Counted from the first letter of the stretch, positions 1 through 64,000 are shown. The stretch: 64,000 bases of DNA from Solirubrobacterales bacterium (GCA_009691195.1 SHVA01000007.1:1-64000), one strand, 5' to 3'. A program made the numbers and translations. The notes: generated from the sequence alone by a model not told the origin.

Positions 1-77
1 AGGTGCCAGGCGGTTGAGAGCCCGTGGACGCCCGCGCCGATCACCAGGTGGCGCACTGACCCGGGAACGGTCGTCAT
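1..77 (-). CDS. FAD-dependent oxidoreductase (DAO family), N-terminal fragment cut by the window edge
   Basis: Reading leftward from an ATG at 77, 25 codons are visible before the window ends. They contain VIGAGVHGLSTAWHL, the beta-alpha-beta dinucleotide-binding fingerprint (GxGxxG) that opens sarcosine oxidase beta-type, dimethylglycine and related DAO-family flavoproteins. The ATG lies 5 nt after the stop of the 147-residue gene, so it is probably the last visible gene of the same operon. In the N-methylglutamate pathway a sarcosine-oxidase-like dehydrogenase (Mgd) oxidises N-methylglutamate to glutamate and formaldehyde, so this fragment is a plausible Mgd subunit; that is inference from 25 residues and context. 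Glycine, sarcosine or dimethylglycine oxidase are alternatives. Confidence 0.7.
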   Translation of the reverse strand, partial: MTTVPGSVRHLVIGAGVHGLSTAWH

Positions 78-82
78 CGGCG

Positions 83-526
83 TCAGTGCTCCGGCGGTTC
101 CCAGCCCTCGAGCACCGGAGGCTTCCAGTCCGCGCCGACGACCGCCGAGCCCTCGACCCAGGGGCCGAGCTCGGGTTGGGGGAACTTGGCGTGTTTTGCC
201 TTGAGCCTGATCCCGTAGGAGTTGCCGCCCGTGAGGTGCGCCATCAGCACCTTGCGAGCGATCTCGTTCTCACGGCCCTCCGGGATCGGGAAGTAGATGC
301 GAAGGAACGAGTTCGAGTAGCGGTCGAAGACCGCGGGCGTGCCCTCCTCCTCGAGCAGCTCGACGTCCTCGAGCCAGTTCAGGTCCTTGCCCGGTGTCGC
401 CGTCTCGAGGTCGATGTCCTCGACCAGCGAGATGTCCTCCTGGTAGGGGAAGCGCTTCCCCGAGAGGTACTCGGCGTCGATCGAGACGACCTTCTCGGGC
501 TCGCGCACGTCGCCCGCGCCGCTCAC
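83..526 (-). CDS. Conserved-looking protein of unknown function, 147 aa
   Basis: I do not recognise this protein. It starts with GTG at 526, overlaps the stop of the FMN glutamate-synthase-like gene (GTGA), and has GGAGG about 10 nt upstream. The product is acidic and soluble, with no signal peptide or membrane segment. It has an N-terminal stretch rich in Asp/Glu, a tyrosine/phenylalanine-rich centre (YSNSFLRIYFPIP) and a proline/tryptophan-rich C-terminus (VLEGWEPP). Translational coupling and position between the FMN subunit and the FAD oxidoreductase suggest an accessory or small subunit of the same amine-handling system. No catalytic motif is visible, so the function is unassigned. Confidence 0.75.
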   Translation of the reverse strand: MSGAGDVREPEKVVSIDAEYLSGKRFPYQEDISLVEDIDLETATPGKDLNWLEDVELLEEEGTPAVFDRYSNSFLRIYFPIPEGRENEIARKVLMAHLTGGNSYGIRLKAKHAKFPQPELGPWVEGSAVVGADWKPPVLEGWEPPEH

Positions 527-1962
527 TGCGGATCCTCCGTCGCTGCGCCCGCGGGCTTGGGCAGGAAGTCAACGGGGTTCTCGAGGTACTGGTCGAGCAG
601 CGTCTTGATCTCCTCGAGCGCGCGCTCCTCGCTGACCCCGGGCGTGTAGTCGGTGCCAGCCAGAGGCACGCGCGCCATCGCCGAGGCCTCCACGGTCAGC
701 GCCGCCAGGTCCTCGGGCTCGAGGCTGTGGACGTTGGTCTTGCCGCAGGCGCGGGCCAGCATCTGGACCTCGAGGGTCAGCGTGTGGAGGAAGTTGAAGA
801 CGCGGTGGGAGGCTTCGTCGACGTCGAGCCGCTTGCGCAGCTCGGGGTCCTGGGTGGTGATCCCAACCGGGCAGCGCCCCGTGTGGCAATGGTAGCACTC
901 GCCCGCGGGCACGCCGATCGTGCCCTCGTAGTCGGTGACACCGGGGATCTCCTTGTTGCAATTGAGCGCCATCAGCGACGAGTGGCCGATCGCGATCGCG
1001 TCGGCGCCCAGCGCCAGGCACTTGGCGATGTCGCCGCCGTTGCGGATCCCGCCGGCCACGACGAGGTCCACCTCGTCGGCGAGCCCGACGTCCTCGAGCG
1101 CACGCCGCGCCTCAGGGATCGCGGCCATCAGCGGAATCCCCGTCTCCTCTGCGGCCACGTGGGGGCCGGCGCCAGTGCCGCCCTCGGCACCGTCGAGGTA
1201 GATGATGTCGGGGCCGCACTTGGCCGCCATCCGGACGTCGTCGTAGACGCGGGCGGCGCCGAGCTTGAGCTGGATCGGCACCTCGTAGTTGGTCGCCTCG
1301 CGGGTCTCCTGGACCTTCAGCGAGAGGTCGTCGGGGCCGAGCCAGTCGGGGTGACGCGCGGGGGAGCGCTGGTCGATCCCCGCCGGGAGCGAGCGCATCT
1401 CGGCGACCTGCTCGGTCACCTTCTGCCCCATCAGGTGGCCGCCCAGGCCGACCTTGCAGCCCTGCCCGATGAAGAACTCGATCGCGTCGGCCAGCATCAG
1501 GTGGTGCGGGTTGAAGCCGTAGCGGCTCTGGATCACCTGGTAGTACCACTTGGTCGAGAGGTCGCGCTCGGGCGGGATCATCCCGCCCTCTCCTGAACAG
1601 GTCGCGGTCCCGGCCATCGAGGCGCCCTTGGCCAGCGCCATCTTCGCCTCGAGCGAGAGGGCGCCGAAGCTCATCCCGGTGATGTAGACGGGGATGTCGA
1701 GCTCGATCGGGTTCTTGGCGAACCTCGCACCCAACACCGTTTTGGTCTCGCACTTCTCGCGGTAGCCCTCGATCACGAACCGCGTCAGCGTCCCCGGCAG
1801 GAAGATCAGCTCATCCCAGTGCGGGATCTTCTTGAACATCGAGAAGCCGCGCATCCGGTAGCGGCCGAGCTCGGCCTTCATGTGGATGTCGTTGATGACC
1901 TTCGGGGTGAAGATCGGGCTGCTGCCCAGGACCTCGTTGGAGTTGGGGGCTTCGTCGGCCAT
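523..1962 (-). CDS. mgsC: FMN-binding glutamate-synthase-like subunit (MgsC/GlxD type)
   Basis: 479 aa corresponding to the FMN/synthase domain of large-subunit glutamate synthase, here a stand-alone polypeptide. Visible signatures: SGEGGM near residue 123, GGTGAGP near 261, AGGIRNGG near 303 (FMN phosphate binding), and three closely spaced cysteines (C356, C359, C364) before PVGITTQ, matching the iron-sulfur region of GltB. ATG at 1962 follows AGAAGGAG. In the N-methylglutamate pathway MgsABC convert gamma-glutamylmethylamide plus 2-oxoglutarate to N-methylglutamate and glutamate. The split amidotransferase/GXGXG/FMN set next to a type III glutamine synthetase is the hallmark of that system. 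An alternative is an ordinary ammonia-dependent split glutamate synthase (GlxBCD of rhizobia). Confidence 0.85.
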   Translation of the reverse strand: MADEAPNSNEVLGSSPIFTPKVINDIHMKAELGRYRMRGFSMFKKIPHWDELIFLPGTLTRFVIEGYREKCETKTVLGARFAKNPIELDIPVYITGMSFGALSLEAKMALAKGASMAGTATCSGEGGMIPPERDLSTKWYYQVIQSRYGFNPHHLMLADAIEFFIGQGCKVGLGGHLMGQKVTEQVAEMRSLPAGIDQRSPARHPDWLGPDDLSLKVQETREATNYEVPIQLKLGAARVYDDVRMAAKCGPDIIYLDGAEGGTGAGPHVAAEETGIPLMAAIPEARRALEDVGLADEVDLVVAGGIRNGGDIAKCLALGADAIAIGHSSLMALNCNKEIPGVTDYEGTIGVPAGECYHCHTGRCPVGITTQDPELRKRLDVDEASHRVFNFLHTLTLEVQMLARACGKTNVHSLEPEDLAALTVEASAMARVPLAGTDYTPGVSEERALEEIKTLLDQYLENPVDFLPKPAGAATEDPQ

Positions 1963-1985
1963 CTCGGCTCCTTCTAGAACCTCAC

Positions 1986-2780
1986 CTAGAGGACCAGCTT
2001 GCGTTCGCTGGGCTCGAGGCTGTCGTAGTTGTAGAGCTTCTTCCCGCAGACGAACTTGCGCAGATCCGGCGGCTTGCCGAGCTCGTGGTTGGCGAACTTT
2101 CGCTCGATCAGCTCCGTGTCGGAGTCATCCCACTCGCCCTCGATGCAGTCGATGCCGAGCGCCGCGACCTCGCCCCCGACGTAGATCGTGCCGTCGTACA
2201 TCGAGTCACCGAGCCCGGGGCCGACGTCTCCGCAGATGATCTGGCGGCCGCGCTGCATCATGAAGCCGGTCATGGAGGCGGCGTTGCCGAGGGCGATGAT
2301 CGTGCCGCCCTTCTGGTCAATCCCCGTCCGCGCTCCGACATCCCCCTTGACGACGAGGTCGCCGCCGCGAAGGGCGGCACCGGCCAGCGAGCCGGCGTTG
2401 TGCTCGACGACCACGACCCCCGACATCATGTTCTCGGCGACCGACCAGCCGACGCGCCCGGTGATCACGATCTCGGGGCCGTCGATCAACCCGCAGCCGA
2501 AGTAGCCGAGGCTGCCCTCGAAGCGGATCCGGCAGCGGGCGAGGATCGCGGTGCCGAGGGAGTGGCGCGCGCTCGGGTTGAGCACGGTCACGTCCCTGAC
2601 GCCCTGCTCGTAGATCAGCCAGCGCAGCTCCGCGTTGATCTTGCGGGTGGTCATCTCGCGCGCGTCGAGCTCGGCTCGCTCGCCGTCGATCTTCGAGGTC
2701 TTGGGGATGGAGTCGTCGAGCTCGACCAGCCCGCGCTCGTCCATCCGTACCGTCGGCTCCTCGGCGTTCACCGGGTCCAT
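1986..2780 (-). CDS. mgsB: GXGXG-domain glutamate-synthase-like subunit (MgsB/GlxC type)
   Basis: 264 aa equivalent to the C-terminal GXGXG beta-helix domain of glutamate synthase. Regular turns with glycine pairs are visible, such as GDVGARTG and the GDVGPGLGDSMYDGTIYVGG stretch. This domain has no catalytic residues; in the large enzyme it supports the ammonia tunnel between the glutaminase and FMN sites. The start at 2780 overlaps the 3' end of the amidotransferase gene by 13 nt, and the stop lies 23 nt before the FMN subunit start, so the three subunits are one transcription unit. N-terminal residues 1-60 are charged and variable. Stand-alone GXGXG proteins occur in split glutamate-synthase or N-methylglutamate-synthase clusters. 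Confidence 0.85.
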   Translation of the reverse strand: MDPVNAEEPTVRMDERGLVELDDSIPKTSKIDGERAELDAREMTTRKINAELRWLIYEQGVRDVTVLNPSARHSLGTAILARCRIRFEGSLGYFGCGLIDGPEIVITGRVGWSVAENMMSGVVVVEHNAGSLAGAALRGGDLVVKGDVGARTGIDQKGGTIIALGNAASMTGFMMQRGRQIICGDVGPGLGDSMYDGTIYVGGEVAALGIDCIEGEWDDSDTELIERKFANHELGKPPDLRKFVCGKKLYNYDSLEPSERKLVL

Positions 2781-3697
2781 ACCCGCACCTCGCCCTCGTA
2801 GGGGTCGTTGGTCTCGATCTCACGATCGAGCACCTGGCGGATCGCGATCTCCTCGGAGGCCAGCGCCACCAGCTCATCGTCCTCGTAGAGCACCAGCGGC
2901 TTGGCGCCGAGCTCGTCCTTGGCGACCCCGAGCGCGTCCTCGGTGACGCAGATGTAGGTGAAGACCCCGTCGAGGTCCTCCAAGCTCTGGCGCATCGAGT
3001 CCTCCAGCGAGCGGCCCTCGCTCATCTGGTGGGCCAGGTAGACCGCGATGATCTCCGAGTCGCAATCGGACTGGAAGCGGTGCCCGGAGCGGGTCAGGCG
3101 CCGGCGCCAATCGTGGAAGTTGGTCAGCTGGCCGTTGTGGACGACGGCCACATCTGGGAACGGGTAGGCCCAATAGGGGTGGGCGTTGGCGATGTCCACG
3201 TCGGACTCGGTCGCCATCCGGGCGTGGCCGATCGCGTGGGTCCCCGTGTACTCGCCGAGCCCGTATTCATCCGAGACCGTGTCGGCATCGCCGAGGTCCT
3301 TGACTATCTCGAGCGAGCGGCCCAGGGACAGGACCTCGGTGTGGCGAACCCGCTCGACCGCGTCGGCGAGCAGCTTCAGGTCACCGTCGAAGCCGAACGT
3401 GATCGTCATCGTCCTGTGGGTCCCCTTGATCTCCTCGATCTCGGCCCCGGCGGCACGGATCCGCGCCTCGATCTGATCGCGCTGGCGCCCCACCCGCTGA
3501 GCGAGCTCGGCGTCCTCGTCCTTCGCCTCGCTTAGCTTCACGTGCATCACGTAGCCGTCGGTGCTGCCGCGATAGAGCGCGTAGCCGGTCGAGTCGGGGC
3601 CCCGGTGCTTCATCGCCTGGAGCATCGCCGTCATGTCGCGCCCCACCTGGCGCTCGCCCCCGCCGTTGCGATAGATGATCCCGGCTATCCCGCACAT
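2768..3697 (-). CDS. mgsA: Class II glutamine amidotransferase subunit (MgsA/GlxB type)
   Basis: 309 aa N-terminal-nucleophile amidotransferase. I chose the ATG at 3697 rather than the upstream in-frame codon at 3742 because it gives MCGIAGIIY, placing Cys at position 2 as the catalytic nucleophile after Met removal. It also has GGGAGG 7 nt upstream and starts 19 nt after the glutamine synthetase stop. Downstream motifs GHARMAT and VVHNGQL match the class II glutaminase pocket. A charged insertion (about residues 50-100) and a possible interaction helix distinguish it from GlmS and PurF. It should supply nitrogen (ammonia or methylamine) to the FMN subunit through the GXGXG protein. Confidence 0.85.
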   Translation of the reverse strand: MCGIAGIIYRNGGGERQVGRDMTAMLQAMKHRGPDSTGYALYRGSTDGYVMHVKLSEAKDEDAELAQRVGRQRDQIEARIRAAGAEIEEIKGTHRTMTITFGFDGDLKLLADAVERVRHTEVLSLGRSLEIVKDLGDADTVSDEYGLGEYTGTHAIGHARMATESDVDIANAHPYWAYPFPDVAVVHNGQLTNFHDWRRRLTRSGHRFQSDCDSEIIAVYLAHQMSEGRSLEDSMRQSLEDLDGVFTYICVTEDALGVAKDELGAKPLVLYEDDELVALASEEIAIRQVLDREIETNDPYEGEVRVWTR

Positions 3698-3716
3698 GGC
3701 ATGACCTCCCTGCGGA

Positions 3717-5156
3717 TCAGGGAAGAACCTCGAGGTACTCATCGCGCTCCCAGTCGGTGACTGCGGCGAGGTAGCGCTCCCACTCGTCGCGCTTGTAGTG
3801 CTGGAAGACCCTGTAGAGGCGCCCGGGCATGGCCTCGCGCACCAGCTCGTCGGCCTCGAGCGCCTCGAGCGCGGCGCCCAGGCTCTCCGGAACGCGCTCC
3901 AGCTCGACGCCCTCGGCCAGCAGGTCGTAGGTGTTGCCCTCCTGCGGGGGCCCGGGATCGACCTCGCGCCTGAGCCCGTCGAGCCCGGCCTTGAGCAGGG
4001 CGGCGATCGTAAGGTAGGGGTTGCAGGACGAGTCGACCCCGCGGTACTCGAAGCGCCCTCCGGAGGCGACGCGAACGGTGCAGGTCCGGTTCTGCCAGCC
4101 CCAGTTCTTGTAGATCGGCGCCCAGAAGCCGACGTCCCACATCCGGCAGTAGGAGTTGACGGACGGGTTGCCGACGCACATCAGCGCCCCGAAGTGGTCG
4201 AGCAGGCCGCCGAGGAAGTGGCGGCCCTGGTCGGAGAGCTGGGCGACCCCGTCCGGATCGTGGAAGACGTTGTTGCCCTTGTCGTCCATCAGCGTGAAGT
4301 GATGGTGATGGCCGTTGGCCGAGACGCCGGTGAAGGGCTTCGGCATGAACGATGCAAGCAGGCCGTGCTTGCGCGCCACCGCGGCGCATATCTGCCGATA
4401 GGTGGTGATGTTGTCGGCGGTCGTCACAGGGCGGTCGAAGCGGAAGTTGAGCTCGAGCTGACCGGGGGCGTCCTCGTGGTCGCCGTAGCTCATGTCGAGG
4501 CCCAGGCGCTGGCCGTAGTCGACGACGTCGAGCAGCACCGGACGGAGCTCCTCGAACATGTGGATGTGGTAGCAGTAGGGCTTGGTGACGCCCTCGGCGT
4601 TGCCCTCCTCGTCGCGACGCATCCACATCATCTCGGGCTCAATCCCGACCACGAAGTTGAGCCCCAGCTCCTGCTCGAACTCCGCGACGATGCGCTTCAG
4701 GTTCTGGCGCGGGTCGGCGTCCAGAAGCTCTCCGGTCTCGGTGTCGTAGCAGTCGCAGAAAACACGAGCGACGCTCTCGTCCCACGGGAGGACCTCGAAG
4801 GTGTCGAGGTCGGCGATCGCGGCGAGCTCGGACTCCTCGGGCCCGAAGCCGATGTATTTGCCCTCGCGGTCGGTGAAGAGGTTGGCCGTGGCGCCGTAGA
4901 CGAGCTGGTAGCCCTTCTCGGCGACCTGCGGGAAGAACGAGGCGACGACGCCCTTGCCCATCACGCGGCCGGTGATCGAGACCTGCTGGAAGAAGACGTA
5001 CTTGATCCCCTCGTCCTCGATCCGCGTGGTCAGCTCCTGGATCTTCTCGGCGCGGCCCTTCTGGCTTCGCGCCTCCTCCAGGGTGGCCGGGGGCATCACG
5101 GTCTTGGGGGTCTTGAGGACCGTCTCGACGGTCCCCCCCATCTCCTTTGCGGCCAC
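3717..5156 (-). CDS. gmaS: Type III glutamine synthetase / gamma-glutamylmethylamide synthetase
   Basis: 479 aa ATP-dependent glutamate-amine ligase of the GlnT (glutamine synthetase type III) branch, to which GmaS enzymes belong. Metal and substrate motifs are intact: IEPEM (E173/E175), GQLE (E235), NGHHHH at 281-286, NPSVNSY at 330-336 and EYRGVD at 370-375. GTG at 5156 is preceded by AAAGGAG; a later ATG (MGG) is possible. As first gene after a structured leader and followed by the three synthase subunits, it would make glutamine or gamma-glutamylmethylamide for them. Sequence inspection cannot separate ammonia from methylamine as preferred substrate. The full mgs-like set and downstream FAD oxidoreductase favour methylamine; the upstream ammonium transporter fits either, because Amt proteins also carry methylammonium. 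Confidence 0.8.
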   Translation of the reverse strand: MAAKEMGGTVETVLKTPKTVMPPATLEEARSQKGRAEKIQELTTRIEDEGIKYVFFQQVSITGRVMGKGVVASFFPQVAEKGYQLVYGATANLFTDREGKYIGFGPEESELAAIADLDTFEVLPWDESVARVFCDCYDTETGELLDADPRQNLKRIVAEFEQELGLNFVVGIEPEMMWMRRDEEGNAEGVTKPYCYHIHMFEELRPVLLDVVDYGQRLGLDMSYGDHEDAPGQLELNFRFDRPVTTADNITTYRQICAAVARKHGLLASFMPKPFTGVSANGHHHHFTLMDDKGNNVFHDPDGVAQLSDQGRHFLGGLLDHFGALMCVGNPSVNSYCRMWDVGFWAPIYKNWGWQNRTCTVRVASGGRFEYRGVDSSCNPYLTIAALLKAGLDGLRREVDPGPPQEGNTYDLLAEGVELERVPESLGAALEALEADELVREAMPGRLYRVFQHYKRDEWERYLAAVTDWERDEYLEVLP

Positions 5157-5207
5157 CGTCCGGCTCCTTTCCGCCCGGCCCCTCCGGGCATTCCGCTCTC
5201 ACACCTA

Positions 5208-5295
5208 CCGGCGAAGCCGGCTCGGAAGGAGCCGTTGTTGCTCCTTCAGGCGGTTTCGCCGCGAACTATATGCGAATAAACAAAAAGGTACAAAA
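5208..5295 (-). promoter_or_regulatory. Structured 5' leader and AT-rich promoter segment of the glutamine synthetase operon
   Basis: The 175-bp gap before the synthetase start carries, in transcript order, an AT-rich block (5263-5295, unusual in this GC-rich DNA) and three consecutive hairpins. These are a GCGG/CCGC stem (5250-5262), a perfect 8-bp GAAGGAGC/GCTCCTTC stem with 7-nt loop (5225-5247), and a perfect CCGGC/GCCGG stem with GAA/TTC loop (5208-5220). The middle element reads CGCCTGAAGGAGCAAC, which recalls the conserved CCGAAGGAGCAA of glycine riboswitches, but the closing GAGAG/CTCTC pairing is not evident. A regulatory RNA leader is inferred; its ligand is unknown. Confidence 0.45.
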
Positions 5296-5331
5296 CCCGG
5301 CTCCGGCGCTCCGGAGGAAGTCGAGGGGGCG

Positions 5332-6042
5332 CTAGCCGGCGGCTATGTCCAGCCAGTTGGCGAACAGCCTGCGAGCCGCGGGGTGGAGCTCTGCCGCGCG
5401 AGCGTCGATCTGCGCCAGGAATCGAGCGCCCTCCTCGTCGCCGAGCGACCTCGTGAGGGAGGCCTGGTAGGCGGGGACCTCAGCCCACTGCCGGGCCATC
5501 TCGGGAGTCACCTCGAGGTGGAACTGGACCCCGAAGGCGCGATCGCCGCTCTGGAAGGCCTGGTTGGGGGCGAGCGGCGAGCCGCCGAGGCGGACCGAGC
5601 CCTCGGGAAGATCGAAGCTGTCGCCGTGCCACTGCAGGCAGACGAGGGGCTCCTCGATGCCGGCGAACAAGCGACTGCCCCGACCCTCGGCGGTGAGCTC
5701 GACGGGGAGCAGCCCCACCTCGGCGCTCTCCAGCGAGAACACCCGCGCGCCCAGCGCCGCAGCGAGCAGCTGCACGCCCAGGCAAACGCCCAGGAAGGGG
5801 CGGCCCGCCTCCACAGCATCCCGGACGAGCCGCCGCTCGTCACCGAGCCAGGGATGCTCGGAGTCGTCGCCGGCGCCCATCGGGCCGCCCATCGCCAGCA
5901 CTCCGTCGAACTCGCGCCAGTCGGGAAGCGGGTCGCCCTCGTCGAGCTCGACCGCCACCACCTTCACGCCGCGCTCGTCCATCACCTCGGAGAAGACGCC
6001 CGGATGCTCGCAGGCGATGTGCTGGAGGACGAGGACCTTCAC
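5332..6042 (-). CDS. Class I glutamine amidotransferase-like protein
   Basis: 236 aa single-domain class I (triad) amidotransferase related to the glutaminase domain of GMP synthase. The nucleophile elbow GVCLGVQLLA (Cys near residue 87) and the His-x-Glu pair in FGVQFHLEV are present, so the domain should hydrolyse a glutamine or gamma-glutamyl amide. No synthetase domain is attached. GTG start at 6042 overlaps the stop of the preceding gene (GTGA), showing translational coupling. Being between the ammonium transporter genes and the glutamine synthetase operon, it may act on gamma-glutamyl amides of this pathway; that is inference. Stand-alone proteins of this family are common and mostly uncharacterised. 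Confidence 0.8.
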   Translation of the reverse strand: MKVLVLQHIACEHPGVFSEVMDERGVKVVAVELDEGDPLPDWREFDGVLAMGGPMGAGDDSEHPWLGDERRLVRDAVEAGRPFLGVCLGVQLLAAALGARVFSLESAEVGLLPVELTAEGRGSRLFAGIEEPLVCLQWHGDSFDLPEGSVRLGGSPLAPNQAFQSGDRAFGVQFHLEVTPEMARQWAEVPAYQASLTRSLGDEEGARFLAQIDARAAELHPAARRLFANWLDIAAG

Positions 6043-6515
6043 GGAGCCTGGTCGCCTACCTCCCGCAGCCTCTGCCGGACGGCGGCGTCCACGTCGCGCC
6101 GCGCCGCCTCGGCCACAGCCTTGGCGGTTTCCTTGGCGCTCTGCTCCTTGTTCGAGGTCACCTCGCCGGTCTTGGCGTCGATCTCGACCACTGCCAACGC
6201 CGCGAACAGGTCAGGGCGGTCGCCCTGGAAGCCGATCGGCCTCGAGAGCGAGACGAACCAGAAGGCCTTGCGGTTGATCCCCTGGCGCAGCAGCCGCACC
6301 TGGGTGTAGGTGGGCGTGAAGTCAACCTGTTCGTTGGCGCTGGCGACCGCCTCCTCCTGGGTCACCTGGACCTCGAGATCCTGGCAGCCCTTGGCGACCA
6401 CGAACGCAACCACGAGGATCGCGGCTAGCCCGACCACGCGCGGCCAGGTCGGCCGGCGCTCCTCCCTCGACTTCGGCTCCAGCGAGAAGCCGGAATCGCC
6501 CCAGGAGGGCGTCAC
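6039..6515 (-). CDS. Membrane-anchored protein with PepSY-like extracytoplasmic domain, unknown function
   Basis: 158 aa. A charged N-terminus (to about residue 25) is followed by one hydrophobic segment (about 26-42, VVGLAAILVVAFVVAKG) and an extracytoplasmic domain. The domain ends with the ALAVVEIDAKTGEV strand pair, typical of PepSY-like folds, then an alanine/arginine-rich amphipathic helix. GTG at 6515 lacks a clear Shine-Dalgarno sequence. The stop overlaps the next gene's GTG. It lies in the run of minus-strand genes behind the ammonium transporter. I cannot assign a role; PepSY-like domains often modulate other envelope proteins. Confidence 0.6.
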   Translation of the reverse strand: MTPSWGDSGFSLEPKSREERRPTWPRVVGLAAILVVAFVVAKGCQDLEVQVTQEEAVASANEQVDFTPTYTQVRLLRQGINRKAFWFVSLSRPIGFQGDRPDLFAALAVVEIDAKTGEVTSNKEQSAKETAKAVAEAARRDVDAAVRQRLREVGDQAP

Positions 6516-6537
6516 AAAGCTATCTCGTCCACGCAGC

Positions 6538-6693
6538 TCAGACGGTGGGGCGGTACTCGTTACCGATGTCGGTACCGAGCACGACGTAGAGCACGATGAT
6601 CGTGCAGATGATCGAGAAGATGATCATCCCCCGCTCAAACGACTTGACGTGCGTCTGCTTCTCGGGGAACTCGATCTGCTTGCCAGATGCCAT
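6538..6693 (-). CDS. Small single-pass membrane protein, 51 aa
   Basis: A short gene reading from ATG 6693 to TGA at 6538, preceded by AGAGGAGACGAG. The product has a charged N-terminus (MASGKQIEFPEKQTHVKSFE), one transmembrane segment of about 17 residues (GMIIFSIICTIIVLYVVLG) and a short outside tail. It lies 15 nt after the stop of the 122-residue membrane protein and 22 nt before the PepSY-like gene, so it is part of the ammonium-transporter transcript. Small size, good ribosome site and tight spacing support a real gene. Function unknown; a regulatory or assembly microprotein for the transporter is conceivable. Confidence 0.6.
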   Translation of the reverse strand: MASGKQIEFPEKQTHVKSFERGMIIFSIICTIIVLYVVLGTDIGNEYRPTV

Positions 6694-6708
6694 CAGGTCT
6701 CGTCTCCT

Positions 6709-7077
6709 CTACTTGCCGTGGTTCCGGACATAGCTTGCCGTGGTTCCGGACATAGGCGCCTTGCCGTGGTTCCGGACATAGGCAACCAGCCTCTTGTTCT
6801 CGTAGACCATCCAACCGATCAGCACGAACACCATGACCGCGATCCCGATCCAGGTCAGTGCCATGTAGGCACCGTTGGCCCCAACGCCCTCCTCGCCGTA
6901 TGTCGATCCGGGCCCGAAGGTCATGAACCCGGCACACGGCTGCGTTTCGCTGAGGTAGTTGTCGCCGACCACGAAGTCAGCGGAGTCCTCGGCGTTCGCT
7001 GTCACGCTCGCCTCGTCGGTGCCGTCGACCTGCTGGTGGATCACACAATCCGGTGCACTGTCGATTATCGCCGGCAT
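6709..7077 (-). CDS. Single-pass membrane protein of unknown function with duplicated C-terminus, 122 aa
   Basis: ATG at 7077 follows GGGAGG. The first 70 residues are acidic and contain two cysteines (DCVIH, QPCAGF), suggesting an extracytoplasmic domain. One transmembrane helix (about residues 71-92) is followed by a basic cytoplasmic tail. The tail ends in YVRNHGK, which recurs at the very C-terminus because of a 22-nt repeated DNA unit (separate entry). The gene starts 28 nt after the ammonium transporter stop. No known family was recognised. It may be an accessory subunit of the transporter; this is inferred only from operon position. Confidence 0.65.
   Translation of the reverse strand: MPAIIDSAPDCVIHQQVDGTDEASVTANAEDSADFVVGDNYLSETQPCAGFMTFGPGSTYGEEGVGANGAYMALTWIGIAVMVFVLIGWMVYENKRLVAYVRNHGKAPMSGTTASYVRNHGK
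6712..6781. repeat. Three copies of a 22-nt direct repeat at the 3' end of a coding region
   Basis: An identical 22-nt unit (beginning CTTGCCGTGG on the plus strand) occurs at 6712-6733, 6734-6755 and 6760-6781, the last two separated by GCGC. Neither 22 nor 26 is a multiple of three, but the total of 48 nt restores frame. The membrane protein therefore gains 16 residues: one copy is read out of frame and the last again ends YVRNHGK followed by the stop. It looks like a recent slippage or unequal recombination event that left the reading frame open. Confidence 0.9.
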
Positions 7078-7105
7078 GCTGCCTCCCTTCGTCTCGTGGT
7101 CGTGG

Positions 7106-8542
7106 TCACGTTCTCACCAGGTCCTTGAATGCCTCCGATTGCATCTTCTCGGCGGACACCCGGGTGCCATCGGGCTCGATAACCAGGTCCTCGACCTGAG
7201 CGAACTCAGGCACATGGATGTCCGGCTCGTACTCGGCGGCATCGAGGCCGGCGAGCTCCACCTCGGGCGGCACGCGCAGCAGGTTCAGCTTCTTGAGGAA
7301 CCAGGAGGCGATATAGCCGCTGAGGAAGCCGAGCGGCACGAACGTCGCCAAGCCGATCAACTGGCCCCAGATGGAGCTGTCGACGTTGTTGAGCCCGGTC
7401 GGATACCCGGCGGCGAAGATGCCGACCCAGATGATCCCGAGGAAGCCCGAGAAACCGTGGACAGCGACCGCGCCGACGGTGTCGTCCACGCGCATCTTGC
7501 CCTCGATCCAGTTTCCGACGTAGACCACGATGCCGCCGCTTAATATCGCGAGCAGGTAGCCCAGCGTGGGCGCGTAGACATCGGCGCCGGCAGAGACGCT
7601 GATCACGCCCGCGAGTCCTCCGGACACCGTCCAGAATGGGTCCCCCCGGCTGGTGAAGTAGGCGCCGGTGAAGCCGCCCGCGAAGCCCATCGTGATGATC
7701 ATCGCGATCGAGCCGAGCGTCGTCGGGCTCAGGTAGATGTTGGCCCAGCCCGGCACGGTGGTCGAGACGATCACCAGGCAGGCCGCGTAAAAGGCGTAGA
7801 AGCCCGTGAAGATCAGCATCAGCCCCATCAGCGTCATATGGATGTTGTGGGGTCTGAAGGTCCGGGACAGGCCCTCCCTCGTGTACTTCCCGATCCTCGG
7901 CCCGAGGTTGAAGAGCACGCCGAGCGTGAATGCGCCCGCAACTCCGTGCACCACCGCGGATGCGATCGAGTCGTGGAAGCCGAACCGCATCGTCAGCCAG
8001 CCGCCGGCGCTCCAGCCCCAGGCGGCGTCCAGGATCCAGACCACGGATCCGAGCAGCACCGCCAGGATCAGATAGGCCGAGAGCCTGACGCGCTCGAGCA
8101 GCGCGCCGGACATAATCGACGCCGTCGTCCACGAGAACAGCAGGAAGGCCAGGAAGAAGACGAGGTTGATGTTGTTCGCGAAGTTGGGACCGAACGTGTC
8201 CGACCACGGAAGGCCGCCCTGGCAGGCGACGCTCGTGAAGTCGGAGCTGTTGGGGCCGATCGGGAGGCCGGCCTGGTTGCAGTTGTAGATCCACCAGCCG
8301 AAGTAGTAGAAGCTCGGCGTCACGACGGCGATCGTGAGGATGTTCTTCATCGCCGTGGCGAGCGCGTTCTTGCGGCGCGCAACCCCGGTCTCGTAGGTCA
8401 TGAAGCCCACGTGGATCAGCCACATGAGCACGACCGTGAAGAAGTAGAACTGCTCGCCCAAGATGACGCTGTCGAGCGACAGGCTCTCGGCGGGGGCCGC
8501 GTCCTTGACGCTGGTTACCTGTGCGACCAGTGTTTGGATCAT
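7106..8542 (-). CDS. amt: Ammonium/methylammonium transporter (Amt family)
   Basis: 478 aa polytopic membrane protein with about 11 transmembrane segments. Pore signatures are visible: the Asp-x8... region DSIASAVVHG, in which Asp and His have the same spacing as D160 and H168 of E. coli AmtB, and the second pore histidine in AVHGFSGFLGIIW. The AmtB-like glycine pair between Asp and His is replaced by Ala-Ser. ATG at 8542 follows GAGGGAG. The C-terminal cytoplasmic tail of about 60 residues is acidic and longer than in AmtB. No glnK is adjacent, unlike the usual glnK-amtB pairing. It heads the minus-strand block with glutamine synthetase and is divergent from a GAF-PucR regulator. Confidence 0.93.
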   Translation of the reverse strand: MIQTLVAQVTSVKDAAPAESLSLDSVILGEQFYFFTVVLMWLIHVGFMTYETGVARRKNALATAMKNILTIAVVTPSFYYFGWWIYNCNQAGLPIGPNSSDFTSVACQGGLPWSDTFGPNFANNINLVFFLAFLLFSWTTASIMSGALLERVRLSAYLILAVLLGSVVWILDAAWGWSAGGWLTMRFGFHDSIASAVVHGVAGAFTLGVLFNLGPRIGKYTREGLSRTFRPHNIHMTLMGLMLIFTGFYAFYAACLVIVSTTVPGWANIYLSPTTLGSIAMIITMGFAGGFTGAYFTSRGDPFWTVSGGLAGVISVSAGADVYAPTLGYLLAILSGGIVVYVGNWIEGKMRVDDTVGAVAVHGFSGFLGIIWVGIFAAGYPTGLNNVDSSIWGQLIGLATFVPLGFLSGYIASWFLKKLNLLRVPPEVELAGLDAAEYEPDIHVPEFAQVEDLVIEPDGTRVSAEKMQSEAFKDLVRT

Positions 8543-8761
8543 CGTCGCTCCCTCTGTTCTCGCCCCCGATGGAGGGTGCGAACCGTCACGGACCGTGTGT
8601 CACGAGCCACCAACATCGGCAACATATAGCCGAGCGGCGCGCCTCCGCAATAGGCACTCGCCACATACTTGGGGCACGGTAAGAGTAGGATCCGCACATA
8701 GGGCTGAAGCGGGCCCGGGTCTAGGATGGGCGCCTCTTTTGCCAGCAAAGGGAGGATTTGC
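8543..8761. promoter_or_regulatory. Divergent control region between amt and the GAF-PucR regulator
   Basis: 219 bp between two divergent starts. On the amt side there is a relatively AT-rich block at 8620-8630 that reads CTATATGTTG on the minus strand (-10-like), and a CACGG/CCGTG inverted repeat at 8587-8597 that could be an operator. On the regulator side GGAGG at 8751-8755 precedes a TTG start at 8762. No gene is evident here. The operator assignment is speculative. Confidence 0.35.
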
Positions 8762-10594
8762 TTGACGGTCGAGTCGGTGAAGTCGCCTCTGGAGGAAGGA
8801 CCAGACGCCCCTGAGGACGACGCGCTCAGCGGCGCGCGCAGGGAGAACGAGACCCTGTACGCCGTCATCAAGACGGTCTCGTCCTCGCTCGACCTCGACC
8901 AGGTGCTGGGCGGGATCGTCGATATCGCCACCGACGCGACCGGCTGCCACGCCTGCTTCATCTACTTCCTCGACGGCGAGCGGCTGGTGCTGCGAGCCGC
9001 CTCGCCGCGCTACTCCGGCCTCGTCGGCGAGATCGAGCTCGGCGTAAACGAGGGCCTCGCCGGCTGGGTGGCCCGCACCAAGACGCCCGAGTTCATCCCC
9101 GAGGATGCGATGGCTGACCCCCGGATGAAGTACGTCCCGGAGCTGGACGAGGAGCGCTTCCAATCGATCGTCGCGGTGCCCATCCTCGCCAAGTCCGGCG
9201 ACGTGATCGGGGTGGCCGTCCTCCACACCGCCGCGCCGCGCGTCTTCGACGACGAGGTGCTCAACTTCCTCGTCCACACGGCGTCCCTCGTCGCAGGGGC
9301 GATCGAGAACGCCCAGCTCTACGAGGAGACGCGGCGGCGCGTCCAGGCGCTGACCACGCTCACCCAGCTGAGCCAGGCGCTCGCCGCCGTGACCCTTCGC
9401 GAGGACCTCTACGACGCGGTCACCCGAGGCGCCCGCGAGCTGCTCGGCGCCGATGCCTGCCAGATCTATCGCCTCGACGCCGAGGCCGACGAGCTCGCCC
9501 TGGTCGGCGCGGACCCCTCGGACGCGCCGGCGCCGAGCCCGCGTCCGGGTGGGACCGCACTCGTGCTCGACCTGATGCGCCGCTCCAACGGCCGCAGCCG
9601 GGGCGGGCGCCGTCGCGTCGCCCAGGCGCTTTGGCCCGACGTCGACGAGGACGCGCTGCTGGTGGCGCCGCTTGTCGCCGGCGACGAGCAGCTCGGGATC
9701 CTCTGCTGCCACACCCACGCGCGGCAGTTCGCCGACGAGGATGCGGAGCTGCTCAGCGCCGTCGCCAACCAGACCGCCGTGGGGCTCAAGAAGGCCGAGC
9801 TGATTGAGCGGCTGACGGCCGAGAACATCGTCAAGGACATGTTCGACGCGCTCGCCGCCGGCTCGGTGGACGCCGCCGAGGCAAAGGCGAGCGAGGCGCG
9901 GTGCGACCTCGCCAGACCGCACGTCTTCCTCCACGTCGAGCGCGCCCCGAGGACCAGCCAGGATGCCCCGGCGTGGCTTGAGCTCGCCGCCCGGCTCGAG
10001 TCACAGCTTCGTCGTCTCTATCCCCGGGCGTTGTTCGACTCCCGGCACGACCGGATGCGGGCGGTGGCGCCGCTGCCCACCGCTGAGGCTGGGACGGTCG
10101 AGCGGCTACGGGCCGCCTGCGAGCCGCTCGTGGCCGAGCAGGGGCTGGTGGTCGGGCTCAGCGACGTCGATCGCGGGGCCGCCAGCGCTCGCCGGCGAAT
10201 GCGCGAGGCCGCCGACGCGGCCCGAATCGGCCGCTCACTGGTGACCGACGGGGGCGCCGTCTCCTACGAACAGCTCGGCGCTTACCGCTACCTCGTCCAC
10301 CTCGAGCTCGACGACGCGCCGCGCGACCGCTATCGCCAGTCTGTGGAGGAGCTGATCGAGTACGACAAGCGCCGTGGCGCCCGCCTGGTCGAGACGCTGG
10401 AGCAGTTCCTGGCCGATCGCGGCAGCGTCACCGCCAGCGCCAGGGCCCTCTACGTGCACCCGAACACCATTCGCCAGCGGCTCGAGCGGATCGAGAGGGT
10501 CTCAGGCCTCGACCTGGGAGCGGAGGACCTGCTTTCGCTGGAGCTGGCGCTGAAGCTCGTGCGCCTGCACCGCGTCCGGGCGGAGAGGGACTAG
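8762..10594 (+). CDS. GAF-domain transcriptional regulator of the PucR/CdaR type
   Basis: 610 aa. I prefer TTG at 8762 because GGAGG ends 6 nt upstream; an ATG at 8726 in the same frame has no ribosome site. Two GAF-like sensor domains are visible (about 25-185 and 200-360), the second beginning RRRVQALTTLTQLSQALAAV. A CdaR-like middle domain follows, and the PucR C-terminal helix-turn-helix ends the protein (SARALYVHPNTIRQRLERIE). GAF domains bind small ligands such as nucleotides, 2-oxoglutarate or formate-like metabolites; the ligand here is unknown. Divergence from amt suggests it controls the ammonium/methylamine block. PucR-family proteins elsewhere control purine, proline and amine catabolism. 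Confidence 0.85.
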   Translation: MTVESVKSPLEEGPDAPEDDALSGARRENETLYAVIKTVSSSLDLDQVLGGIVDIATDATGCHACFIYFLDGERLVLRAASPRYSGLVGEIELGVNEGLAGWVARTKTPEFIPEDAMADPRMKYVPELDEERFQSIVAVPILAKSGDVIGVAVLHTAAPRVFDDEVLNFLVHTASLVAGAIENAQLYEETRRRVQALTTLTQLSQALAAVTLREDLYDAVTRGARELLGADACQIYRLDAEADELALVGADPSDAPAPSPRPGGTALVLDLMRRSNGRSRGGRRRVAQALWPDVDEDALLVAPLVAGDEQLGILCCHTHARQFADEDAELLSAVANQTAVGLKKAELIERLTAENIVKDMFDALAAGSVDAAEAKASEARCDLARPHVFLHVERAPRTSQDAPAWLELAARLESQLRRLYPRALFDSRHDRMRAVAPLPTAEAGTVERLRAACEPLVAEQGLVVGLSDVDRGAASARRRMREAADAARIGRSLVTDGGAVSYEQLGAYRYLVHLELDDAPRDRYRQSVEELIEYDKRRGARLVETLEQFLADRGSVTASARALYVHPNTIRQRLERIERVSGLDLGAEDLLSLELALKLVRLHRVRAERD

Positions 10595-10614
10595 AGATCA
10601 CGTCCCCCGAAGAG

Positions 10615-10848
10615 CTAGGCGGCCTTCTGCTCGCGGCGGCGGCGAAGCAGCAGCCAGACCCAGAAGATCCCGAACCCCACCACGTTGGTCATCAGCACGA
10701 ACAGGACCCACCACGCCTTCCAGAGAAATGGCAGCTCCTTCTCCTTCCAGAGCTCGTAGCCGGCGAGGTAGCACATGATGACCAGCGTGATCACCAGGAT
10801 CGTCGGCGTCCGGCCGGTGAGGATGAAGAGGATCATCGGCGGGGGCAT
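10615..10848 (-). CDS. Small two-helix membrane protein, 77 aa
   Basis: A short hydrophobic protein with two predicted membrane segments (about residues 14-31 and 43-69) ending in a polyarginine-containing tail (LLLRRRREQKAA). Two in-frame ATGs (10848 and 10836) are near the start; neither has a strong Shine-Dalgarno sequence. It is convergent with the GAF-PucR gene (20 nt apart) and divergent from the orphan sensor. The pattern resembles PLDc_N-like or other small actinobacterial membrane proteins, but I cannot name a family. Confidence 0.6.
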   Translation of the reverse strand: MPPPMILFILTGRTPTILVITLVIMCYLAGYELWKEKELPFLWKAWWVLFVLMTNVVGFGIFWVWLLLRRRREQKAA

Positions 10849-10880
10849 CCTATAGCCACGGCGCGAGGCGGCGACCGCGG

Positions 10881-11573
10881 ATGACGATCCGGGCGAAGCT
10901 CTACGCGGCGATCGTGCTTACGATCCTCGGGCCGCTGGCGACGACCGCCGTGGCGCTGCACGGCATGTCGCAGATGGGGGACCGCTTCGACCAGGCCCAG
11001 CAGCGGGCGCAGGACGAGACCATCGCCCGCGAACTCAAGTTCGCCGTCACCGACGTCAACGGCTGGCAGACGGCCTACGGCTACGACAACGGCGCCTCCC
11101 GGCCGATCTTCGTCCGCTCGGCGACCAAGCTGCGCGAGGACCTCGCCCTCGCCGCTGACGAGCTCACCGAGCCGCACGAGCAGGCGCTGCTCAACCGGCT
11201 CGAGGGAGAGTTCAAGGAGTTCATGAGGCTCGACGCGATCGCCTATCGCGAGCTGCGAAACGGCAACGCGGAGCGGGTGCGACAGCTCTTCCTGGGGCCC
11301 GAGATCGAGAACTTCCAGGCGATGGCGAAGACCTCAGAGATCCTCGCCGCCTACGAGGCCCGCAGGGCGGAGGCGGCCGACGGAGACTTCACCCAGGCCA
11401 AGGACGACGCTCGCAAGCGACTGATCGCCGTCGCGCTCGGGGCGGGGATCGTGATCATCCTGCTGCTCGTCACGGCCCAGGACGTCGTCCGCCTCGCACT
11501 CGAGGGGGAAAAGGTCGTCGGCCGGCGGCGACCCGACGAGGATGAAGACAAAGACGACGACGACCGCTCATGA
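10881..11573 (+). CDS. Orphan membrane sensor-like protein with four-helix-bundle domain
   Basis: 230 aa with a transmembrane segment at about residues 9-28, a helical extracytoplasmic domain (about 30-178) like the four-helix-bundle ligand-binding domain of chemoreceptors and kinases, and a second membrane segment near 185-203. The cytoplasmic tail is only about 25 residues, highly acidic (DEDEDKDDDD). No HAMP, kinase, methyl-accepting or GGDEF domain follows, so this is a sensor module without output. Its stop overlaps the antiporter start (ATGA), so the two are translationally coupled and may work together. ATG at 10881 has no strong ribosome site. Confidence 0.7.
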   Translation: MTIRAKLYAAIVLTILGPLATTAVALHGMSQMGDRFDQAQQRAQDETIARELKFAVTDVNGWQTAYGYDNGASRPIFVRSATKLREDLALAADELTEPHEQALLNRLEGEFKEFMRLDAIAYRELRNGNAERVRQLFLGPEIENFQAMAKTSEILAAYEARRAEAADGDFTQAKDDARKRLIAVALGAGIVIILLLVTAQDVVRLALEGEKVVGRRRPDEDEDKDDDDRS

Positions 11574-12808
11574 CCCGGGACGTGCTCCTGACGCTGAGCC
11601 TGCTGCTCAGCGCGGCGCTCGCGGCACGCTTCCTGGCCAGCCTCGTGCGGGTGCCGGAGATGCTCGTACTACTCGCCTTCGGCGCCCTGCTCGGGCCCTC
11701 GCTGCTCGACGTGATCGACGTTCCGCTCGCGTCCGTCGGCGCCCAACTGATCTTCACCCTCGGCGTGTCCCTGATCCTCTTTTACGGCGGGCTCAACCTG
11801 TCGCTGTCGGTGCTGCGCAAGGTCTGGGTGGGGCTCGGACTGCTGGTGCTTCCCGGGGTGGTCCTGACCGCTGCCGTCACCGGCGCGGTCGCCCATCTGG
11901 CCTTCGGGCTCTCTTGGTCGGCCTCGCTGCTGATGGGGGCGGTGTTGTCGCCGACCGATCCCGCGATCCTGATCCCGCTGTTCATCCGCACCCGCCTGCG
12001 GCCCAAGGTCGCCCAGGCGGTGGTGGCGGAATCGGCCTTCAACGACCCGACCGGCGCGGTGCTGGCGCTGGCGCTGGCCAGCGTCCTGATCAGCGGGGAC
12101 AGCTCGCTGGCGACCCCGGTCAAGGACTTCGTGGTGGACCTCGGGATCAGCACCGTGATCGGCGTCGTGGCCGGGGTGATGCTCGCCGCGGTGATCTCGA
12201 GCCGGCGCACCGGCATCTGGCGCGAGTCCTCGGCGGCGGCGGTCCTGACCGTGGTCACGATCAGCTACTTCTCGCTCGACTCGGCGGGCGGCAGCGGCTA
12301 CCTCGGCGCATTCCTCGCCGGCTTGATCGTCGGCAACATGGAGTTCCTCGGCCTCGCCATGCACTCCAAGCACGAGAAGGAGATGCGAGCGTTCGCCTTC
12401 AATCTCGCCGACCTCGTCACATTCTTCGTCTTCATCGTGCTTGGGGCGAACATCCCCTTCGACGTGCTCGGCGAGAACCTGCTGCCGGCGCTCGCGGTGG
12501 TCGCCGCGCTGCTGCTGCTCGCGCGGCCGCTGACCGTCCTCGCATGCATCCTTCCCGACCGCGGTGGAGGGTGGACGCGGGAGGAGATCACCTTCCTCTG
12601 CTGGACGAGGGAGACCGGCGTCGTGCCGGCGGCCCTGGTCGGCGTGCTCGCGGGCCTCGGTGTGCCCAACACCGAGGTCTACGCGGCCGTGGTCGCGCTG
12701 GCGATCATCCTCACCCTGCTGCTCCAGGCCCTCCCCGCGGCCCGACTGGCCGGCAAGCTCGGGCTGCTGGACGGGCAGGCACCGGCAGCAGCGACCGACG
12801 GCGCCTGA
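11570..12808 (+). CDS. Cation:proton antiporter (CPA1/NhaP-like)
   Basis: 412 aa with about 12 transmembrane segments. Antiporter signatures are present: SPTDPAILIPLF (transport-site TD pair) and ESAFNDPTGAVLA (conserved Asn-Asp). It lacks the RCK/TrkA_C cytoplasmic domains of NhaP2-type potassium antiporters and ends shortly after the last helix. The start at 11570 overlaps the orphan sensor stop by 4 nt, suggesting that the extracytoplasmic sensor acts with or regulates this transporter. It probably exchanges Na+ or K+ for H+; the ion is not predictable from sequence. Confidence 0.85.
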   Translation: MTRDVLLTLSLLLSAALAARFLASLVRVPEMLVLLAFGALLGPSLLDVIDVPLASVGAQLIFTLGVSLILFYGGLNLSLSVLRKVWVGLGLLVLPGVVLTAAVTGAVAHLAFGLSWSASLLMGAVLSPTDPAILIPLFIRTRLRPKVAQAVVAESAFNDPTGAVLALALASVLISGDSSLATPVKDFVVDLGISTVIGVVAGVMLAAVISSRRTGIWRESSAAAVLTVVTISYFSLDSAGGSGYLGAFLAGLIVGNMEFLGLAMHSKHEKEMRAFAFNLADLVTFFVFIVLGANIPFDVLGENLLPALAVVAALLLLARPLTVLACILPDRGGGWTREEITFLCWTRETGVVPAALVGVLAGLGVPNTEVYAAVVALAIILTLLLQALPAARLAGKLGLLDGQAPAAATDGA

Positions 12809-12843
12809 GCCCGGGCCGCCCGCGGCTGGTCTAGGCTCGCGCC

Positions 12844-13596
12844 GTGCTCCGCCCCTCCCTGGTGGACGTGACCGAGACGGCGCTTCGCGAGCGCCTGGCG
12901 CCCGGTCGCGCGCGACCGGGCGACCGGCTCCCCCCCGAGAAGGAGCTGTGCGAGGCGCTGGGGGTCTCCCGAGGCACCCTGCGGCTGGCGCTGGAGCGCC
13001 TGGAGAGCAACGGCGAGGTGATCCGTCGCCAGGGCAGTGGCACCTACGTCGGCCGGGTCGCCCTCCACGCGGCCTTCAGCGAGGGACTCGAGATCCTCGA
13101 GTCCTACGCGTTGCTGGCGAAGCGCCAGGGCAAGCGCCTCTCGGCACGCAACCTCCAGATCGAGCAGTCGCCGACGCCCGGCTACGTCGCGGAGGAGCTC
13201 GGCATCGGCAGGGGCGCGAAGGCGACGTTGATCCATCGCACGCTGCTGGCCGACGGAGAAGTGGCCGCCTACATGCGCGACATCATCCATCCCGGCATCG
13301 AGCTGCCCCCGCCCGAGGAGCTGCACGAGGAGCTGGCCGAGGGGAAGATGGTGCTCGACGTGATGGTCGAGCACGGCGTCCCGATCGCCTTCGCCCGGAC
13401 GCAGGTCCGCCCTCGCCTCGTCGAGCCCGGCGGCCGCCTGGGAGAGTCCCTGGGCGCGACCCGCGTCACCGCTGCGCTCGAGGTGACCGAGCTGATCCAC
13501 GAGGCCGGAGGCCAGGCGATCCAGCACTCGATCACCGTCTTTCCCCCCGGCTCGATCGACCTGCACGTCCTCCGGGCGCTGCGGGCGGCCCCCTAG
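12844..13596 (+). CDS. GntR-family transcriptional regulator (HutC/UTRA subfamily)
   Basis: 250 aa with an N-terminal winged helix (RPGDRLPPEKELCEALGVSR with the recognition helix following, GSGTYV at the wing) and a C-terminal UTRA ligand domain (about 75-240). GTG at 12844 lies 6 nt after TAGGCT (12832-12837), which fits a leaderless transcript. It lies 35 nt downstream of the antiporter on the same strand. UTRA domains bind sugars, amino acids or organic acids. No adjacent catabolic operon points to a ligand, so the target genes are unknown. Confidence 0.88.
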   Translation: MLRPSLVDVTETALRERLAPGRARPGDRLPPEKELCEALGVSRGTLRLALERLESNGEVIRRQGSGTYVGRVALHAAFSEGLEILESYALLAKRQGKRLSARNLQIEQSPTPGYVAEELGIGRGAKATLIHRTLLADGEVAAYMRDIIHPGIELPPPEELHEELAEGKMVLDVMVEHGVPIAFARTQVRPRLVEPGGRLGESLGATRVTAALEVTELIHEAGGQAIQHSITVFPPGSIDLHVLRALRAAP

Positions 13597-13750
13597 GGAT
13601 GGCCCTCGCGCCCCACGAGCGAACCGGCGCGGCGAGCAAGATCGCGCCCGCGCGGGCGCGGGTGGCGAAAACCAGCCGATACTGCGAGAGCATGCCGCTA
13701 CCCATTAATCGCCCCCGCAGTAGCCTTCGACGAAAGTTGCCGTCCGCACA

Positions 13751-15280
13751 ATGCGCCTGAACCCCTCCCTGACAACCCGCCTGCGCGTCGGCTTCATCGT
13801 CCTCTTCGCAATGCTCCTGGTGGTCTCGCTGCTCGGGGTGGCGCGCCTGTTCCAGATCAGGGTGGACTTCGAGGACCAGACCCAGCGCTACTCGGACCTC
13901 GATGTGAAGGCGGCTCAGATGCAAACCGCCTTCGCGACCGAGAACGCGGCGGTCACCGCGTTCCGCCGAGGAGGCGCCGACCAGGCCCAGCTCCGCGACG
14001 CGACAGCGGCAGCCGACCGCACCGACGCCCAGGCCCTGCAGCTCGCCGCCGGCGACTCGGTGAGGCCGCTGGTCCGGCGCCGGATCGCCGCCGAGGAGGA
14101 CTGGCGCAGGAGGGTCGCCGACCCCCTGCTCCGGGGAGGGGCGCCCTCGGCCCAGGCGCAGCGCGAGTCCGGGGCGTCGGTCGAAGCGGCCAGCAGGTCC
14201 CTCGCGGCGGGGGTGGACGAGGCCAAGGACGCCAGCCGTGACCGCGCCCACGACAGGACCCGCAACACCACCATCCTGGTCGCGGCCGGGCTCGCGGCCG
14301 CGCTGCTGGCGGCGCTGATCCTCTTCTCAGGCCTGATCAACTCCATGCGCGCACCGCTGGCGCGCCTGGTCGGCGGGGCGCGCAGGCTCGCCGGCGGCGA
14401 CCTCGAGACCAGGGTCAAGGTGGGCGGCCCGGTGGAGATCGCCATTCTCGGGCGAGCCTTCAACGAGATGGCCGCCGAGCTCGAACGCGACGCCCGGGAG
14501 CGCGACCGCCTGGAGCGGATGAAGGACGACTTCGTGCTCACGGTCTCACACGAGCTGCGAACCCCGGTGACCGTCGTCAAGGGCTTCGCGGAGATGCTGA
14601 CCGCGGAGAAGGGAGACCTCAACAGCCGCCAGCGCGAGGCCGCCGAGGTGATCTCCGACAGCGCCGGGCAGCTTCAGAAGATGATCAACGACCTGCTCGA
14701 CCTCGCCCGCAGCGATGCGGGCAAGCTCCGGATCGAGACTGAGCCGGTATCGGTCCGGACGCTGGTCCAGAACGCGGCTCGCCGGATGAAGCCCGAGTTC
14801 GAGGAGAAGGGCCAGAGGCTGACGGTCAGCGTCGAGTCCGAGCTGCCGAAGGTGATGGCCGATCCCCACCGGATCGGGCAGGTCCTCTCGAACCTGCTGA
14901 CCAACGCGAACCGCTACGCGCCGGAGAAGGCGAGGGTCCGCCTCACCGCGGCCGGCGCGGGCAGGCAGGTCGAGTTCGCCGTCAGCGACGACGGGCCCGG
15001 CCTCGACGAGGAGGAGCTCGAGCACGTCTTCGAGCGCTTCTGGCGCGCCGACAGCGGTGAGAGCCAGGAGGTGGGCGGGACCGGAATCGGGCTCGCCATC
15101 GCCCAGTCGTTGATCGAGCTCCACAAGGGGGAGATCTCGGCCGCCTCGGAGCCGGGCGAGGGCGCCAGCTTCCGCTTCCTGCTGCCGACGGTCAGCGAGA
15201 AGGCGAACGGCGCCTCGGGCGACGGCGCCAAGCCCGCCCGCAAGCCGACGCAGCGGAGCGCGGCGAAGAGCAAGGCATGA
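13751..15280 (+). CDS. Sensor histidine kinase
   Basis: 509 aa membrane kinase. Transmembrane segments lie at about 13-33 and 174-194, enclosing a helical alanine-rich periplasmic sensor domain of CHASE3/four-helix type. A HAMP domain follows (about 195-247), then the HisKA box VSHELRTPVTVVKGF with phospho-acceptor H267. The HATPase_c domain carries N (LLTNANRYA), DDGPGL and GTGIGLAI boxes. The C-terminal 30 residues are Lys/Ala-rich. The stop overlaps the receiver gene (ATGA), giving a kinase-receiver pair. Upstream 154 bp hold no gene. The stimulus is unknown. Confidence 0.92.
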   Translation: MRLNPSLTTRLRVGFIVLFAMLLVVSLLGVARLFQIRVDFEDQTQRYSDLDVKAAQMQTAFATENAAVTAFRRGGADQAQLRDATAAADRTDAQALQLAAGDSVRPLVRRRIAAEEDWRRRVADPLLRGGAPSAQAQRESGASVEAASRSLAAGVDEAKDASRDRAHDRTRNTTILVAAGLAAALLAALILFSGLINSMRAPLARLVGGARRLAGGDLETRVKVGGPVEIAILGRAFNEMAAELERDARERDRLERMKDDFVLTVSHELRTPVTVVKGFAEMLTAEKGDLNSRQREAAEVISDSAGQLQKMINDLLDLARSDAGKLRIETEPVSVRTLVQNAARRMKPEFEEKGQRLTVSVESELPKVMADPHRIGQVLSNLLTNANRYAPEKARVRLTAAGAGRQVEFAVSDDGPGLDEEELEHVFERFWRADSGESQEVGGTGIGLAIAQSLIELHKGEISAASEPGEGASFRFLLPTVSEKANGASGDGAKPARKPTQRSAAKSKA

Positions 15281-15645
15281 CCCGGCTGCTGGTCGCCGAT
15301 GACTCGGAGACCGTGCTGCTGATGCTGGAGCGCCGGCTGGAGATGGCCGGCTACGAGGTCATCACCGCTGTCGACGGGCAGGAGGTGATCGACAAGATCG
15401 CCGCCGCGACCGGGCGAAACGCTCCCGACATGATCCTGCTCGACGCGATGATGCCCCGCAAGTCCGGGGTCGAGGCGCTTCAGGAGCTCCGCGAGGGAGG
15501 CAACGAGATCCCGATCCTGATCATCAGCGCCCACCTCGACGTCGAGGAGCCCGACCGGATGGCAGAGCTGGGAGCCAACGGCTGCGTCCCGAAGCCGTTC
15601 GAGTGGGACGAGCTGATCGGGCGGATCGAGGAGCTGGCGCCCTAG
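15277..15645 (+). CDS. Single-domain response regulator (receiver only)
   Basis: 122 aa CheY-like receiver with acidic pocket D8/D9, phospho-acceptor D56 in MILLDAMMP, and the conserved lysine in CVPKPF (K106). There is no DNA-binding or enzymatic output domain. It is translationally coupled to the preceding histidine kinase, so it should be its phosphorylation partner. Output must go through protein-protein contact or a phosphorelay; no such partner is encoded nearby. Confidence 0.9.
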   Translation: MTRLLVADDSETVLLMLERRLEMAGYEVITAVDGQEVIDKIAAATGRNAPDMILLDAMMPRKSGVEALQELREGGNEIPILIISAHLDVEEPDRMAELGANGCVPKPFEWDELIGRIEELAP

Positions 15646-15667
15646 CTACGCGCCGGGACCCGGTGAC

Positions 15668-15686
15668 GCTCGGGCTACGCCCGAGC
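15668..15686. terminator. Bidirectional hairpin between convergent genes
   Basis: A perfect 8-bp stem, GCTCGGGC-TAC-GCCCGAGC, lies between the receiver gene (plus) and the helicase gene (minus). The helicase stop codon sits in its loop. There is no U-tract on either side, as is common in GC-rich actinobacteria. Confidence 0.5.
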
Positions 15687-17186
15687 CGGCTCGAAGCGGA
15701 CCTCGTGGCCCTTCAGCTTGGTCCCGTTGAGGCGATCGATCACTCGCTCGGCGTCCTCCGTGCCGAGCACCACGAACGAGAAGCGGTCGAGCACGCGAAC
15801 CTCGCTGATCGCGTCGTCCTTCAGCACCGCCCCCTCGATCAGGGCCCAGCGGAGGTCCTCCTCGTCAATATCGCTCTGGCGCCCCCGGTTGCAGAAAAGC
15901 TTGACCATGCCGTCGGCTGACTCGGCCGGCTTGACCTCCTCGCGATGGCGCGGCCGGGGCGCATGCGTGAGCCGCTCCTCGGGCGGCTCCCACTCGCCGA
16001 TCGGAGCCTTGACGACCCGCTCGATCTCCTTCAGGTCGTCGGCCTGCTTGTTGGTGACGAAGGTGATTGCGCGCCCGGTGCGACCGACCCTGCCGGTCCG
16101 CCCGATGCGGTGCACGTAGATCTCGGGATTGTTGGGAAGGTCGTAGTTGATGACGTGGGTGACGTGCTCGATGTCGAGCCCGCGCGCGGCGATGTCGGTC
16201 GCCACCAGGAGGGGCACCTTGTGCTCCTTGAAGGAGATCATGACGCCGTCGCGCTGGCCCTGGCTGAGGTCGCCGTGCAGGGCCTTGACCCGCAGGCCCT
16301 TGTCGGCGAGGTCTCGGTCCAGCCTCGCCGCGCCGATCTTGGTGCGGCAGAAGATGATCGCCTGCTCGGGTTCCTCGGCCTTGAGCACCTCGACCAGGCG
16401 CTCCTTCTTGTTGCGAGGCTCGACCATCACGTAGGCCTGCTCGACCGTGTCCACCGTGAGCTTCTTGGGGGTGACCCGGATCGTGGTCGGGTCATACATG
16501 TAGGTCTCGGCGAGGCGGGCCACCGGGGCCGGCATCGTGGCCGAGAAGAGGGCGGTCTGGCGGCCGCTGGGGCAGGTCCGAAGGATCTTCTCGACATCCT
16601 CTATGAAGCCGAGGTCGAGCATCTCGTCGGCCTCGTCGAGGACGACGTAGCGCGCCGAGGTCAGGACCAGGGACTGGCGCGACATCAGGTCCATCATCCG
16701 GCCGACCGTCGCCACCACGACCTGGGCGCCGTGGCGCAGCCGCGCCTGCTGCTCGCGGATCGGGGCGCCGCCGAATACGGCGACGATCTCGACCCCCTCG
16801 AGGTGCTCGGCGTAGGAGCGCAGCGCCTGGGTCACCTGGATGCAGAGCTCGCGGGTCGGCGTCAGCACGAAGGCCTGCGTCTCCTCGTTGTCGGGATCGA
16901 CGTAGTCGAGCATCGGCAGGCCAAACGCCGCGGTCTTGCCGCTGCCCGTCTGCGCCTGGCCGATCACGTCGTGACCGCCGAGCAGCTCGGGGATGGCCTG
17001 GGCCTGGATCGGCGTCGGCTCCTCGTAGCCGAGCTCGCCCAGGGTCCTCACGAGCGGCTCGGAGAGGCCGAGCGAGGCGAAGTCGGTGGGCGCGGGCCCG
17101 GCCTCGGTGGCCTCAGGCTCGGAGTCAGCGAGCTCGGGCTCGGCGTCGGTGGCCTCCGGCTCGGTGGCCTGTGCGTCAGTTGTCAC
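15675..17186 (-). CDS. DEAD-box ATP-dependent RNA helicase (DeaD/CsdA-like)
   Basis: 503 aa. All core motifs are visible: Q-motif region (PTPIQAQA), Walker A AQTGSGKT (78-85), PTRELC, DEAD (184-187), SAT, and HRIGRTGRVGR. The C-terminus (about 428-503) is a DbpA/CsdA-type RNA-binding domain, starting VKLFCNRGRQ. The first 35 residues are a Glu/Ala/Pro-rich disordered tail. GTG at 17186 has no Shine-Dalgarno, but TACGCT lies 6 nt upstream, so the mRNA is probably leaderless. The enzyme should remodel structured RNA or ribosomal particles, important in a GC-rich transcriptome or in cold. Confidence 0.93.
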   Translation of the reverse strand: MTTDAQATEPEATDAEPELADSEPEATEAGPAPTDFASLGLSEPLVRTLGELGYEEPTPIQAQAIPELLGGHDVIGQAQTGSGKTAAFGLPMLDYVDPDNEETQAFVLTPTRELCIQVTQALRSYAEHLEGVEIVAVFGGAPIREQQARLRHGAQVVVATVGRMMDLMSRQSLVLTSARYVVLDEADEMLDLGFIEDVEKILRTCPSGRQTALFSATMPAPVARLAETYMYDPTTIRVTPKKLTVDTVEQAYVMVEPRNKKERLVEVLKAEEPEQAIIFCRTKIGAARLDRDLADKGLRVKALHGDLSQGQRDGVMISFKEHKVPLLVATDIAARGLDIEHVTHVINYDLPNNPEIYVHRIGRTGRVGRTGRAITFVTNKQADDLKEIERVVKAPIGEWEPPEERLTHAPRPRHREEVKPAESADGMVKLFCNRGRQSDIDEEDLRWALIEGAVLKDDAISEVRVLDRFSFVVLGTEDAERVIDRLNGTKLKGHEVRFEPARA

Positions 17187-17212
17187 GAGGAGAGCGTAGC
17201 CGTCGCCGGGCG

Positions 17213-18160
17213 CTACGCGGACGGGTCGAGAAGGAGCTTGCCGGTGCTGCGGCGCTCGATCAGCTCTTCGTGCGCCTTGGGCGCGTCGGAGAGCGGGTAG
17301 ACGCCGCCGATCACGACCTCGAGCTCGCCCGAAGCCACGGCGCCGAGCAGCTCACCGATCGCCTGGGTGGCCAAGTCCCTGCGGGTGGCGATCAGATGGA
17401 CGAGCCAGAAGCCGACCACCGCGGTCGAGTGCTGGAGCAGCCCGTTGGTCGCGACCTCGCCGGGAGTGCGCGACGCGTTCCCGAAGACGACGATGCGCCC
17501 GAACGGCGCCAGCGAGCGCAACTCGTCCTCGAAGCCGTCGCCGCTCATGTGCAGGACCACGTCCACGGGCTTGCCGTCGTTCGCTGCCAGCAGATCCTGC
17601 TTGAGGTCCTGACTGCGGGAGTCGACGGTCGCGTCGGCGCCGAGGCGCTCGACGAGGGCTCGCTTGTCCTCGGTGGAGGCGAGCCCGATCACCCTGGCGC
17701 CCGCACGCTTGGCGAGCTGGACGGAGAGGGTGCCGGTGCCGCCGGCCGCCGCCTCAACGACCACGGTCTCCCCCTTCTCGACCTTGGCACAGAGCTTGAC
17801 CAGCGCCCACGCGGTCAGTCCCTGAAGCACCAGCCCCGCTGCCTGGTCGTCCGAGACGCCCTCTGGGACCGGCGCGAGCCAGGCCTCGGGGACGGCCACC
17901 TTCTGGGCGTAGCCGCCGCCGCCGAGCAGCGCCGCGACGCGGGTGCCGTCAGGGGTCGTGCCGCTGATCTCGCCGCCGGGGATCATCGGCAGCGATTGCT
18001 CGGCGAGGTAGTCGTTGCGGGTCGCGTGCGTATCGGCGAAGTTGACGCCACAGCGGGCAACGTCGACCACGACCATCCCGTCAGCGGCCTCCGGGTCGGG
18101 CAGATCGCCATGCTTCATGACCTCGGGCCCGCCGAACTCCTCGATCTGGATAGCTTTCAC
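17213..18160 (-). CDS. NADPH:quinone oxidoreductase-like MDR-family enzyme
   Basis: 315 aa medium-chain reductase of the zeta-crystallin/quinone oxidoreductase type: an N-terminal GroES-like domain and a Rossmann domain with VEAAAGGTGTLSVQLAK as the cofactor loop. The structural and catalytic zinc cysteines of alcohol dehydrogenases are missing, as expected for the quinone oxidoreductase branch. GTG at 18160 is preceded by TACGCT at 18173-18168 (7 nt gap), which indicates a leaderless start. It is divergent from the PfkB kinase with only 12 nt between starts. The natural substrate (quinones, enones) cannot be fixed from sequence. Confidence 0.88.
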   Translation of the reverse strand: MKAIQIEEFGGPEVMKHGDLPDPEAADGMVVVDVARCGVNFADTHATRNDYLAEQSLPMIPGGEISGTTPDGTRVAALLGGGGYAQKVAVPEAWLAPVPEGVSDDQAAGLVLQGLTAWALVKLCAKVEKGETVVVEAAAGGTGTLSVQLAKRAGARVIGLASTEDKRALVERLGADATVDSRSQDLKQDLLAANDGKPVDVVLHMSGDGFEDELRSLAPFGRIVVFGNASRTPGEVATNGLLQHSTAVVGFWLVHLIATRRDLATQAIGELLGAVASGELEVVIGGVYPLSDAPKAHEELIERRSTGKLLLDPSA

Positions 18161-18167
18161 GCTCGCA

Positions 18168-18173
18168 AGCGTA
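18168..18173 (-). promoter_or_regulatory. -10 element of the quinone oxidoreductase gene overlapping the divergent kinase start
   Basis: TACGCT on the minus strand ends 7 nt before the GTG at 18160. Its first base is the A of the divergent ATG at 18173, so the promoter of one gene is embedded in the first codon of the other. Only 12 nt separate the two coding regions, so both transcripts must be leaderless or nearly so. Confidence 0.5.
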
Positions 18174-19114
18174 TGTCACTGACGGTCGTCGGCTCAATCG
18201 CGTTTGATTCCGTGCGCACGCCATTCGGCGAGCGCGAGCGGATGCTGGGCGGCTCCGCCGTCCATTTCGCCCTGGCCGCGAGCTTCTTCACCGAGGTCAG
18301 GGTCGTCGGCCCCGTGGGCGACGACTTCACCGATGAGCACGTCGCGGTCCTCGCTGAGCGCGGGGTGATCACCGACGACATCGAGCGCGTTCCGGGCGGC
18401 GAGACCTTCTTCTGGAGGGGCCACTACGAGTACGACATGAACGTCGCCCACACCGACGAGACCGAGCTCAACGTCTTCGGCGGCTTCGAGCCGAAGCTCT
18501 CGGAGGAGTCGCGCTCGGCTGAGATGCTGTTCCTGGGGAACATCCAGCCCCAGCTCCAGCGCGAGGTGCGGGCGTCCTGCGACGGTCCCCGGTTCGCCGC
18601 GCTCGACTCGATGAACCTCTGGATCGAGAACGACCGCGAGGCGCTGATCGCCGCGATCGGCGAGGTCGACTGCGTGGTGCTCAACGACGCCGAGGTCCGG
18701 ATGCTGACCGATCAGCCCAACCTCGCCCGCGCCGCCCGGCAGCTGATGGAGATGGGACCCCGGGTCGTGGTCGCCAAGCAGGGCGAGTACGGTGCCGCGC
18801 TCTTCACCGAGTCGGGCTTCTTCGCGATCCCCGGCTACCCGCTCGAGGACGTTCGTGATCCCACCGGCGCCGGCGACAGCTTCGCCGGCGGCTTCCTCGG
18901 CTACCTCGACGGCTGCGACCGGGCCGACGGCGCCGCCGTTGACGAGTCGGCGCTGCGCCAGGCGATGGCCTACGGCTCGGCCCTGGCCTCCTTCAACGTC
19001 GAGGACTTCGGCACCGACCGGGTCCGCCGCCTGACCCCGGACGAAATCGAGGAGCGGCTCCAGGACTTCCGGCGGATGACCCAGTTCGACGTCGCGCCGG
19101 CCGAAGCCAAGTAG
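18173..19114 (+). CDS. PfkB-family sugar/nucleoside kinase
   Basis: 313 aa. The N-terminal strand LTVVGSIAFD and GGSAVHFALAAS, plus the C-terminal signature DPTGAGDSFAGGFLGYL with the catalytic Asp, identify a ribokinase-like PfkB kinase. ATG at 18173 places the first beta strand correctly at the N-terminus, so this start is firm. It is divergent from the quinone oxidoreductase (12 nt between starts), and its stop abuts the stop of the convergent antiporter gene with no gap. The substrate could be a sugar or nucleoside (adenosine kinase-like members share this pattern). Confidence 0.9.
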   Translation: MSLTVVGSIAFDSVRTPFGERERMLGGSAVHFALAASFFTEVRVVGPVGDDFTDEHVAVLAERGVITDDIERVPGGETFFWRGHYEYDMNVAHTDETELNVFGGFEPKLSEESRSAEMLFLGNIQPQLQREVRASCDGPRFAALDSMNLWIENDREALIAAIGEVDCVVLNDAEVRMLTDQPNLARAARQLMEMGPRVVVAKQGEYGAALFTESGFFAIPGYPLEDVRDPTGAGDSFAGGFLGYLDGCDRADGAAVDESALRQAMAYGSALASFNVEDFGTDRVRRLTPDEIEERLQDFRRMTQFDVAPAEAK

Positions 19115-20720
19115 CTAGACCTTCATCCTCGCCTCGTCGAGGTCGAGGTCGCGCTCGATCCGCCGCAGCACGTCCTGCTTGGCGCGGCCCTCGTTTCTCA
19201 GCTCCACCAGCGCCTTGCGCTCGGCGGCGATCAGCTTCTGGCGCAGGGCCCGGTGGACACGGACCGGGTCCTCGATCGCCGGCCCGCCATCGCCGTCCTT
19301 CGAGAGGGCGGACATGCAGCGCGCGAACCGCGCCCTGTAGATCTCCCGCAGCCGCTCCAGCACGTCCTCGGGCAGCCCCTCCCGCTCGGCCTCGATCTCC
19401 TCGAGGCGGTCGAGCGCCGCCTGCGCCGTCGCGAGTCGGGCGATCGCTTCGTCGGGCGCCCACGGGCGCGTGTGCGCCAACCCGAGCCGGCGCAAACCCG
19501 AGCCGGCGCACCATCCAGGGCAGGGTCAGGCCCTGCAGGACCAGGGTCACGAGGATCACAGCGACGGTCAGGTAGATGATCAGGTCGCGTGAGCCGAACC
19601 GCTCGCCCGAGTCCAGCGTCAGCGGGAGCGCCAGTGCCGCGGCGAGCGAGACCGCGCCCCGCATCCCGGTCCAGCCGATCAGCAGCCGCTCGCGCCAATC
19701 GTCGCCGGTGTTCGCCGCGCCCAGGGCGGGCAGCAGCCGCTCCAGCCAAGCGGGGATGAACTGCCAGGCCACCCTGACCGCGATCACGACGCCCGAGACC
19801 AGCGCCCCGTAGGCGACGATCTCAACCGCTGAGAACTCCTCACCGATGTTCTGCAGCACCTCGGGAAACTGGAGGCCGAGCAGGATGAACAGGATCGCGT
19901 TGAGGGCGAAGACGAGGACCCGCCAGAAGGCCTGTGCGTTGAGGCGAATCTCGGCGGAGAAGGCGGTGTGGGAATGCCAGCCGAGGTAGAGGCCGGCGGT
20001 GACGACGGCGAGTACTCCCGAGGCCTCGACCTCCTCGGCGACGGCGAAGCTGACGTAGGCCATCAGCACCGAGATCAGGATCGCGAGCGGGGCGTCGTCG
20101 AGGCGCTGGAAGGCCTTGACGGCGGCCCAGGCGATGGCCAGTCCGATCGCGATTCCCCCGGCGATGCTGACGACCAGATCCACTGCCGCGTCGCCGGCTG
20201 CGAAGCTCCCGGTCACGACCGCCACCAGCGCCACCCGGTAGGCGACCAGTGCGGTGGCGTCGTTGACCATGCTCTCGCCCTCGACCAGAAGGGAGACGCG
20301 GTCCGAGACGCCGACGCGGTCGAAGACGGCAATCGCGGCCGCCGGGTCGGTCGGTGCGACGATCGCGCCGAGCACCAACGCCTCCGGCCAGTTGAGCCCA
20401 GGGACCACCGCGTGGGCGACCACGCCGACCGCACCCATCGTCGCCAGGGTGAGGCCGACGACCAGCCCGGTCAGCGGCACCAGCTCGGCCTTCAGCTCCT
20501 GGGGGGAGGCGTAGTAGCCGGCCGACTGCAGCAGGGGCGGCAGGAAGACGAGCAGGATCACCTCGGGCTCCAGCTCGATCTGCGGCCCACCGGGAAGGAA
20601 GCCGATCGCCAGCCCGCCGATCACGAGCACGATCGGGTAGGGGATCGAGACCACGTCCGCGAGGCGAACCAGCACCGCGGCCACCGCGACCAGCCCGATC
20701 AGGACCTCGATGTCGTTCAC
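19115..20720 (-). pseudogene. Na+/H+ antiporter (CPA1), frameshifted by a 16-bp tandem duplication
   Basis: The first 400 residues form a normal CPA1 sodium/proton antiporter with 12 membrane segments, TDPAAAIAVFDRV and GESMVNDATALV. After WMVRRLG the frame is broken by a perfect 16-bp tandem duplication at 19479-19510. Removing one copy restores WMVRRLGLAHTRPWAP and the usual cytoplasmic tail (about 126 residues, RLATAQAALDRLEEIE...), ending at 19115, for a 529-residue protein. With the duplication the ribosome continues in another frame to 18993, across the convergent kinase's 3' end, giving a 575-residue product with a nonsense tail. A TTG at 19495 could restart the tail. Either a recent mutation, a phase-variable site or an assembly error. 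Confidence 0.8.
19479..19510. repeat. Perfect 16-bp tandem duplication causing a frameshift
   Basis: The unit AACCCGAGCCGGCGCA occurs twice back to back (19479-19494 and 19495-19510). Sixteen is not a multiple of three, so the antiporter reading frame changes here. Deleting one copy joins two family-typical protein segments exactly. Confidence 0.92.
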
Positions 20721-20760
20721 GGGCGCCCCACCCAGGCGAGTCTAGGATGAGTCGCCACCG

Positions 20761-21354
20761 ATGCCCGCGGCGCCCCTGACACCACCCCTCTCCGCCGAGG
20801 ACAACGTCGATGGCGCCGACGGCGCGGCCCTCGAGCTGGTCATGTTCGGCGACTTCGAGTGCCCCTACTGCGCTGCCGCCTACCCGATCGTGGCGCGAGT
20901 CCGCGACCGCCTGCGGGACCGCCTCCGCTACGGCTTCCGCCACTTCCCACTGCGCGACGTGCACCCGTTCGCGCAGGGAGCGGCCGAGGCCGCCGAGGCC
21001 GCCGCAGCCCAGGGAGCCTTCTGGCCCATGTACGACAGCCTCTACCAGGCGCGCGGCCGGCTGTCCCGAAGCGATCTCCTCGCCCAGGCGCGCGAGCTGG
21101 GCCTTGACGAGGACCGCTTCCGCGCAGAGCTCGACGACGACGCCCACGCCCAGCGCGTGCAGCGCGACGTGGACAGCGGTGACGCCAGCGGCGTCACCGA
21201 AACGCCGGGCTTCTTCACCAACGGGCGCCTGCACCCCGGGGCCTTCGACGCCGGCTCGTTGATCGAGGCGCTGGAGTCCGGGCCGGCCGGCCGGCTGAGC
21301 GGCCGGCCGGGGGGGGCTTCCCTCAGCGTGCGACAATTCCGGCTCCGGATTTGA
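20761..21354 (+). CDS. DsbA-family thiol oxidoreductase-like protein (possible antiporter-associated thioredoxin fold)
   Basis: 197 aa thioredoxin-fold protein with active-site CPYC in FGDFECPYCAAAYP and the DsbA-like helical insertion (about 65-120). The cis-proline region is VTETPGFFTNG. There is no signal peptide, so it is probably cytoplasmic or a member of the NhaA-associated/FrnE-like DsbA group. It is divergent from the Na+/H+ antiporter with 40 bp between them, an arrangement that recalls antiporter-thioredoxin pairings. The 3' end overlaps an upstream TTG of the citrate synthase frame and carries a strong GC hairpin. ATG at 20761 has no clear ribosome site. Confidence 0.85.
   Translation: MPAAPLTPPLSAEDNVDGADGAALELVMFGDFECPYCAAAYPIVARVRDRLRDRLRYGFRHFPLRDVHPFAQGAAEAAEAAAAQGAFWPMYDSLYQARGRLSRSDLLAQARELGLDEDRFRAELDDDAHAQRVQRDVDSGDASGVTETPGFFTNGRLHPGAFDAGSLIEALESGPAGRLSGRPGGASLSVRQFRLRI
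21283..21310 (+). promoter_or_regulatory. Perfect 10-bp GC palindrome upstream of citrate synthase
   Basis: CCGGCCGGCC and GGCCGGCCGG form a perfect 10-bp stem with an 8-nt loop, followed by a run of G. It lies in the last codons of the DsbA-like gene, about 60 nt before the citrate synthase start. It could be an attenuator or terminator separating the two genes; there is no U-tract. Confidence 0.35.
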
Positions 21355-21371
21355 CGACGCGAGGAAAGATG

Positions 21372-22766
<1,395 letters not shown>

Positions 22767-22895
22767 CCGCTCGGCGGGCGGGTCCTGTCGACGTCTGGGC
22801 CGAACGGCCTACGATCGAGTCGGCGCTGCGCGGGGTCGTGCTCGGTCGACTCGCTCGTCACCACCCGCCCGAGGGGCGGCTAGGCTCACCCCGGT

Positions 22896-23240
22896 ATGGG
22901 AGGTTGGAGAGTCACCGTGCGGCATGGGTCGGGGGTCGAGAAGGAGAGACTCGGGACGCTGGCGGCCGCGATCGGTGAGGTTGAGCGGCAGGCACGGCGG
23001 ATCTGGGGCGAGGGTGGGCTTCCTCCGGACTCCGGGTTTCGGGACTACGCGCCAGGGGAGCTGGTGCACGCGCGGATCGAGGTTTCGGGCCCGGGGGTGG
23101 TGCGAAAGCGCGAGGGCGGAGTCGACGTGATGGGAGACGGCGGGCTGGTCCCGTATGCCGGCCTGATCAAGAAGCAGCCGCTGCGGCCCGAGGACGGCGA
23201 GAGCCCGTTCGATGCCCTTCGCCGGGCGCTGGAGGGCTGA
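22896..23240 (+). CDS. Hypothetical protein, 114 aa
   Basis: I do not recognise a family. The product is basic and soluble, starting MGGWRVTVRHGSGVEKERLG, with an alpha-helical N-terminal half and a glycine/valine-rich beta C-terminal half, and no membrane segment. ATG at 22896 follows TAGGCT by 9 nt, suggesting a leaderless or short-leader transcript. The next gene starts 3 nt after its stop with its ribosome site inside this gene, so they form a coupled pair. The 129 bp upstream, after citrate synthase, contain only this putative promoter. Confidence 0.6.
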   Translation: MGGWRVTVRHGSGVEKERLGTLAAAIGEVERQARRIWGEGGLPPDSGFRDYAPGELVHARIEVSGPGVVRKREGGVDVMGDGGLVPYAGLIKKQPLRPEDGESPFDALRRALEG

Positions 23241-23243
23241 CTT

Positions 23244-23537
23244 TTGGCCGGCAGCGAAGAGGTGGGACGGAGGGTGCGACTGCCCCGCGGCGCGGAGCGG
23301 CCGATCAGGGTCTTCATCAACGGCGTCGAGCAGCGCGACGGTGAGGGCTACTCAATCCACGGCGCCGAGATCGTCTTCTCAAGGCCCATCATCAAGGAGA
23401 GGGTGAGCCGGGCTCGTTGGATCGTGATGCTGATCGGGCTCTTCGGCAGCTACGAGCCCAACGAGACGATCGACATCCACTATCGCCACGGGGGAGAGAC
23501 CCGCGTGCTCGAGGACGCGCCGGTCCTCCCCGACTGA
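23244..23537 (+). CDS. Hypothetical protein, 97 aa
   Basis: TTG start at 23244 with GGAGGG 7 nt upstream. The protein is beta-rich (RPIRVFINGVEQRDGEGY), with one short hydrophobic stretch (IVMLIGLFGS) that may be buried rather than membrane-spanning, and an acidic C-terminus. INGVEQ...GYSIHGAEIVF resembles the short beta-hairpin modules of phage tail or adhesin-like proteins, but I see no phage context. It is probably translationally coupled with the preceding hypothetical gene. Confidence 0.6.
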   Translation: MAGSEEVGRRVRLPRGAERPIRVFINGVEQRDGEGYSIHGAEIVFSRPIIKERVSRARWIVMLIGLFGSYEPNETIDIHYRHGGETRVLEDAPVLPD

Positions 23538-23584
23538 CGCTTCGGGACTGGGCAAGACGGGCACCGCGCGCCACCCTGCCGGTG

Positions 23585-23800
23585 ATGGCGGAAGGCACCA
23601 GGGATCTCGCCCAGGACGCCCAGGTGGACCCGGGCGACGCGGCCCCCATCGGGCTCGTGCTTCAGGGCAAGGGCCAGCGGTCGTCGAGCATCGCCGAGGT
23701 CGTCCACGTGCCTCCAGTGGTGAGCGAGTGCGTCACCGTCCGCTTCCCGGTCACGGTTCCCGCGGAGGTCCAGAAGGAGATCCTGAACTGGGACCTCTAG
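23585..23800 (+). CDS. Possible small protein, 71 aa
   Basis: A short frame from ATG 23585 following the two coupled hypotheticals, with product MAEGTRDLAQDAQVDPGDAA followed by VVSECVTVRFPVTVPAEVQ. Codon use looks coding (G/C at third positions) and the composition is protein-like, but there is no good ribosome site and no recognised family. It is convergent with the acyl-CoA dehydrogenase pair. Confidence 0.35.
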   Translation: MAEGTRDLAQDAQVDPGDAAPIGLVLQGKGQRSSSIAEVVHVPPVVSECVTVRFPVTVPAEVQKEILNWDL

Positions 23801-23832
23801 CCGCCTGGCCTGACGTCGCCCCTGAGCGGGCG

Positions 23833-24852
23833 CTAGGCCGTGGCCGGCTCGAGCGAGCCGAGGCCGGCGATGTCCGCGACCCGGTTGCGGTGCCGGCGCG
23901 GTGTCCCGTAGAGCCCCGAGGAGACGCGGGCGCGCTTGAGGAAGAACTGGAGGTCGTGCTCCCAGGTAAAGGCGATCCCGCCATGGACCTGGAGCGAGGC
24001 GGCGGCGACGTCCCAGGCGGCCTCGGAAGCCCGGGCCTTCGCCATCGAGGCGGCGAGCGGCAGCGACTCGGGCTGGGCGTCGGCGCACCAGGCCGCGTAG
24101 TAGGTCAACGAGCGCGCCTCCTCGACGTCGTAGAGCATCTTCGCGCAGGCGTGCGAGACGCCCTGGTAGGCGCCGATCGGGCGGCCGAACTGCTCGCGGT
24201 CGCGCGCGTATTCGACGGCCATCTCCATTGCGCGCTGCGCCAGCCCGGTGAGCTCGCCGGCGAAGGCGATGGTGATGGCGGCGAGCGCCCAGTCGATCTC
24301 GCCAGGGATCTCCTGGCCGCCCTCCCCGCTCAGCTGCGAGTAGCGGCGAGTGCGGTCGATCAGGTCGAGCCCTGAGATCTCCACCTCGGACGGCTCGGCG
24401 AGTCGCGGCCCCTCGCCACGGTCGAAGGCCAGCACAGCGGCACCGTCGGCGTCGATCATCACCGAGTCGTCCTCGGGAGCGGTTGCTGGGATGCCCGCCG
24501 TAACCTGACCCGAGCTCAGCTCCGGCAGCCAGCGCTCACGCTGCTCGTCGCTGCCCGCGCTCGCGATCACCAGCCCGGCGGCGGCGCTCGAGAACAGCGG
24601 CAGCGGGGCACAGGCGTAGCCGACCTCTTCGCAGAGGAGCATCAGCTCGACGATCCCGAGGCCCTGGCCGCCGTGCTCCTCTGGGACGGCGATCCCGGCC
24701 CAGCCGAGCCCGCCGATCTCCTTCCAGATCGCGTCGTCATAGCTGCCCGACTCGGCCAGCTCGCGCACCTTGTCGAGTTTGAAGCGGGACGCGAGCAGCT
24801 CGCGGGCGGTGTCCTTGATCGCCCGCTGCTCGTCGTTGAGGTCGAAGTTCAT
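23833..24852 (-). CDS. Acyl-CoA dehydrogenase (second of a pair)
   Basis: 339 aa flavoprotein of the acyl-CoA dehydrogenase family: N-terminal helical domain, beta middle domain, and C-terminal helices with DREQFGRPIGAYQGV (FAD-adenine Arg) and VHGGIAFTWEHDLQFFLKRA. It is somewhat short for the family (about 380). ATG at 24852 lies 4 nt after the stop of the companion gene. Adjacent unequal acyl-CoA dehydrogenase genes in actinobacteria often encode alpha2beta2 enzymes acting on steroid or branched side-chain CoA esters; the pairing here suggests the same. The substrate is not predictable. Confidence 0.88.
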   Translation of the reverse strand: MNFDLNDEQRAIKDTARELLASRFKLDKVRELAESGSYDDAIWKEIGGLGWAGIAVPEEHGGQGLGIVELMLLCEEVGYACAPLPLFSSAAAGLVIASAGSDEQRERWLPELSSGQVTAGIPATAPEDDSVMIDADGAAVLAFDRGEGPRLAEPSEVEISGLDLIDRTRRYSQLSGEGGQEIPGEIDWALAAITIAFAGELTGLAQRAMEMAVEYARDREQFGRPIGAYQGVSHACAKMLYDVEEARSLTYYAAWCADAQPESLPLAASMAKARASEAAWDVAAASLQVHGGIAFTWEHDLQFFLKRARVSSGLYGTPRRHRNRVADIAGLGSLEPATA

Positions 24853-24856
24853 CAGC

Positions 24857-25996
24857 TCATCTCAATTTCGGTAGGCCGAGGACACGTTCTGCCACGATGT
24901 TCTTCAGGACCTCGGTGGTGCCGCCCTCGATCGAGTTGGCCCGGGAGCGCAGAAAGCGGTAGGTCCACTCCTCGCCATCGACGGCGGCCGCCGGACCGAG
25001 CACGTCCATGGCCAGCTCGCCCAGCTCCTGGTTGACGCTCGCCCACTCCCACTTGCCGAGCGAGCCCTCGGGGCCTGGGATCCCCGCCTTCATCGTCCGG
25101 GTCAAGGTCCGCATGCCGCCCAGCCGCAGCGCCTCCACGCCCATCTTGAGCCTGGCGACTCGGTCACGGACCATCGGGTCTTCGGCCAGCCCGCGCTCGC
25201 GGATGAGGGCGATCAGATCATCGAGCGAGTTGCTGACGCTGATCGCCGCCGCAGCCCCGAGGCCGGCGCGCTCGAACATCAGGGTGGTGATCGCGACCTG
25301 CCAGCCGCCGCCGACCTCGCCGACGACGTTCTCGTCGGGCACGTAGGCATCCTCGAAGAAGATCTCGTTGAACTCGGCCTCGCCGGTGATCTGGCGAAGC
25401 GGGCGGACCTCGACGCCGTCGGCCTCCATATCGAAGATGAAGTAGGTGATGCCCCGATGCTTGGGAGATTCGGGGTCGGTGCGGGCGAGCAGCATGCACC
25501 ACTTCGCCTCGTGGGCGTAGGTGGTCCAGACCTTCTGGCCCGTGATCCTCCAGCCCCCGTTCGACTTGACCGCCCTGGTCTTCAGCGAGGCGAGGTCGGA
25601 GCCCGAATCGGGCTCCGAGAAGCCCTGGCACCAGATCTCCTCGCCGGAGAGGATCGGCTCGAGGTAGCGCTCCTTCTGCTCGGTGTCGCCGTGGGCGATC
25701 ACGACCGGGCCGCCCATGACCAGGCCGAGCACGTTGGCGGGCATCGGCGCCCTGGAGAGTGCCAGCTCCTGGTTGAAGATCGACTGCTCGATCATGCTGG
25801 CGCCGCGGCCGCCGTACTCCTCGGGCCAGGAGAGGCCTGCAAAGCCGGCCTCGTGCATCGTCTTCTGCCAGCCGCGGCGGAACTCGAACTCGGCGTCGTC
25901 GCCGGCAACCGGCGCGGCGCCGGGGTTGTTCTGTTCGAGCCAGCCCCGGATCTCGTCCCGGAAAGCCTGCTCGGAAGTCGTCAGGGTCAGATCCAC
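24857..25996 (-). CDS. Acyl-CoA dehydrogenase (first of a pair)
   Basis: 379 aa acyl-CoA dehydrogenase. Features: WPEEYGGRGASMIEQ, QGFSEPDSGSDLASLKTRA, WITGQKVWTTYA-like region, and the C-terminal SIEGGTTEVLKNIVAERVLG. I chose GTG at 25996 (VDLTLTTSEQAF) because the frame upstream lacks family similarity and TAGGCT lies 8 nt upstream, a leaderless arrangement. It is followed at 4 nt by the second dehydrogenase, and both probably form a heteromeric enzyme. It reduces its FAD while introducing a 2,3-double bond into acyl-CoA; electrons pass to ETF. Confidence 0.9.
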   Translation of the reverse strand: MDLTLTTSEQAFRDEIRGWLEQNNPGAAPVAGDDAEFEFRRGWQKTMHEAGFAGLSWPEEYGGRGASMIEQSIFNQELALSRAPMPANVLGLVMGGPVVIAHGDTEQKERYLEPILSGEEIWCQGFSEPDSGSDLASLKTRAVKSNGGWRITGQKVWTTYAHEAKWCMLLARTDPESPKHRGITYFIFDMEADGVEVRPLRQITGEAEFNEIFFEDAYVPDENVVGEVGGGWQVAITTLMFERAGLGAAAAISVSNSLDDLIALIRERGLAEDPMVRDRVARLKMGVEALRLGGMRTLTRTMKAGIPGPEGSLGKWEWASVNQELGELAMDVLGPAAAVDGEEWTYRFLRSRANSIEGGTTEVLKNIVAERVLGLPKLR

Positions 25997-26093
25997 AGTC
26001 GCGCAGCCTAGCGATCCTGGCCAGCCGGCCAGCGCCGGCGGGGTGGAGAGCGATCCGGTGGCGAGGCGGCGAAACCGGTTAGATACCGGCGGC

Positions 26094-26506
26094 GTGTACG
26101 AACGGGATGCAGAGACCATGCGCGACGCCCTCGAGGCCCTGGTCGAGAGCGGCGTCGAGGCGATGCTCGCCTACGTCGCGGATGATTTCGAGATGATCAC
26201 GCCCGCCGGACTGGCCGCGGAGCCGGACACCTATACGGGCCACGACGGACGGGCCACGACGGCCTCCGGCGCTGGTGGTCCAGCTTCGAGGAGATCATGG
26301 ACGACGTGCGCGTCGAGTTCACCGACGTCGAGCCCACCGGCACGGACGGGGTCCTGCTGACGTCCGTACGGCTGTCCGCCCGTGGACGGGCGACGGGCAT
26401 CGAGCTGACCCAGGAGGCCCATGCGCGCTGCGCGATCGCCGGCTCGAAGGTCGTCTCCCTTTCTTTCTTCGCCAGCCGCGACGAGGCGAGGGCTGCGAGG
26501 CCCTAG
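26094..26506 (+). pseudogene. NTF2-like/SnoaL-like protein, frameshifted by a 14-bp tandem duplication
   Basis: The 5' part reads VYERDAETMRDALEALVESG then MLAYVADDFEM, the start of a ketosteroid-isomerase-like (NTF2) fold. The 3' part, in another frame from about 26263, reads LRRWWSSFEEIMDDVRVEF and continues to the stop at 26506. A near-perfect 14-bp duplication at 26236-26262 lies exactly at the break; removing one copy gives a continuous YTGHDGLRRWWSSFEEIM. The restored protein would be about 132 residues. The start (GTG 26094) is tentative. The stop overlaps that of the convergent UbiA gene. Confidence 0.65.
26236..26262. repeat. 14-bp tandem duplication causing a frameshift
   Basis: CGGGCCACGACGG recurs with a 14-nt period (26236-26249 and 26250-26262). 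Fourteen is not a multiple of three, so the NTF2-like reading frame is lost. Deleting one period rejoins two segments of one protein. Confidence 0.88.
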
Positions 26507-27444
26507 CCGTAGATCGCCAGCAGGGCGACGACGGTCCCGACCCAGACAATCGCGGCGCCGATCATTCCCGGGTCCTCGGCCACGATCTCGGCGGTGGAGC
26601 GGGTGTCCTTGCGATCGTAGATCAGGTAGAGGTAGCGGAAGATCCCGTAGACCACGGGTGGCAGCGAGGCGAGCATCTTCGAGCCGATGTTGGGGGAGTT
26701 GACCGCGTAGATCGCGTAGCTCATCACGGTGGTGGCGGTGACCATCGCCACCATCTGGTCGAGGAAGGGGATCGAGTAGTGCTCGAGTACCGGCCGGGTG
26801 CTCGTCCCGGAGTGAAGCTCAGAGGTCGCCTCCTGCCGGCGCTTTGTGAAGCCGAGGAACATGGCGACCATCCCGGTGCAGAGCAGCAGGAACGCCGAGG
26901 CGTCGGCGTTGACGGCGACGGCTCCCGCCAGGACCCGGAGCACGAACAGCCCCGCGATCGTCATCACGTCGAGGATGACCTCGGTCTTGAGCAGGTACGA
27001 GTAGAGCGTGGTGCCGACGCCGTAGGCGAGCACGAGGCCGCCGATGACGGGGCCCTCGAGCGCGATCGCCCCGGCGAGGCCGACCAGGACCAGCGCCACC
27101 GCGAGCATCACGGCGGTGCGCTTGCTCAGCTCGCCGGCGGCGATCGGGCGTCGCCGCTTGGTCGGATGCTGTCGGTCGAGCTCGGCGTCGTGTGCGTCGT
27201 TGATCAGGTAGCCGGCGGAGGCGACCGCGCAGAAGGCGGCGAAGGTGACCGTCGCAGCGACGATCGCGTCGAGCTCATCGAACTTGCCCGAGAACAGCAG
27301 TCCCGCGTAAACGAGCAGGTTCTTGATCCACTCCTGCGGGCGCATGGCGACGATCGCCGCCTTCAGCGGCCCCCGTCTCGGCTTCACGGCAGCGCCGTCG
27401 GCACCGCCGCTGCCCTCACCGCGCTCCTTCAAAGCAGTCGCCAT
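26503..27444 (-). CDS. UbiA-family prenyltransferase, decaprenyl-phosphate phosphoribosyltransferase-like
   Basis: 313 aa with about nine membrane helices. The polyprenyl-binding signature NDAHDAELDRQHPTKRRRP (NDxxDxxxD) and MRPQEWIKN near the N-terminus match Rv3806c-type decaprenyl-phosphate phosphoribosyltransferase, the enzyme that transfers phosphoribose to decaprenyl phosphate for arabinan precursors. Residues 1-28 are a charged tail. It is third in an operon behind the fatty acyl reductase and the alkyl-DHAP-synthase homologue (45 nt gap). Archaeal ether-lipid UbiA enzymes belong to the same superfamily, so a lipid-linked role other than arabinan synthesis is possible, but the detailed motif favours the phosphoribosyltransferase group. 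Confidence 0.82.
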   Translation of the reverse strand: MATALKERGEGSGGADGAAVKPRRGPLKAAIVAMRPQEWIKNLLVYAGLLFSGKFDELDAIVAATVTFAAFCAVASAGYLINDAHDAELDRQHPTKRRRPIAAGELSKRTAVMLAVALVLVGLAGAIALEGPVIGGLVLAYGVGTTLYSYLLKTEVILDVMTIAGLFVLRVLAGAVAVNADASAFLLLCTGMVAMFLGFTKRRQEATSELHSGTSTRPVLEHYSIPFLDQMVAMVTATTVMSYAIYAVNSPNIGSKMLASLPPVVYGIFRYLYLIYDRKDTRSTAEIVAEDPGMIGAAIVWVGTVVALLAIYG

Positions 27445-27489
27445 GAACCGAGGATCGTAGAGCGCGAGGCTGCCGCAGCCCGGCTGAAC

Positions 27490-29175
27490 CTAGCTGCGCT
27501 CGGGATCGACGAGTACCCCCGGGTTGAGGATCCCGCCGGGGTCGAGTTTCACCTTCGCCGCGCGCAGGGCGTCGGCGAACGGCTGCGGCCGCTGGCGGTC
27601 ATACCAGGGACGGTGGTCACGGCCGACCGCGTGGTGGTGGGTGATGGTGCCCCCCGCCTCGATCAGCGCCTCCGAGACAGCCGCCTTGACCTCATCCCAC
27701 TGCTCGACCTCGCTGCCTCGCCTCGCCGGCGCCAAGACCGTGTAGTAGGGAGCGGGCCCGTCCGGGTACACGTGCGTGAAGCGGCAGCCCACCCGCGGCG
27801 ATCCTGGCCCCTCGGCCGGGGCGCCCGAGGCCTCGGCGGCGGCGCGGCGCGCCGTCCCGATCACCTCGTCATGGAACCCAGGGAAGCGGTCCCAGGTGAT
27901 CGCGGTCTCGAAGGTGTCGGAGAGCACGCCGCAGGCGGCCATCGAGTCGCGCAGGTAGGGCGCGTTGAGGAACGCGGACCGCCAGGCATCGACGGGGTCG
28001 CCGCCCGAGGCAGGCGGCGGCCCATTGCGCGCGGTGGCTCCCGGGTCGTCGGGCTTGCGCTCGTCCCCGGGGCTCCGGCTGCGAAGCTCGCCCGGCTTGC
28101 CGCCGTGCTCGGTCGCGACCTCGAGCGCCAGCCGCATCGGCTCGTCAACCGGGTGGTGGGCTGACTCGAAGCCGAGCAACAGCAGCGCCTTGCCCGGGGG
28201 CCCGGCACTGGTGATCGCCGACTCCCCCGGATCGAGCAGGCGGCAGTTGGCCGGATGCAGACCGGACTGGGAGAGCTCGCGGACGGCCTCGGCTCCGGAG
28301 AGGAAGTCGTCGAAGGCGACCCCCACCGAGATCCGCCGGCGAGGCCGCTCCTGTACCCGCATCCAGGCTTCGACGATGACGCCGAGAATTCCCTCTGAGC
28401 CGAGCATCATCCGGTCGGGGCTGGGCCCGGCGCCGGACCCCGGCAGCCGGCGGCTGGCCCACTCCCCGCTCGGGGTGACCACTCGCATCGACTCGGTCAG
28501 GTCGTCAACGTGGGTGTAGAGCGTCGCGAAGTGGCCGCCGGCACGGGTCGCGAGCCAGCCGCCGAGCGTCGAGTACTCGAAGGACTGGGGGAAGTGGCGC
28601 AGCGTCACCCCGTGCTCGCGGAGCTGCTGCTCGAGCCGCGGCCCGGTGGCGCCCGCCTGGATCCGCGCCGCGCGGGAGACGGGGTCGAACTCGAGCACTC
28701 GGTCCATGGAGCGAAGGTCAATAGACACCGTTCCCCGATAGTCGTCGGCCACGCGGGGCTCGACGCCGCCGACGACGCTGGTGCCGCCGCCGAACGGGAT
28801 CGCAGCCGCCGCCTGGTCGGCGCACCAGGCCAGCACGGCGTCCACGTCCTCGGGCGATTCGGGCCTGGCGACCAGGTCGGGCGGATTGTCGATGCGGCCC
28901 CTGAAGCCCCGCCAGATGTCACGCGACGCCTTGCCCATCGAGTGCGAGGCGCGATCGTGACGCCCCGCCGAGAAGAGCGTGGCCATCTCCTTGGGCGGCT
29001 TCAGCCTGGGCTTGGGGAGCTCGATTCGCGCCAGGGGCACCGGCTCCTCGATCTCGTCCACCTTGAAGCCGAGGCGCTCATGGACGACTTTGGCGATCCC
29101 CTCCAACCCCTTGCGGTCGGGCTGCTGGTCCTCATAGCCCCACCCCCACCACTTCAGACGGCGCCCCTGGTGCAC
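27490..29175 (-). CDS. FAD-binding oxidase, alkyldihydroxyacetonephosphate synthase-like
   Basis: 561 aa with N-terminal RRLKWWGWG (a hallmark of alkyl-DHAP synthases), an FAD_binding_4 domain (about 100-280, PFGGGTSVVGG), and the C-terminal catalytic THHHAVGRDHRPWY, which matches the His-rich active site of AGPS. The C-terminus KVKLDPGGILNPGVL is the family's FAD-linked oxidase ending. AGPS exchanges the acyl group of acyl-DHAP for a fatty alcohol, forming the ether bond. The upstream neighbour, 8 nt away, is a fatty-alcohol-forming reductase, which supports that function. A low-complexity Pro/Gly insertion lies near residues 380-405. Glycolate oxidase-like enzymes are the alternative. Confidence 0.85.
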   Translation of the reverse strand: MHQGRRLKWWGWGYEDQQPDRKGLEGIAKVVHERLGFKVDEIEEPVPLARIELPKPRLKPPKEMATLFSAGRHDRASHSMGKASRDIWRGFRGRIDNPPDLVARPESPEDVDAVLAWCADQAAAAIPFGGGTSVVGGVEPRVADDYRGTVSIDLRSMDRVLEFDPVSRAARIQAGATGPRLEQQLREHGVTLRHFPQSFEYSTLGGWLATRAGGHFATLYTHVDDLTESMRVVTPSGEWASRRLPGSGAGPSPDRMMLGSEGILGVIVEAWMRVQERPRRRISVGVAFDDFLSGAEAVRELSQSGLHPANCRLLDPGESAITSAGPPGKALLLLGFESAHHPVDEPMRLALEVATEHGGKPGELRSRSPGDERKPDDPGATARNGPPPASGGDPVDAWRSAFLNAPYLRDSMAACGVLSDTFETAITWDRFPGFHDEVIGTARRAAAEASGAPAEGPGSPRVGCRFTHVYPDGPAPYYTVLAPARRGSEVEQWDEVKAAVSEALIEAGGTITHHHAVGRDHRPWYDRQRPQPFADALRAAKVKLDPGGILNPGVLVDPERS

Positions 29176-29183
29176 GCCAGGCC

Positions 29184-31202
29184 CTACCAGTGCACGCCCC
29201 TCATCAGGTACGCGAAGGCGACCCCCTCCGATGAGAGCTCCTCCTGCTTCTCCTTGACGGGCTTGCCCTCGGCGTCCTTCTTGCCCTTCGCCGCGCCCGA
29301 CTCCGGGAACAGCTTGTAGGCGGTGTTGAGGATCGCGTCCGAGGCCTTTGGGGCGACGTTGTAGAGCAGCTCTCCGAAGTTGCCGAGCCGAGTCGCGACC
29401 TTCTTGGGCTTGCGGACCATCGCGTCGGTGATCATGTCCGCCGCCTCCTCCGGCGTGATCGTCGGAAAGGCGTCGTACATCTTGGTGGGGGCGATCATCG
29501 GGGTCCGCACCAGCGGCATGTGGATAGTCGTGATGCTGACCCCGTCATCGAGCAGCTCGCTGGCGGCGCAGCGCGACCAGGCATCAAGGGCGGCCTTGGA
29601 GGCTACGTAGGCCGAGAAGCGGGGCGTGTTCGTCTGCACCCCGATCGAGCTGACGTTGATGATGTGGCCGCCCTTGCGGCCCTTGCTGCGCTTTCTCATG
29701 GTCGGCAGCAGGCTCATGATCAGCTTCAGCGAGCCGAAGTAGTTGAGCTGCATCGTCCGCTCGAAGTCGTGGAAGCGGTCGTAGGAGAGAGCGATCGAGC
29801 GCCGGATCGAGCGGCCGGCGTTGTTGACCAGGACGTCCACGCGGCCGTGCTCCTCCAGCACCTCGTTCGCCATCCGCTCGACGTCCTCGATCTCGGAGAG
29901 GTCGGCGCGATGGATGTGGGCCTCGCCCCCTGCCTCCTCGATCTCCTCCCGGGTCTCCTCGAGCTTCTCGGGCGTGCGAGCGACCAACAGCACCTTCGCC
30001 CCTGCGGCCGCCGCCTTGACCGCCGCGGCCTTGCCGATCCCGGAGGAGGCGCCGGTGATCAACACCGTCTTGCCGCCGATCGCCCCCGACAGCGAGCGGT
30101 CCTTGAACAGGTCCGGGTCGAGGTTGCGCTCCCAGTAGTCCCAGAGCTTGTCGGAGTAGGCGGGCAGCGGCGGCACGCTGATGTCGGTGCCCTTGAGCGC
30201 CTCCTGGGTGTTGGTCGAGTCGAAGCTGGTCGGGTAGTTGATGTAGACGAGCACCTCGCGTGGGATGCCGAGGTCAGCCAGGACCTGGTCGGTGATCCGC
30301 TTCACCGGCGGCAGCATCTGCAGCCCGCTCCGCACCTGCTTGGGAATGAAGTCGATCATCTTCGAGTCGATCCGCATCGTCGCCTCGGGGGCATGGGCCG
30401 CCTTCGCGAAGGCGTTGATGACCTGGCCCGCGCTGAGCGGCTTCGGGTCGGTGAGGTGGAAGACCTTGCCGTCGAGGCCGTCGCGGTGGGCGATGTGGTC
30501 CATCGACTGCGCCACGAAGTCGACCGGGACGAGGTTGATCTCACGCCCCTCGATGCCGACCCCCGGGAACCACTGGGGCACGAGGTCTCGCGCCCGCTGG
30601 ATCAGCTTGAAGAAGTAGTAGGGCCCATCGACCTTGTCGATCTCACCGGTCTCGGAATGCCCGACGACGATCCCGGGCCGATAGACCCGCCAGGGCACCT
30701 CCGACTCGTCCCTGACCACGGCCTCCGACTCGTGCTTGGTGGCGAAGTAGGGGTGGTTGTCGAGCTTGGTCGCCTCGTCGAACATGCCCTCGGTGAAGGT
30801 GCCCTCATAGAGCCCGGCGGCGGCGATCGAGCTGACCATGTGGAAGTGCTTGGCGTCGATCGCGCCGGCGAGCTCGACCGCGTTCCTGGTGCCCTCGACG
30901 TTCGCGACCCGCTGGCTCTCGGCGTCGGCGGTCATGTCGTAGATCGCTGCGAGGTGGAAGCAGTGGTCGACGTTGCCCCTGAGCTCGGCGACCTGGTCGG
31001 TGCAGCCGAGGTTCTCGTGGGAGAGGTCGCCGACGACGGGAACGATCCGCCCTTCCTCCGCGCCCCAGCGATTGCGCAGCTCCTCCAGCCGGCCGCGCGA
31101 ACCGTCGCGCACCAGCACGTAGATCGTTCCCTCCCGCTCGAGCAGCTGCTCGACCAGATTCCGACCGATGAAGCCGGTCGCCCCCGTGACGAAGTAGCTC
31201 AT
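29184..31202 (-). CDS. Two-domain fatty acyl-CoA/ACP reductase (alcohol-forming, Marinobacter FAR type)
   Basis: 672 aa with two Rossmann domains. The N-terminal extended SDR (1-370) starts MSYFVTGATGFIGRNLVEQL and contains FHLAAIYDM and YFATKHESE. The C-terminal classical SDR (about 378-640) has TGASSGIGKAAA, NNAGRSIRRSIALSYDRFHD and YVASKAALDAW. Order, length and motifs such as YWERNLDPDLFKDR at the junction match the Marinobacter fatty acyl reductases that reduce acyl-CoA or acyl-ACP to primary alcohol with NADPH. It heads the operon with the AGPS homologue, its likely consumer of fatty alcohol. ATG 31202 follows AGAGGAGAG-like sequence. Similarity is by my recall of the family, not by alignment. 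Confidence 0.88.
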   Translation of the reverse strand: MSYFVTGATGFIGRNLVEQLLEREGTIYVLVRDGSRGRLEELRNRWGAEEGRIVPVVGDLSHENLGCTDQVAELRGNVDHCFHLAAIYDMTADAESQRVANVEGTRNAVELAGAIDAKHFHMVSSIAAAGLYEGTFTEGMFDEATKLDNHPYFATKHESEAVVRDESEVPWRVYRPGIVVGHSETGEIDKVDGPYYFFKLIQRARDLVPQWFPGVGIEGREINLVPVDFVAQSMDHIAHRDGLDGKVFHLTDPKPLSAGQVINAFAKAAHAPEATMRIDSKMIDFIPKQVRSGLQMLPPVKRITDQVLADLGIPREVLVYINYPTSFDSTNTQEALKGTDISVPPLPAYSDKLWDYWERNLDPDLFKDRSLSGAIGGKTVLITGASSGIGKAAAVKAAAAGAKVLLVARTPEKLEETREEIEEAGGEAHIHRADLSEIEDVERMANEVLEEHGRVDVLVNNAGRSIRRSIALSYDRFHDFERTMQLNYFGSLKLIMSLLPTMRKRSKGRKGGHIINVSSIGVQTNTPRFSAYVASKAALDAWSRCAASELLDDGVSITTIHMPLVRTPMIAPTKMYDAFPTITPEEAADMITDAMVRKPKKVATRLGNFGELLYNVAPKASDAILNTAYKLFPESGAAKGKKDAEGKPVKEKQEELSSEGVAFAYLMRGVHW

Positions 31203-31249
31203 TCCTCTCCTCTTCCGGATGCCTTGAGGCGCACCCTACTATCTGCCCT

Positions 31250-31531
31250 ATGGCGCTTCACCTGGATCCCGGCGACTTCTCCGACGCCGAGCGGGAGGAG
31301 AGGCAGCAGGGAACGCCGGCGCGGCTGGAGCTGCGGCCCGCCCAGCGGGTCGCCCACCTCGGCATCCGCTCGCTCGCCTGCCCCGCCTGCGGCGTGCCGA
31401 TCGCGATTGGTTCACCCATCAAACTCAGGGAGACGCTGGCATGCGCGTTCTGCGAAAGCACCGCGCCCGCCCGGGAGTTCCTGCAGGCGCGCGGCTGGCC
31501 CGAGGTGGACGTGATCGCCCGGCTTGACTGA
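31250..31531 (+). CDS. Small zinc-ribbon-like protein, 93 aa
   Basis: Contains CPACGVPIAIG and, 24 residues on, CAFCES, a CxxC...CxxC pair typical of a zinc ribbon. The rest is charged. ATG at 31250 lies 7 nt after TACTAT (31237-31242), so the transcript is probably leaderless. It is divergent from the fatty acyl reductase with 47 bp between starts. The function is unknown; such small ribbons often bind nucleic acid or act as metallochaperones. Confidence 0.7.
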   Translation: MALHLDPGDFSDAEREERQQGTPARLELRPAQRVAHLGIRSLACPACGVPIAIGSPIKLRETLACAFCESTAPAREFLQARGWPEVDVIARLD

Positions 31532-31599
31532 GCGACTGCGCGAGGGCGCCAAGGACATAGAGTTAAGGGTCGCAAGGAATTTGATCGAACAAGGCGGCG

Positions 31600-34500
31600 A
31601 TGGCGAGTAACGGGAACCTGCAGGTCGTGATGCCCGAGATGGGAGAGTCGGTCACCGAGGGGACCGTGCTCGAGTGGCACGTCGCCGAGGGCGACACCGT
31701 CGAGGAGGGCCAGACCGTCGTCGAGGTCTCGACCGACAAGGTCGATGCCGAGGTCCCCGCCCCCGCTGCGGGCACGATCACCAAGCTCTGCGTCGAGCCC
31801 GACGAGACGATCGAGGTCGGCAAGCCACTGGCGGAGATTGACCCGACAGGCGGAGCAACCGCCGTGGATGCCGAAGCCGTCCAAGCTGAGGATGGGGCCG
31901 CCGCCAAGGGCGCCGCGGCGGGGGCGGAGGCGCCGGTCGCCGGCACTGCCACCGCCGCGAGCGGCGACGATCCCACCAGGGCTACGCCGGTGGCGCGCCG
32001 AGTCGCCGCCGTAAGCGGCGTCGAGCTGAGCGGCCTCAAGGGCTCCGGGGCGGGCGGCAAGGTGACCAAGGGCGACGTGCTGGCCGCCGGCCAGGGCGGC
32101 AACGGCGCCGCGGCGCCGCAGCCCGGGGCACTTGGCGAGGAGGAGGCGAAGCCCCTGCGTGGGCCCGCGGCGGCGGTCGCGAAGGCGATGAACGAGAGCC
32201 GCCAGATTCCCACTGCGACGTCATTCCGCACGCTTCCCGTGGACGCGCTCGACGCCAAGCGCAAGGCGCTGAACGGCGTGCTCAGGGAGCGCGGGATGAA
32301 GGTCAGCTTCACCCACCTGGTCGCATGGGCGATCGTCAAGGCGGCGCAGGAATGGTCGGTGATGGCGCGCAGCTTCGACGAGCGGGACGGCAAGCCGTTC
32401 GCGGTGCAGCCCGCCAACGTCAACCTCGGGATCGCGGTGGACGTGGAGCGCAAGGGCTCGCGCAGCCTGATGGTCCCCTGCATCAAGGGGGCCGACGGGC
32501 TCGACTTCGCCGGGTTCCACTCCTACTACGAGGACCTGATCACCAAGACGCGCCACAACAAGCTGACCGCGGACGACTTCCAGAGCACGAACATCACCCT
32601 GACCAACCCCGGCGGCCTCGGCACGGTGGCCTCGGTGCCGCGCCTGCTCGCCGGCCAGGGCACGATCGTCGCCACCGGCTCGATCGCCTACCCGCCGGAA
32701 TGGGCCAACGCGAGCCCCGAGCGGATCAAGGCTCTCGGCGTCTCCAAGGTGATGACGATGACCTCGACCTACGACCATCGGGTCATCCAGGGCGCCGAGT
32801 CGGGCTCGTTCCTGCGCCGGATCGAGCAGCTCCTCGCCGGCCAGGACGACTTCTATGAGACCGTCGCCGCCAACCTCGGCGCCGACCCGGGCATCGTCAC
32901 CAACGCCCATCCCGCCTCGGCCTCCGCGGCGCCGGTCCCCTCCAGCTCGTCCCCCAGCTCGCCGCCGAGCCAGGAGCTGCTCCAGGCGGTCCAGGCGGCG
33001 ACCTCGCTGCTGAAGGCCTACCGGACCCACGGGCACCTCTCCGCCCGGCTGGACCCGCTCGGCTCAGAGCCGAAGGGCGACCCCGCGATTCAGCCCGAGA
33101 ACCTCAACCTGACCCCCGAGCTGATGTCCCAGGTGCCCGCCGAGATCCTGCGGATCGGGGTCGAGGGGGAGACCCTGCTCGAGGCGCTGCCGCGAATGCG
33201 CGAGGCCTACTGCGGCACGATCACCTACCAGATCGAGCACCTCTCCTCCCATCAGCAGAGGATGTGGCTGCGCGACATGATCGAGCACGGAACGCATCGT
33301 GAGCCGCTCTCACCCCAGGAGAAGCGCTCGCTGCTCGAGCGGCTGATCGAGGTCTTCGGCTTCGAGCGCTATCTCGAGAGGGCCTACCTCGGCCAGAAGA
33401 TGTTCTCGATCGAGGGCCTGGACGCAACGGTGCCGATGCTCGACCTGCTCTTCACCCTGGCCCAGCGCGACGGCGCCAAGGAGGTCGAGATCGGCATGGC
33501 CCATCGCGGCCGCCTCAGCGTGCTCGCCCACAACCTCGGCCGCTCGGAGGAATCGATCATGGCCGAGTTCGAGGGCGCCAAGGCGATCGAGGCGGTCAAG
33601 GCGGTGGCGGCAATCCCGAGCGGGGGGACCGGCGACGTCAAGTACCACTACGGCCACGACGGCACCTTCGTCACCCGCGACGAGATCGAGATCGGCGTTC
33701 ACCTTTACCCGAACCCGAGCCACCTCGAGTTCGTTGACCCGGTCGTGACCGGTGCCGCCTACGCCGCTCAGACGACGCAGGAGAAGTCGAAGCTGGAGCA
33801 CGACACCTCGGCCGCCCTCCCCGTGCTGCTGCACGGCGACGCCGCCTTCCCCGGACAGGGGGTCGTGGCCGAGACCCTCAACCTGCTCGCGATCGAGGGC
33901 TACGCGACCGGCGGCAGCATCCACATCATCCAGAACAACCAGATCGGGTTCACGACGGAGCCGCGAGAGGGCCGCTCGACCCCCTACGCCGCCGACATGG
34001 CGAAGGGCTTCAACGTGCCGATCGTCCACGTCAACGCCGACGATCCCGAGGCCTGCCTCGCGGCGATCCGCCTCGCGATGGCCTACCGCCGGCGCTGGGG
34101 CCGGGACGTCGTCATCGACGTGGTCGGATACCGGCGCTACGGACACAACGAGACCGACGAGCCGGCATACACCCAGCCCGTGATGGCGGCCAAGATCAAG
34201 GACCACCCGCCGGTGAGCCAGATCTACGCCGATGCGCTGATCGCCGAGGGCATCGTGGACGCCGCCGACGTCGAGGCGAAGAAGGAGCAGCGCCAGAGCG
34301 AGTTGCGCGCCGTCCACGAGGAGCTGAGGACGAAGATCGAGGCCGGCGAGTACGAGGACCCGACGGCCACCGGCACCGGCGAGCTCGACCGGACCCGCAG
34401 CCCCAGCGTCGAGACCGACGTCGACGAGCGGGTGCTTCGGGACCTCAACGAGGAGCTGCTCAGGGTCCCCGACAGCTTCGCCACCCACCGCAAGCTTCGC

Positions 34501-35586
34501 AAGCCCCTGGGCAAGCGCCGCGAGGCGATGGACGAGGGAGGGATCGAGTTCGGTCACGCCGAGGCGCTGGCCCTCGCGACGCTGCTGCGCGAGGGCGTCC
34601 CGATCCGCTTCACGGGCCAGGATACCGAGCGCGGGACCTTCTCCAACCGCCACCTCGCGCTCCACGACGAGAAGACTGGCCTTCGCTACGCCCCGATCGA
34701 GCACCTCGCCGCCGCCGAGGCGCCGATCGAGCTCCACAACAGCCCCCTCTCAGAGGCCGCCTGCCTCGGGTTCGAGTACGGGTATTCGGCCGCCTCGACC
34801 GACAGCCTGGTCCTCTGGGAGGCGCAATTCGGCGACTTCGCCAACTCGGCGCAGGTCATCATCGACAGCTTCATCGCCTCGGGCGAGGCGAAGTGGGGGC
34901 AGATGACCCGGCTGACGTTGCTGCTGCCCCACGGCTACGAGGGCGCCGGCCCGGAGCATTCGAGCGCCCGGATCGAGCGCTTCATCCAGCTCGCGGCCGA
35001 GGGGAACATGCGGCTGGCCAACCCGACCACGGCGGCCCAGTACTTCCACCTGCTGCGCCGCCAGGCGCGAATCGCGAAGGCCCGGCCGATGGTCGTCTTC
35101 ACCCCCAAGGGCCTGCTGCGGCTCCCCCGGGCCACCTCGACGCTCGAGGACCTGGCCTCCAGCTCCTTCCAGTTCGTCCTCGACGACCCGCGCAAACCGG
35201 ACCCCGACAAGGTCACACGCCTGGTCCTCTGCAGCGGCAAGGTCTACTACGACATGGAAGCGGCGCCCAAGCGCGAGGAGGCCGACTCGGTCGCGATCGC
35301 GCGGGTCGAGCTCCTCTACCCCTTCGCCAAGGAGCAGCTCTCGGAGCTGATCGCCGGCTACCCCCAGCTCAAGGAGATCGTCTGGGTGCAGGAGGAGCCG
35401 CGCAACATGGGCGCCTGGAGCGTGATGCAGCGCCGGATGCCCGAGATGCTCCCGACCGGCGCCGACTTCGGCTACGTCGGCAGGCCCTCACGGGCGAGCC
35501 CCGGCGAGGGTTACCCGGTCGCCCACACCAAGGAGCAGGAGAGGATCGTCCTCACCGCCCTGATGGGCAAGGCCGACCCGGCCTAG
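31600..35586 (+). CDS. kgd: Fused 2-oxoglutarate dehydrogenase E2-E1 (Kgd/OdhA type) with N-terminal lipoyl domain
   Basis: 1328 aa. Domain order: lipoyl domain (about 6-82, lipoyl-lysine K47 in STDKVDAE), Ala-rich linker, peripheral subunit-binding domain (about 127-163, PVARRVAAVSGVELS), acyltransferase domain (about 185-430, catalytic His in YDHRVIQGAESG at 391-402), linker, and the thiamine-diphosphate E1 component (about 460-1328, with HGDAAFPGQGVVAETLNL and AHRGRLSVLAHNLG). Mycobacterial Kgd and corynebacterial OdhA fuse a lipoyl-less E2 core to E1. Here the lipoyl and binding domains are retained, so one chain carries all E1 and E2 parts. ATG 31600 has only a weak AAGGCGG site. It converts 2-oxoglutarate to succinyl-CoA with an E3 encoded elsewhere. 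Confidence 0.93.
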   Translation: MASNGNLQVVMPEMGESVTEGTVLEWHVAEGDTVEEGQTVVEVSTDKVDAEVPAPAAGTITKLCVEPDETIEVGKPLAEIDPTGGATAVDAEAVQAEDGAAAKGAAAGAEAPVAGTATAASGDDPTRATPVARRVAAVSGVELSGLKGSGAGGKVTKGDVLAAGQGGNGAAAPQPGALGEEEAKPLRGPAAAVAKAMNESRQIPTATSFRTLPVDALDAKRKALNGVLRERGMKVSFTHLVAWAIVKAAQEWSVMARSFDERDGKPFAVQPANVNLGIAVDVERKGSRSLMVPCIKGADGLDFAGFHSYYEDLITKTRHNKLTADDFQSTNITLTNPGGLGTVASVPRLLAGQGTIVATGSIAYPPEWANASPERIKALGVSKVMTMTSTYDHRVIQGAESGSFLRRIEQLLAGQDDFYETVAANLGADPGIVTNAHPASASAAPVPSSSSPSSPPSQELLQAVQAATSLLKAYRTHGHLSARLDPLGSEPKGDPAIQPENLNLTPELMSQVPAEILRIGVEGETLLEALPRMREAYCGTITYQIEHLSSHQQRMWLRDMIEHGTHREPLSPQEKRSLLERLIEVFGFERYLERAYLGQKMFSIEGLDATVPMLDLLFTLAQRDGAKEVEIGMAHRGRLSVLAHNLGRSEESIMAEFEGAKAIEAVKAVAAIPSGGTGDVKYHYGHDGTFVTRDEIEIGVHLYPNPSHLEFVDPVVTGAAYAAQTTQEKSKLEHDTSAALPVLLHGDAAFPGQGVVAETLNLLAIEGYATGGSIHIIQNNQIGFTTEPREGRSTPYAADMAKGFNVPIVHVNADDPEACLAAIRLAMAYRRRWGRDVVIDVVGYRRYGHNETDEPAYTQPVMAAKIKDHPPVSQIYADALIAEGIVDAADVEAKKEQRQSELRAVHEELRTKIEAGEYEDPTATGTGELDRTRSPSVETDVDERVLRDLNEELLRVPDSFATHRKLRKPLGKRREAMDEGGIEFGHAEALALATLLREGVPIRFTGQDTERGTFSNRHLALHDEKTGLRYAPIEHLAAAEAPIELHNSPLSEAACLGFEYGYSAASTDSLVLWEAQFGDFANSAQVIIDSFIASGEAKWGQMTRLTLLLPHGYEGAGPEHSSARIERFIQLAAEGNMRLANPTTAAQYFHLLRRQARIAKARPMVVFTPKGLLRLPRATSTLEDLASSSFQFVLDDPRKPDPDKVTRLVLCSGKVYYDMEAAPKREEADSVAIARVELLYPFAKEQLSELIAGYPQLKEIVWVQEEPRNMGAWSVMQRRMPEMLPTGADFGYVGRPSRASPGEGYPVAHTKEQERIVLTALMGKADPA

Positions 35587-35949
35587 GTGAGCGAGCCCTC
35601 GCCACTTCGCAAGCCGGTGCCCGGGCGGCTGTTCAGGTGGGTGAAGATCGTCTCGTGGGTGGAGCTGGTGATCTTCGCCGCGCTCCTCCTCTTCTGGCTG
35701 GCGCCCGGCTTCGACCAGGAGAGCTTCATCTTCGGCATGGGCCACGGGATCGGTTATCTGGCCCTCTGCCTCCTGATCCTGGTCGCGGTGTTCGCGCGCG
35801 AGGCGCCATGGCCCCTGCTCGCTGCCACCCTCACCCCGGTCGGCCCGCTCGGCAGCGTGATCGGGATCGCCCTGATCGAGCACCGCGGGCTCGGGGTCGA
35901 GGAGGGCGCGAGCGCGGAGGGTCTGACCGAAACCAGCTCTGCCTATTGA
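35587..35949 (+). CDS. DUF3817-family integral membrane protein
   Basis: 120 aa with three hydrophobic segments (about 22-41, 52-68 and 78-95). WVKIVSWVELVIFAALLLFW and FGMGHGIGYL are typical of DUF3817. GTG at 35587 immediately follows the kgd stop, so it is translationally coupled to it. The stop codon region contains the -35 box of a downstream promoter. Function unknown. Confidence 0.8.
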   Translation: MSEPSPLRKPVPGRLFRWVKIVSWVELVIFAALLLFWLAPGFDQESFIFGMGHGIGYLALCLLILVAVFAREAPWPLLAATLTPVGPLGSVIGIALIEHRGLGVEEGASAEGLTETSSAY

Positions 35950-35975
35950 CACGGTCCGGCGCCAACGTGGATAAT
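35946..35975 (+). promoter_or_regulatory. Strong sigma70-type promoter
   Basis: TTGACA (35946-35951) and GATAAT (35970-35975) are separated by 18 bp. The -35 box is a perfect consensus and the -10 box matches five of six bases. It overlaps the DUF3817 stop codon and points into a region without an open reading frame but with three stable hairpins. Confidence 0.7.
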
Positions 35976-35981
35976 CAACCG

Positions 35982-36130
35982 CGCGGGGAGAATTCATAAG
36001 TCGTAAAAAGCTCGCTCCCGGGACAGTCCCGCCTCCGGGAGCGATCGCGTCGGAAATCCCTCCCTGGCTACCGACGCGCAGGCGTGACGAGGGCCGCGTG
36101 GACCCCCTGCCTCCCGCGGCCCCGTCACGC
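35982..36130 (+). ncRNA. Candidate structured small RNA (three hairpins), convergent with acnA
   Basis: Downstream of the strong promoter no coding frame is evident. Three consecutive stems occur: a perfect 10-bp TCGCTCCCGG/CCGGGAGCGA (36012-36044), a perfect 8-bp CGCGTCGG/CCGACGCG (36046-36078), and a 15-bp stem with one bulged A, CGTGACG-GGGCCGCG paired with CGCGGCCC-CGTCACG (36083-36129). The last could terminate transcription. Length would be about 150 nt. It ends 18 nt before the aconitase stop on the other strand. Alternatives: a bidirectional terminator cluster only, or a leader with no gene. No known RNA family was recognised. Confidence 0.45.
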
Positions 36131-36147
36131 CATTACTTTCAGGGGCG

Positions 36148-38994
<2,847 letters not shown>

Positions 38995-39011
38995 GCGCCC
39001 AGTATTACCCA

Positions 39012-39041
39012 CGCGCACCCCCAGTCACCCGGGGGTGCGCG
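39012..39041 (-). terminator. Terminator hairpin of the secreted hydrolase gene
   Basis: CGCGCACCCCC and GGGGGTGCGCG form a perfect 11-bp stem with an 8-nt loop, starting 7 nt after the hydrolase stop and ending 17 nt before the acnA start. There is no U-tract. It should insulate acnA from the upstream gene. Confidence 0.65.
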
Positions 39042-39047
39042 CCGGCC

Positions 39048-41636
39048 CTACTTGGTCTTGCCGGACTTGCCGGACTTGGCCTTGGAAAGCAGCAGCTGGC
39101 GCGTCGCCTGGACGCTGCCGGACTGCTCGGTCGTGGTCACGACGACGCGGACCCTGACCGTACGGGCCTTGCCGAGCTTCTTGCGAACCTCGCTGCCGAC
39201 TCTCAGCTTCAGGGTCTTGGTCGAGGAACCCGCGATCGTGGCCTTACCGCCGCTGATCAGCAGCCGCTTGGCTGATGCGAGCGCGCCGCCGCCCAGGAAC
39301 ACCTTCACCGTGGCGTGAGCGGAGTCCCACCCCTCGGGTGCGCCGACCTGGAGCTTGAAGGCGCTGCTTTTGAGCTTGAGCTTGCCTCCACCCCCGATCG
39401 CGGCGTTCTCGGGGGTCAGCGCCGCAGCACCGGCCGACAGGGTCTGGCCGGTTCGCAGCACATTCGCGGCGGGGGCCTTCACCAGGCCGCCGAGGCTGCC
39501 CGGCTCCTCGACCGTCGGCAGGCGCAGCTCCAGGTTGGAGACCGTGATCGGTCCCTGGCCATCGGAGGGGCGTGCGTAGGGCCCGAGGAAGCCGGCGTCC
39601 GAGTCCTTCGGCAGCAGCTCCAGCTTCGCGATGTGACCCGAGGCGAAGCGCCAGGCGCCGGGATGCAGCTGGAACACCTGGCTGCTTGAGCCGACATCCG
39701 ACCGGTAGAGCTGGCGCGCGACGAGGCTCTCGGTGTCGTCCGCCGTGCTCGCGGTGCCCTGGGTGTTGACGTCCAGCAGCCTCGCGGCGAGCTGGTTGTT
39801 GGCACCGGGCGAGGCGATGTCGGCCAGCACGGTCGGTGATCCGACCATCGTGTAGCCGGCGGAGGGTGCCGCCGGGAGCCGGTAGGTCGCCGTGTCCACC
39901 TGGTCGGCGGCAGCAGCCGTCGCGCAGGCGCCGGGGCCCGAGATCGGGTTGAAGGGTGCTGCGACGGTGTCGCTGCCGGCCGCGGGGGTGATCGTCTTGG
40001 CGGCAGCCGAGCTGAAGCGCACTTCGCCAGGGGCGATCTCCGCCCAGGTCGGCGCCGCGAACGGGCCACCCGAGGGGTTACCGCTCGGACACGTCTCCGT
40101 GTAGACCTCCGCCTGCTGGGGCGGGGCCGAGCCGACGCCCTTGACGTAGAAGTCCATCCAAGCGTCCTCACGAGCGACGAGGGCGCTGACGACGTCGGCC
40201 TTGTTCTGGGCGCGCTGGTGGCCGAAGTCCCCGAAGAAGACCGAGATCGGGCTGTCCGGATACTCGGTCGAGGTGCGGTTGTAGAACCGCAGCGCCTCAT
40301 CCACAGGGAAGAGGTCGTCGGTGAAGCCGCTCGAGATCAGCAGCGGTGCGGGCGCCTGCGAATGATCGATCCCGTAGGACGAATGGTGCTGTGAGATCTC
40401 GTCGAGGATGTCCTCAACAGCCGAATCACCGTCATAGGGCTCGCCGGCGAGCAAACGGATCTGCCAGCCGGCGAGGTCCGCGGTGTCGTCGGTTCCGGTT
40501 GGCACGTAGTTGCCGGGGGAGCCGAGGCCCGAGATGTAGAGCCCCGAGACGAAGGACAGCTTCATCACGCCGATACGGCCCGTGTAGGGCGAGTCCGCGA
40601 CGTAGTCGAGGTTGCCCCCGTTGGGCGTCAGCGAGTACGCGAGGTCGGTCCAGGGGATGCCGGGCGTCGCCGCCGCGATCTGCATTGGCTTGTTGTCAAC
40701 CGGGCTGGTCCAGGGCGACAGCGTGTAGTCGAGGTTCATGACGCGATCCTTCAGTGCCGCGAGTGCCATCGACAGGCCGCCGCCGTAGGAGCCGCCTGTG
40801 GCGCCGATCTGCTGAGGGTCGATCAGCTCTTCGTCGGCGAGCTCGCCGGCGAGGAACTGCGCGTCGTGCGGCTCGTAGCGCGTGTCGATCAGGCGCACGT
40901 AGCCATCGTCGCACGCGCTGCCCCCAAGGGTGATCGCGCGTGCGGCGCCGCACGAGTAGCGAAAGCCACGGTCCGTCATCGTGAACACGGCGTAGCCCCG
41001 ATCGGTCCAGCGCTTAAGCGAGTCGAAGCCCAGCTTTCCTCCGCCGTAGCCGTGGAAGACCATGATCAGCGGGTAGTTGTTGTCTCCCGCCCCAGGATCG
41101 GCAGGGAACGCGACGTTTATGTCAAGCGGCACCCCGTCAAAGGAGGCCGTGGTCGAAGGCAGTTCTCCCTGGGTCGTGGTCTGGCCGTCGGTCGCCGTGC
41201 TCGCCCCCCCGCTCAGACCAGCGTTGCCAGCGCGGAGTCGGCTGACATTGGCCCTTGACAGCGCGCCGCTAAACGTGACGTTGTACCGGCCGGCAGGAGA
41301 TCCTGGCTTCGACACAACCACGTTGCCGGTCCCAATGCCCGCGAGGGCCTCGAGGGCGCTGTCAAGGGCTGGTCCGGTCGCGTCGAAAGCGACCGGGGCA
41401 GTGGTATCAGCGCCGAAGGTGAGCGTGAACGTCCCTCCTGTTGCATCAATGTCGAGCTGCTGAACCTCGTCGGCGCCACCGCCACAACGGCGCTGATCGT
41501 CCGTGGGCGTCAGGGTGCCATTGTCAAAGTTGGTGCAGGTCACGTCGCCACCGAAGACATCCGGGATCGTGGCGTTTGCCGCAGGCGCGGCCCAAAGGCA
41601 CCCGAGCACGACAGACATCAGCGCGACTTTCCGCAT
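39048..41636 (-). CDS. Secreted CocE/NonD-type alpha/beta hydrolase (X-Pro dipeptidyl-peptidase-like)
   Basis: 862 aa from ATG 41636, chosen because it begins a Sec signal peptide (MRKVALMSVVLGCLWAAPAANA) and follows GGAGAGA. Residues about 60-170 form a beta-rich module (GGTFTLTFGADTTAP, ALEALAGIGTGNVVV, YNVTFSGALS) found in extracellular actinobacterial proteins. The hydrolase domain has the nucleophile elbow GATGGSYGGGLSMA and oxyanion region MVFHGYGGG. A C-terminal jelly-roll-like domain follows, as in CocE/X-Pro peptidases, and then a lysine-rich tail (SKAKSGKSGKTK). Probably a secreted esterase or peptidase; substrate unknown. The 172 bp upstream hold the promoter only. Confidence 0.85.
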   Translation of the reverse strand: MRKVALMSVVLGCLWAAPAANATIPDVFGGDVTCTNFDNGTLTPTDDQRRCGGGADEVQQLDIDATGGTFTLTFGADTTAPVAFDATGPALDSALEALAGIGTGNVVVSKPGSPAGRYNVTFSGALSRANVSRLRAGNAGLSGGASTATDGQTTTQGELPSTTASFDGVPLDINVAFPADPGAGDNNYPLIMVFHGYGGGKLGFDSLKRWTDRGYAVFTMTDRGFRYSCGAARAITLGGSACDDGYVRLIDTRYEPHDAQFLAGELADEELIDPQQIGATGGSYGGGLSMALAALKDRVMNLDYTLSPWTSPVDNKPMQIAAATPGIPWTDLAYSLTPNGGNLDYVADSPYTGRIGVMKLSFVSGLYISGLGSPGNYVPTGTDDTADLAGWQIRLLAGEPYDGDSAVEDILDEISQHHSSYGIDHSQAPAPLLISSGFTDDLFPVDEALRFYNRTSTEYPDSPISVFFGDFGHQRAQNKADVVSALVAREDAWMDFYVKGVGSAPPQQAEVYTETCPSGNPSGGPFAAPTWAEIAPGEVRFSSAAAKTITPAAGSDTVAAPFNPISGPGACATAAAADQVDTATYRLPAAPSAGYTMVGSPTVLADIASPGANNQLAARLLDVNTQGTASTADDTESLVARQLYRSDVGSSSQVFQLHPGAWRFASGHIAKLELLPKDSDAGFLGPYARPSDGQGPITVSNLELRLPTVEEPGSLGGLVKAPAANVLRTGQTLSAGAAALTPENAAIGGGGKLKLKSSAFKLQVGAPEGWDSAHATVKVFLGGGALASAKRLLISGGKATIAGSSTKTLKLRVGSEVRKKLGKARTVRVRVVVTTTEQSGSVQATRQLLLSKAKSGKSGKTK

Positions 41637-41808
41637 CAGACTCTCTCCATTCCCTCTGTATCTATCTCCAAGTTCCGGGCTCAACCGGACTCCCTGCTCC
41701 CGCTGAGCCGTTTCGCCGTCCATGAGGAGGCGAGGCGAAAACGATACAGCTTTGCCTACAGCGGCAATACCCGAGTTGCGGCTCCATCGGAACCGCTGCC
41801 TTCGCGCC

Positions 41809-42615
41809 CTAGCGTTTGTCGGCCTGGCCCGCGGTCAACTGGTCGGCGATCTTCTCGGCGCCGCGGCGCCGTTGGAACCTGGCGGCGAGCTCGGGGTGCG
41901 CGTGGCCGAGGCGGGCCGGAACCCGCTGGCGGCGGGGCGCGACCACGATCTCGGCCCTGTCGCGCCGGATCGCCCGCGTGACGGCGCGGGCGACCTTCCT
42001 GGGGGTCGTCGTCCCCAGCCAGGGCGGGAGCTTGGTCTCGGCGTCGTGCAACAGGCCCGCCTCGCGCACGAATCCGGGTGAGACGACCGAGACGCCGACG
42101 CCGGCGGGGTGGAGGTCCTCGCGAATGCCGAAGGCGAAGCCCCGCAGGCCGAACTTGGTGGCGGAGTAGATGGAGCCTCTGGGAGAGGCGACCTTGCCCG
42201 CGATCGAGGAGATGAATACCAGGTGCCCTTCTCCCTTGCGCTCGAGGGTCGGGGCGAGGGCGCGGGCCATCATGATCGGCGCCTCGAGGTTGACCCTCAG
42301 CGCCCGCGCCAGCTCGCGCCGGCTGAAGCTCTGGAGGCGCCCGGTCGCCGGCAGCGCGGCATTCGCCACGAGGCCGTCGAGCTTGCCGGCGTCCGCGACC
42401 AGCTTCTCGGCGGCGCCATCCTCGGCGAGGTCCGCCGGCACAACCCTGTGCCTGCGCGCTCCGCCCGGAAGCTCGCGAGCGAGCTGCTTCAACTCTTTCT
42501 CCTTGCGGGAGCTGAGCACGAGGATCGCACCCTTGGCCGCCAGCTCGGCGGCGATCACCTGGCCGAGACCGCCCGTCGCGCCGCTCAGCAGCAGCCGCTT
42601 GCCCTCGAGCTCCAC
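41809..42615 (-). CDS. Short-chain dehydrogenase/reductase
   Basis: 268 aa classical SDR: LLSGATGGLGQVIAAELA (cofactor loop TGxxxGxG), NAALPATG (NAG-like), ISSIAGKVASPRGSIYSATK with catalytic Ser, Tyr and Lys. I prefer GTG at 42615 to a TTG three codons upstream because TAGGTT ends 7 nt before it (leaderless). The C-terminal 60 residues are Arg-rich (RRQRVPARLGHAHPELAARF) as in SDRs related to fatty-acyl or hydroxysteroid reductases. Substrate unknown. Transcribed divergently from the riboswitch-controlled cell-wall gene. Confidence 0.87.
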   Translation of the reverse strand: MELEGKRLLLSGATGGLGQVIAAELAAKGAILVLSSRKEKELKQLARELPGGARRHRVVPADLAEDGAAEKLVADAGKLDGLVANAALPATGRLQSFSRRELARALRVNLEAPIMMARALAPTLERKGEGHLVFISSIAGKVASPRGSIYSATKFGLRGFAFGIREDLHPAGVGVSVVSPGFVREAGLLHDAETKLPPWLGTTTPRKVARAVTRAIRRDRAEIVVAPRRQRVPARLGHAHPELAARFQRRRGAEKIADQLTAGQADKR

Positions 42616-42677
42616 GCGGGCCAACCTACATCAGCGGGCGTCGCCACCGCCCCGCCCGAGTCTTCCCGTTGTCTTCT

Positions 42678-42707
42678 TTGCAAGCAGACCTTCACGTTTG
42701 ATAGGCT
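42678..42707 (+). promoter_or_regulatory. Promoter of the riboswitch/NlpC transcript
   Basis: TTGCAA (42678-42683) and TAGGCT (42702-42707) with an 18-bp spacer, immediately upstream of the conserved riboswitch sequence. The -10 matches the TANNNT boxes seen before several genes in this window. Confidence 0.5.
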
Positions 42708-42714
42708 GCCGCCG

Positions 42715-42846
42715 AATCGCATAGGTAATGCCGAGTCACGCTGGTCCATCCGGACGTGAACGGGGGAACCAAAGATCTGGGGCGAACCCATAGTGGGGCG
42801 CAGGCTCCTTCAGCGCCAGCCCGTCAGCTAACCCCGTAGGCCGACA
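42715..42846 (+). ncRNA. c-di-AMP riboswitch (ydaO/yuaA motif)
   Basis: The conserved blocks of the ydaO motif are recognisable in order: AACGGGGGAACCAAAGATCT, TGGGGCGAAC, and the 3' signature CCGTCAGCTAACCCCGTAGG. They lie directly before the ribosome site and GTG of a secreted NlpC/P60-like gene. In actinobacteria this riboswitch typically turns off cell-wall hydrolases when c-di-AMP is high. Exact 5' end is approximate. Confidence 0.88.
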
Positions 42847-42859
42847 GAGGAGAACCGCA

Positions 42860-43414
42860 GTGCGTTCATTCAGGAACCACAGGATCGCCAGGATCGCCGC
42901 GCTCGCGGTCGGCGTCGGTGCCCTGATGGCCCCTCCCGCCTTCGCCGGCAGCGGCGGCACCGGGGTCCCCGGGACCGATCCGGTCCAGACGGGCCCCCCT
43001 GGCAAGGCGAAGCTGCTCAAGAACGGGATGGCGGTCGCGCCCTCGAACGCCCCCCAGCGCGTGATCAACGCGATCGAGGCTGCCAACCGGATCCGCAAGA
43101 AGCCCTACATCTGGGGCGGCGGTCACCGCAGCTGGGAGGCCAAGGGCTACGACTGTTCCGGAGCCGTCAGCTACGCGCTGCACGCCGCCAAGATGCTGAG
43201 CACGCCGACCCCCTCGGGCCCGCTGATGAAGTGGGGCGAGAAGGGCATGGGACGCTGGATCACCGTCTACGCCAACGGCGGTCACACCTACGCCGTGATC
43301 GCGGGCCTGCGCTGGGATACCTCGGCGATGGGCTCGGGCGGCAACGGTCCTCGCTGGCGCGCCGCCAAGCGCTCGCCCGGCGGCTTCGCCGTTCGCCACT
43401 TCCCGAACTTCTAG
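42860..43414 (+). CDS. Secreted NlpC/P60-like peptidoglycan hydrolase
   Basis: 184 aa with a signal peptide (IARIAALAVGVGALMAPPAFA) and a C-terminal papain-like domain: YIWGGGHRSWEAKGYDCSGA with the nucleophile Cys, and the HTYAVIAGLRWDT region with the His. GTG 42860 follows GAGGAG. It is a small single-domain member, shorter than RpfA/RipA-type proteins and without cell-wall-binding repeats. Control by the c-di-AMP riboswitch fits a role in wall remodelling under turgor or osmotic regulation. Confidence 0.88.
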   Translation: MRSFRNHRIARIAALAVGVGALMAPPAFAGSGGTGVPGTDPVQTGPPGKAKLLKNGMAVAPSNAPQRVINAIEAANRIRKKPYIWGGGHRSWEAKGYDCSGAVSYALHAAKMLSTPTPSGPLMKWGEKGMGRWITVYANGGHTYAVIAGLRWDTSAMGSGGNGPRWRAAKRSPGGFAVRHFPNF

Positions 43415-43437
43415 GCGGAGCCTCCAGGCAGATGGGT

Positions 43438-43454
43438 GGCCGCGACGCGGCCTT
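43438..43454 (+). terminator. Weak hairpin after the NlpC/P60-like gene
   Basis: GGCCGC-GAC-GCGGCC followed by TT, 24 nt after the stop. A short GC stem; a possible terminator. Confidence 0.35.
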
Positions 43455-43620
43455 GACTGACCCGATCGGCGCATAGTCCAAGCGCCAGGGCCAAGATTGT
43501 CCAATCCGGCCCGTGCCCCTCGGATATACCTCCGCGCACGAGGCCTCGGCCGGGGTGTAAAGGTTTGCCCCGCGCCGCCGTTAGTCGAAGCTGGCCGAAC
43601 CGAGGGAGAGGGAAGTAGCC

Positions 43621-43808
43621 ACGTCTACAGCACCGTGGTCCGACGCCACCGCTTCAGGCAAGCCGCCCGCCGGTGCGCCCGACGTGCGCCTGTCGGGCGT
43701 CAGCAAGCACTACGGCGAGGTGGTTGCCGTCAACTCGATCGACCTCGAGATCGCCCGGGGGGAGTTCTTCACAATGCTGGGCCCGTCAGGCTCGGGCAAG
43801 ACCACCCC
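43621..43808 (+). pseudogene. Truncated potA-like ABC ATPase relic
   Basis: The frame gives VRLSGVSKHYGEVVAVNSID followed by a Walker A, LGPSGSGKTT, exactly like the first 60 residues of PotA-type polyamine ATPases. It is preceded by GAGGGAGAGGGAAG but has no ATG/GTG/TTG at the expected start; an in-frame GTG at 43684 would remove the N-terminus. After the Walker A the similarity stops abruptly at about 43808 and an unrelated sequence follows. The intact potA of the polyamine operon is 1.6 kb away on the opposite strand, so this is a decayed or truncated paralogue. The stretch 43455-43620 upstream holds no gene that I can see. Confidence 0.7.
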
Positions 43809-43809
43809 C

Positions 43810-43940
43810 TGCGGAGCTCGGCAACCGGACGCATCGCTTCGGTGCCGTACAGGTAGCCGGCGGTCAGGGTCCCATTGAGCTTGCGGCCGACGCGGCGTCC
43901 GAGTCCGTCCGTCAGGTACAGCCGGTCCGAGCTTGGCCCT
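43810..43940 (-). pseudogene. RHS/YD-repeat protein fragment
   Basis: On the minus strand about 40 codons read SSDRLYLTDGLGRRVGRKLN then GTLTAGYLYG and PVAEL, the characteristic RHS-repeat consensus (LGRRV...NGTL..GYLY...PVAEL). A stop lies just upstream in frame and there is no start or continuation, so it is a scar. It begins exactly where the potA relic loses similarity, marking a recombination or deletion joint between two unrelated genes. Confidence 0.6.
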
Positions 43941-44022
43941 AGGGTGAGTGTTCATCCGGGTTCTCCTTTGTCTTGAGATCTCGCAAGACCCCAAGCCTCG
44001 GGATGGGCCCGGATGGCACTTC

Positions 44023-44062
44023 GGTCGGCCCCCGCGGTTCCGCGGAACCCCGGGGGCCGACC
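44023..44062 (-). terminator. Strong GC hairpin after the polyamine operon
   Basis: A 40-nt, almost perfect palindrome with arms GGTCGGCCCCCG and CGGGGGCCGACC around a GGTTCCGCGGAACC core, 43 nt beyond the amine oxidase stop. It resembles the core of the hairpin at 55868-55889. Probably terminates the minus-strand Pot/amine oxidase operon. Confidence 0.6.
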
Positions 44063-44104
44063 CTCAGCTGTTCATGACGTCCCTGGGCGGGACAGCAGGC
44101 CGGA

Positions 44105-45319
44105 CTAGTAGGCGAGATCGCTCGCCGCTCTGCGGCCACTGCGGATCGCGCCCTCCATCAGGCCGTTGAAGGCGCCGCCGGTGTGCTCGCCGGCGAAGCT
44201 GAGCGGTCCCACCGGCTCGGCGAGCGCCTCGGCGAGCGCCGGCTCCGGCGAGACGGAGTAGGCGGCCCGCACCCAGGGGTCGTCGTCCCAGGTCGAGAGA
44301 ACCGCCCCTCCGGGCTCGAGCCGCAGGTCGGGGCGCAGCGCCGCCAGCGAGGCGAGCCAGCGCTCGGGCCCGGTGGCGACGCCGAGCGCCTCCAGCCCCG
44401 GCGCGGAGCCCGCGAAGCAGCTGACCACCGGTTGGGCCGCCTCGCCGGCGCCGGTCGCGGTCCAGCACCAGTAGCGCTCGGGGACGTTCAGGACCGCGCC
44501 GACCGGCGCGGGCTCGGCCAACGGGACGAGCAGCTTCGCCGCCTGCCCGTAGGCCACGGCGGCGAGGGCCGAGCTCTTGCCGGCGGGAAGCGCGGGATCG
44601 AACTCGATCCGGTCGCACACGCTCGCCGGCGCCGCGATCACGCAGGCCTCCGCCTCCAGCTCCGCCCCGGACCCGCCGGCCGCCGATTCGGTGGCGACCC
44701 TGACCCCCTGCTCGCCCCAGGCGATGCGCCTGACCGCGCTGTCGAGCCTGACGATCGCTCCCAGCTCCGAGGCGAGCGAGGTCGCCAGCCGCTGGTTGCC
44801 GCCGGCGACCCCCGGCGAGGGGTCCTGGCCGATGTGGGCGAGGCCGGCGAGGTCGGCGGCGGGGACCCGGTCGGCCGGGGTCGCCGAGGAGATCTCGACC
44901 CTCGCGATCATCGCCTCCCGGACGCCCGGGTCCAGCTCCAGCGACTCCAGCATCGCCAGGGCCGAGGGACGCTCGTCGCCGAGCGAGCCCAGCGCCGCCT
45001 CGACGGCGGGGACCGCCGCGGCCACGTCCGCCTTGGTGGTGCCGATCCCCCCGCGGGGGTCGCGGTCGCCGTAGCGCATCCCCTTGTCCCAGAGCCCGAG
45101 CGAGAAGCGCGCGGCGAGCTTGACGACCTCGGTGTTGCCGGGAAGGATGAACTCAGCCCCCATCTCCACCACGGCGCCGTTGGGGAGCTCCCGCGACCAG
45201 ACCCTGCCCCCGACGCGATCCCGCGCCTCGAGCACCGTCACCTCGCGGCCGGCGCGGCGCAGCTCGTCGGCCGCCACCAGGCCGGCGAGCCCGGCTCCAA
45301 CCACGATCACCCGCTTCAT
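44105..45319 (-). CDS. Flavin-containing amine oxidase (putrescine/monoamine oxidase-like)
   Basis: 404 aa. N-terminal FAD fingerprint [19 protein letters not shown] and [14 protein letters not shown]-terminal FAD/active-site segment [19 protein letters not shown], both diagnostic of the monoamine oxidase superfamily. It is compact for the family (usually 430-460). It follows potA by 30 nt in the same operon, so it should oxidise an imported amine such as putrescine or spermidine to an aldehyde plus ammonia and hydrogen peroxide. The product aldehyde could feed the aldehyde dehydrogenase of the second amine operon. Substrate not proven. Confidence 0.85.
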
Positions 45320-45349
45320 CGAACCGGTCGAGCCTCGGATGATGCGGCC

Positions 45350-46417
45350 CTAGCGCAGTACCAGGCAGTGGTCGGGGTGCCAGCCGAGCTTGACCTTGGC
45401 GCCCGGCTCCCAGCGGTCGTCGGCGCTGGCACGATAGGTCTGCTGCTCCAGGGCGACGACGCTGGCACCGTCCCCGAGCGAGATCGTGACCTGGGTATTG
45501 ACCCCCTGGTAGACGCGCTCTGCGACGGTGCCCTCCAGGGTGACCATGCCGCGCTCGAAGTCGTCGAGCGTGATCTTCTCGGGACGAACGGAGAGCTGGA
45601 CCTTCTCGCCCTTGTCGCAGCCCTCCGGCAGCGGCGCCTTCACGCTCTGGCCGCTGGCGAGTTTGACCTTGTCCTTGCCCTGGACGATTCCCTCCATCAG
45701 GTTGGAGACGCCGATGAAGCCGGCGACGAACGCCTCCGCGGGATGTTCGTAGACCTCCTCGGGCACTCCGCACTGGACCACCTCACCGTCGCTCATGACG
45801 GCGATCCGGTCAGACATGGCCAGGGCCTCCTCCTGGTCGTGGGTGACGTAGACGAAGGTGATCCCGACCTCGCGCTGGATCTGCTTCAGCTCCACCTGCA
45901 TCTGGCGCCGCAGCTTCAGGTCGAGGGCGCCAAGCGGTTCGTCGAGGAGCAGCACGGCCGGCTCGTTGACCAGGGCGCGGGCCAGCGCCACCCGCTGCTT
46001 CTCGCCCCCCGAGAGCTCGTTGGTGTGGGACTTGGCGCGATCGGCGAGGCTGACGAGCTCGAGCGACTCCTCAACGCGCTTGCGGATCTCGTCCTTGGCG
46101 ACCTTCTTGCGCTTGAGGCCGAAGGCGACGTTGTCGGCAACGTCGAGGTGCTCGAACAGGGCGTAGCTCTGGAAGACCATGTTGACGTTGCGCTCATACG
46201 GCGGCACGTCCTCGACGGGCTCGCCCTCGAGCAGGATCCTGCCCTCCGTGGGGATCTCGAAGCCCGCGAGCATCCGTAGAGTCGTCGTCTTGCCGCAGCC
46301 CGACGGGCCCAGCAGGGAGAAGAACTCCCCCTTCTCGATCGTCAGCGAGACGTCCTTGACCGCCTCGTACTCACCGAAGCTCTTGCTCACATCCTCGAGC
46401 CGGATCGCCTCCGACAT
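45350..46417 (-). CDS. potA: Polyamine ABC transporter ATP-binding protein
   Basis: 355 aa. Walker A LLGPSGCGKTTTLRML, Q-loop, signature LSGGEKQRVALARALV, Walker B LLLDEPLGALD and H-loop (YVTHDQEEALAMSD) are all intact. The C-terminal TOBE domain (about 280-350) is typical of PotA/MalK-type importers. ATG 46417 follows GGGAGG and lies 1 nt after the potC stop. It energises uptake through PotB/PotC with PotD. Confidence 0.93.
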   Translation of the reverse strand: MSEAIRLEDVSKSFGEYEAVKDVSLTIEKGEFFSLLGPSGCGKTTTLRMLAGFEIPTEGRILLEGEPVEDVPPYERNVNMVFQSYALFEHLDVADNVAFGLKRKKVAKDEIRKRVEESLELVSLADRAKSHTNELSGGEKQRVALARALVNEPAVLLLDEPLGALDLKLRRQMQVELKQIQREVGITFVYVTHDQEEALAMSDRIAVMSDGEVVQCGVPEEVYEHPAEAFVAGFIGVSNLMEGIVQGKDKVKLASGQSVKAPLPEGCDKGEKVQLSVRPEKITLDDFERGMVTLEGTVAERVYQGVNTQVTISLGDGASVVALEQQTYRASADDRWEPGAKVKLGWHPDHCLVLR

Positions 46418-46418
46418 C

Positions 46419-47291
46419 TCAGCCTCCCTCAGCCGCCGTCAGGACCTTGACTCCACTCTCTCGCCGCCCGAACAGCCTCGGGATCAGAAGCGCCAGCCCG
46501 ATCGCACTGATCGAGACGACCATCATCAGCGTCCCGATCGCATTGATCGTCGGCGAGGGACCGAATCTGATCGCCGACCAGATCCGCACGGGAAGCGGCT
46601 GCACATCCTCGCCGGTGGTGAAGAAGGAGAGAACGAAGTCGTCGAAGGAGAGCGCGAAGGTGAGCAGGCCTGCGGCGACGATCGCGGGCCAAAGGCCGGG
46701 CAGCAACACCAGCCGGACCGACCCCCAGCGGGTGGCGCCGAGGTCCATCGCGGCCTCCTCGGTCTCGGTGCCCATGCTCGCGAGGCGGGCCCTGACCACC
46801 ACGGTCACGTAGGAGATCGAGAAGGTGATGTGAGCAAGGACGACCGTCCAGATCGAGAGAGTGAGCCCGACCTGGGAGAAGATCAGAAGCGCCGAGATCC
46901 CGGCGACGATCTCGGGGACGACCAGAGGAACAAGCATCAGGATGTTGGCGCCGGGGCTCCACTTCGCCCGGGAGCGGACGAGCCCGATCGCCAGCATCGT
47001 GCCCAGGATCGTGCCGACGATCATCGTCACCGTCGCGATCTCGAGCGAAGCGAACAGTGAGTCGCGCAGGGCCGAGTCGTTGAAGAATTCCTGGTACCAC
47101 TGCAGGGAGAGCCCGTCCATCTTCTGCAGCGATTTCTGGCCGTTGAAGGAGAAGAGGACGACGACGAGGATCGGCGTGAACAGGAAGACGTAGGCGAAGG
47201 CGACGAAGGCGCGAAGGAAGCGCGGGCGATCAAACCCCTTGCGGTTGCGACGCCGGGGCCGGCGGGTCGGGGAGGCAACCGTGGCTTCTAT
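46419..47291 (-). CDS. potC: Polyamine ABC transporter permease PotC; start codon unclear
   Basis: About 280-290 aa with six membrane segments and the EAA loop (EEAAMDLGATRWGSVRLVLLP) that contacts PotA. The first membrane helix (FVAFAYVFLFTPILVVVLFSF) and the basic leader before it (SPTRRPRRRNRKG) are in one open frame, but that frame has no ATG, GTG or TTG before the helix. The first in-frame ATG comes after it. The frame is open back into potB. An ATA at 47291-47289 overlapping the potB stop (ATAG), or a GTT/ACG near 47280, would have to serve; the start coordinate here is a guess. Sequence error or a non-canonical coupled start are both possible. Confidence 0.8.
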   Translation of the reverse strand: MEATVASPTRRPRRRNRKGFDRPRFLRAFVAFAYVFLFTPILVVVLFSFNGQKSLQKMDGLSLQWYQEFFNDSALRDSLFASLEIATVTMIVGTILGTMLAIGLVRSRAKWSPGANILMLVPLVVPEIVAGISALLIFSQVGLTLSIWTVVLAHITFSISYVTVVVRARLASMGTETEEAAMDLGATRWGSVRLVLLPGLWPAIVAAGLLTFALSFDDFVLSFFTTGEDVQPLPVRIWSAIRFGPSPTINAIGTLMMVVSISAIGLALLIPRLFGRRESGVKVLTAAEGG

Positions 47292-48136
47292 ATCGCGGCG
47301 CCCCTTGCATCGCGTGACGCCGAGCGCAGGTACCCGATCATCCAGATCGAGAGGAAGAGCATCATCACCACGGTCAGCGCCGCCCCGAAGGGCCAGTTGT
47401 TGGCCGCGAAGAACTGGTCCTGGATCAGGTTGCCCACCATGTAGGTGTCGGGGCCGCCGAGCAGCTGGGCGGAGACGAAGTCGCCCACCGCCGGCAGGAA
47501 GACCAGCACCGAGCCCGCGAGGATTCCCTGTTTGGTCTGCGGCAGCGTGACGTGGAGGAAGGTGCGGAAGGGGCGGCCGTAGAGGTCCTTGCCGGCCTCG
47601 ATCACCGAGGGGCTCATCCGCTCGAGCGAGGCGTAGACGGGCAGGATCATGAAGATCAGGTAGCCGTAGGTGAGGCCCCCGATCACCGCCCAGGGCGTGT
47701 TGATCATCTGGATGCCCCGGTCGGTGAGGCCGAGGTTGACGAGGAAGTTGTTGACGAGGCCCTCGTCGGAGAGCAACGCGACCCAGGCATAGGTGCGAAC
47801 CAGGTAGTTGACGAAGAACGGCACCACCAGCGCCGCGATCAGCGCGTAGCGGTAGCGGCCGCCGAAGCGGGCGATGTAGTACGCGATCGGGTAGCCGATC
47901 AGCAGGCAGAGGGCCACGGTCGCGGCCGCGTAGCCCACCGAGCGGATCAGGACCGGCAGGTAGGTCGGGTTGAAGGCCTCGGCGTAGTTGCTCCAATCGG
48001 TCCCGTAGACCGCGCGCCCGAGGTCGTCGACGTAGCCCAGCGAGAGGGCGAGCACCAGCATCAGCGGAAAGGCGAACAGGGCCAACAGCCAGACCCCGGG
48101 CGGGATCAGGAAGCGCGTCCAGTAGTCGGCCCTCAC
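47288..48136 (-). CDS. potB: Polyamine ABC transporter permease PotB
   Basis: 282 aa with six membrane segments. EAA loop EAGKDLYGRPFRTFLHVTLP; N-terminal YWTRFLIPPGVWLLALFAFP. GTG at 48136 is chosen because it follows GGGGGGAG and gives the family-typical short N-terminus; the open frame continues upstream without similarity. It starts 20 nt after the potD stop and overlaps potC. Together with PotC it forms the membrane channel of the importer. Confidence 0.9.
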   Translation of the reverse strand: MRADYWTRFLIPPGVWLLALFAFPLMLVLALSLGYVDDLGRAVYGTDWSNYAEAFNPTYLPVLIRSVGYAAATVALCLLIGYPIAYYIARFGGRYRYALIAALVVPFFVNYLVRTYAWVALLSDEGLVNNFLVNLGLTDRGIQMINTPWAVIGGLTYGYLIFMILPVYASLERMSPSVIEAGKDLYGRPFRTFLHVTLPQTKQGILAGSVLVFLPAVGDFVSAQLLGGPDTYMVGNLIQDQFFAANNWPFGAALTVVMMLFLSIWMIGYLRSASRDARGAAI

Positions 48137-48155
48137 GCGCTCCCCCCCGGCGGGT

Positions 48156-49277
48156 TCACGCCGCCTTGACCTCCGTGAACAGCGACGTCCACGCCTGCCG
48201 CGCCTCGGGATCGTCGAGCCGGTATTCCTCGCCGTTGGCGAGCTGTTCGAGGGTGATGTCGATCGACGGCTCGTCCTTGGCGAGCTTCGCGAACTCCTCG
48301 GCGCCGCCCTCGACCGGCTGCGCGTATCCAGTCCAGGCGACGTTCCTGGCGGCGTTCTCCGCCTCGAGCAGCCAATCAATGAACAGCAGCGCCGTCCCCG
48401 GCGAGCGCGCCGTGATCGGGATCGACATGGCGTCGGTGCCGACCGGGACTCCCTCCTCGCAGGTCTCGAACTGGAAGTCCTCGGGGTTGTCGACTTGGTT
48501 GCGCACGTTGACCACGTCGCCGTTCCAGGCCTGGTGCAGGACGGCGGAGCCGGAGACGAGGTTCGTGATGTCGTTGGTCGAAAAGCCGCGCGCGTTCTGC
48601 TTCTGGTCGAGCAGGATCTGCTTCGAGGCCTCGAGCTCATCGAGGTCCTCTGTGTTGATGTAGGAGCCGTTGATCAGGTTGGCCTCGCCGATCGCCTCCT
48701 GGAAGTCGTCGAGGATGAACATCCGGCCGGCGCCGTCGGGGTTGCTGAGGTCGTTCCACGAGCCGGTCATGCCCGAGACCACGTCGCTGCGCCAGCAGAT
48801 GCCCGTCGTGTAGTACGTGTAGGGCATCGAGAACTCGGAGTTCGGGTCGTACCAGGGGCTGTCGAAGAAGGGATTGACCTTGTCCGAGTTGCGGAGCTTG
48901 TTGCGATCGAACTGCAGCAGCAGGCCCTCCTGGCGCAGGCGACGCACGTACTCCGAGCTGGGCCAGATCAGGTCGTAGTGGCCGCCGCTTCGGAGCTTGA
49001 TCACCATCGCCTCGAGGTTGTCGTAGTTGACCTCGTTCACCGCGACGCCGTACTTGTCGGAGAAGCCCGACTTCAGCGCCGGGTCCATGTACTGGGTCCA
49101 GTTGTAGATCAGCAGGTCGCCGTCGATCTTGGGGACCACGATCTGACCCTCGGCGGAGCGGTCGATCGGCCGCGAGACCGTGCAGCCGCTGAGCGCTCCG
49201 AGCCCGTAGACGCCGAGCGCCGCTCCGGCACCGGACTGAAGCAGCTGGCGCCGGCTGAGGCCCCCACCGGCGCTCAT
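48156..49277 (-). CDS. potD: Polyamine ABC transporter substrate-binding lipoprotein
   Basis: 373 aa. Tat-type signal (SRRQLLQSGAGAALG) ending in a lipobox LSGC, so it is an anchored lipoprotein. The mature part is a PotD/PotF-like periplasmic-binding fold: LLIYNWTQYMDPAL at its start, YDLIWPSSEYVRRL, and SWNDLSNPDG. ATG 49277 overlaps the stop of the TetR gene (ATGA). It binds the amine outside the cell and delivers it to PotBC. Spermidine, putrescine or a similar cation is likely; the exact ligand is not visible. Confidence 0.92.
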   Translation of the reverse strand: MSAGGGLSRRQLLQSGAGAALGVYGLGALSGCTVSRPIDRSAEGQIVVPKIDGDLLIYNWTQYMDPALKSGFSDKYGVAVNEVNYDNLEAMVIKLRSGGHYDLIWPSSEYVRRLRQEGLLLQFDRNKLRNSDKVNPFFDSPWYDPNSEFSMPYTYYTTGICWRSDVVSGMTGSWNDLSNPDGAGRMFILDDFQEAIGEANLINGSYINTEDLDELEASKQILLDQKQNARGFSTNDITNLVSGSAVLHQAWNGDVVNVRNQVDNPEDFQFETCEEGVPVGTDAMSIPITARSPGTALLFIDWLLEAENAARNVAWTGYAQPVEGGAEEFAKLAKDEPSIDITLEQLANGEEYRLDDPEARQAWTSLFTEVKAA

Positions 49278-49930
49278 GCCGCCACCGCCACGGGGGCGGC
49301 CGGGAGCGTGCAGCCGAGCAGTCCCTCGGCGACAGTGCGGGCGAGTTTCGACATCCGCTCCGAAGGCATCTCAGGATCAGCGAGGGTCATCTGCACGGCG
49401 AGGCCGTCGAGCAGCGCAGCGAGCGTGGCAGCGATCTCACCGCTGTCACCGGAGGCGAACTCGCCGTTGGCCTGGCCGTCGCCGACGATCCTCTCGATCT
49501 GCCCCCTCCAGCGCTGGTCGAGCTGGCGGCGGGCGATCCCGGCGTCGGAGTCGCGCAGGGCACGGGTCCAGAACTCCATCCAGAGCTTCCACTCGCCGCC
49601 GGCGCTCGAGCACTCGATCAGGACGGCGAGCCGCTCCGAGGGCGAGTGCTCCCCGGCCAACAGCTCGACCAGCTCGGCGTAGAAGCGGTCGTCCTCGAAG
49701 CTCAGCGCCTGGGCAAGCAGGTCGTCCTTGGATGCGAACCAATAGAGGACGGCGCCGACGCTCGTCCCCGCCCTCTCTGCGATGTCCGAGATCCGGGTGG
49801 CGCCGATTCCGCGTTCACCGAGGACCTCGGCCGCTGCCTCGAGGCTCTGTGGCCTGCGAATGTGGTCTACCTGCGGACGTGGACTCACTGGACTCTCCTC
49901 CCCGAGTCCGGAAACTGAATCGCCGTTCAA
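49274..49930 (-). CDS. TetR-family transcriptional regulator (first of the transporter operon)
   Basis: 218 aa. N-terminal helix-turn-helix (GIGATRISDIAERAGTSVGA then VLYWFASKDDLL) with a ligand domain of about 150 residues. TTG at 49930 follows TGGAGGTG and comes 1 nt after the stop of the second TetR gene. Its stop overlaps potD. Tight coupling to the transporter genes suggests that it senses the imported amine or a derived aldehyde or CoA ester. The 18-bp palindrome at 51828 is a candidate operator for this or the adjacent TetR. Confidence 0.87.
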   Translation of the reverse strand: MNGDSVSGLGEESPVSPRPQVDHIRRPQSLEAAAEVLGERGIGATRISDIAERAGTSVGAVLYWFASKDDLLAQALSFEDDRFYAELVELLAGEHSPSERLAVLIECSSAGGEWKLWMEFWTRALRDSDAGIARRQLDQRWRGQIERIVGDGQANGEFASGDSGEIAATLAALLDGLAVQMTLADPEMPSERMSKLARTVAEGLLGCTLPAAPVAVAA

Positions 49931-49931
49931 T

Positions 49932-50552
49932 CTACACCTCCATGGGCCTCACCACAAGCGACTCGATCTCGATCCCGAGCTCGGCCGCGAGCTCGCGCGC
50001 CACCAGGGAGCGCGCTCGCTCCAGGTCCATATTTGGATCCCGGATCAGGCAGCGGACGCCGAACCCGTCGATCAGCGCCATGGTCGTCCTCGCCGCCGCC
50101 TCGGTGTCAACCCCGCTGCGAAACTCGCCACTCTCGACCCCGGCGCGGATCACGCTCTGCATCCATTCGCTGTAGCGGCCGTAGAGGCGCACCGCGACCG
50201 GGCGCAGCTCGGGCGAGCGAACGGCCCTGAGCCAGAGCTCGACCCAGAGCACCCAGCCACGCTCCTGGGCGCCGGGCAGCGGCAGGCACTCGTCGATCGC
50301 CTCGGCGAGGGCGCCGGTGGCCGTCCGCGACTCGGGATCGTCGCCGAAGCGCTCGTCGCCGACCTGTTCGTAGGAGTGGACCAGCGCCTCCTCGAGCAGC
50401 TCCTCGCGGGTGGAGAAGTAGTGGTGAACGAGCGAGGTCGAGGCCCGGGCCCGGGTCGCGACGCGGGCGATCCTGACCGCGTCGATCCCGTCGGCGGCGA
50501 TCAGGTCACAGGCGGCCTCGAGGATCCGGGCTCGTGCGTCGGTCGCGGCCAC
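49932..50552 (-). CDS. TetR-family transcriptional regulator
   Basis: 206 aa. HTH: GIDAVRIARVATRARASTSL then VHHYFSTREELL, with a C-terminal TetR ligand-binding domain related to BetI (RSPELRPVAVRLYGRYSEWM). BetI-like regulators control choline and betaine genes, which is of interest given the upstream Rieske oxygenase of quaternary-amine type. GTG 50552, 33 nt after the oxygenase stop. Two TetR genes in tandem are unusual; they may act on different operators or as a heterodimer. Confidence 0.87.
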   Translation of the reverse strand: MAATDARARILEAACDLIAADGIDAVRIARVATRARASTSLVHHYFSTREELLEEALVHSYEQVGDERFGDDPESRTATGALAEAIDECLPLPGAQERGWVLWVELWLRAVRSPELRPVAVRLYGRYSEWMQSVIRAGVESGEFRSGVDTEAAARTTMALIDGFGVRCLIRDPNMDLERARSLVARELAAELGIEIESLVVRPMEV

Positions 50553-50585
50553 TCGAACGGGACTAGGTCCCGGCGGGGGCGCGGC

Positions 50586-51779
50586 TCACGCCGGAACCCC
50601 CTCGCGATCGCCGAGTGCCTCCATGTAGCTTTCGGCGACCAGCACGTCGAAGGCGTGGGTATCGGACTCCTGGAGGGAGTAGCGACCGGCGCTGTAGCCA
50701 CGCGAGCCGGCGCCCTTCTGGGCCAGCTGGCACACCTCCCAGTCCTGGCGGTTGGTCGTGTCCCAGAACTCGATCGCGTCGCTGGGGTCGAAGTCGGCCG
50801 CTTCGACGGCGCGACGCTCGAAGAACCACTCGCAGATCACCTCGGTGCGATCCGGTGCCCGTGGGTAGAGGGTGTGCAGCATCACGTAATCGGGATGCAT
50901 CGAGACGAGCGCGTTCGGGAACAGCACGAAGTAGAGAATCGCGCCAAGGTCGTGTTCGCTCAGCCCTTCGATCGGGAGGCGGTTGCCGGCGTGCCCACCG
51001 CCGCTCCCCATCGTCGCGGCGTCCTCGCCGGTCAGGCGCATCGAGCCGCCGCACCAGCTGCCCGACCCCCTCAGCATCTCCCCGCCCAGGTAGTTGCTGA
51101 GGGCGTTGAGCTCGGGGTGGATGCCGGGGCAGTGCAGGCACTCGTTGTAGTTCTCGGCGATCCCCTTCCAGTTGGCGTTGACCGAATACTCGGTCCGCCC
51201 GCCGCCGACGAGCTCGCCCGTCCTGTAGTGGTCGAGGTAGCCGAGCAGCTCGCCGACGTAGGGCTCCGGCTCCGGCGCCTCGCCGCTGAGATCGACGATC
51301 ACGAGGCCGCCGACCACCGACAGCCGCACCGGGCGCAGGCCGTTGCAGGAGGGATCGAAGTCCTCGATCCCGTCCATGTGGGGCGCGGCCTGGAGCGAAC
51401 CGTCGAGCCCGTAGGACCATGCGTGGTAGGGGCAGCGCAGGCGGCGTTTCACCGTGCCCTCGGCCTCGTTGATGATCCGTGCGCCACGATGCCGGCAGAC
51501 GTTGTGGAACGCTCGCGGCCGTCCGTCCTCGCCGCCGATGACGACGACGCTGTCGCTGCCGATCTCGCGCATCAGGTACTTGCCCTGCTCGTCCACCTGG
51601 GAGACGTGGCCGATGCAGATCCAGCCGGAGAAGATGTTCTCCAGCTCCCAGTCGAGGACCCCCTGCTCCGTGAATGCGGCCGGGGGCAGCATCGTCGCCC
51701 GCCTCAGCCGCTCGAGGGTCTTCTCAACATCCGCTCGCTCGAGCTCAAGCGGGACTCCATTTCTCGCCTCACTGCGCAT
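50586..51779 (-). CDS. Rieske non-heme iron oxygenase, alpha subunit (quaternary-amine type)
   Basis: 397 aa. Rieske 2Fe-2S ligands C95, H97, C116 and H119 (CRHRG and CPYHAW). The mononuclear iron motif is N210-x2-E213-x2-H216-x4-H221. The acid between the two centres is Glu rather than the usual Asp, as in carnitine monooxygenase CntA and glycine betaine monooxygenase GbcA. That points to N-demethylation or C-N cleavage of a quaternary amine rather than aromatic dihydroxylation. ATG 51779 follows AAGGAG and a TTGACT-17-TAAGAT promoter. No reductase gene is adjacent. It heads the operon with two TetR genes, the Pot transporter and the amine oxidase. Confidence 0.87.
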   Translation of the reverse strand: MRSEARNGVPLELERADVEKTLERLRRATMLPPAAFTEQGVLDWELENIFSGWICIGHVSQVDEQGKYLMREIGSDSVVVIGGEDGRPRAFHNVCRHRGARIINEAEGTVKRRLRCPYHAWSYGLDGSLQAAPHMDGIEDFDPSCNGLRPVRLSVVGGLVIVDLSGEAPEPEPYVGELLGYLDHYRTGELVGGGRTEYSVNANWKGIAENYNECLHCPGIHPELNALSNYLGGEMLRGSGSWCGGSMRLTGEDAATMGSGGGHAGNRLPIEGLSEHDLGAILYFVLFPNALVSMHPDYVMLHTLYPRAPDRTEVICEWFFERRAVEAADFDPSDAIEFWDTTNRQDWEVCQLAQKGAGSRGYSAGRYSLQESDTHAFDVLVAESYMEALGDREGVPA

Positions 51780-51815
51780 CCGACGCTCCTTGCCGACGAC
51801 GACCTGACCGCAGGG

Positions 51816-51857
51816 ATCTTACGCCTTCTTGACTTTGTAGTCAAGTGCCACTAAGGT
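51816..51857. promoter_or_regulatory. Overlapping divergent promoters built on an 18-bp palindromic operator
   Basis: CTTGACTTTGTAGTCAAG (51828-51845) is a perfect 7-4-7 inverted repeat, and its two arms supply both -35 boxes. Rightward: TTGACT, 17 bp, TAAGGT (51852-51857), then the leaderless GTG at 51865. Leftward: TTGACT, 17 bp, TAAGAT (51821-51816), then the Rieske gene. A TetR dimer bound here would block both promoters at once. The palindrome size fits TetR operators. Confidence 0.75.
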
Positions 51858-51864
51858 GCCCGCG

Positions 51865-53067
51865 GTGGCCGTCACGGCAGAGGTTGAGTTGCTGTACCCG
51901 ATTCCGGGGCTGAGCGAGCGAGCGCTCGAGATCCAGGGGCGGGCGCGGCGCTTCGTGGACGACGTGCTGATCCCCCGCGAGGAGGAGGCCGAGCGGCGCG
52001 GCGGGATCCTCCCCGACGAGGAGATCGCCGAGGTCAAGCACGAGGCGATCGCGGCGAGCCTCAACGGCGGCCTGCACTCCCCCCAGCACGGGGGCCAGGG
52101 CTGGACCCGGACCGAGTGGGCGCTGGTCGAGGAGCAGTGGGGGCGCAGCACCAACGCGATCAGCTGGCACGTCCCCAACGCCTACAACGTCTGGGACCAC
52201 GCCTCCGAGGCCCAGGCCGAGCGCTACCTGCGGCCGGCCCTGAAGGGTGAGCTGAGGGACGCCTACGCGGTGACCGAACGGGACGCAGGCTCCGACCCCT
52301 CCCGAATCAAGGCCACAGCCGAGCGCACCGACGCCGGCTTCCGGATCAACGGCGAGAAGTGGTTCGTCACCTCCGGCGACGTCGCCTCGGTCCTGATCGT
52401 GATGGCCAACGTGATCGAGGGTGGCAGCCCGCTTCCCACCCTGTTCGTCGTGGACAAGGGCCTGCCCGGCATCGAGACCATTGACGACCCCGACTTCACC
52501 CACACCTATCCCGACCGTCACCCGACGATCCTCTTCAGCGACGTCGAGGTCGGCCCCGACGACGTGATCGGGGGGGTCGGCGGCGGCGACGATCTCCAGC
52601 GCGACTGGTTCAGCGAGGAGCGCCTGGGCATCGCGGCGCGCGGGGTCGGCTCCATGTGGCGCCTGCTCGAGGAGACGGTGGACTGGGCGACCGGACGCGA
52701 GCAGGGCGGGTCGCGGATCTTCGACTACCAGGGCGTCTCCTTCCCGCTCGCCGACTCCGCCGCCGACGCGGCGGCCGGGAGGCTCCTGACCTTCCAGGTG
52801 GCGGCGATGATCGACGCCGGCGGCGACCCCAAGCTGGCCCACCACAAGGCGTCGATGGCCAAGCTCTTCGTCAGCGAATCGGCCTGGCGCTGCGCCGACC
52901 GCTGCGTCCAGGCCTTCGGCGGCCGCGGCTACATGCGCTCCAACGTGGCCGAGCGCTTCCTGCGGGAGCTTCGCGTGGACCGGATCTGGGAGGGCACCAG
53001 CGAGATCCAGCGGCTGATCATCGCTCGCGGCCTCGAGCGCCGCGGCGTCGAGCGGATCCTGCACTGA
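51865..53067 (+). CDS. Acyl-CoA dehydrogenase
   Basis: 400 aa acyl-CoA dehydrogenase: AYAVTERDAGSDPSRIKATA (FAD/substrate loop), NGEKWFVTSGD, and C-terminal QAFGGRGYMRSNVAERFLRE with the dimerisation/FAD segment RIWEGTSEIQRLIIARGLER. GTG at 51865 is 7 nt from the -10 box; another in-frame GTG lies at 51856 inside that box. It is transcribed divergently from the Rieske gene under the shared palindrome, followed by an acyl-CoA synthetase, so it probably acts on the CoA ester of the same substrate class. A carnitine/gamma-butyrobetaine-like acid is one speculative possibility. Confidence 0.9.
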   Translation: MAVTAEVELLYPIPGLSERALEIQGRARRFVDDVLIPREEEAERRGGILPDEEIAEVKHEAIAASLNGGLHSPQHGGQGWTRTEWALVEEQWGRSTNAISWHVPNAYNVWDHASEAQAERYLRPALKGELRDAYAVTERDAGSDPSRIKATAERTDAGFRINGEKWFVTSGDVASVLIVMANVIEGGSPLPTLFVVDKGLPGIETIDDPDFTHTYPDRHPTILFSDVEVGPDDVIGGVGGGDDLQRDWFSEERLGIAARGVGSMWRLLEETVDWATGREQGGSRIFDYQGVSFPLADSAADAAAGRLLTFQVAAMIDAGGDPKLAHHKASMAKLFVSESAWRCADRCVQAFGGRGYMRSNVAERFLRELRVDRIWEGTSEIQRLIIARGLERRGVERILH

Positions 53068-53096
53068 TTCCGACCGGGCCGGCGAAGGCGCCTGCG

Positions 53097-55184
53097 ATGG
53101 ACCTGACCTCTCTCCTTCGTCCCGAATCGATCGCCGTGGTCGGCGCCACCGAGCGCCCGGACTCCTACGGCGGCAACGTCCTCGAGAACCTCCGTCGGGC
53201 CGGCTTCGAGGGCCCCGTCTACGGGGTCAACCCAGGGCGTGAGAGCGCCCACGGTTTCCCCTGCTTCCCGACCCTGGCAGAGATCCCAGAGCCGGTGGAC
53301 GCGGTCGCGGTCGCGATCCCGGCGCCACTCGTGCCCGGGGTGATCGCCGAGGCTGGTGAGCTCGGCTGCGGCGGCGCCGTCGTGCTGTCGGCGGGGTTCG
53401 CGGAGGTCGCCTCGGGGCAGGGACTCGAGGAGAAGCTCCGAGCCGCGGCCATCAAGGCCGGCCTGCCCCTCTGCGGCCCCAACGGGAACGGCATCATCGC
53501 CGCCGGGCAGCGGGCGCCGATCTGGGGCGACTCGGTCGCTCCGCTCCAGCCGGGAGGGGTGGCGATGATCTCCCAGAGCGGCAACGTCGCGGTGAACGCC
53601 CTCGGCTCCCGGCGGGGAATGCGCTTTCACACGCTGATCTCGAGCGGCAACCAGGCCGTGCTCGACGCCAGCGACTGGCTGCTGGCGCTGACCGAGGTCG
53701 GCGGGGTGCGCTCGGTTGCGATGTTCCTCGAGCAGGACGGCGACGGCTCCAAGCTGGCGACCGCGCTGGCCGCCTGTGCCGAGGCCGAGATCGGCGTCGC
53801 CGTGCTCAAGGTCGGCTCCTCCCAGGCGGGCGCCGCGGCCGCGGCGGCCCACACCGCGGCGGTGGCAGGAGACCAGCGGGTGTTCCGGGCGCTGGTCGAG
53901 GAGGCCGGCGCCGCATGGGCCGCCGACCCCCACGATCTGCTCGAGCTCGCCAAGGCGCTGGCCGAGCCGCGCGCGCGGCCGGCGCGTACGGGCGGCCTGG
54001 CGGTCCTGACCTGCTCGGGCGGTGACTCGGGGCTGGCCGCCGACGAGGCGGAGCGGATCGGGCTCTCGCTGCCCGAGCTGGCCCCGGAGACGACCGAGAG
54101 GCTTGACGACCTGCTTCCCGAGGCGGCCACGATCGGCAACCCCTTGGACTACACCGCGATGATCTGGGGCGATGTCGAGCGGCTCAGGGAGATCATCCGC
54201 GCGGTCGCCGACGACCCGGCGATCGACCAGCTGCTCGTCTTCTATGACCATCCCCGCGATCTCTCTGCCGCCTCGGAGGAGACCTGGGGGCTGGTGAGGG
54301 CCGGCATCGTCGCCGGCGCCGAGGCGACGGATGCGGCGCTGATCGTCTCCTCGACGCTGCCCGACCTGATCGACGATGACGCGGCGGCCGAGCTCGCCGC
54401 CCTCGGGATCGCGCCACTCGCCGGCCTCCGGGCTTCGCTGGCGTGCGCCCTGGCGCTGCGGCGCCCGGCGGGAGACGCCGGGCGCCTTCGGGAGATCGCG
54501 GCGGGCGCGGCGCCGGCCGCCGGCTCCAACCGCGGGGGCGAGTGGCTGGGCGAGCTCGAGGCGAAGGAGCTGCTGCGCGATGCCGGTGTGGCCGTGCCCA
54601 GAGGCCGCGAGGTGCTCGACGAGTCCGACGCGGTCGCCGCCTGGGGCGAGCTCGGCGGGCCGGTGGCGCTGAAGCTGAGCGCGCCCGGGCTGCTGCACAA
54701 GACCGACGTCGGGGCCCTGGCGCTTTCCCTCGATGATGAGCCCGGGCTGCGCGAGGCGCACCGCCGCCTCAGCGGCATCGACGCCGGCCCCTCGGCACGG
54801 ATGCTCGCCGAGGAGATGCTGGCGCCCGGAGTGGAGCTGATGGTGGGCGCCCGCCGCGACGGGGTCGTGCCCGCGCTGGCGCTCGCCCTCGGCGGCGTCT
54901 GGACCGAGCTGCTGGACGACGTCGCGGTCGTGCCGCTGCCGGCCTCCACCGAGCGGATCGCCGAGGCCCTGCTGAGCCTGCGTGCGGCGCCCCTGCTCAC
55001 CGGCGGGCGAGGAGGAGAGCCCCTCGCGGTGAAGGCGGCAGCGGAGCTGGCGTCGCGGGCGGGCATGGTGCTGCTGGACCGCGAGCTGTCTTTGCTCGAG
55101 CTGAATCCGGTCGTCGTAGGCCGCGATGGCGCGGTGGCGGTCGACGCCGTCGCGCGCGGCTCAGGCGGGCAGCAACTGCAGTGA
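53097..55184 (+). CDS. ADP-forming acyl-CoA synthetase (acetate--CoA ligase family)
   Basis: 695 aa in the NDP-forming order: CoA-binding Rossmann domain (RPESIAVVGATERPDSYGGN), succinyl-CoA-ligase-like flavodoxin domain (SQSGNVAVNALGSRRGM, SSGNQAVLDASDWL, and the histidine region AHTAAVAGDQRVFRALV), then an ATP-grasp domain (about 480-695, GPVALKLSAPGLLHKTDVGA). ATG 53097 is 29 nt after the dehydrogenase stop. It converts an acid plus CoA and ATP to acyl-CoA, ADP and phosphate, or the reverse. Its 3' end overlaps the convergent VapC gene by 24 nt. Confidence 0.88.
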   Translation: MDLTSLLRPESIAVVGATERPDSYGGNVLENLRRAGFEGPVYGVNPGRESAHGFPCFPTLAEIPEPVDAVAVAIPAPLVPGVIAEAGELGCGGAVVLSAGFAEVASGQGLEEKLRAAAIKAGLPLCGPNGNGIIAAGQRAPIWGDSVAPLQPGGVAMISQSGNVAVNALGSRRGMRFHTLISSGNQAVLDASDWLLALTEVGGVRSVAMFLEQDGDGSKLATALAACAEAEIGVAVLKVGSSQAGAAAAAAHTAAVAGDQRVFRALVEEAGAAWAADPHDLLELAKALAEPRARPARTGGLAVLTCSGGDSGLAADEAERIGLSLPELAPETTERLDDLLPEAATIGNPLDYTAMIWGDVERLREIIRAVADDPAIDQLLVFYDHPRDLSAASEETWGLVRAGIVAGAEATDAALIVSSTLPDLIDDDAAAELAALGIAPLAGLRASLACALALRRPAGDAGRLREIAAGAAPAAGSNRGGEWLGELEAKELLRDAGVAVPRGREVLDESDAVAAWGELGGPVALKLSAPGLLHKTDVGALALSLDDEPGLREAHRRLSGIDAGPSARMLAEEMLAPGVELMVGARRDGVVPALALALGGVWTELLDDVAVVPLPASTERIAEALLSLRAAPLLTGGRGGEPLAVKAAAELASRAGMVLLDRELSLLELNPVVVGRDGAVAVDAVARGSGGQQLQ

Positions 55185-55592
55185 CTCGGTGTGTCGCGGG
55201 CGCATGGCGCCGAAGTGACGCCGGTCGAGGGTCGCCAGCTTCTGCTCTCCCAGCCGCTCGACGATCGCAAGCACCGCGGCGTCCACGAAACCGACGTGGA
55301 GGTCGGCGTAGTCCGTGAGCAGCTCTTTGACCCTCAGGTAGTCGGCCGTTCTCAGGTCGATGAACTCGAATGCTCCCCTGGCGGCATCGTGGAGAAACGC
55401 CCCGAAGGCCCGCGGCTCCCCTGCGCGCCTGCACATGAACTCGACCTCGCCCAGCACCGCGGTGGGGACTGCACGGCGCTCACCCGTCCCGCGCATCAAC
55501 TCGGAGCAGTCCTCGTGACGTGGGTCGGATCGGATCAGCAGCGCAATCAGTGGGCCCGAATCGACTACGAGCGCCAGGGGTCCGGCTCCCAC
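55161..55592 (-). CDS. vapC: VapC-like PIN-domain ribonuclease toxin
   Basis: 143 aa PIN domain. Acidic active-site residues appear in VVDSGPLIAL (first Asp), LGEVEFMCR (Glu) and GFVDAAVLAI (third Asp). GTG at 55592 lies inside the 3' end of the antitoxin gene (28-nt overlap), with GAGGAG just upstream. PIN toxins cleave specific RNAs. The 3' end overlaps the convergent acyl-CoA synthetase. Confidence 0.87.
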   Translation of the reverse strand: MGAGPLALVVDSGPLIALLIRSDPRHEDCSELMRGTGERRAVPTAVLGEVEFMCRRAGEPRAFGAFLHDAARGAFEFIDLRTADYLRVKELLTDYADLHVGFVDAAVLAIVERLGEQKLATLDRRHFGAMRPRHTESLQLLPA

Positions 55593-55792
55593 AGCTCCTC
55601 GACCCGCTCGGCCAGGCTCTCGCCCGTGCCCTCACCTGCGCCGATGCAGGTCAGAGCTGGGGGAGCGCCGTCGCCCAACTCGCGCTCGAGCGCCTCACGC
55701 ACGATCTGGGAAACCGAGACGCCGCGCTCGCGTGCCCGACGCCGGGCGCGTTCGAGTAGGTCTTCGCCGGCTTGGAAAAGCATCCGCTTCAT
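55565..55792 (-). CDS. vapB: VapB-like ribbon-helix-helix antitoxin
   Basis: 75 aa. MLFQAGEDLLERARRRARER and GVSVSQIVREALERELGD form a ribbon-helix-helix DNA-binding domain; the C-terminal tail (EELWEPDPWRS) would wrap the toxin. ATG 55792. It overlaps VapC and is preceded by overlapping palindromes that are probably its operator. It neutralises VapC and autorepresses the pair. Confidence 0.85.
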   Translation of the reverse strand: MKRMLFQAGEDLLERARRRARERGVSVSQIVREALERELGDGAPPALTCIGAGEGTGESLAERVEELWEPDPWRS

Positions 55793-55796
55793 CGTG

Positions 55797-55815
55797 ACAT
55801 CATGATATCATCACA
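55797..55815 (-). promoter_or_regulatory. VapB operator candidate
   Basis: Overlapping palindromes ATCATGAT and ATGATATCAT (55799-55811) lie just upstream of the vapB start in an otherwise GC-rich region. Typical position and AT-rich character of an autoregulatory ribbon-helix-helix site. Confidence 0.5.
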
Positions 55816-55867
55816 CGCTGCGCACTCTGTACCGAGACTGGAACCTACGCGTGGCAGTGCCTTCGCC

Positions 55868-55925
55868 GGGCGGCTCCGCGGAACCGCCCCAACGAGAAGG
55901 GGGCCCCGAAGGGCCCCCGTTCTCG
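55868..55925 (-). terminator. Double hairpin terminator of the putrescine operon
   Basis: Downstream of the aldehyde dehydrogenase, CGAGAA-GGGGGCCC pairs with GGGCCCCC-TTCTCG across a CGAA tetraloop with one bulged G (55893-55925). It is followed on the transcript by a GGGCGG/CCGCCC hairpin with TCCGCGGA core (55868-55889). Very stable; ends the five-gene minus-strand operon before vapBC. Confidence 0.75.
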
Positions 55926-55945
55926 GAAGCGAGTGAGAGTCGCAG

Positions 55946-57403
55946 CTAGTCCAGGCTCGCCATCACGTGCTTGACGTTGGTGTAGTCCTCGAGCGCGTAC
56001 ATCGAGAGGTCCTTGCCGTAGCCCGACTGCTTGTAGCCACCATGGGGCATCTCGGCGACGATCGGAATGTGGTCGTTGATCCAGACGCAGCCGAACCGCA
56101 GCGCCTTGGAGACCCGGAGCGCCCGGCCGACGTCGCGCGTCCAGACCGAGGCGGCGAGCCCGTACTTGGTGCCGTTGGCCCACTCGATCGCCTTCGCCTC
56201 GTCCTCGAACGGCTGCACCGTGATCACCGGGCCGAATATCTCCTGCTGGATCATTTCGTCCTGCTGGCCCGGCCCCGAGACAACCGTCGCCTCGAGGAAG
56301 TAGCCCGGCAGGTCGGGGCGGGTGCCGCCCGTGACGATCTCGGCGCCCTTCGTCTTGCCCTCGAGGAAGCCCTCGACGCGATCGCGCTGGCGCTCGGAGT
56401 TGAGCGGGCCGAGGACCGTGTCGGGGTCGAACGTGTCTCCCGTCTTGTAGTCCTTGGCCTGCTCGGCGAGGCCCGCGACGACGTCGTCGTAGGCGCCCTT
56501 GGAGGCGAGCACCCGGGTGGCCGCGGTGCAGTCCTGGCCGGCGTTGAAATAGCCGGTGCCGGCGATCGTCTCCATCGCCTTTTCCATGTCGGCGTCGTCA
56601 AAGATCACGGCCGGCGCCTTGCCGCCCAACTCCAGGTGGACGCGCTTGAGCGAATCTGAGGCCGCCTTGGCGATCCACTTTCCCGTCTCAGGCGAGCCGG
56701 TCAGCGAGACCATGTCGATGTCAGGATGGGTGACCAGCGCCGAGCCCGCCGGCTGGCCGTGGCCACCGATGAAGTTGACGACGCCGGGCGGGTAGATCTC
56801 CGCGCACATCTCCGCCAGCACCTTGAGCGTCGTCACGGGCGTCGTCTCAGCCGGCTTCAGGACCAGCGTGCAACCGGTGGCGAGCGCGGGGCCGAGCTTC
56901 CAGACGGCCATCATCATCGGGTAGTTCCAGGGCGTGATCTGAGCGACGACGCCGACGGGCTCGCGGCGGATCATCGAGGTGTAGCCCTCGAGGTATTCAC
57001 CCGTCGCCTTGCCCTCCATGCAGCGCCCGGCGCCGGCGAAGAAGCGCAGCTGATCGACGGAGGCGTTGATCTCGTCCTGCATGGTGCCGCGCGGCTTGCC
57101 GGCGTCCATCGCCTCCAGGTCGGAGAGCTCCTCGGCGCGGTCCTCGAAGGCGTCGGCGAGCTTCAGCAGCATTCCCGCTCGCTCGGCGGGGGTGGTGTTG
57201 CCCCAGGTCTCGAACGCCTTCCTGGCCGCCTCGACGGCGCGGTTGACGTCCTCTTTGCCCGACAGCGGCGCGCGAGCGATCAGCTTGCCATTCGCGGGGT
57301 TCAAGACGTCCTCCATCTCACCACCGGATGGATTCACGAACTCGCCGCCGATCATGTTCTGCAGCTCGAGGACCTTGGTGGGCTTGGCCGTTGCTGTTGC
57401 CAT
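55946..57403 (-). CDS. Aldehyde dehydrogenase, probably gamma-aminobutyraldehyde type
   Basis: 485 aa NAD(P)-dependent aldehyde dehydrogenase: [50 protein letters not shown] (catalytic Glu), and the nucleophile in [13 protein letters not shown] chose ATG 57403 ([11 protein letters not shown]), which follows GAGGAGGAG; the open frame runs 19 codons further without support. The overall pattern resembles YdcW/PatD and betaine aldehyde dehydrogenases. As last gene of the aminotransferase operon it should oxidise 4-aminobutanal (1-pyrroline) from putrescine to GABA. Betaine aldehyde is an alternative substrate. Confidence 0.88.
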
Positions 57404-57431
57404 CTCTTTCGCTCCTCCTCTTTCGCTTTCT

Positions 57432-58559
57432 CTAAGTCGAGACTTCTTCGAGCATCTCATTAACCGGGACGTGGTCGCTGCCGACGGCCTCGGCCACGGC
57501 CCGGTGGGTCACCTTCCCGCCCGCGACGTTCACTCCCAGCGCAAGCCCGGGGTCGCGGCGTGCGGCCTCCGCGACACCGCTGTCGGCGAGGGCAAGGACG
57601 TAGGGGAGCGTCGCGTTGGTGAGAGCGTACGTCGAGGTGATCGGCACCGCGCCGGGCATGTTGGCGACGCAGTAGTGGGTGATGCCCTCGACCTCGAAGG
57701 TGGGATCGGCGTGGGTCGTGGGGTGCGAGGTCTCAAAGCAGCCGCCCTGGTCGATTGCGACGTCGACCATCACCGCGCTCTTCTGCATCAACTTCAGCTG
57801 GTCTCGCCGGACCACGTAGGGCGCCTTGGCCCCGTGCACCAGCACCGCGCCGATCACGAGGTCCATGCGCGGCAGCAACTCCTCGACCGCGAGCGTGGAC
57901 GAGTAGACCGTCGAGCAGCGGCCACCGAAGGCCATGTCGAGCTCGCGCAGCCGGTCGATCGAGGTGTCCAGGATGAAGACATCGGCCTCCATCCCGATCG
58001 CGATCGAGGCGGCGTTGAAGCCGACCGCGCCACCTCCGATCACCATCACGTTCGCCGCCGCCACCCCCGGCACGCCGCCGAGCAGGATGCCGCGGCCGCC
58101 GAGCGGTTTCTCGAGGAAAAAGGCGCCGGCCTGGGTTGCGATCTTGCCCGCGACCTCGCTCATCGGCGCCAGCAGCGGCAGCCGGCCCCGCTGGTCCTCG
58201 ACGGTCTCGTAGGCGACGCCGATCGCGCCCGAGTCGCAGAGCCCCTGGGTCAGCTCGGGGTCCGGGGCCAGGTGGAGGTAGGTGAACAGGGTCTGGCCGG
58301 AGCGAAGCAGCGTGACCTCCCCCGGCTGGGGCTCCTTGACCCCCAGCACCATCTCGGCCTCGGCGAAGATGCTCTTGGCGTCGGGAGCGATCCGCGCGCC
58401 CTGCCGTTCGTAGTCGGCGTCCGAGATCGAGCTCCCCTCGCCGGCCCCGGCCTGGATAAGCACCTCGTGGTCATGGTCGGTGAGCTCGCGGACGCCGGCG
58501 GGCGTCAGGGCGACCCGGTACTCGTCCTGCTTGATCTCGGTGGGGACGCCGACCTTCAT
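57432..58559 (-). CDS. ald: Alanine dehydrogenase
   Basis: 375 aa. N-terminal [20 protein letters not shown] with the substrate Arg, [17 protein letters not shown], the NAD fold [19 protein letters not shown], and [14 protein letters not shown] are all typical of Ald. ATG 58559 overlaps the stop of the preceding gene (ATGA). It oxidatively deaminates alanine to pyruvate and ammonia with NAD. In this operon it would regenerate the pyruvate amino acceptor used by the aminotransferase and release the amine nitrogen as ammonium. Confidence 0.93.
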
Positions 58560-59656
58560 CGAGCCGCCACTCCGGCCGGCTGGGGCGCGTCGATCTCGAA
58601 GCGGACGCCCCGCGTGCGAAGCTCGGTGAACATCTCCTCCGGGTCGATGCAGCGCTCCGGGGGAAGGGCACCGCGCGCCTCAATCTGACCCCGCGCCAGC
58701 AGGCGGACCGCGGCCGCCGCCGGGGAAGCGGTCGAGACGATGCCGCCTCCGAGCCCCCACTCCTCCCGGGGAGGGGTGACGCTGCGAGCGCGAGCCATCC
58801 GTCCGCTGCCGGTGGCCTCGACCAGGTGGACAGAGACCGTCTTGGGCGAGGGTGGCGAGGCCGAGCGCGCGACCTCGGCGACCCTGTCGGCATCGGCGCT
58901 CACCAGCTCGCGGAGGGCCTCCAGCACCGCGGGCGGCAGCGACAGCCTGAAGGTCACGTCGGCGGCGCCGAAGCTGTCGCCGAAGGTCAGGGTCTCGGAG
59001 TGCAGCGTGTAGATCGTCTCGCCCTCCCCTATCGGGTCCCCGAAGTCCACCGTCCCGCCGTCCTGCATCGGCTCCAGCTCCACGGTGCGGCCGGCCTGGA
59101 GAGTCATCGGGGGCAGGGTGAGCTCGTCGAGCAGCGTCTGCACCGCGTAGGGGAAGCTGATCCCGGGGGACGGCTCCAGGTTGCGGCCTCCGGCGTAGAC
59201 GTCAATCCGCTCGGGCTCCGAGCCGAGCTCGGCTACCGCGCACGCCGCGAGCAGGTTGGTCTTGCCCGGCGCCGAGCCGATGCCGAGCAGTGCCAGCAGC
59301 CCCGCCGACTCGAACTCCCCGTTGAGCTCGAGCTGCTCGGCGGTGACGTGGTAGAGCCCGCCCAGGTCCAGGTAGTGGACCCCGGCCTCGAGGCAGGCCC
59401 GCATCGCGTCGAGGTTGATCCGGTAGGAGGCCGAGTTGACGAGCACGTCGGCCTCATCGAGCTGCCCGGCCAGCCCCGAGCGCGCGTCGGCCAACCGCGC
59501 CTCCGCCTTGCCGCCGCCGTGCGCATCGGCGACCCGCTTCGCCCGCTCGAGGTCGATGTCGAGCAGGGCGAGACTCTCGGCCTCGTCCGACTCGGCGAGA
59601 TCGCGGACGATCGCGGGCGCGATCGTGCCTCCCGCTCCAAGAACCGCGACCCTCAT
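58556..59656 (-). CDS. Saccharopine dehydrogenase-like protein
   Basis: 366 aa with N-terminal NAD(P) fold MRVAVLGAGGTIAPAIVRDL and a saccharopine-dehydrogenase-type C-terminal domain; conserved SASYRINLDAMRACLEAG and YLDLGG are visible. ATG 59656 follows GGGAGAG. Family members include saccharopine reductase, lysine 6-dehydrogenase and carboxynorspermidine synthase, so a role in amine or lysine-derived imine chemistry fits the operon. It may reduce or oxidise an imine or cyclic intermediate. The precise reaction cannot be assigned. Confidence 0.82.
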   Translation of the reverse strand: MRVAVLGAGGTIAPAIVRDLAESDEAESLALLDIDLERAKRVADAHGGGKAEARLADARSGLAGQLDEADVLVNSASYRINLDAMRACLEAGVHYLDLGGLYHVTAEQLELNGEFESAGLLALLGIGSAPGKTNLLAACAVAELGSEPERIDVYAGGRNLEPSPGISFPYAVQTLLDELTLPPMTLQAGRTVELEPMQDGGTVDFGDPIGEGETIYTLHSETLTFGDSFGAADVTFRLSLPPAVLEALRELVSADADRVAEVARSASPPSPKTVSVHLVEATGSGRMARARSVTPPREEWGLGGGIVSTASPAAAAVRLLARGQIEARGALPPERCIDPEEMFTELRTRGVRFEIDAPQPAGVAAR

Positions 59657-59681
59657 CGCGAACTCTCCCGCTGGGGTCGCA

Positions 59682-61241
59682 CTAGGAGATCAGCTCCTTG
59701 GCGCGCAGGGCGAGCCAGAGCTCGACCCGATCATGGGCCCGGCCCAGGTCGCGCCCTGTCAGCTCCTCGATCCGCTTGATCCGGTAGCGGAGCGTGTGCC
59801 GGTGACAGAAGCAGTCGCCGGCGGCGCGCTCCCAGTGGCCGTTTCGCTCGATGAAAGCCTCGAGCGACCGAAGCAACTCACTGCCGTAGCGGCCCTCGGA
59901 GCCCTCGATCGGCCCCAACACGTTCTCGCAATAGAGGCGGAGCGCATCGGCATCCTGGATCGAGAGCAGCAGGGTGAAGGCACCGAGGTCCCGGTGGGAG
60001 GCGACCTCCGGGGCGCTGCCGTTGGCGATCGCGGTCGCCTCCAGGGCGCAGCGGGCCTCGTGGAAGGAATGGCGGACTCGATCGAGGGCCGCGGGCCGGC
60101 TCGCGGCCGCGCGAACGTCGCCCACTGCCCCCCCGAGCTCGCGCCGCGCGCCGGCGGCGAGCTCGACCGGGTCTCCCTCCCCGACGTCCACCACGGCACA
60201 AAGCAGCTCGCGCCGGCCCGCGGGGTGGGTGGCGACGAGGGCGGGGCGGCCGGCCGCCGCGAGGTGGCGTTCGAGCGCGGCCTCGGAGGCCACGGGGTCG
60301 TCCATCGCGAAGACGAGGACGGCGGCGTTCTCGCGCAGGCCGAACGGCTCCAGCCTGTCACGGACGTCCTCCGCCGCGAGCCGGCCCGAGAGAGCAGCGG
60401 CGAGCACATCGCCGGCGAGGCGGCGCTCGGTGTCGGTGGCGACCCGCTGGCGCATCAGCTCGAGGGCGACGACGATCGCGCCCTGCTGCACGATCAGCCG
60501 CTCGAAGTTGCCGAACTCGCCCGAGCGCCGGACTACCACCAGCCACGCCTCCGGGTCGCTGCCGCGGGGGGAGACCGGGTGCGCGAGCGCGCGGCCGCGC
60601 AGCTCGGGGGGTGGCGGCACGAAGGGAGCGGCCGCGGAACCACGCTCGCGAAGCTCCTCGCGGATCCCGTCCAGGACCTCGGCGGCGATCCTGCGCCCGC
60701 CCTGGGCGAGGGTCTCACCGCGAACGCCGAGGACCACGCAGCTGCCTCCGGTCGCGGCCGCGATCTCCCTGGCGATCTTCTCGAGGCCGCCCCCCTCCAG
60801 CACCAGCCGCTCGAGCCGCTCGTTGATCGCGATTCCCCGGGTGAGCACGTCGTACTGCTCGTTGACCAGCCGCGAGAAGGCCTCCTCCGTGATCGCGATG
60901 AACGGCATCTCGTAGGGGACCTCGAACAACGGCAGGGAGAGCTTCTTGGCCTCCGTGACGAGCGCCTTGGGAAGTCCCTTGCTGCGCTGGTGCTCGAAGC
61001 CGGTCCCGAAGCCAAGCCCCGCCACATCGCGCTCGGCGAGCAGCCGCGCGAACTCCCGCTGCTCGGCCGCGGTCTTGAGCTGAATGCCCGTGGTCAGCAG
61101 CAGCTCGCCGCCCGAAAGCCAGGGAGTCGGGTCGCGCAGCTCCGTGATGTGGACCCAGCGGATCGGGCGCCCGTCGCCGGCGCCGTTGCCGGCGGCGGGC
61201 TTGAGGCCGAGCTCGGAGAGCAGGGTCTTGAGGGTGAGCAC
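59682..61241 (-). CDS. PucR-family transcriptional regulator
   Basis: 519 aa: an N-terminal PucR sensor domain (about 1-120, LTLKTLLSELGLKP and LRDPTPWLSGGELLLTTGIQ), a middle CdaR/GGDEF-like domain, and the C-terminal HTH (RNGHWERAAGDCFCHRHTLR). I chose GTG 61241 (VLTLKTLL), which begins the sensor domain and lies 13 nt after the aminotransferase stop. It is embedded in the operon as the second gene, as in several actinobacterial GABA/putrescine clusters. It probably activates this operon and the divergent permease in response to an amine-derived signal. Confidence 0.88.
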   Translation of the reverse strand: MLTLKTLLSELGLKPAAGNGAGDGRPIRWVHITELRDPTPWLSGGELLLTTGIQLKTAAEQREFARLLAERDVAGLGFGTGFEHQRSKGLPKALVTEAKKLSLPLFEVPYEMPFIAITEEAFSRLVNEQYDVLTRGIAINERLERLVLEGGGLEKIAREIAAATGGSCVVLGVRGETLAQGGRRIAAEVLDGIREELRERGSAAAPFVPPPPELRGRALAHPVSPRGSDPEAWLVVVRRSGEFGNFERLIVQQGAIVVALELMRQRVATDTERRLAGDVLAAALSGRLAAEDVRDRLEPFGLRENAAVLVFAMDDPVASEAALERHLAAAGRPALVATHPAGRRELLCAVVDVGEGDPVELAAGARRELGGAVGDVRAAASRPAALDRVRHSFHEARCALEATAIANGSAPEVASHRDLGAFTLLLSIQDADALRLYCENVLGPIEGSEGRYGSELLRSLEAFIERNGHWERAAGDCFCHRHTLRYRIKRIEELTGRDLGRAHDRVELWLALRAKELIS

Positions 61242-61254
61242 TCCGGTTCCTACT

Positions 61255-62646
61255 TCAGTTCCTGAGTCGCTTCGAGGCCTCTTCAAGCACGGGCCGCAGC
61301 ACCGCCAGGATCTCCTCGAACTGCTCCGTGTCGGCGATCAGCGGTGGCGCCAGCTGGATCACGGGGTCGCCGCGATCGTCGACCCGGCAGATCAGGCCGC
61401 GCTTGTAGAGCTCGCCCGAGAGGTAGCCGCGCAGCAGCTTCTCGGACTCCTCGTCGTTGAAGCTCTCCTTCGTGTCCTTGTCCTTGACCAGCTCGATCGC
61501 CTGGAAGAAGCCGGCGCCTCGGACGTCGCCGACGATCGGGATGTCGTAGAGCGACTCGAGCGCAGCGCGGAACTCCGGCTCCTTGGCGAGCACGTGGCCG
61601 CAGAGGTCCTCGCGCTCGAAGACGTCGAGGTTCGCCATCGCCGCCGCCGCGGAGACGGGATGGCCCGCGAAGGTCGAGCCATGGGCGAACGAAGCGGTGC
61701 CCTCTGAGAAGGGCTCGTAGACGCGGTTCGAGGCGATCATCGCCCCCATCGGCGAGTAGGCGGAGGTGAGGGCCTTCGCGGTAGTGATGATGTCGGGCTG
61801 GTAGCCGTAGCGCTGGCAGCCGAAGTAGTGGCCCAGGCGGCCCCAGGAGCAGATCACCTCGTCGGAGATCAGCAGCACGTCGTGGCGATCGCAGATCTCC
61901 CTCACCCGCTGGAAGTAGCCCTCCTGCGGCGGGATGCAGCCGCCGGCGTTCTGAAGCGGCTCCAGGATCACGGCGGAGACCGTGTCGGGGCCCTCGAAGA
62001 TGATCCGCTCCTCTATCTGGTCCGCGGCCCAGAGCGGGTCGCGGTCCTCCGGCCAGCGATAGCTGTCGGTGTTCGGGACGTGGACCCCGCCCGGAGCCAG
62101 GGGCTCGAATTGGCTGCGAAGCTCGGGAATGCCCGTGGCCGAGAGGGCTCCGAGGGTGGTGCCGTGGTAGGCGATCTTGCGAGCGATGTGCTTGTGCTTC
62201 TGGCCCTTGCCGGTCACACGGTGGTAGTTGCGGGCCAGCTTCAGCGCCGACTCGACCGCCTCGGAGCCGCTGTTGGTGAAGAAGACCTTGTTGAGATCGC
62301 CGGGTGTCAGCGACGCGATCCGGGTGGCGAGCTCGATCGCCCGCGGGTGGGCGTAGCTCCAGATCGTGACGAAGTCGAGCTCGCGAACCTGCGCTGCCAT
62401 CGCGTCACCGATCTCGGTCCGGCCGTGGCCCGAGTTGACGCAGAAGAGCGCGGAAAGACCGTCGAGGTGGCGGTTGCCCTTATCGTCCCAGAGATAGCAG
62501 CCCTCGCCGCGAACGATGATCGGCACCTCGCCCCCGGCCTCGAGCGCGCCCATCCGGGTGAAGTGCATCCAAAGGTGCCGTCGCGCCAGCTCCTGCAGAG
62601 CTGTGTCGGTGGTCTCGGTCGGTGTGCTGACGCTCGTGGTGGCCAT
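61255..62646 (-). CDS. spuC: Class III aminotransferase, putrescine--pyruvate type
   Basis: 463 aa PLP enzyme. Key segments: TNSGSEAVESALKLAR (phosphate loop), the YHGTTLGALS region, ILEPLQNAGGCIPP, LISDEVICSWGRLG (PLP-ring Asp), and TTAKALTSAYSPMGAM with the Schiff-base lysine. ATG 62646 follows GGAGGAG. The sequence resembles omega-amino acid:pyruvate and putrescine:pyruvate aminotransferases (SpuC). With alanine dehydrogenase and an aldehyde dehydrogenase in the same operon, pyruvate is the likely amino acceptor and putrescine or a related diamine the donor. The symbol is assigned by analogy; taurine- or beta-alanine-type members are alternatives. Confidence 0.85.
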   Translation of the reverse strand: MATTSVSTPTETTDTALQELARRHLWMHFTRMGALEAGGEVPIIVRGEGCYLWDDKGNRHLDGLSALFCVNSGHGRTEIGDAMAAQVRELDFVTIWSYAHPRAIELATRIASLTPGDLNKVFFTNSGSEAVESALKLARNYHRVTGKGQKHKHIARKIAYHGTTLGALSATGIPELRSQFEPLAPGGVHVPNTDSYRWPEDRDPLWAADQIEERIIFEGPDTVSAVILEPLQNAGGCIPPQEGYFQRVREICDRHDVLLISDEVICSWGRLGHYFGCQRYGYQPDIITTAKALTSAYSPMGAMIASNRVYEPFSEGTASFAHGSTFAGHPVSAAAAMANLDVFEREDLCGHVLAKEPEFRAALESLYDIPIVGDVRGAGFFQAIELVKDKDTKESFNDEESEKLLRGYLSGELYKRGLICRVDDRGDPVIQLAPPLIADTEQFEEILAVLRPVLEEASKRLRN

Positions 62647-62675
62647 TTGCTCCTCCGCTTCCGTTTTGCCTTCTC

Positions 62676-62759
62676 GTACAAACGGTATCTGGGCGCGGGC
62701 GCGGCTGCAACGGGAGAGAAGGCAAAACGAGCTGGACACTCTTTGTACATCACGTACAA
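62676..62759. promoter_or_regulatory. Divergent control region with GTACAA inverted repeat
   Basis: Between the aminotransferase and the permease, TTGTAC-N5-GTACAA (62743-62759) forms an inverted repeat, and a further GTACAA half-site lies at 62676-62681. These AT-containing sites stand out from the GC-rich surroundings and are candidates for PucR binding. A lone GTACAA also occurs in the glutamine synthetase leader (5288-5293). No coding sequence is evident in the 227-bp gap (62647-62873). Confidence 0.45.
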
Positions 62760-62873
62760 GTCGTTGGTTCGGCCTTGAAGCTTTCGCCAATTGCAGGTGG
62801 ACGGCCGATGGGTATAGCCTCCGCCGCGAACGACGAGTCAGGCACCCGCCACCTACCAAGGAGGAGTTGGCGA

Positions 62874-64000
62874 ATGGAGAGCTCGCCTCAGGCTGGCGGC
62901 GTCGAGGACAAGGGCCTGAAGAAGAACGCGGTCTCCTACCTCTCCAGCATCGTCATCGGCGTCGCTTCCACCGCGCCGGGCTACAGCCTCGCCGCGGTGC
63001 TCGGCTTCGTGGTGCTCGCATCTGGAGCCGCGGGGACCGAGGCCGTGGGCTTCCAGGCGCCGGCGGTCCTGCTCGTCAGCTTCGTGCCGATGTTCTTCAT
63101 TGCCTCGGCCTACTACTACATGAACCGGGCCGACCCCGATTGCGGCACCACCTTCAGCTGGGTGACCAAGGCGATGGGACCCCACCTCGGCTGGCTCGGC
63201 GGCTGGGCGATCGTCGTCGCGGACGTGATCGTGATGGCGAACCTGGCCCAGATCGCCGGCCTCTACAGCTTCCTGCTCGTGGACGCCCAGTCACTCGCCG
63301 ACTCGACCGTCTGGGTCACCTTCGTCGGCGTCATCTGGATCGGGATCATGACTGCGATCGTCACCCGCGGGATCGAGCTCTCGGCACGCACTCAGCAGTT
63401 CCTGCTGGGAGTTGAGCTGCTCACCCTCGGCGCCTTCGCCGTGGTGGCGCTGTGGAAGGTCTACGTCACCGGCGAGCCCGGCACGCAGCACATCGACGCC
63501 TCCTGGTTCTCCCCCTTCGCGGTTGACTCGCTCAGCACCCTGACCGCCGGCATGCTGCTGGCGGTCTTCATCTACTGGGGCTGGGACAGCGCCGTCACGG
63601 TGAACGAGGAAACCGAGGACTCATCCGAGGCCCCGGGCAAGTCAGCGGTGGTCAGCACGGTGATCCTGCTGCTGATCTACGTGATCGTCAGCGCGGCGGC
63701 ACAGGCGTTTGACTTCTCGCTGCTGTCGGACCCCAAGAACTCGGATGACGTGCTCAGCGCACTCGGAAGCGAGATATTCGGGTCCCCGCTCGACAAGATC
63801 CTGATCATCGCGGTGCTCACATCGGCGGCTGCGTCAACGCAGACTACGATCCTGCCGACGGCGAGGACCACGCTCTCGATGGCGCGGGCCAAGGCGATGC
63901 CGAAGGTGCTGGGGGACGTTCACCCCCGCTACCTCACGCCGCACGTGTCCTCGATCCTGATGGGCGTGCTCTCGATCGTCTGGTACGTCGGCCTGACGAT
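62874..64000 (+). CDS. APC-superfamily amino acid/polyamine permease, 3' end beyond the window
   Basis: ATG 62874 follows GGAGGAG. The visible 375 residues contain about nine membrane segments. The first is the substrate-binding segment SIVIGVASTAPGYSLAAVLG, which matches the APC family's TM1 (GxSxxxPGxS-like). Later, DCGTTFSWVTKAMGPHLGWL corresponds to TM3. The frame is open to the window edge. It is divergent from the putrescine operon and probably imports putrescine, GABA or a related amine, complementing the ATP-driven Pot system. Confidence 0.9.
   Translation, partial: MESSPQAGGVEDKGLKKNAVSYLSSIVIGVASTAPGYSLAAVLGFVVLASGAAGTEAVGFQAPAVLLVSFVPMFFIASAYYYMNRADPDCGTTFSWVTKAMGPHLGWLGGWAIVVADVIVMANLAQIAGLYSFLLVDAQSLADSTVWVTFVGVIWIGIMTAIVTRGIELSARTQQFLLGVELLTLGAFAVVALWKVYVTGEPGTQHIDASWFSPFAVDSLSTLTAGMLLAVFIYWGWDSAVTVNEETEDSSEAPGKSAVVSTVILLLIYVIVSAAAQAFDFSLLSDPKNSDDVLSALGSEIFGSPLDKILIIAVLTSAAASTQTTILPTARTTLSMARAKAMPKVLGDVHPRYLTPHVSSILMGVLSIVWYVGLT

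What the first reader, a model, noticed from the sequence alone, without database searches (positions are those of the whole stretch)
26503..31202. Operon joining a fatty-alcohol-forming reductase to an alkyl-DHAP synthase homologue: bacterial ether-lipid synthesis
The two-domain reductase would make fatty alcohol, which AGPS enzymes insert into acyl-DHAP to make the ether bond. The genes are 8 nt apart, with a UbiA lipid-phosphate enzyme third. Ether lipids in actinobacteria are little characterised, and a linked FAR-AGPS pair gives a simple genetic basis.
Basis: partly seen in the sequence, partly recalled or inferred. Interest (0 to 1): 0.65.

Follow-up and report, generated by a model that had tools for sequence, protein, structure and literature searches.

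The report
Fatty-alcohol reductase paired with AGPS-like flavoenzyme
Actinobacteria of the order Solirubrobacterales carry a conserved gene pair, a fatty-alcohol-making reductase next to a flavin enzyme that resembles the ether-bond-forming enzyme of animal lipids, but this flavin enzyme belongs to a sister branch that lacks one part of the real one, so ether-lipid synthesis is possible rather than shown.

Summary
The three genes are real and correctly placed. The pair is a conserved operon: FAR lies beside the AGPS-like gene in 11 of 15 sampled genomes of the window's own family, 9 of them within about 55 nt. It is lineage-specific: 0 of 19 genomes from sister families that hold both genes have them linked.

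FAR is a full PRK07201-type two-domain reductase; an actinobacterial FAR of similar size (M. tuberculosis FCR1) makes fatty alcohol. The flavoenzyme has the AGPS fold (TM 0.82) and the main AGPS catalytic residues.

It is not an AGPS orthologue, however. It falls in a separate clade (100/100) that includes the mycobacterial AgpS position, lacks about 26 residues of the AGPS cap (probably the gating helix), and has no DHAP-acyltransferase partner. Characterised AGPSs group with other paralogues: clade B, elsewhere in this genome, and a type in five related genomes that in three forms an AGPS-acyltransferase-epimerase operon like the myxobacterial ether-lipid operon.

Five wax-ester-synthase genes offer another use for the alcohol, and the UbiA looks like a decaprenyl-phosphate phosphoribosyltransferase. 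Ether-lipid synthesis by this pair is plausible (about 45%), not established.

The parts
29184..31202 (-). Two-domain fatty acyl-CoA reductase (FAR), 672 aa: extended-SDR NAD_binding_4 domain + classical SDR domain
   Evidence: PF07993 5-234, PF00106 378-572; PRK07201 959.9 bits, cut-off 549; both GxxGxxG and YxxxK motifs invariant in family members; Shine-Dalgarno-like GGAAGAGGAGAGG before ATG
27490..29175 (-). AGPS-superfamily flavoenzyme, clade A (includes the mycobacterial AgpS position next to fprA and prfB), 561 aa, GTG start
26503..27444 (-). UbiA-family membrane enzyme, decaprenyl-phosphate phosphoribosyltransferase-like, 313 aa
   Evidence: PRK12324.1-2 218.8 bits vs 234; PRK12324.1-4 207 vs 207; 8j8j 118.5 bits; with FAR and AGPS-A in most family-f1 loci
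24857..25996 (-). Acyl-CoA dehydrogenase 1; downstream in the conserved block, about 500 nt from UbiA here, directly after AGPS-A in L043, L045, L046
23833..24852 (-). Acyl-CoA dehydrogenase 2, paired with the first
31600..35586 (+). Divergent lipoyl-E2-E1 2-oxoglutarate dehydrogenase fusion gene; anchors AGPS-A's position across the order

Best explanation
A conserved, family-restricted operon in Solirubrobacterales. FAR reduces fatty acyl-CoA to fatty alcohol with NADPH (strongly inferred from family membership). The flavoenzyme is a sister-clade relative of AGPS that keeps the AGPS active site: catalytic Tyr477, Arg312, Arg409, His194 and HHH513-515. It most likely uses the AGPS chemistry, in which oxidised FAD forms an N5 adduct with the C1 of a DHAP-type ester, the acyl group leaves, and the FAR-made alcohol takes its place to give a 1-O-alkyl product (inferred). 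It works like an AGPS, but the missing cap segment implies a different entry to the tunnel or a different acyl/alkyl substrate. UbiA's link to this chemistry is unexplained. No step has been shown in this organism.
For: Best PDB sequence and fold matches are all AGPS (TM about 0.82 for 4bby chains vs at most 0.67 for D-lactate dehydrogenase). Residues named as important for catalysis in Dictyostelium AGPS (R352, R447, Y508; PMC3509576) are all present (R312, R409, Y477). Tyr, HHH and the first Arg are invariant in 85 of 85 clade-A rows, and the set is absent from own-genome GlcD-like proteins. FAR adjacency holds in 11 of 15 genomes of the family across at least 8 genera. An actinobacterial FAR of similar size makes fatty alcohol (FCR1/Rv3391, PMC3522743).
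Against: Characterised AGPSs group with the other bacterial paralogues, not with clade A; the split is 100/100 with a branch of 0.88. Clade A has 25 residues where AGPS has 51-52 and clade B 43-44, and the AF2 model runs straight from a short helix to the strand there. Clade A is widespread with no FAR neighbour in Mycobacterium, Streptomyces, Myxococcota and Binatota, groups that I know (from memory, not checked) mostly as not making alkyl ethers. FAR and AGPS-A each occur without the other. No PlsB/GNPAT-sized acyltransferase was found in the 93%-complete genome, only smaller PF01553 proteins.
Confidence: 0.45

Rival explanations
1. FAR supplies fatty alcohol for wax esters made by WS/DGAT enzymes; the clade-A flavoenzyme does a different, broadly conserved job, and the adjacency arose when FAR moved to the sucAB-AGPS-A junction in the ancestor of one family.
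For: Five WS/DGAT genes in the own genome, one about 8 kb from the clade-B paralogue. FAR relative FCR1 is a wax-ester enzyme in M. tuberculosis (PMC3522743). AGPS-A sits next to sucAB across the order, while FAR lies elsewhere in other families. In G005 FAR stays at the sucAB/acyl-CoA-dehydrogenase site although AGPS-A lies on another contig.
Against: Operon-like spacing kept in 9 of 15 genomes across many genera. The retained AGPS catalytic residues fit use of a fatty alcohol.
Confidence: 0.35
2. The flavoenzyme is an FAD-linked 2-hydroxyacid (D-lactate/glycolate-type) dehydrogenase that only resembles AGPS.
For: Same VAO-type domains; weaker hits to glcD and D-lactate dehydrogenase. The missing cap segment makes it more like those simpler enzymes.
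Against: AGPS hits are far stronger in sequence and fold. The AGPS Tyr/Arg/HHH set is present and is absent from the own-genome GlcD-like proteins. The glcD model scores far below its cut-off (112 vs 568 bits).
Confidence: 0.12
3. UbiA + FAD oxidase + SDR form a polyprenyl-phosphate sugar pathway, as in mycobacterial decaprenyl-phosphoryl-arabinose synthesis (UbiA/DprE1/DprE2).
For: UbiA is decaprenyl-phosphate phosphoribosyltransferase-like.
Against: The FAD protein has no PDB match to DprE1 at E<=0.001 and has the FAD-oxidase_C domain of AGPS-type enzymes. The SDR protein is a two-domain FAR, not a DprE2-type single SDR.
Confidence: 0.04

Closest known systems
M. tuberculosis AgpS (Rv3107c) and its actinobacterial/myxobacterial orthologues
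   Same: Clade-A members at 51-57% identity; in Mycobacterium loci L123, L135, L154, L156, L157 the gene lies next to FprA and PrfB, the gene order I know (from memory) for Rv3107c-Rv3106-Rv3105c. Same clade in the tree.
   Different: Mycobacterial copies have no FAR or UbiA neighbour; no paper found assigns them a measured reaction.
Eukaryotic alkylglycerone-phosphate synthase (PDB 4bby, 2uuu)
   Same: Fold, FAD domains, catalytic Tyr, two Arg, His, HHH.
   Different: 29-31% identity, separate clade, about 26-residue cap segment missing, Asp303 replaced by Gln.
M. xanthus MXAN_1676-1675-1674 operon (AGPS, FAR1+GNPAT-like, NAD-epimerase)
   Same: An AGPS-family gene next to a FAR (PMC9131029).
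   Different: MXAN_1676 is about 42% identical to human AGPS and comes with a GNPAT-like domain and an epimerase. The window has neither. An AGPS-acyltransferase-epimerase set appears instead in related genomes G124, G196 and G077.
FCR1/Rv3391 and Marinobacter MAQU_2220 fatty acyl-CoA reductases
   Same: Similar size (650 aa for FCR1) and reductase type; FCR1 makes fatty aldehyde and alcohol (PMC3522743).
   Different: Linked to wax esters, not to an AGPS-like gene. Their sequences were not at hand, so the relationship was not measured here.
Decaprenyl-phosphate phosphoribosyltransferase (PDB 8j8j)
   Same: Best family and structure match of the UbiA protein.
   Different: Scores just under or at curated cut-offs; no DprE1/DprE2 in the locus.

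Membership tests
AGPS (alkyl-DHAP synthase, EC 2.5.1.26) | FAD_binding_4 + FAD-oxidase_C domains and AGPS fold | tested here: met
AGPS (alkyl-DHAP synthase, EC 2.5.1.26) | Catalytic Tyr, two Arg, His300 and HHH motif | tested here: met
   residues Y477, R312, R409, H194, H513-515
AGPS (alkyl-DHAP synthase, EC 2.5.1.26) | AGPS-specific cap segment, probably the gating helix | tested here: not met
   25 residues against 51-52; AF2 shows no such helix; that this segment is the gating helix is inference
AGPS (alkyl-DHAP synthase, EC 2.5.1.26) | Groups with characterised AGPS in a tree | tested here: not met
   clade A against {eukaryotic AGPS + other bacterial paralogues}, 100/100
AGPS (alkyl-DHAP synthase, EC 2.5.1.26) | DHAP acyltransferase (GNPAT) available | tested here: inconclusive
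   Only small PF01553 proteins in the genome, none in the locus; genome 93% complete
AGPS (alkyl-DHAP synthase, EC 2.5.1.26) | Alkyl-DHAP synthase activity | not testable with these tools
   needs biochemistry
Two-domain fatty acyl-CoA reductase (PRK07201) | NAD_binding_4 + SDR domains, both YxxxK motifs, above the equivalog cut-off | tested here: met
Two-domain fatty acyl-CoA reductase (PRK07201) | Fatty-alcohol formation | not testable with these tools
   shown for FCR1/Rv3391 (PMC3522743), not for this protein
Decaprenyl-phosphate phosphoribosyltransferase | Score above the NCBIfam equivalog cut-off | tested here: inconclusive
   218.8 vs 234 and 207 vs 207; best PDB match 8j8j
Myxobacterial-type AGPS operon (AGPS-acyltransferase-epimerase) | Acyltransferase and NAD-epimerase directly after AGPS | tested here: not met
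   absent in the window; present in G124, G196, G077
Plasmalogen/ether routes via CarF or PlsA/Ger | PF10520 or PF09989 protein in the genome | tested here: not met
   none found; for PF10520 no control genome rang, so that absence is weak

The most novel reading that the evidence does not exclude
AgpS-A enzymes, widespread in actinobacteria including mycobacteria and of unknown function, are a second class of flavin-dependent ether-bond synthases with a different substrate entrance. The FAR-linked operon in this Solirubrobacterales family would expose their alcohol substrate and imply overlooked ether lipids across Actinomycetota.
Probability: 0.25. Interest if true: 0.75.

Novelty: new variant of a known kind. 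Interest (0 to 1): 0.42.

Why it matters
The AgpS-A clade is found in many actinobacteria, including mycobacteria, under the name alkyl-DHAP synthase without a demonstrated reaction that I could find. A conserved operon with a fatty-alcohol-forming reductase is a genetic clue to its second substrate and gives a two-gene set that can be tested. Separating clade A from true AGPS also cautions against predicting ether lipids from AGPS homology alone, as metagenomic screens do. The AGPS-acyltransferase-epimerase operon found in related genomes is a better target for ether-lipid analysis in this order.

Tried and rejected
Rejected: AGPS orthology of the window gene (tree; cap segment). Rejected: DprE1-type pathway (no DprE1 match). 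Rejected: UbiA as an ether-forming DGGGP-synthase relative (26 bits to 6m31 against 119 to the phosphoribosyltransferase). Rejected: Archangium violaceum as a stand-in for MXAN_1676; its only hit is clade A and its neighbours are unrelated. A first quick tree had misread frames for two rows and was replaced by a careful one. The primary AGPS structure paper is not held. Literature searches found no lipid analysis of Solirubrobacterales that reports alkyl ethers. The promoter/terminator scan was uninformative.

Full report
OBSERVATION. The window carries three minus-strand genes at the stated coordinates: FAR 31202-29184, AGPS-like flavoenzyme 29175-27490 (GTG start, 8 nt after the FAR stop), UbiA 27444-26503 (45 nt further). 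FAR has a good Shine-Dalgarno-like sequence; the 8-nt junction does not. FAR scores 960 bits against the PRK07201 equivalog (cut-off 549) and has NAD_binding_4 plus SDR domains; its Y152/K156 and Y532/K536 motifs are invariant in relatives. The flavoenzyme's best solved relatives are alkyl-DHAP synthases from Dictyostelium and guinea pig (237 and 189 bits), ahead of glycolate/lactate-type enzymes (at most 90 bits). The UbiA protein is closest to decaprenyl-phosphate phosphoribosyltransferase.

CONSERVATION. The window is contig C55 of a 2.3-Mb, 60-contig, 93%-complete genome. Most named close relatives are Solirubrobacterales (Thermoleophilia) MAGs. In 199 genomes of the class, FAR and the flavoenzyme (clade A below) lie next to each other in 11 of the 15 members of the window's own family, at about 8-55 nt in 9 and about 470-540 nt in 2. 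The exceptions are G005, G180, G198 (on different contigs) and G093 (no clade-A gene). In sister families of the order I count 19 genomes with both genes and none with them linked, including complete or near-complete contigs where they lie hundreds of kilobases apart. Layout in the family: sucAB <-> FAR > AGPS-A > (UbiA) > acyl-CoA dehydrogenases <-> citrate synthase. Across the order AGPS-A is anchored next to sucAB, so FAR appears to have been placed between them in one lineage (inference). G005 keeps FAR and the acyl-CoA dehydrogenases at this site although its AGPS-A lies on another contig.

WHAT THE FLAVOENZYME IS. Active site: guinea-pig AGPS H300, R419, R515, Y578 and H615-617 correspond to H194, R312, R409, Y477 and H513-515. 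Dictyostelium R352, R447 and Y508, reported important for catalysis (PMC3509576), are all present. Y, HHH and R419 are invariant in 85 of 85 clade-A sequences; GlcD-like proteins of the same genome lack the set. The AlphaFold2 model (pLDDT 86, pTM 0.88) matches AGPS structures first (TM about 0.82 for the 4bby series; best D-lactate dehydrogenase 0.67).

WHY IT IS NOT SIMPLY AGPS. Two or more AGPS-like paralogues exist in most genomes of this order. A maximum-likelihood tree puts the window protein in clade A (30 rows, 100/100, branch 0.88), on the other side of a split from eukaryotic AGPS and all other bacterial paralogues sampled. Clade A includes the mycobacterial gene next to fprA and prfB, which I recognise as the Rv3107c (agpS) locus (locus identity from memory). 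Clade A has 25 residues between Arg312 and the FES motif, against 51-52 in eukaryotic AGPS and 43-44 in clade B; the model shows no helix of that kind there. I infer this is the gating helix of the AGPS cap described in PMC3509576; the primary structure paper is not held. Asp303 of AGPS is Gln in clade A and in most of clade B.

OTHER PARALOGUES. Clade B of this genome (C31:10386-11987) aligns end to end with AGPS at 293 bits and lies downstream of proS-pgsA genes (with ispG ahead of them in related genomes) and near a WS/DGAT gene. Related copies elsewhere sit next to glpD and a TetR gene. A third, eukaryote-like type (39% to Dictyostelium, 37% to guinea pig AGPS; Asp303 and the cap segment kept) occurs in G124, G196, G107, G077 and G053. 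In G124, G196 and G077 it is followed at once by a PlsC-type acyltransferase and an NAD-epimerase, much like M. xanthus MXAN_1676-1675-1674 (PMC9131029), minus the FAR1 domain. That operon, not the window's, is the strongest ether-lipid candidate in this order. It was not found in the window's genome.

PATHWAY CONTEXT. The genome has five WS/DGAT genes, so fatty alcohol has an obvious use in wax esters, as for FCR1/Rv3391 (PMC3522743). It has five PF01553 acyltransferase hits but none of PlsB/GNPAT size, no CarF (weak: no control rang) and no PlsA/Ger-type DUF2229 (controls rang). FAR is present in about 15 order members that lack clade A, and clade A is present in two without FAR, so the two are not obligately coupled.

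MECHANISM AND VERDICT. Most likely FAR makes a fatty alcohol and the clade-A enzyme carries out AGPS-type acyl-for-alkyl exchange through a flavin N5 adduct, on DHAP-type or related esters, with a substrate entrance that differs from AGPS (45%). The chief rival is that FAR serves wax esters and the adjacency is a lineage accident (35%). Shown here: gene content, linkage, family membership, active-site conservation, clade separation and cap difference. Inferred: both reactions, the coupling, and any ether lipid. Its conclusion is possible, but it overstates AGPS identity and novelty, since a FAR-AGPS linkage is already known in myxobacteria.

Noticed in passing
L067:8001-11427 (G124:C9), L271 (G196), L273 (G077); partly L272 (G107), L274 (G053): Eukaryote-like AGPS followed by a PlsC-type acyltransferase and an NAD-epimerase in related Solirubrobacterales, much like the M. 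xanthus MXAN_1676-1674 ether-lipid operon. In G107 only the acyltransferase is adjacent (divergent); in G053 the AGPS stands alone.
   Followed up: partly
L057:7986-9608 (own genome C31:10386-11987): A second AGPS-like paralogue (clade B), closer to true AGPS, downstream of proS-pgsA genes and near a WS/DGAT gene; in other genomes relatives sit beside glpD and a TetR regulator (L059, L065, L072, L073).
   Followed up: partly
window 42719-42857 (+): c-di-AMP riboswitch (Rfam RF00379, 65.7 bits) directly upstream of a small secreted NlpC/P60-like gene at 42860-43414 (Pfam match below cut-off).
   Followed up: no
window 31600-35586 (+): 2-oxoglutarate dehydrogenase fusion with lipoyl, E3-binding, E2 and E1 domains in one 1328-aa protein.
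   Followed up: no
window 50266-50357 (+): ARAGORN tRNA-Ala (cgc), 92 nt, lies inside a TetR-like gene on the other strand (49932-50552) and folds no better than shuffles; almost certainly spurious.
   Followed up: yes
L077 (own genome C3:47661 region): PlsC-type acyltransferase and glycerol-3-phosphate dehydrogenase (GpsA) domains lie in one open frame, possibly a fusion.
   Followed up: no
L235-L238, L245 (FAR loci of family f3): In family f3 the FAR gene converges with a block of SRPBCC-like, acyltransferase-like and NAD-epimerase-like genes conserved in five genomes.
   Followed up: no
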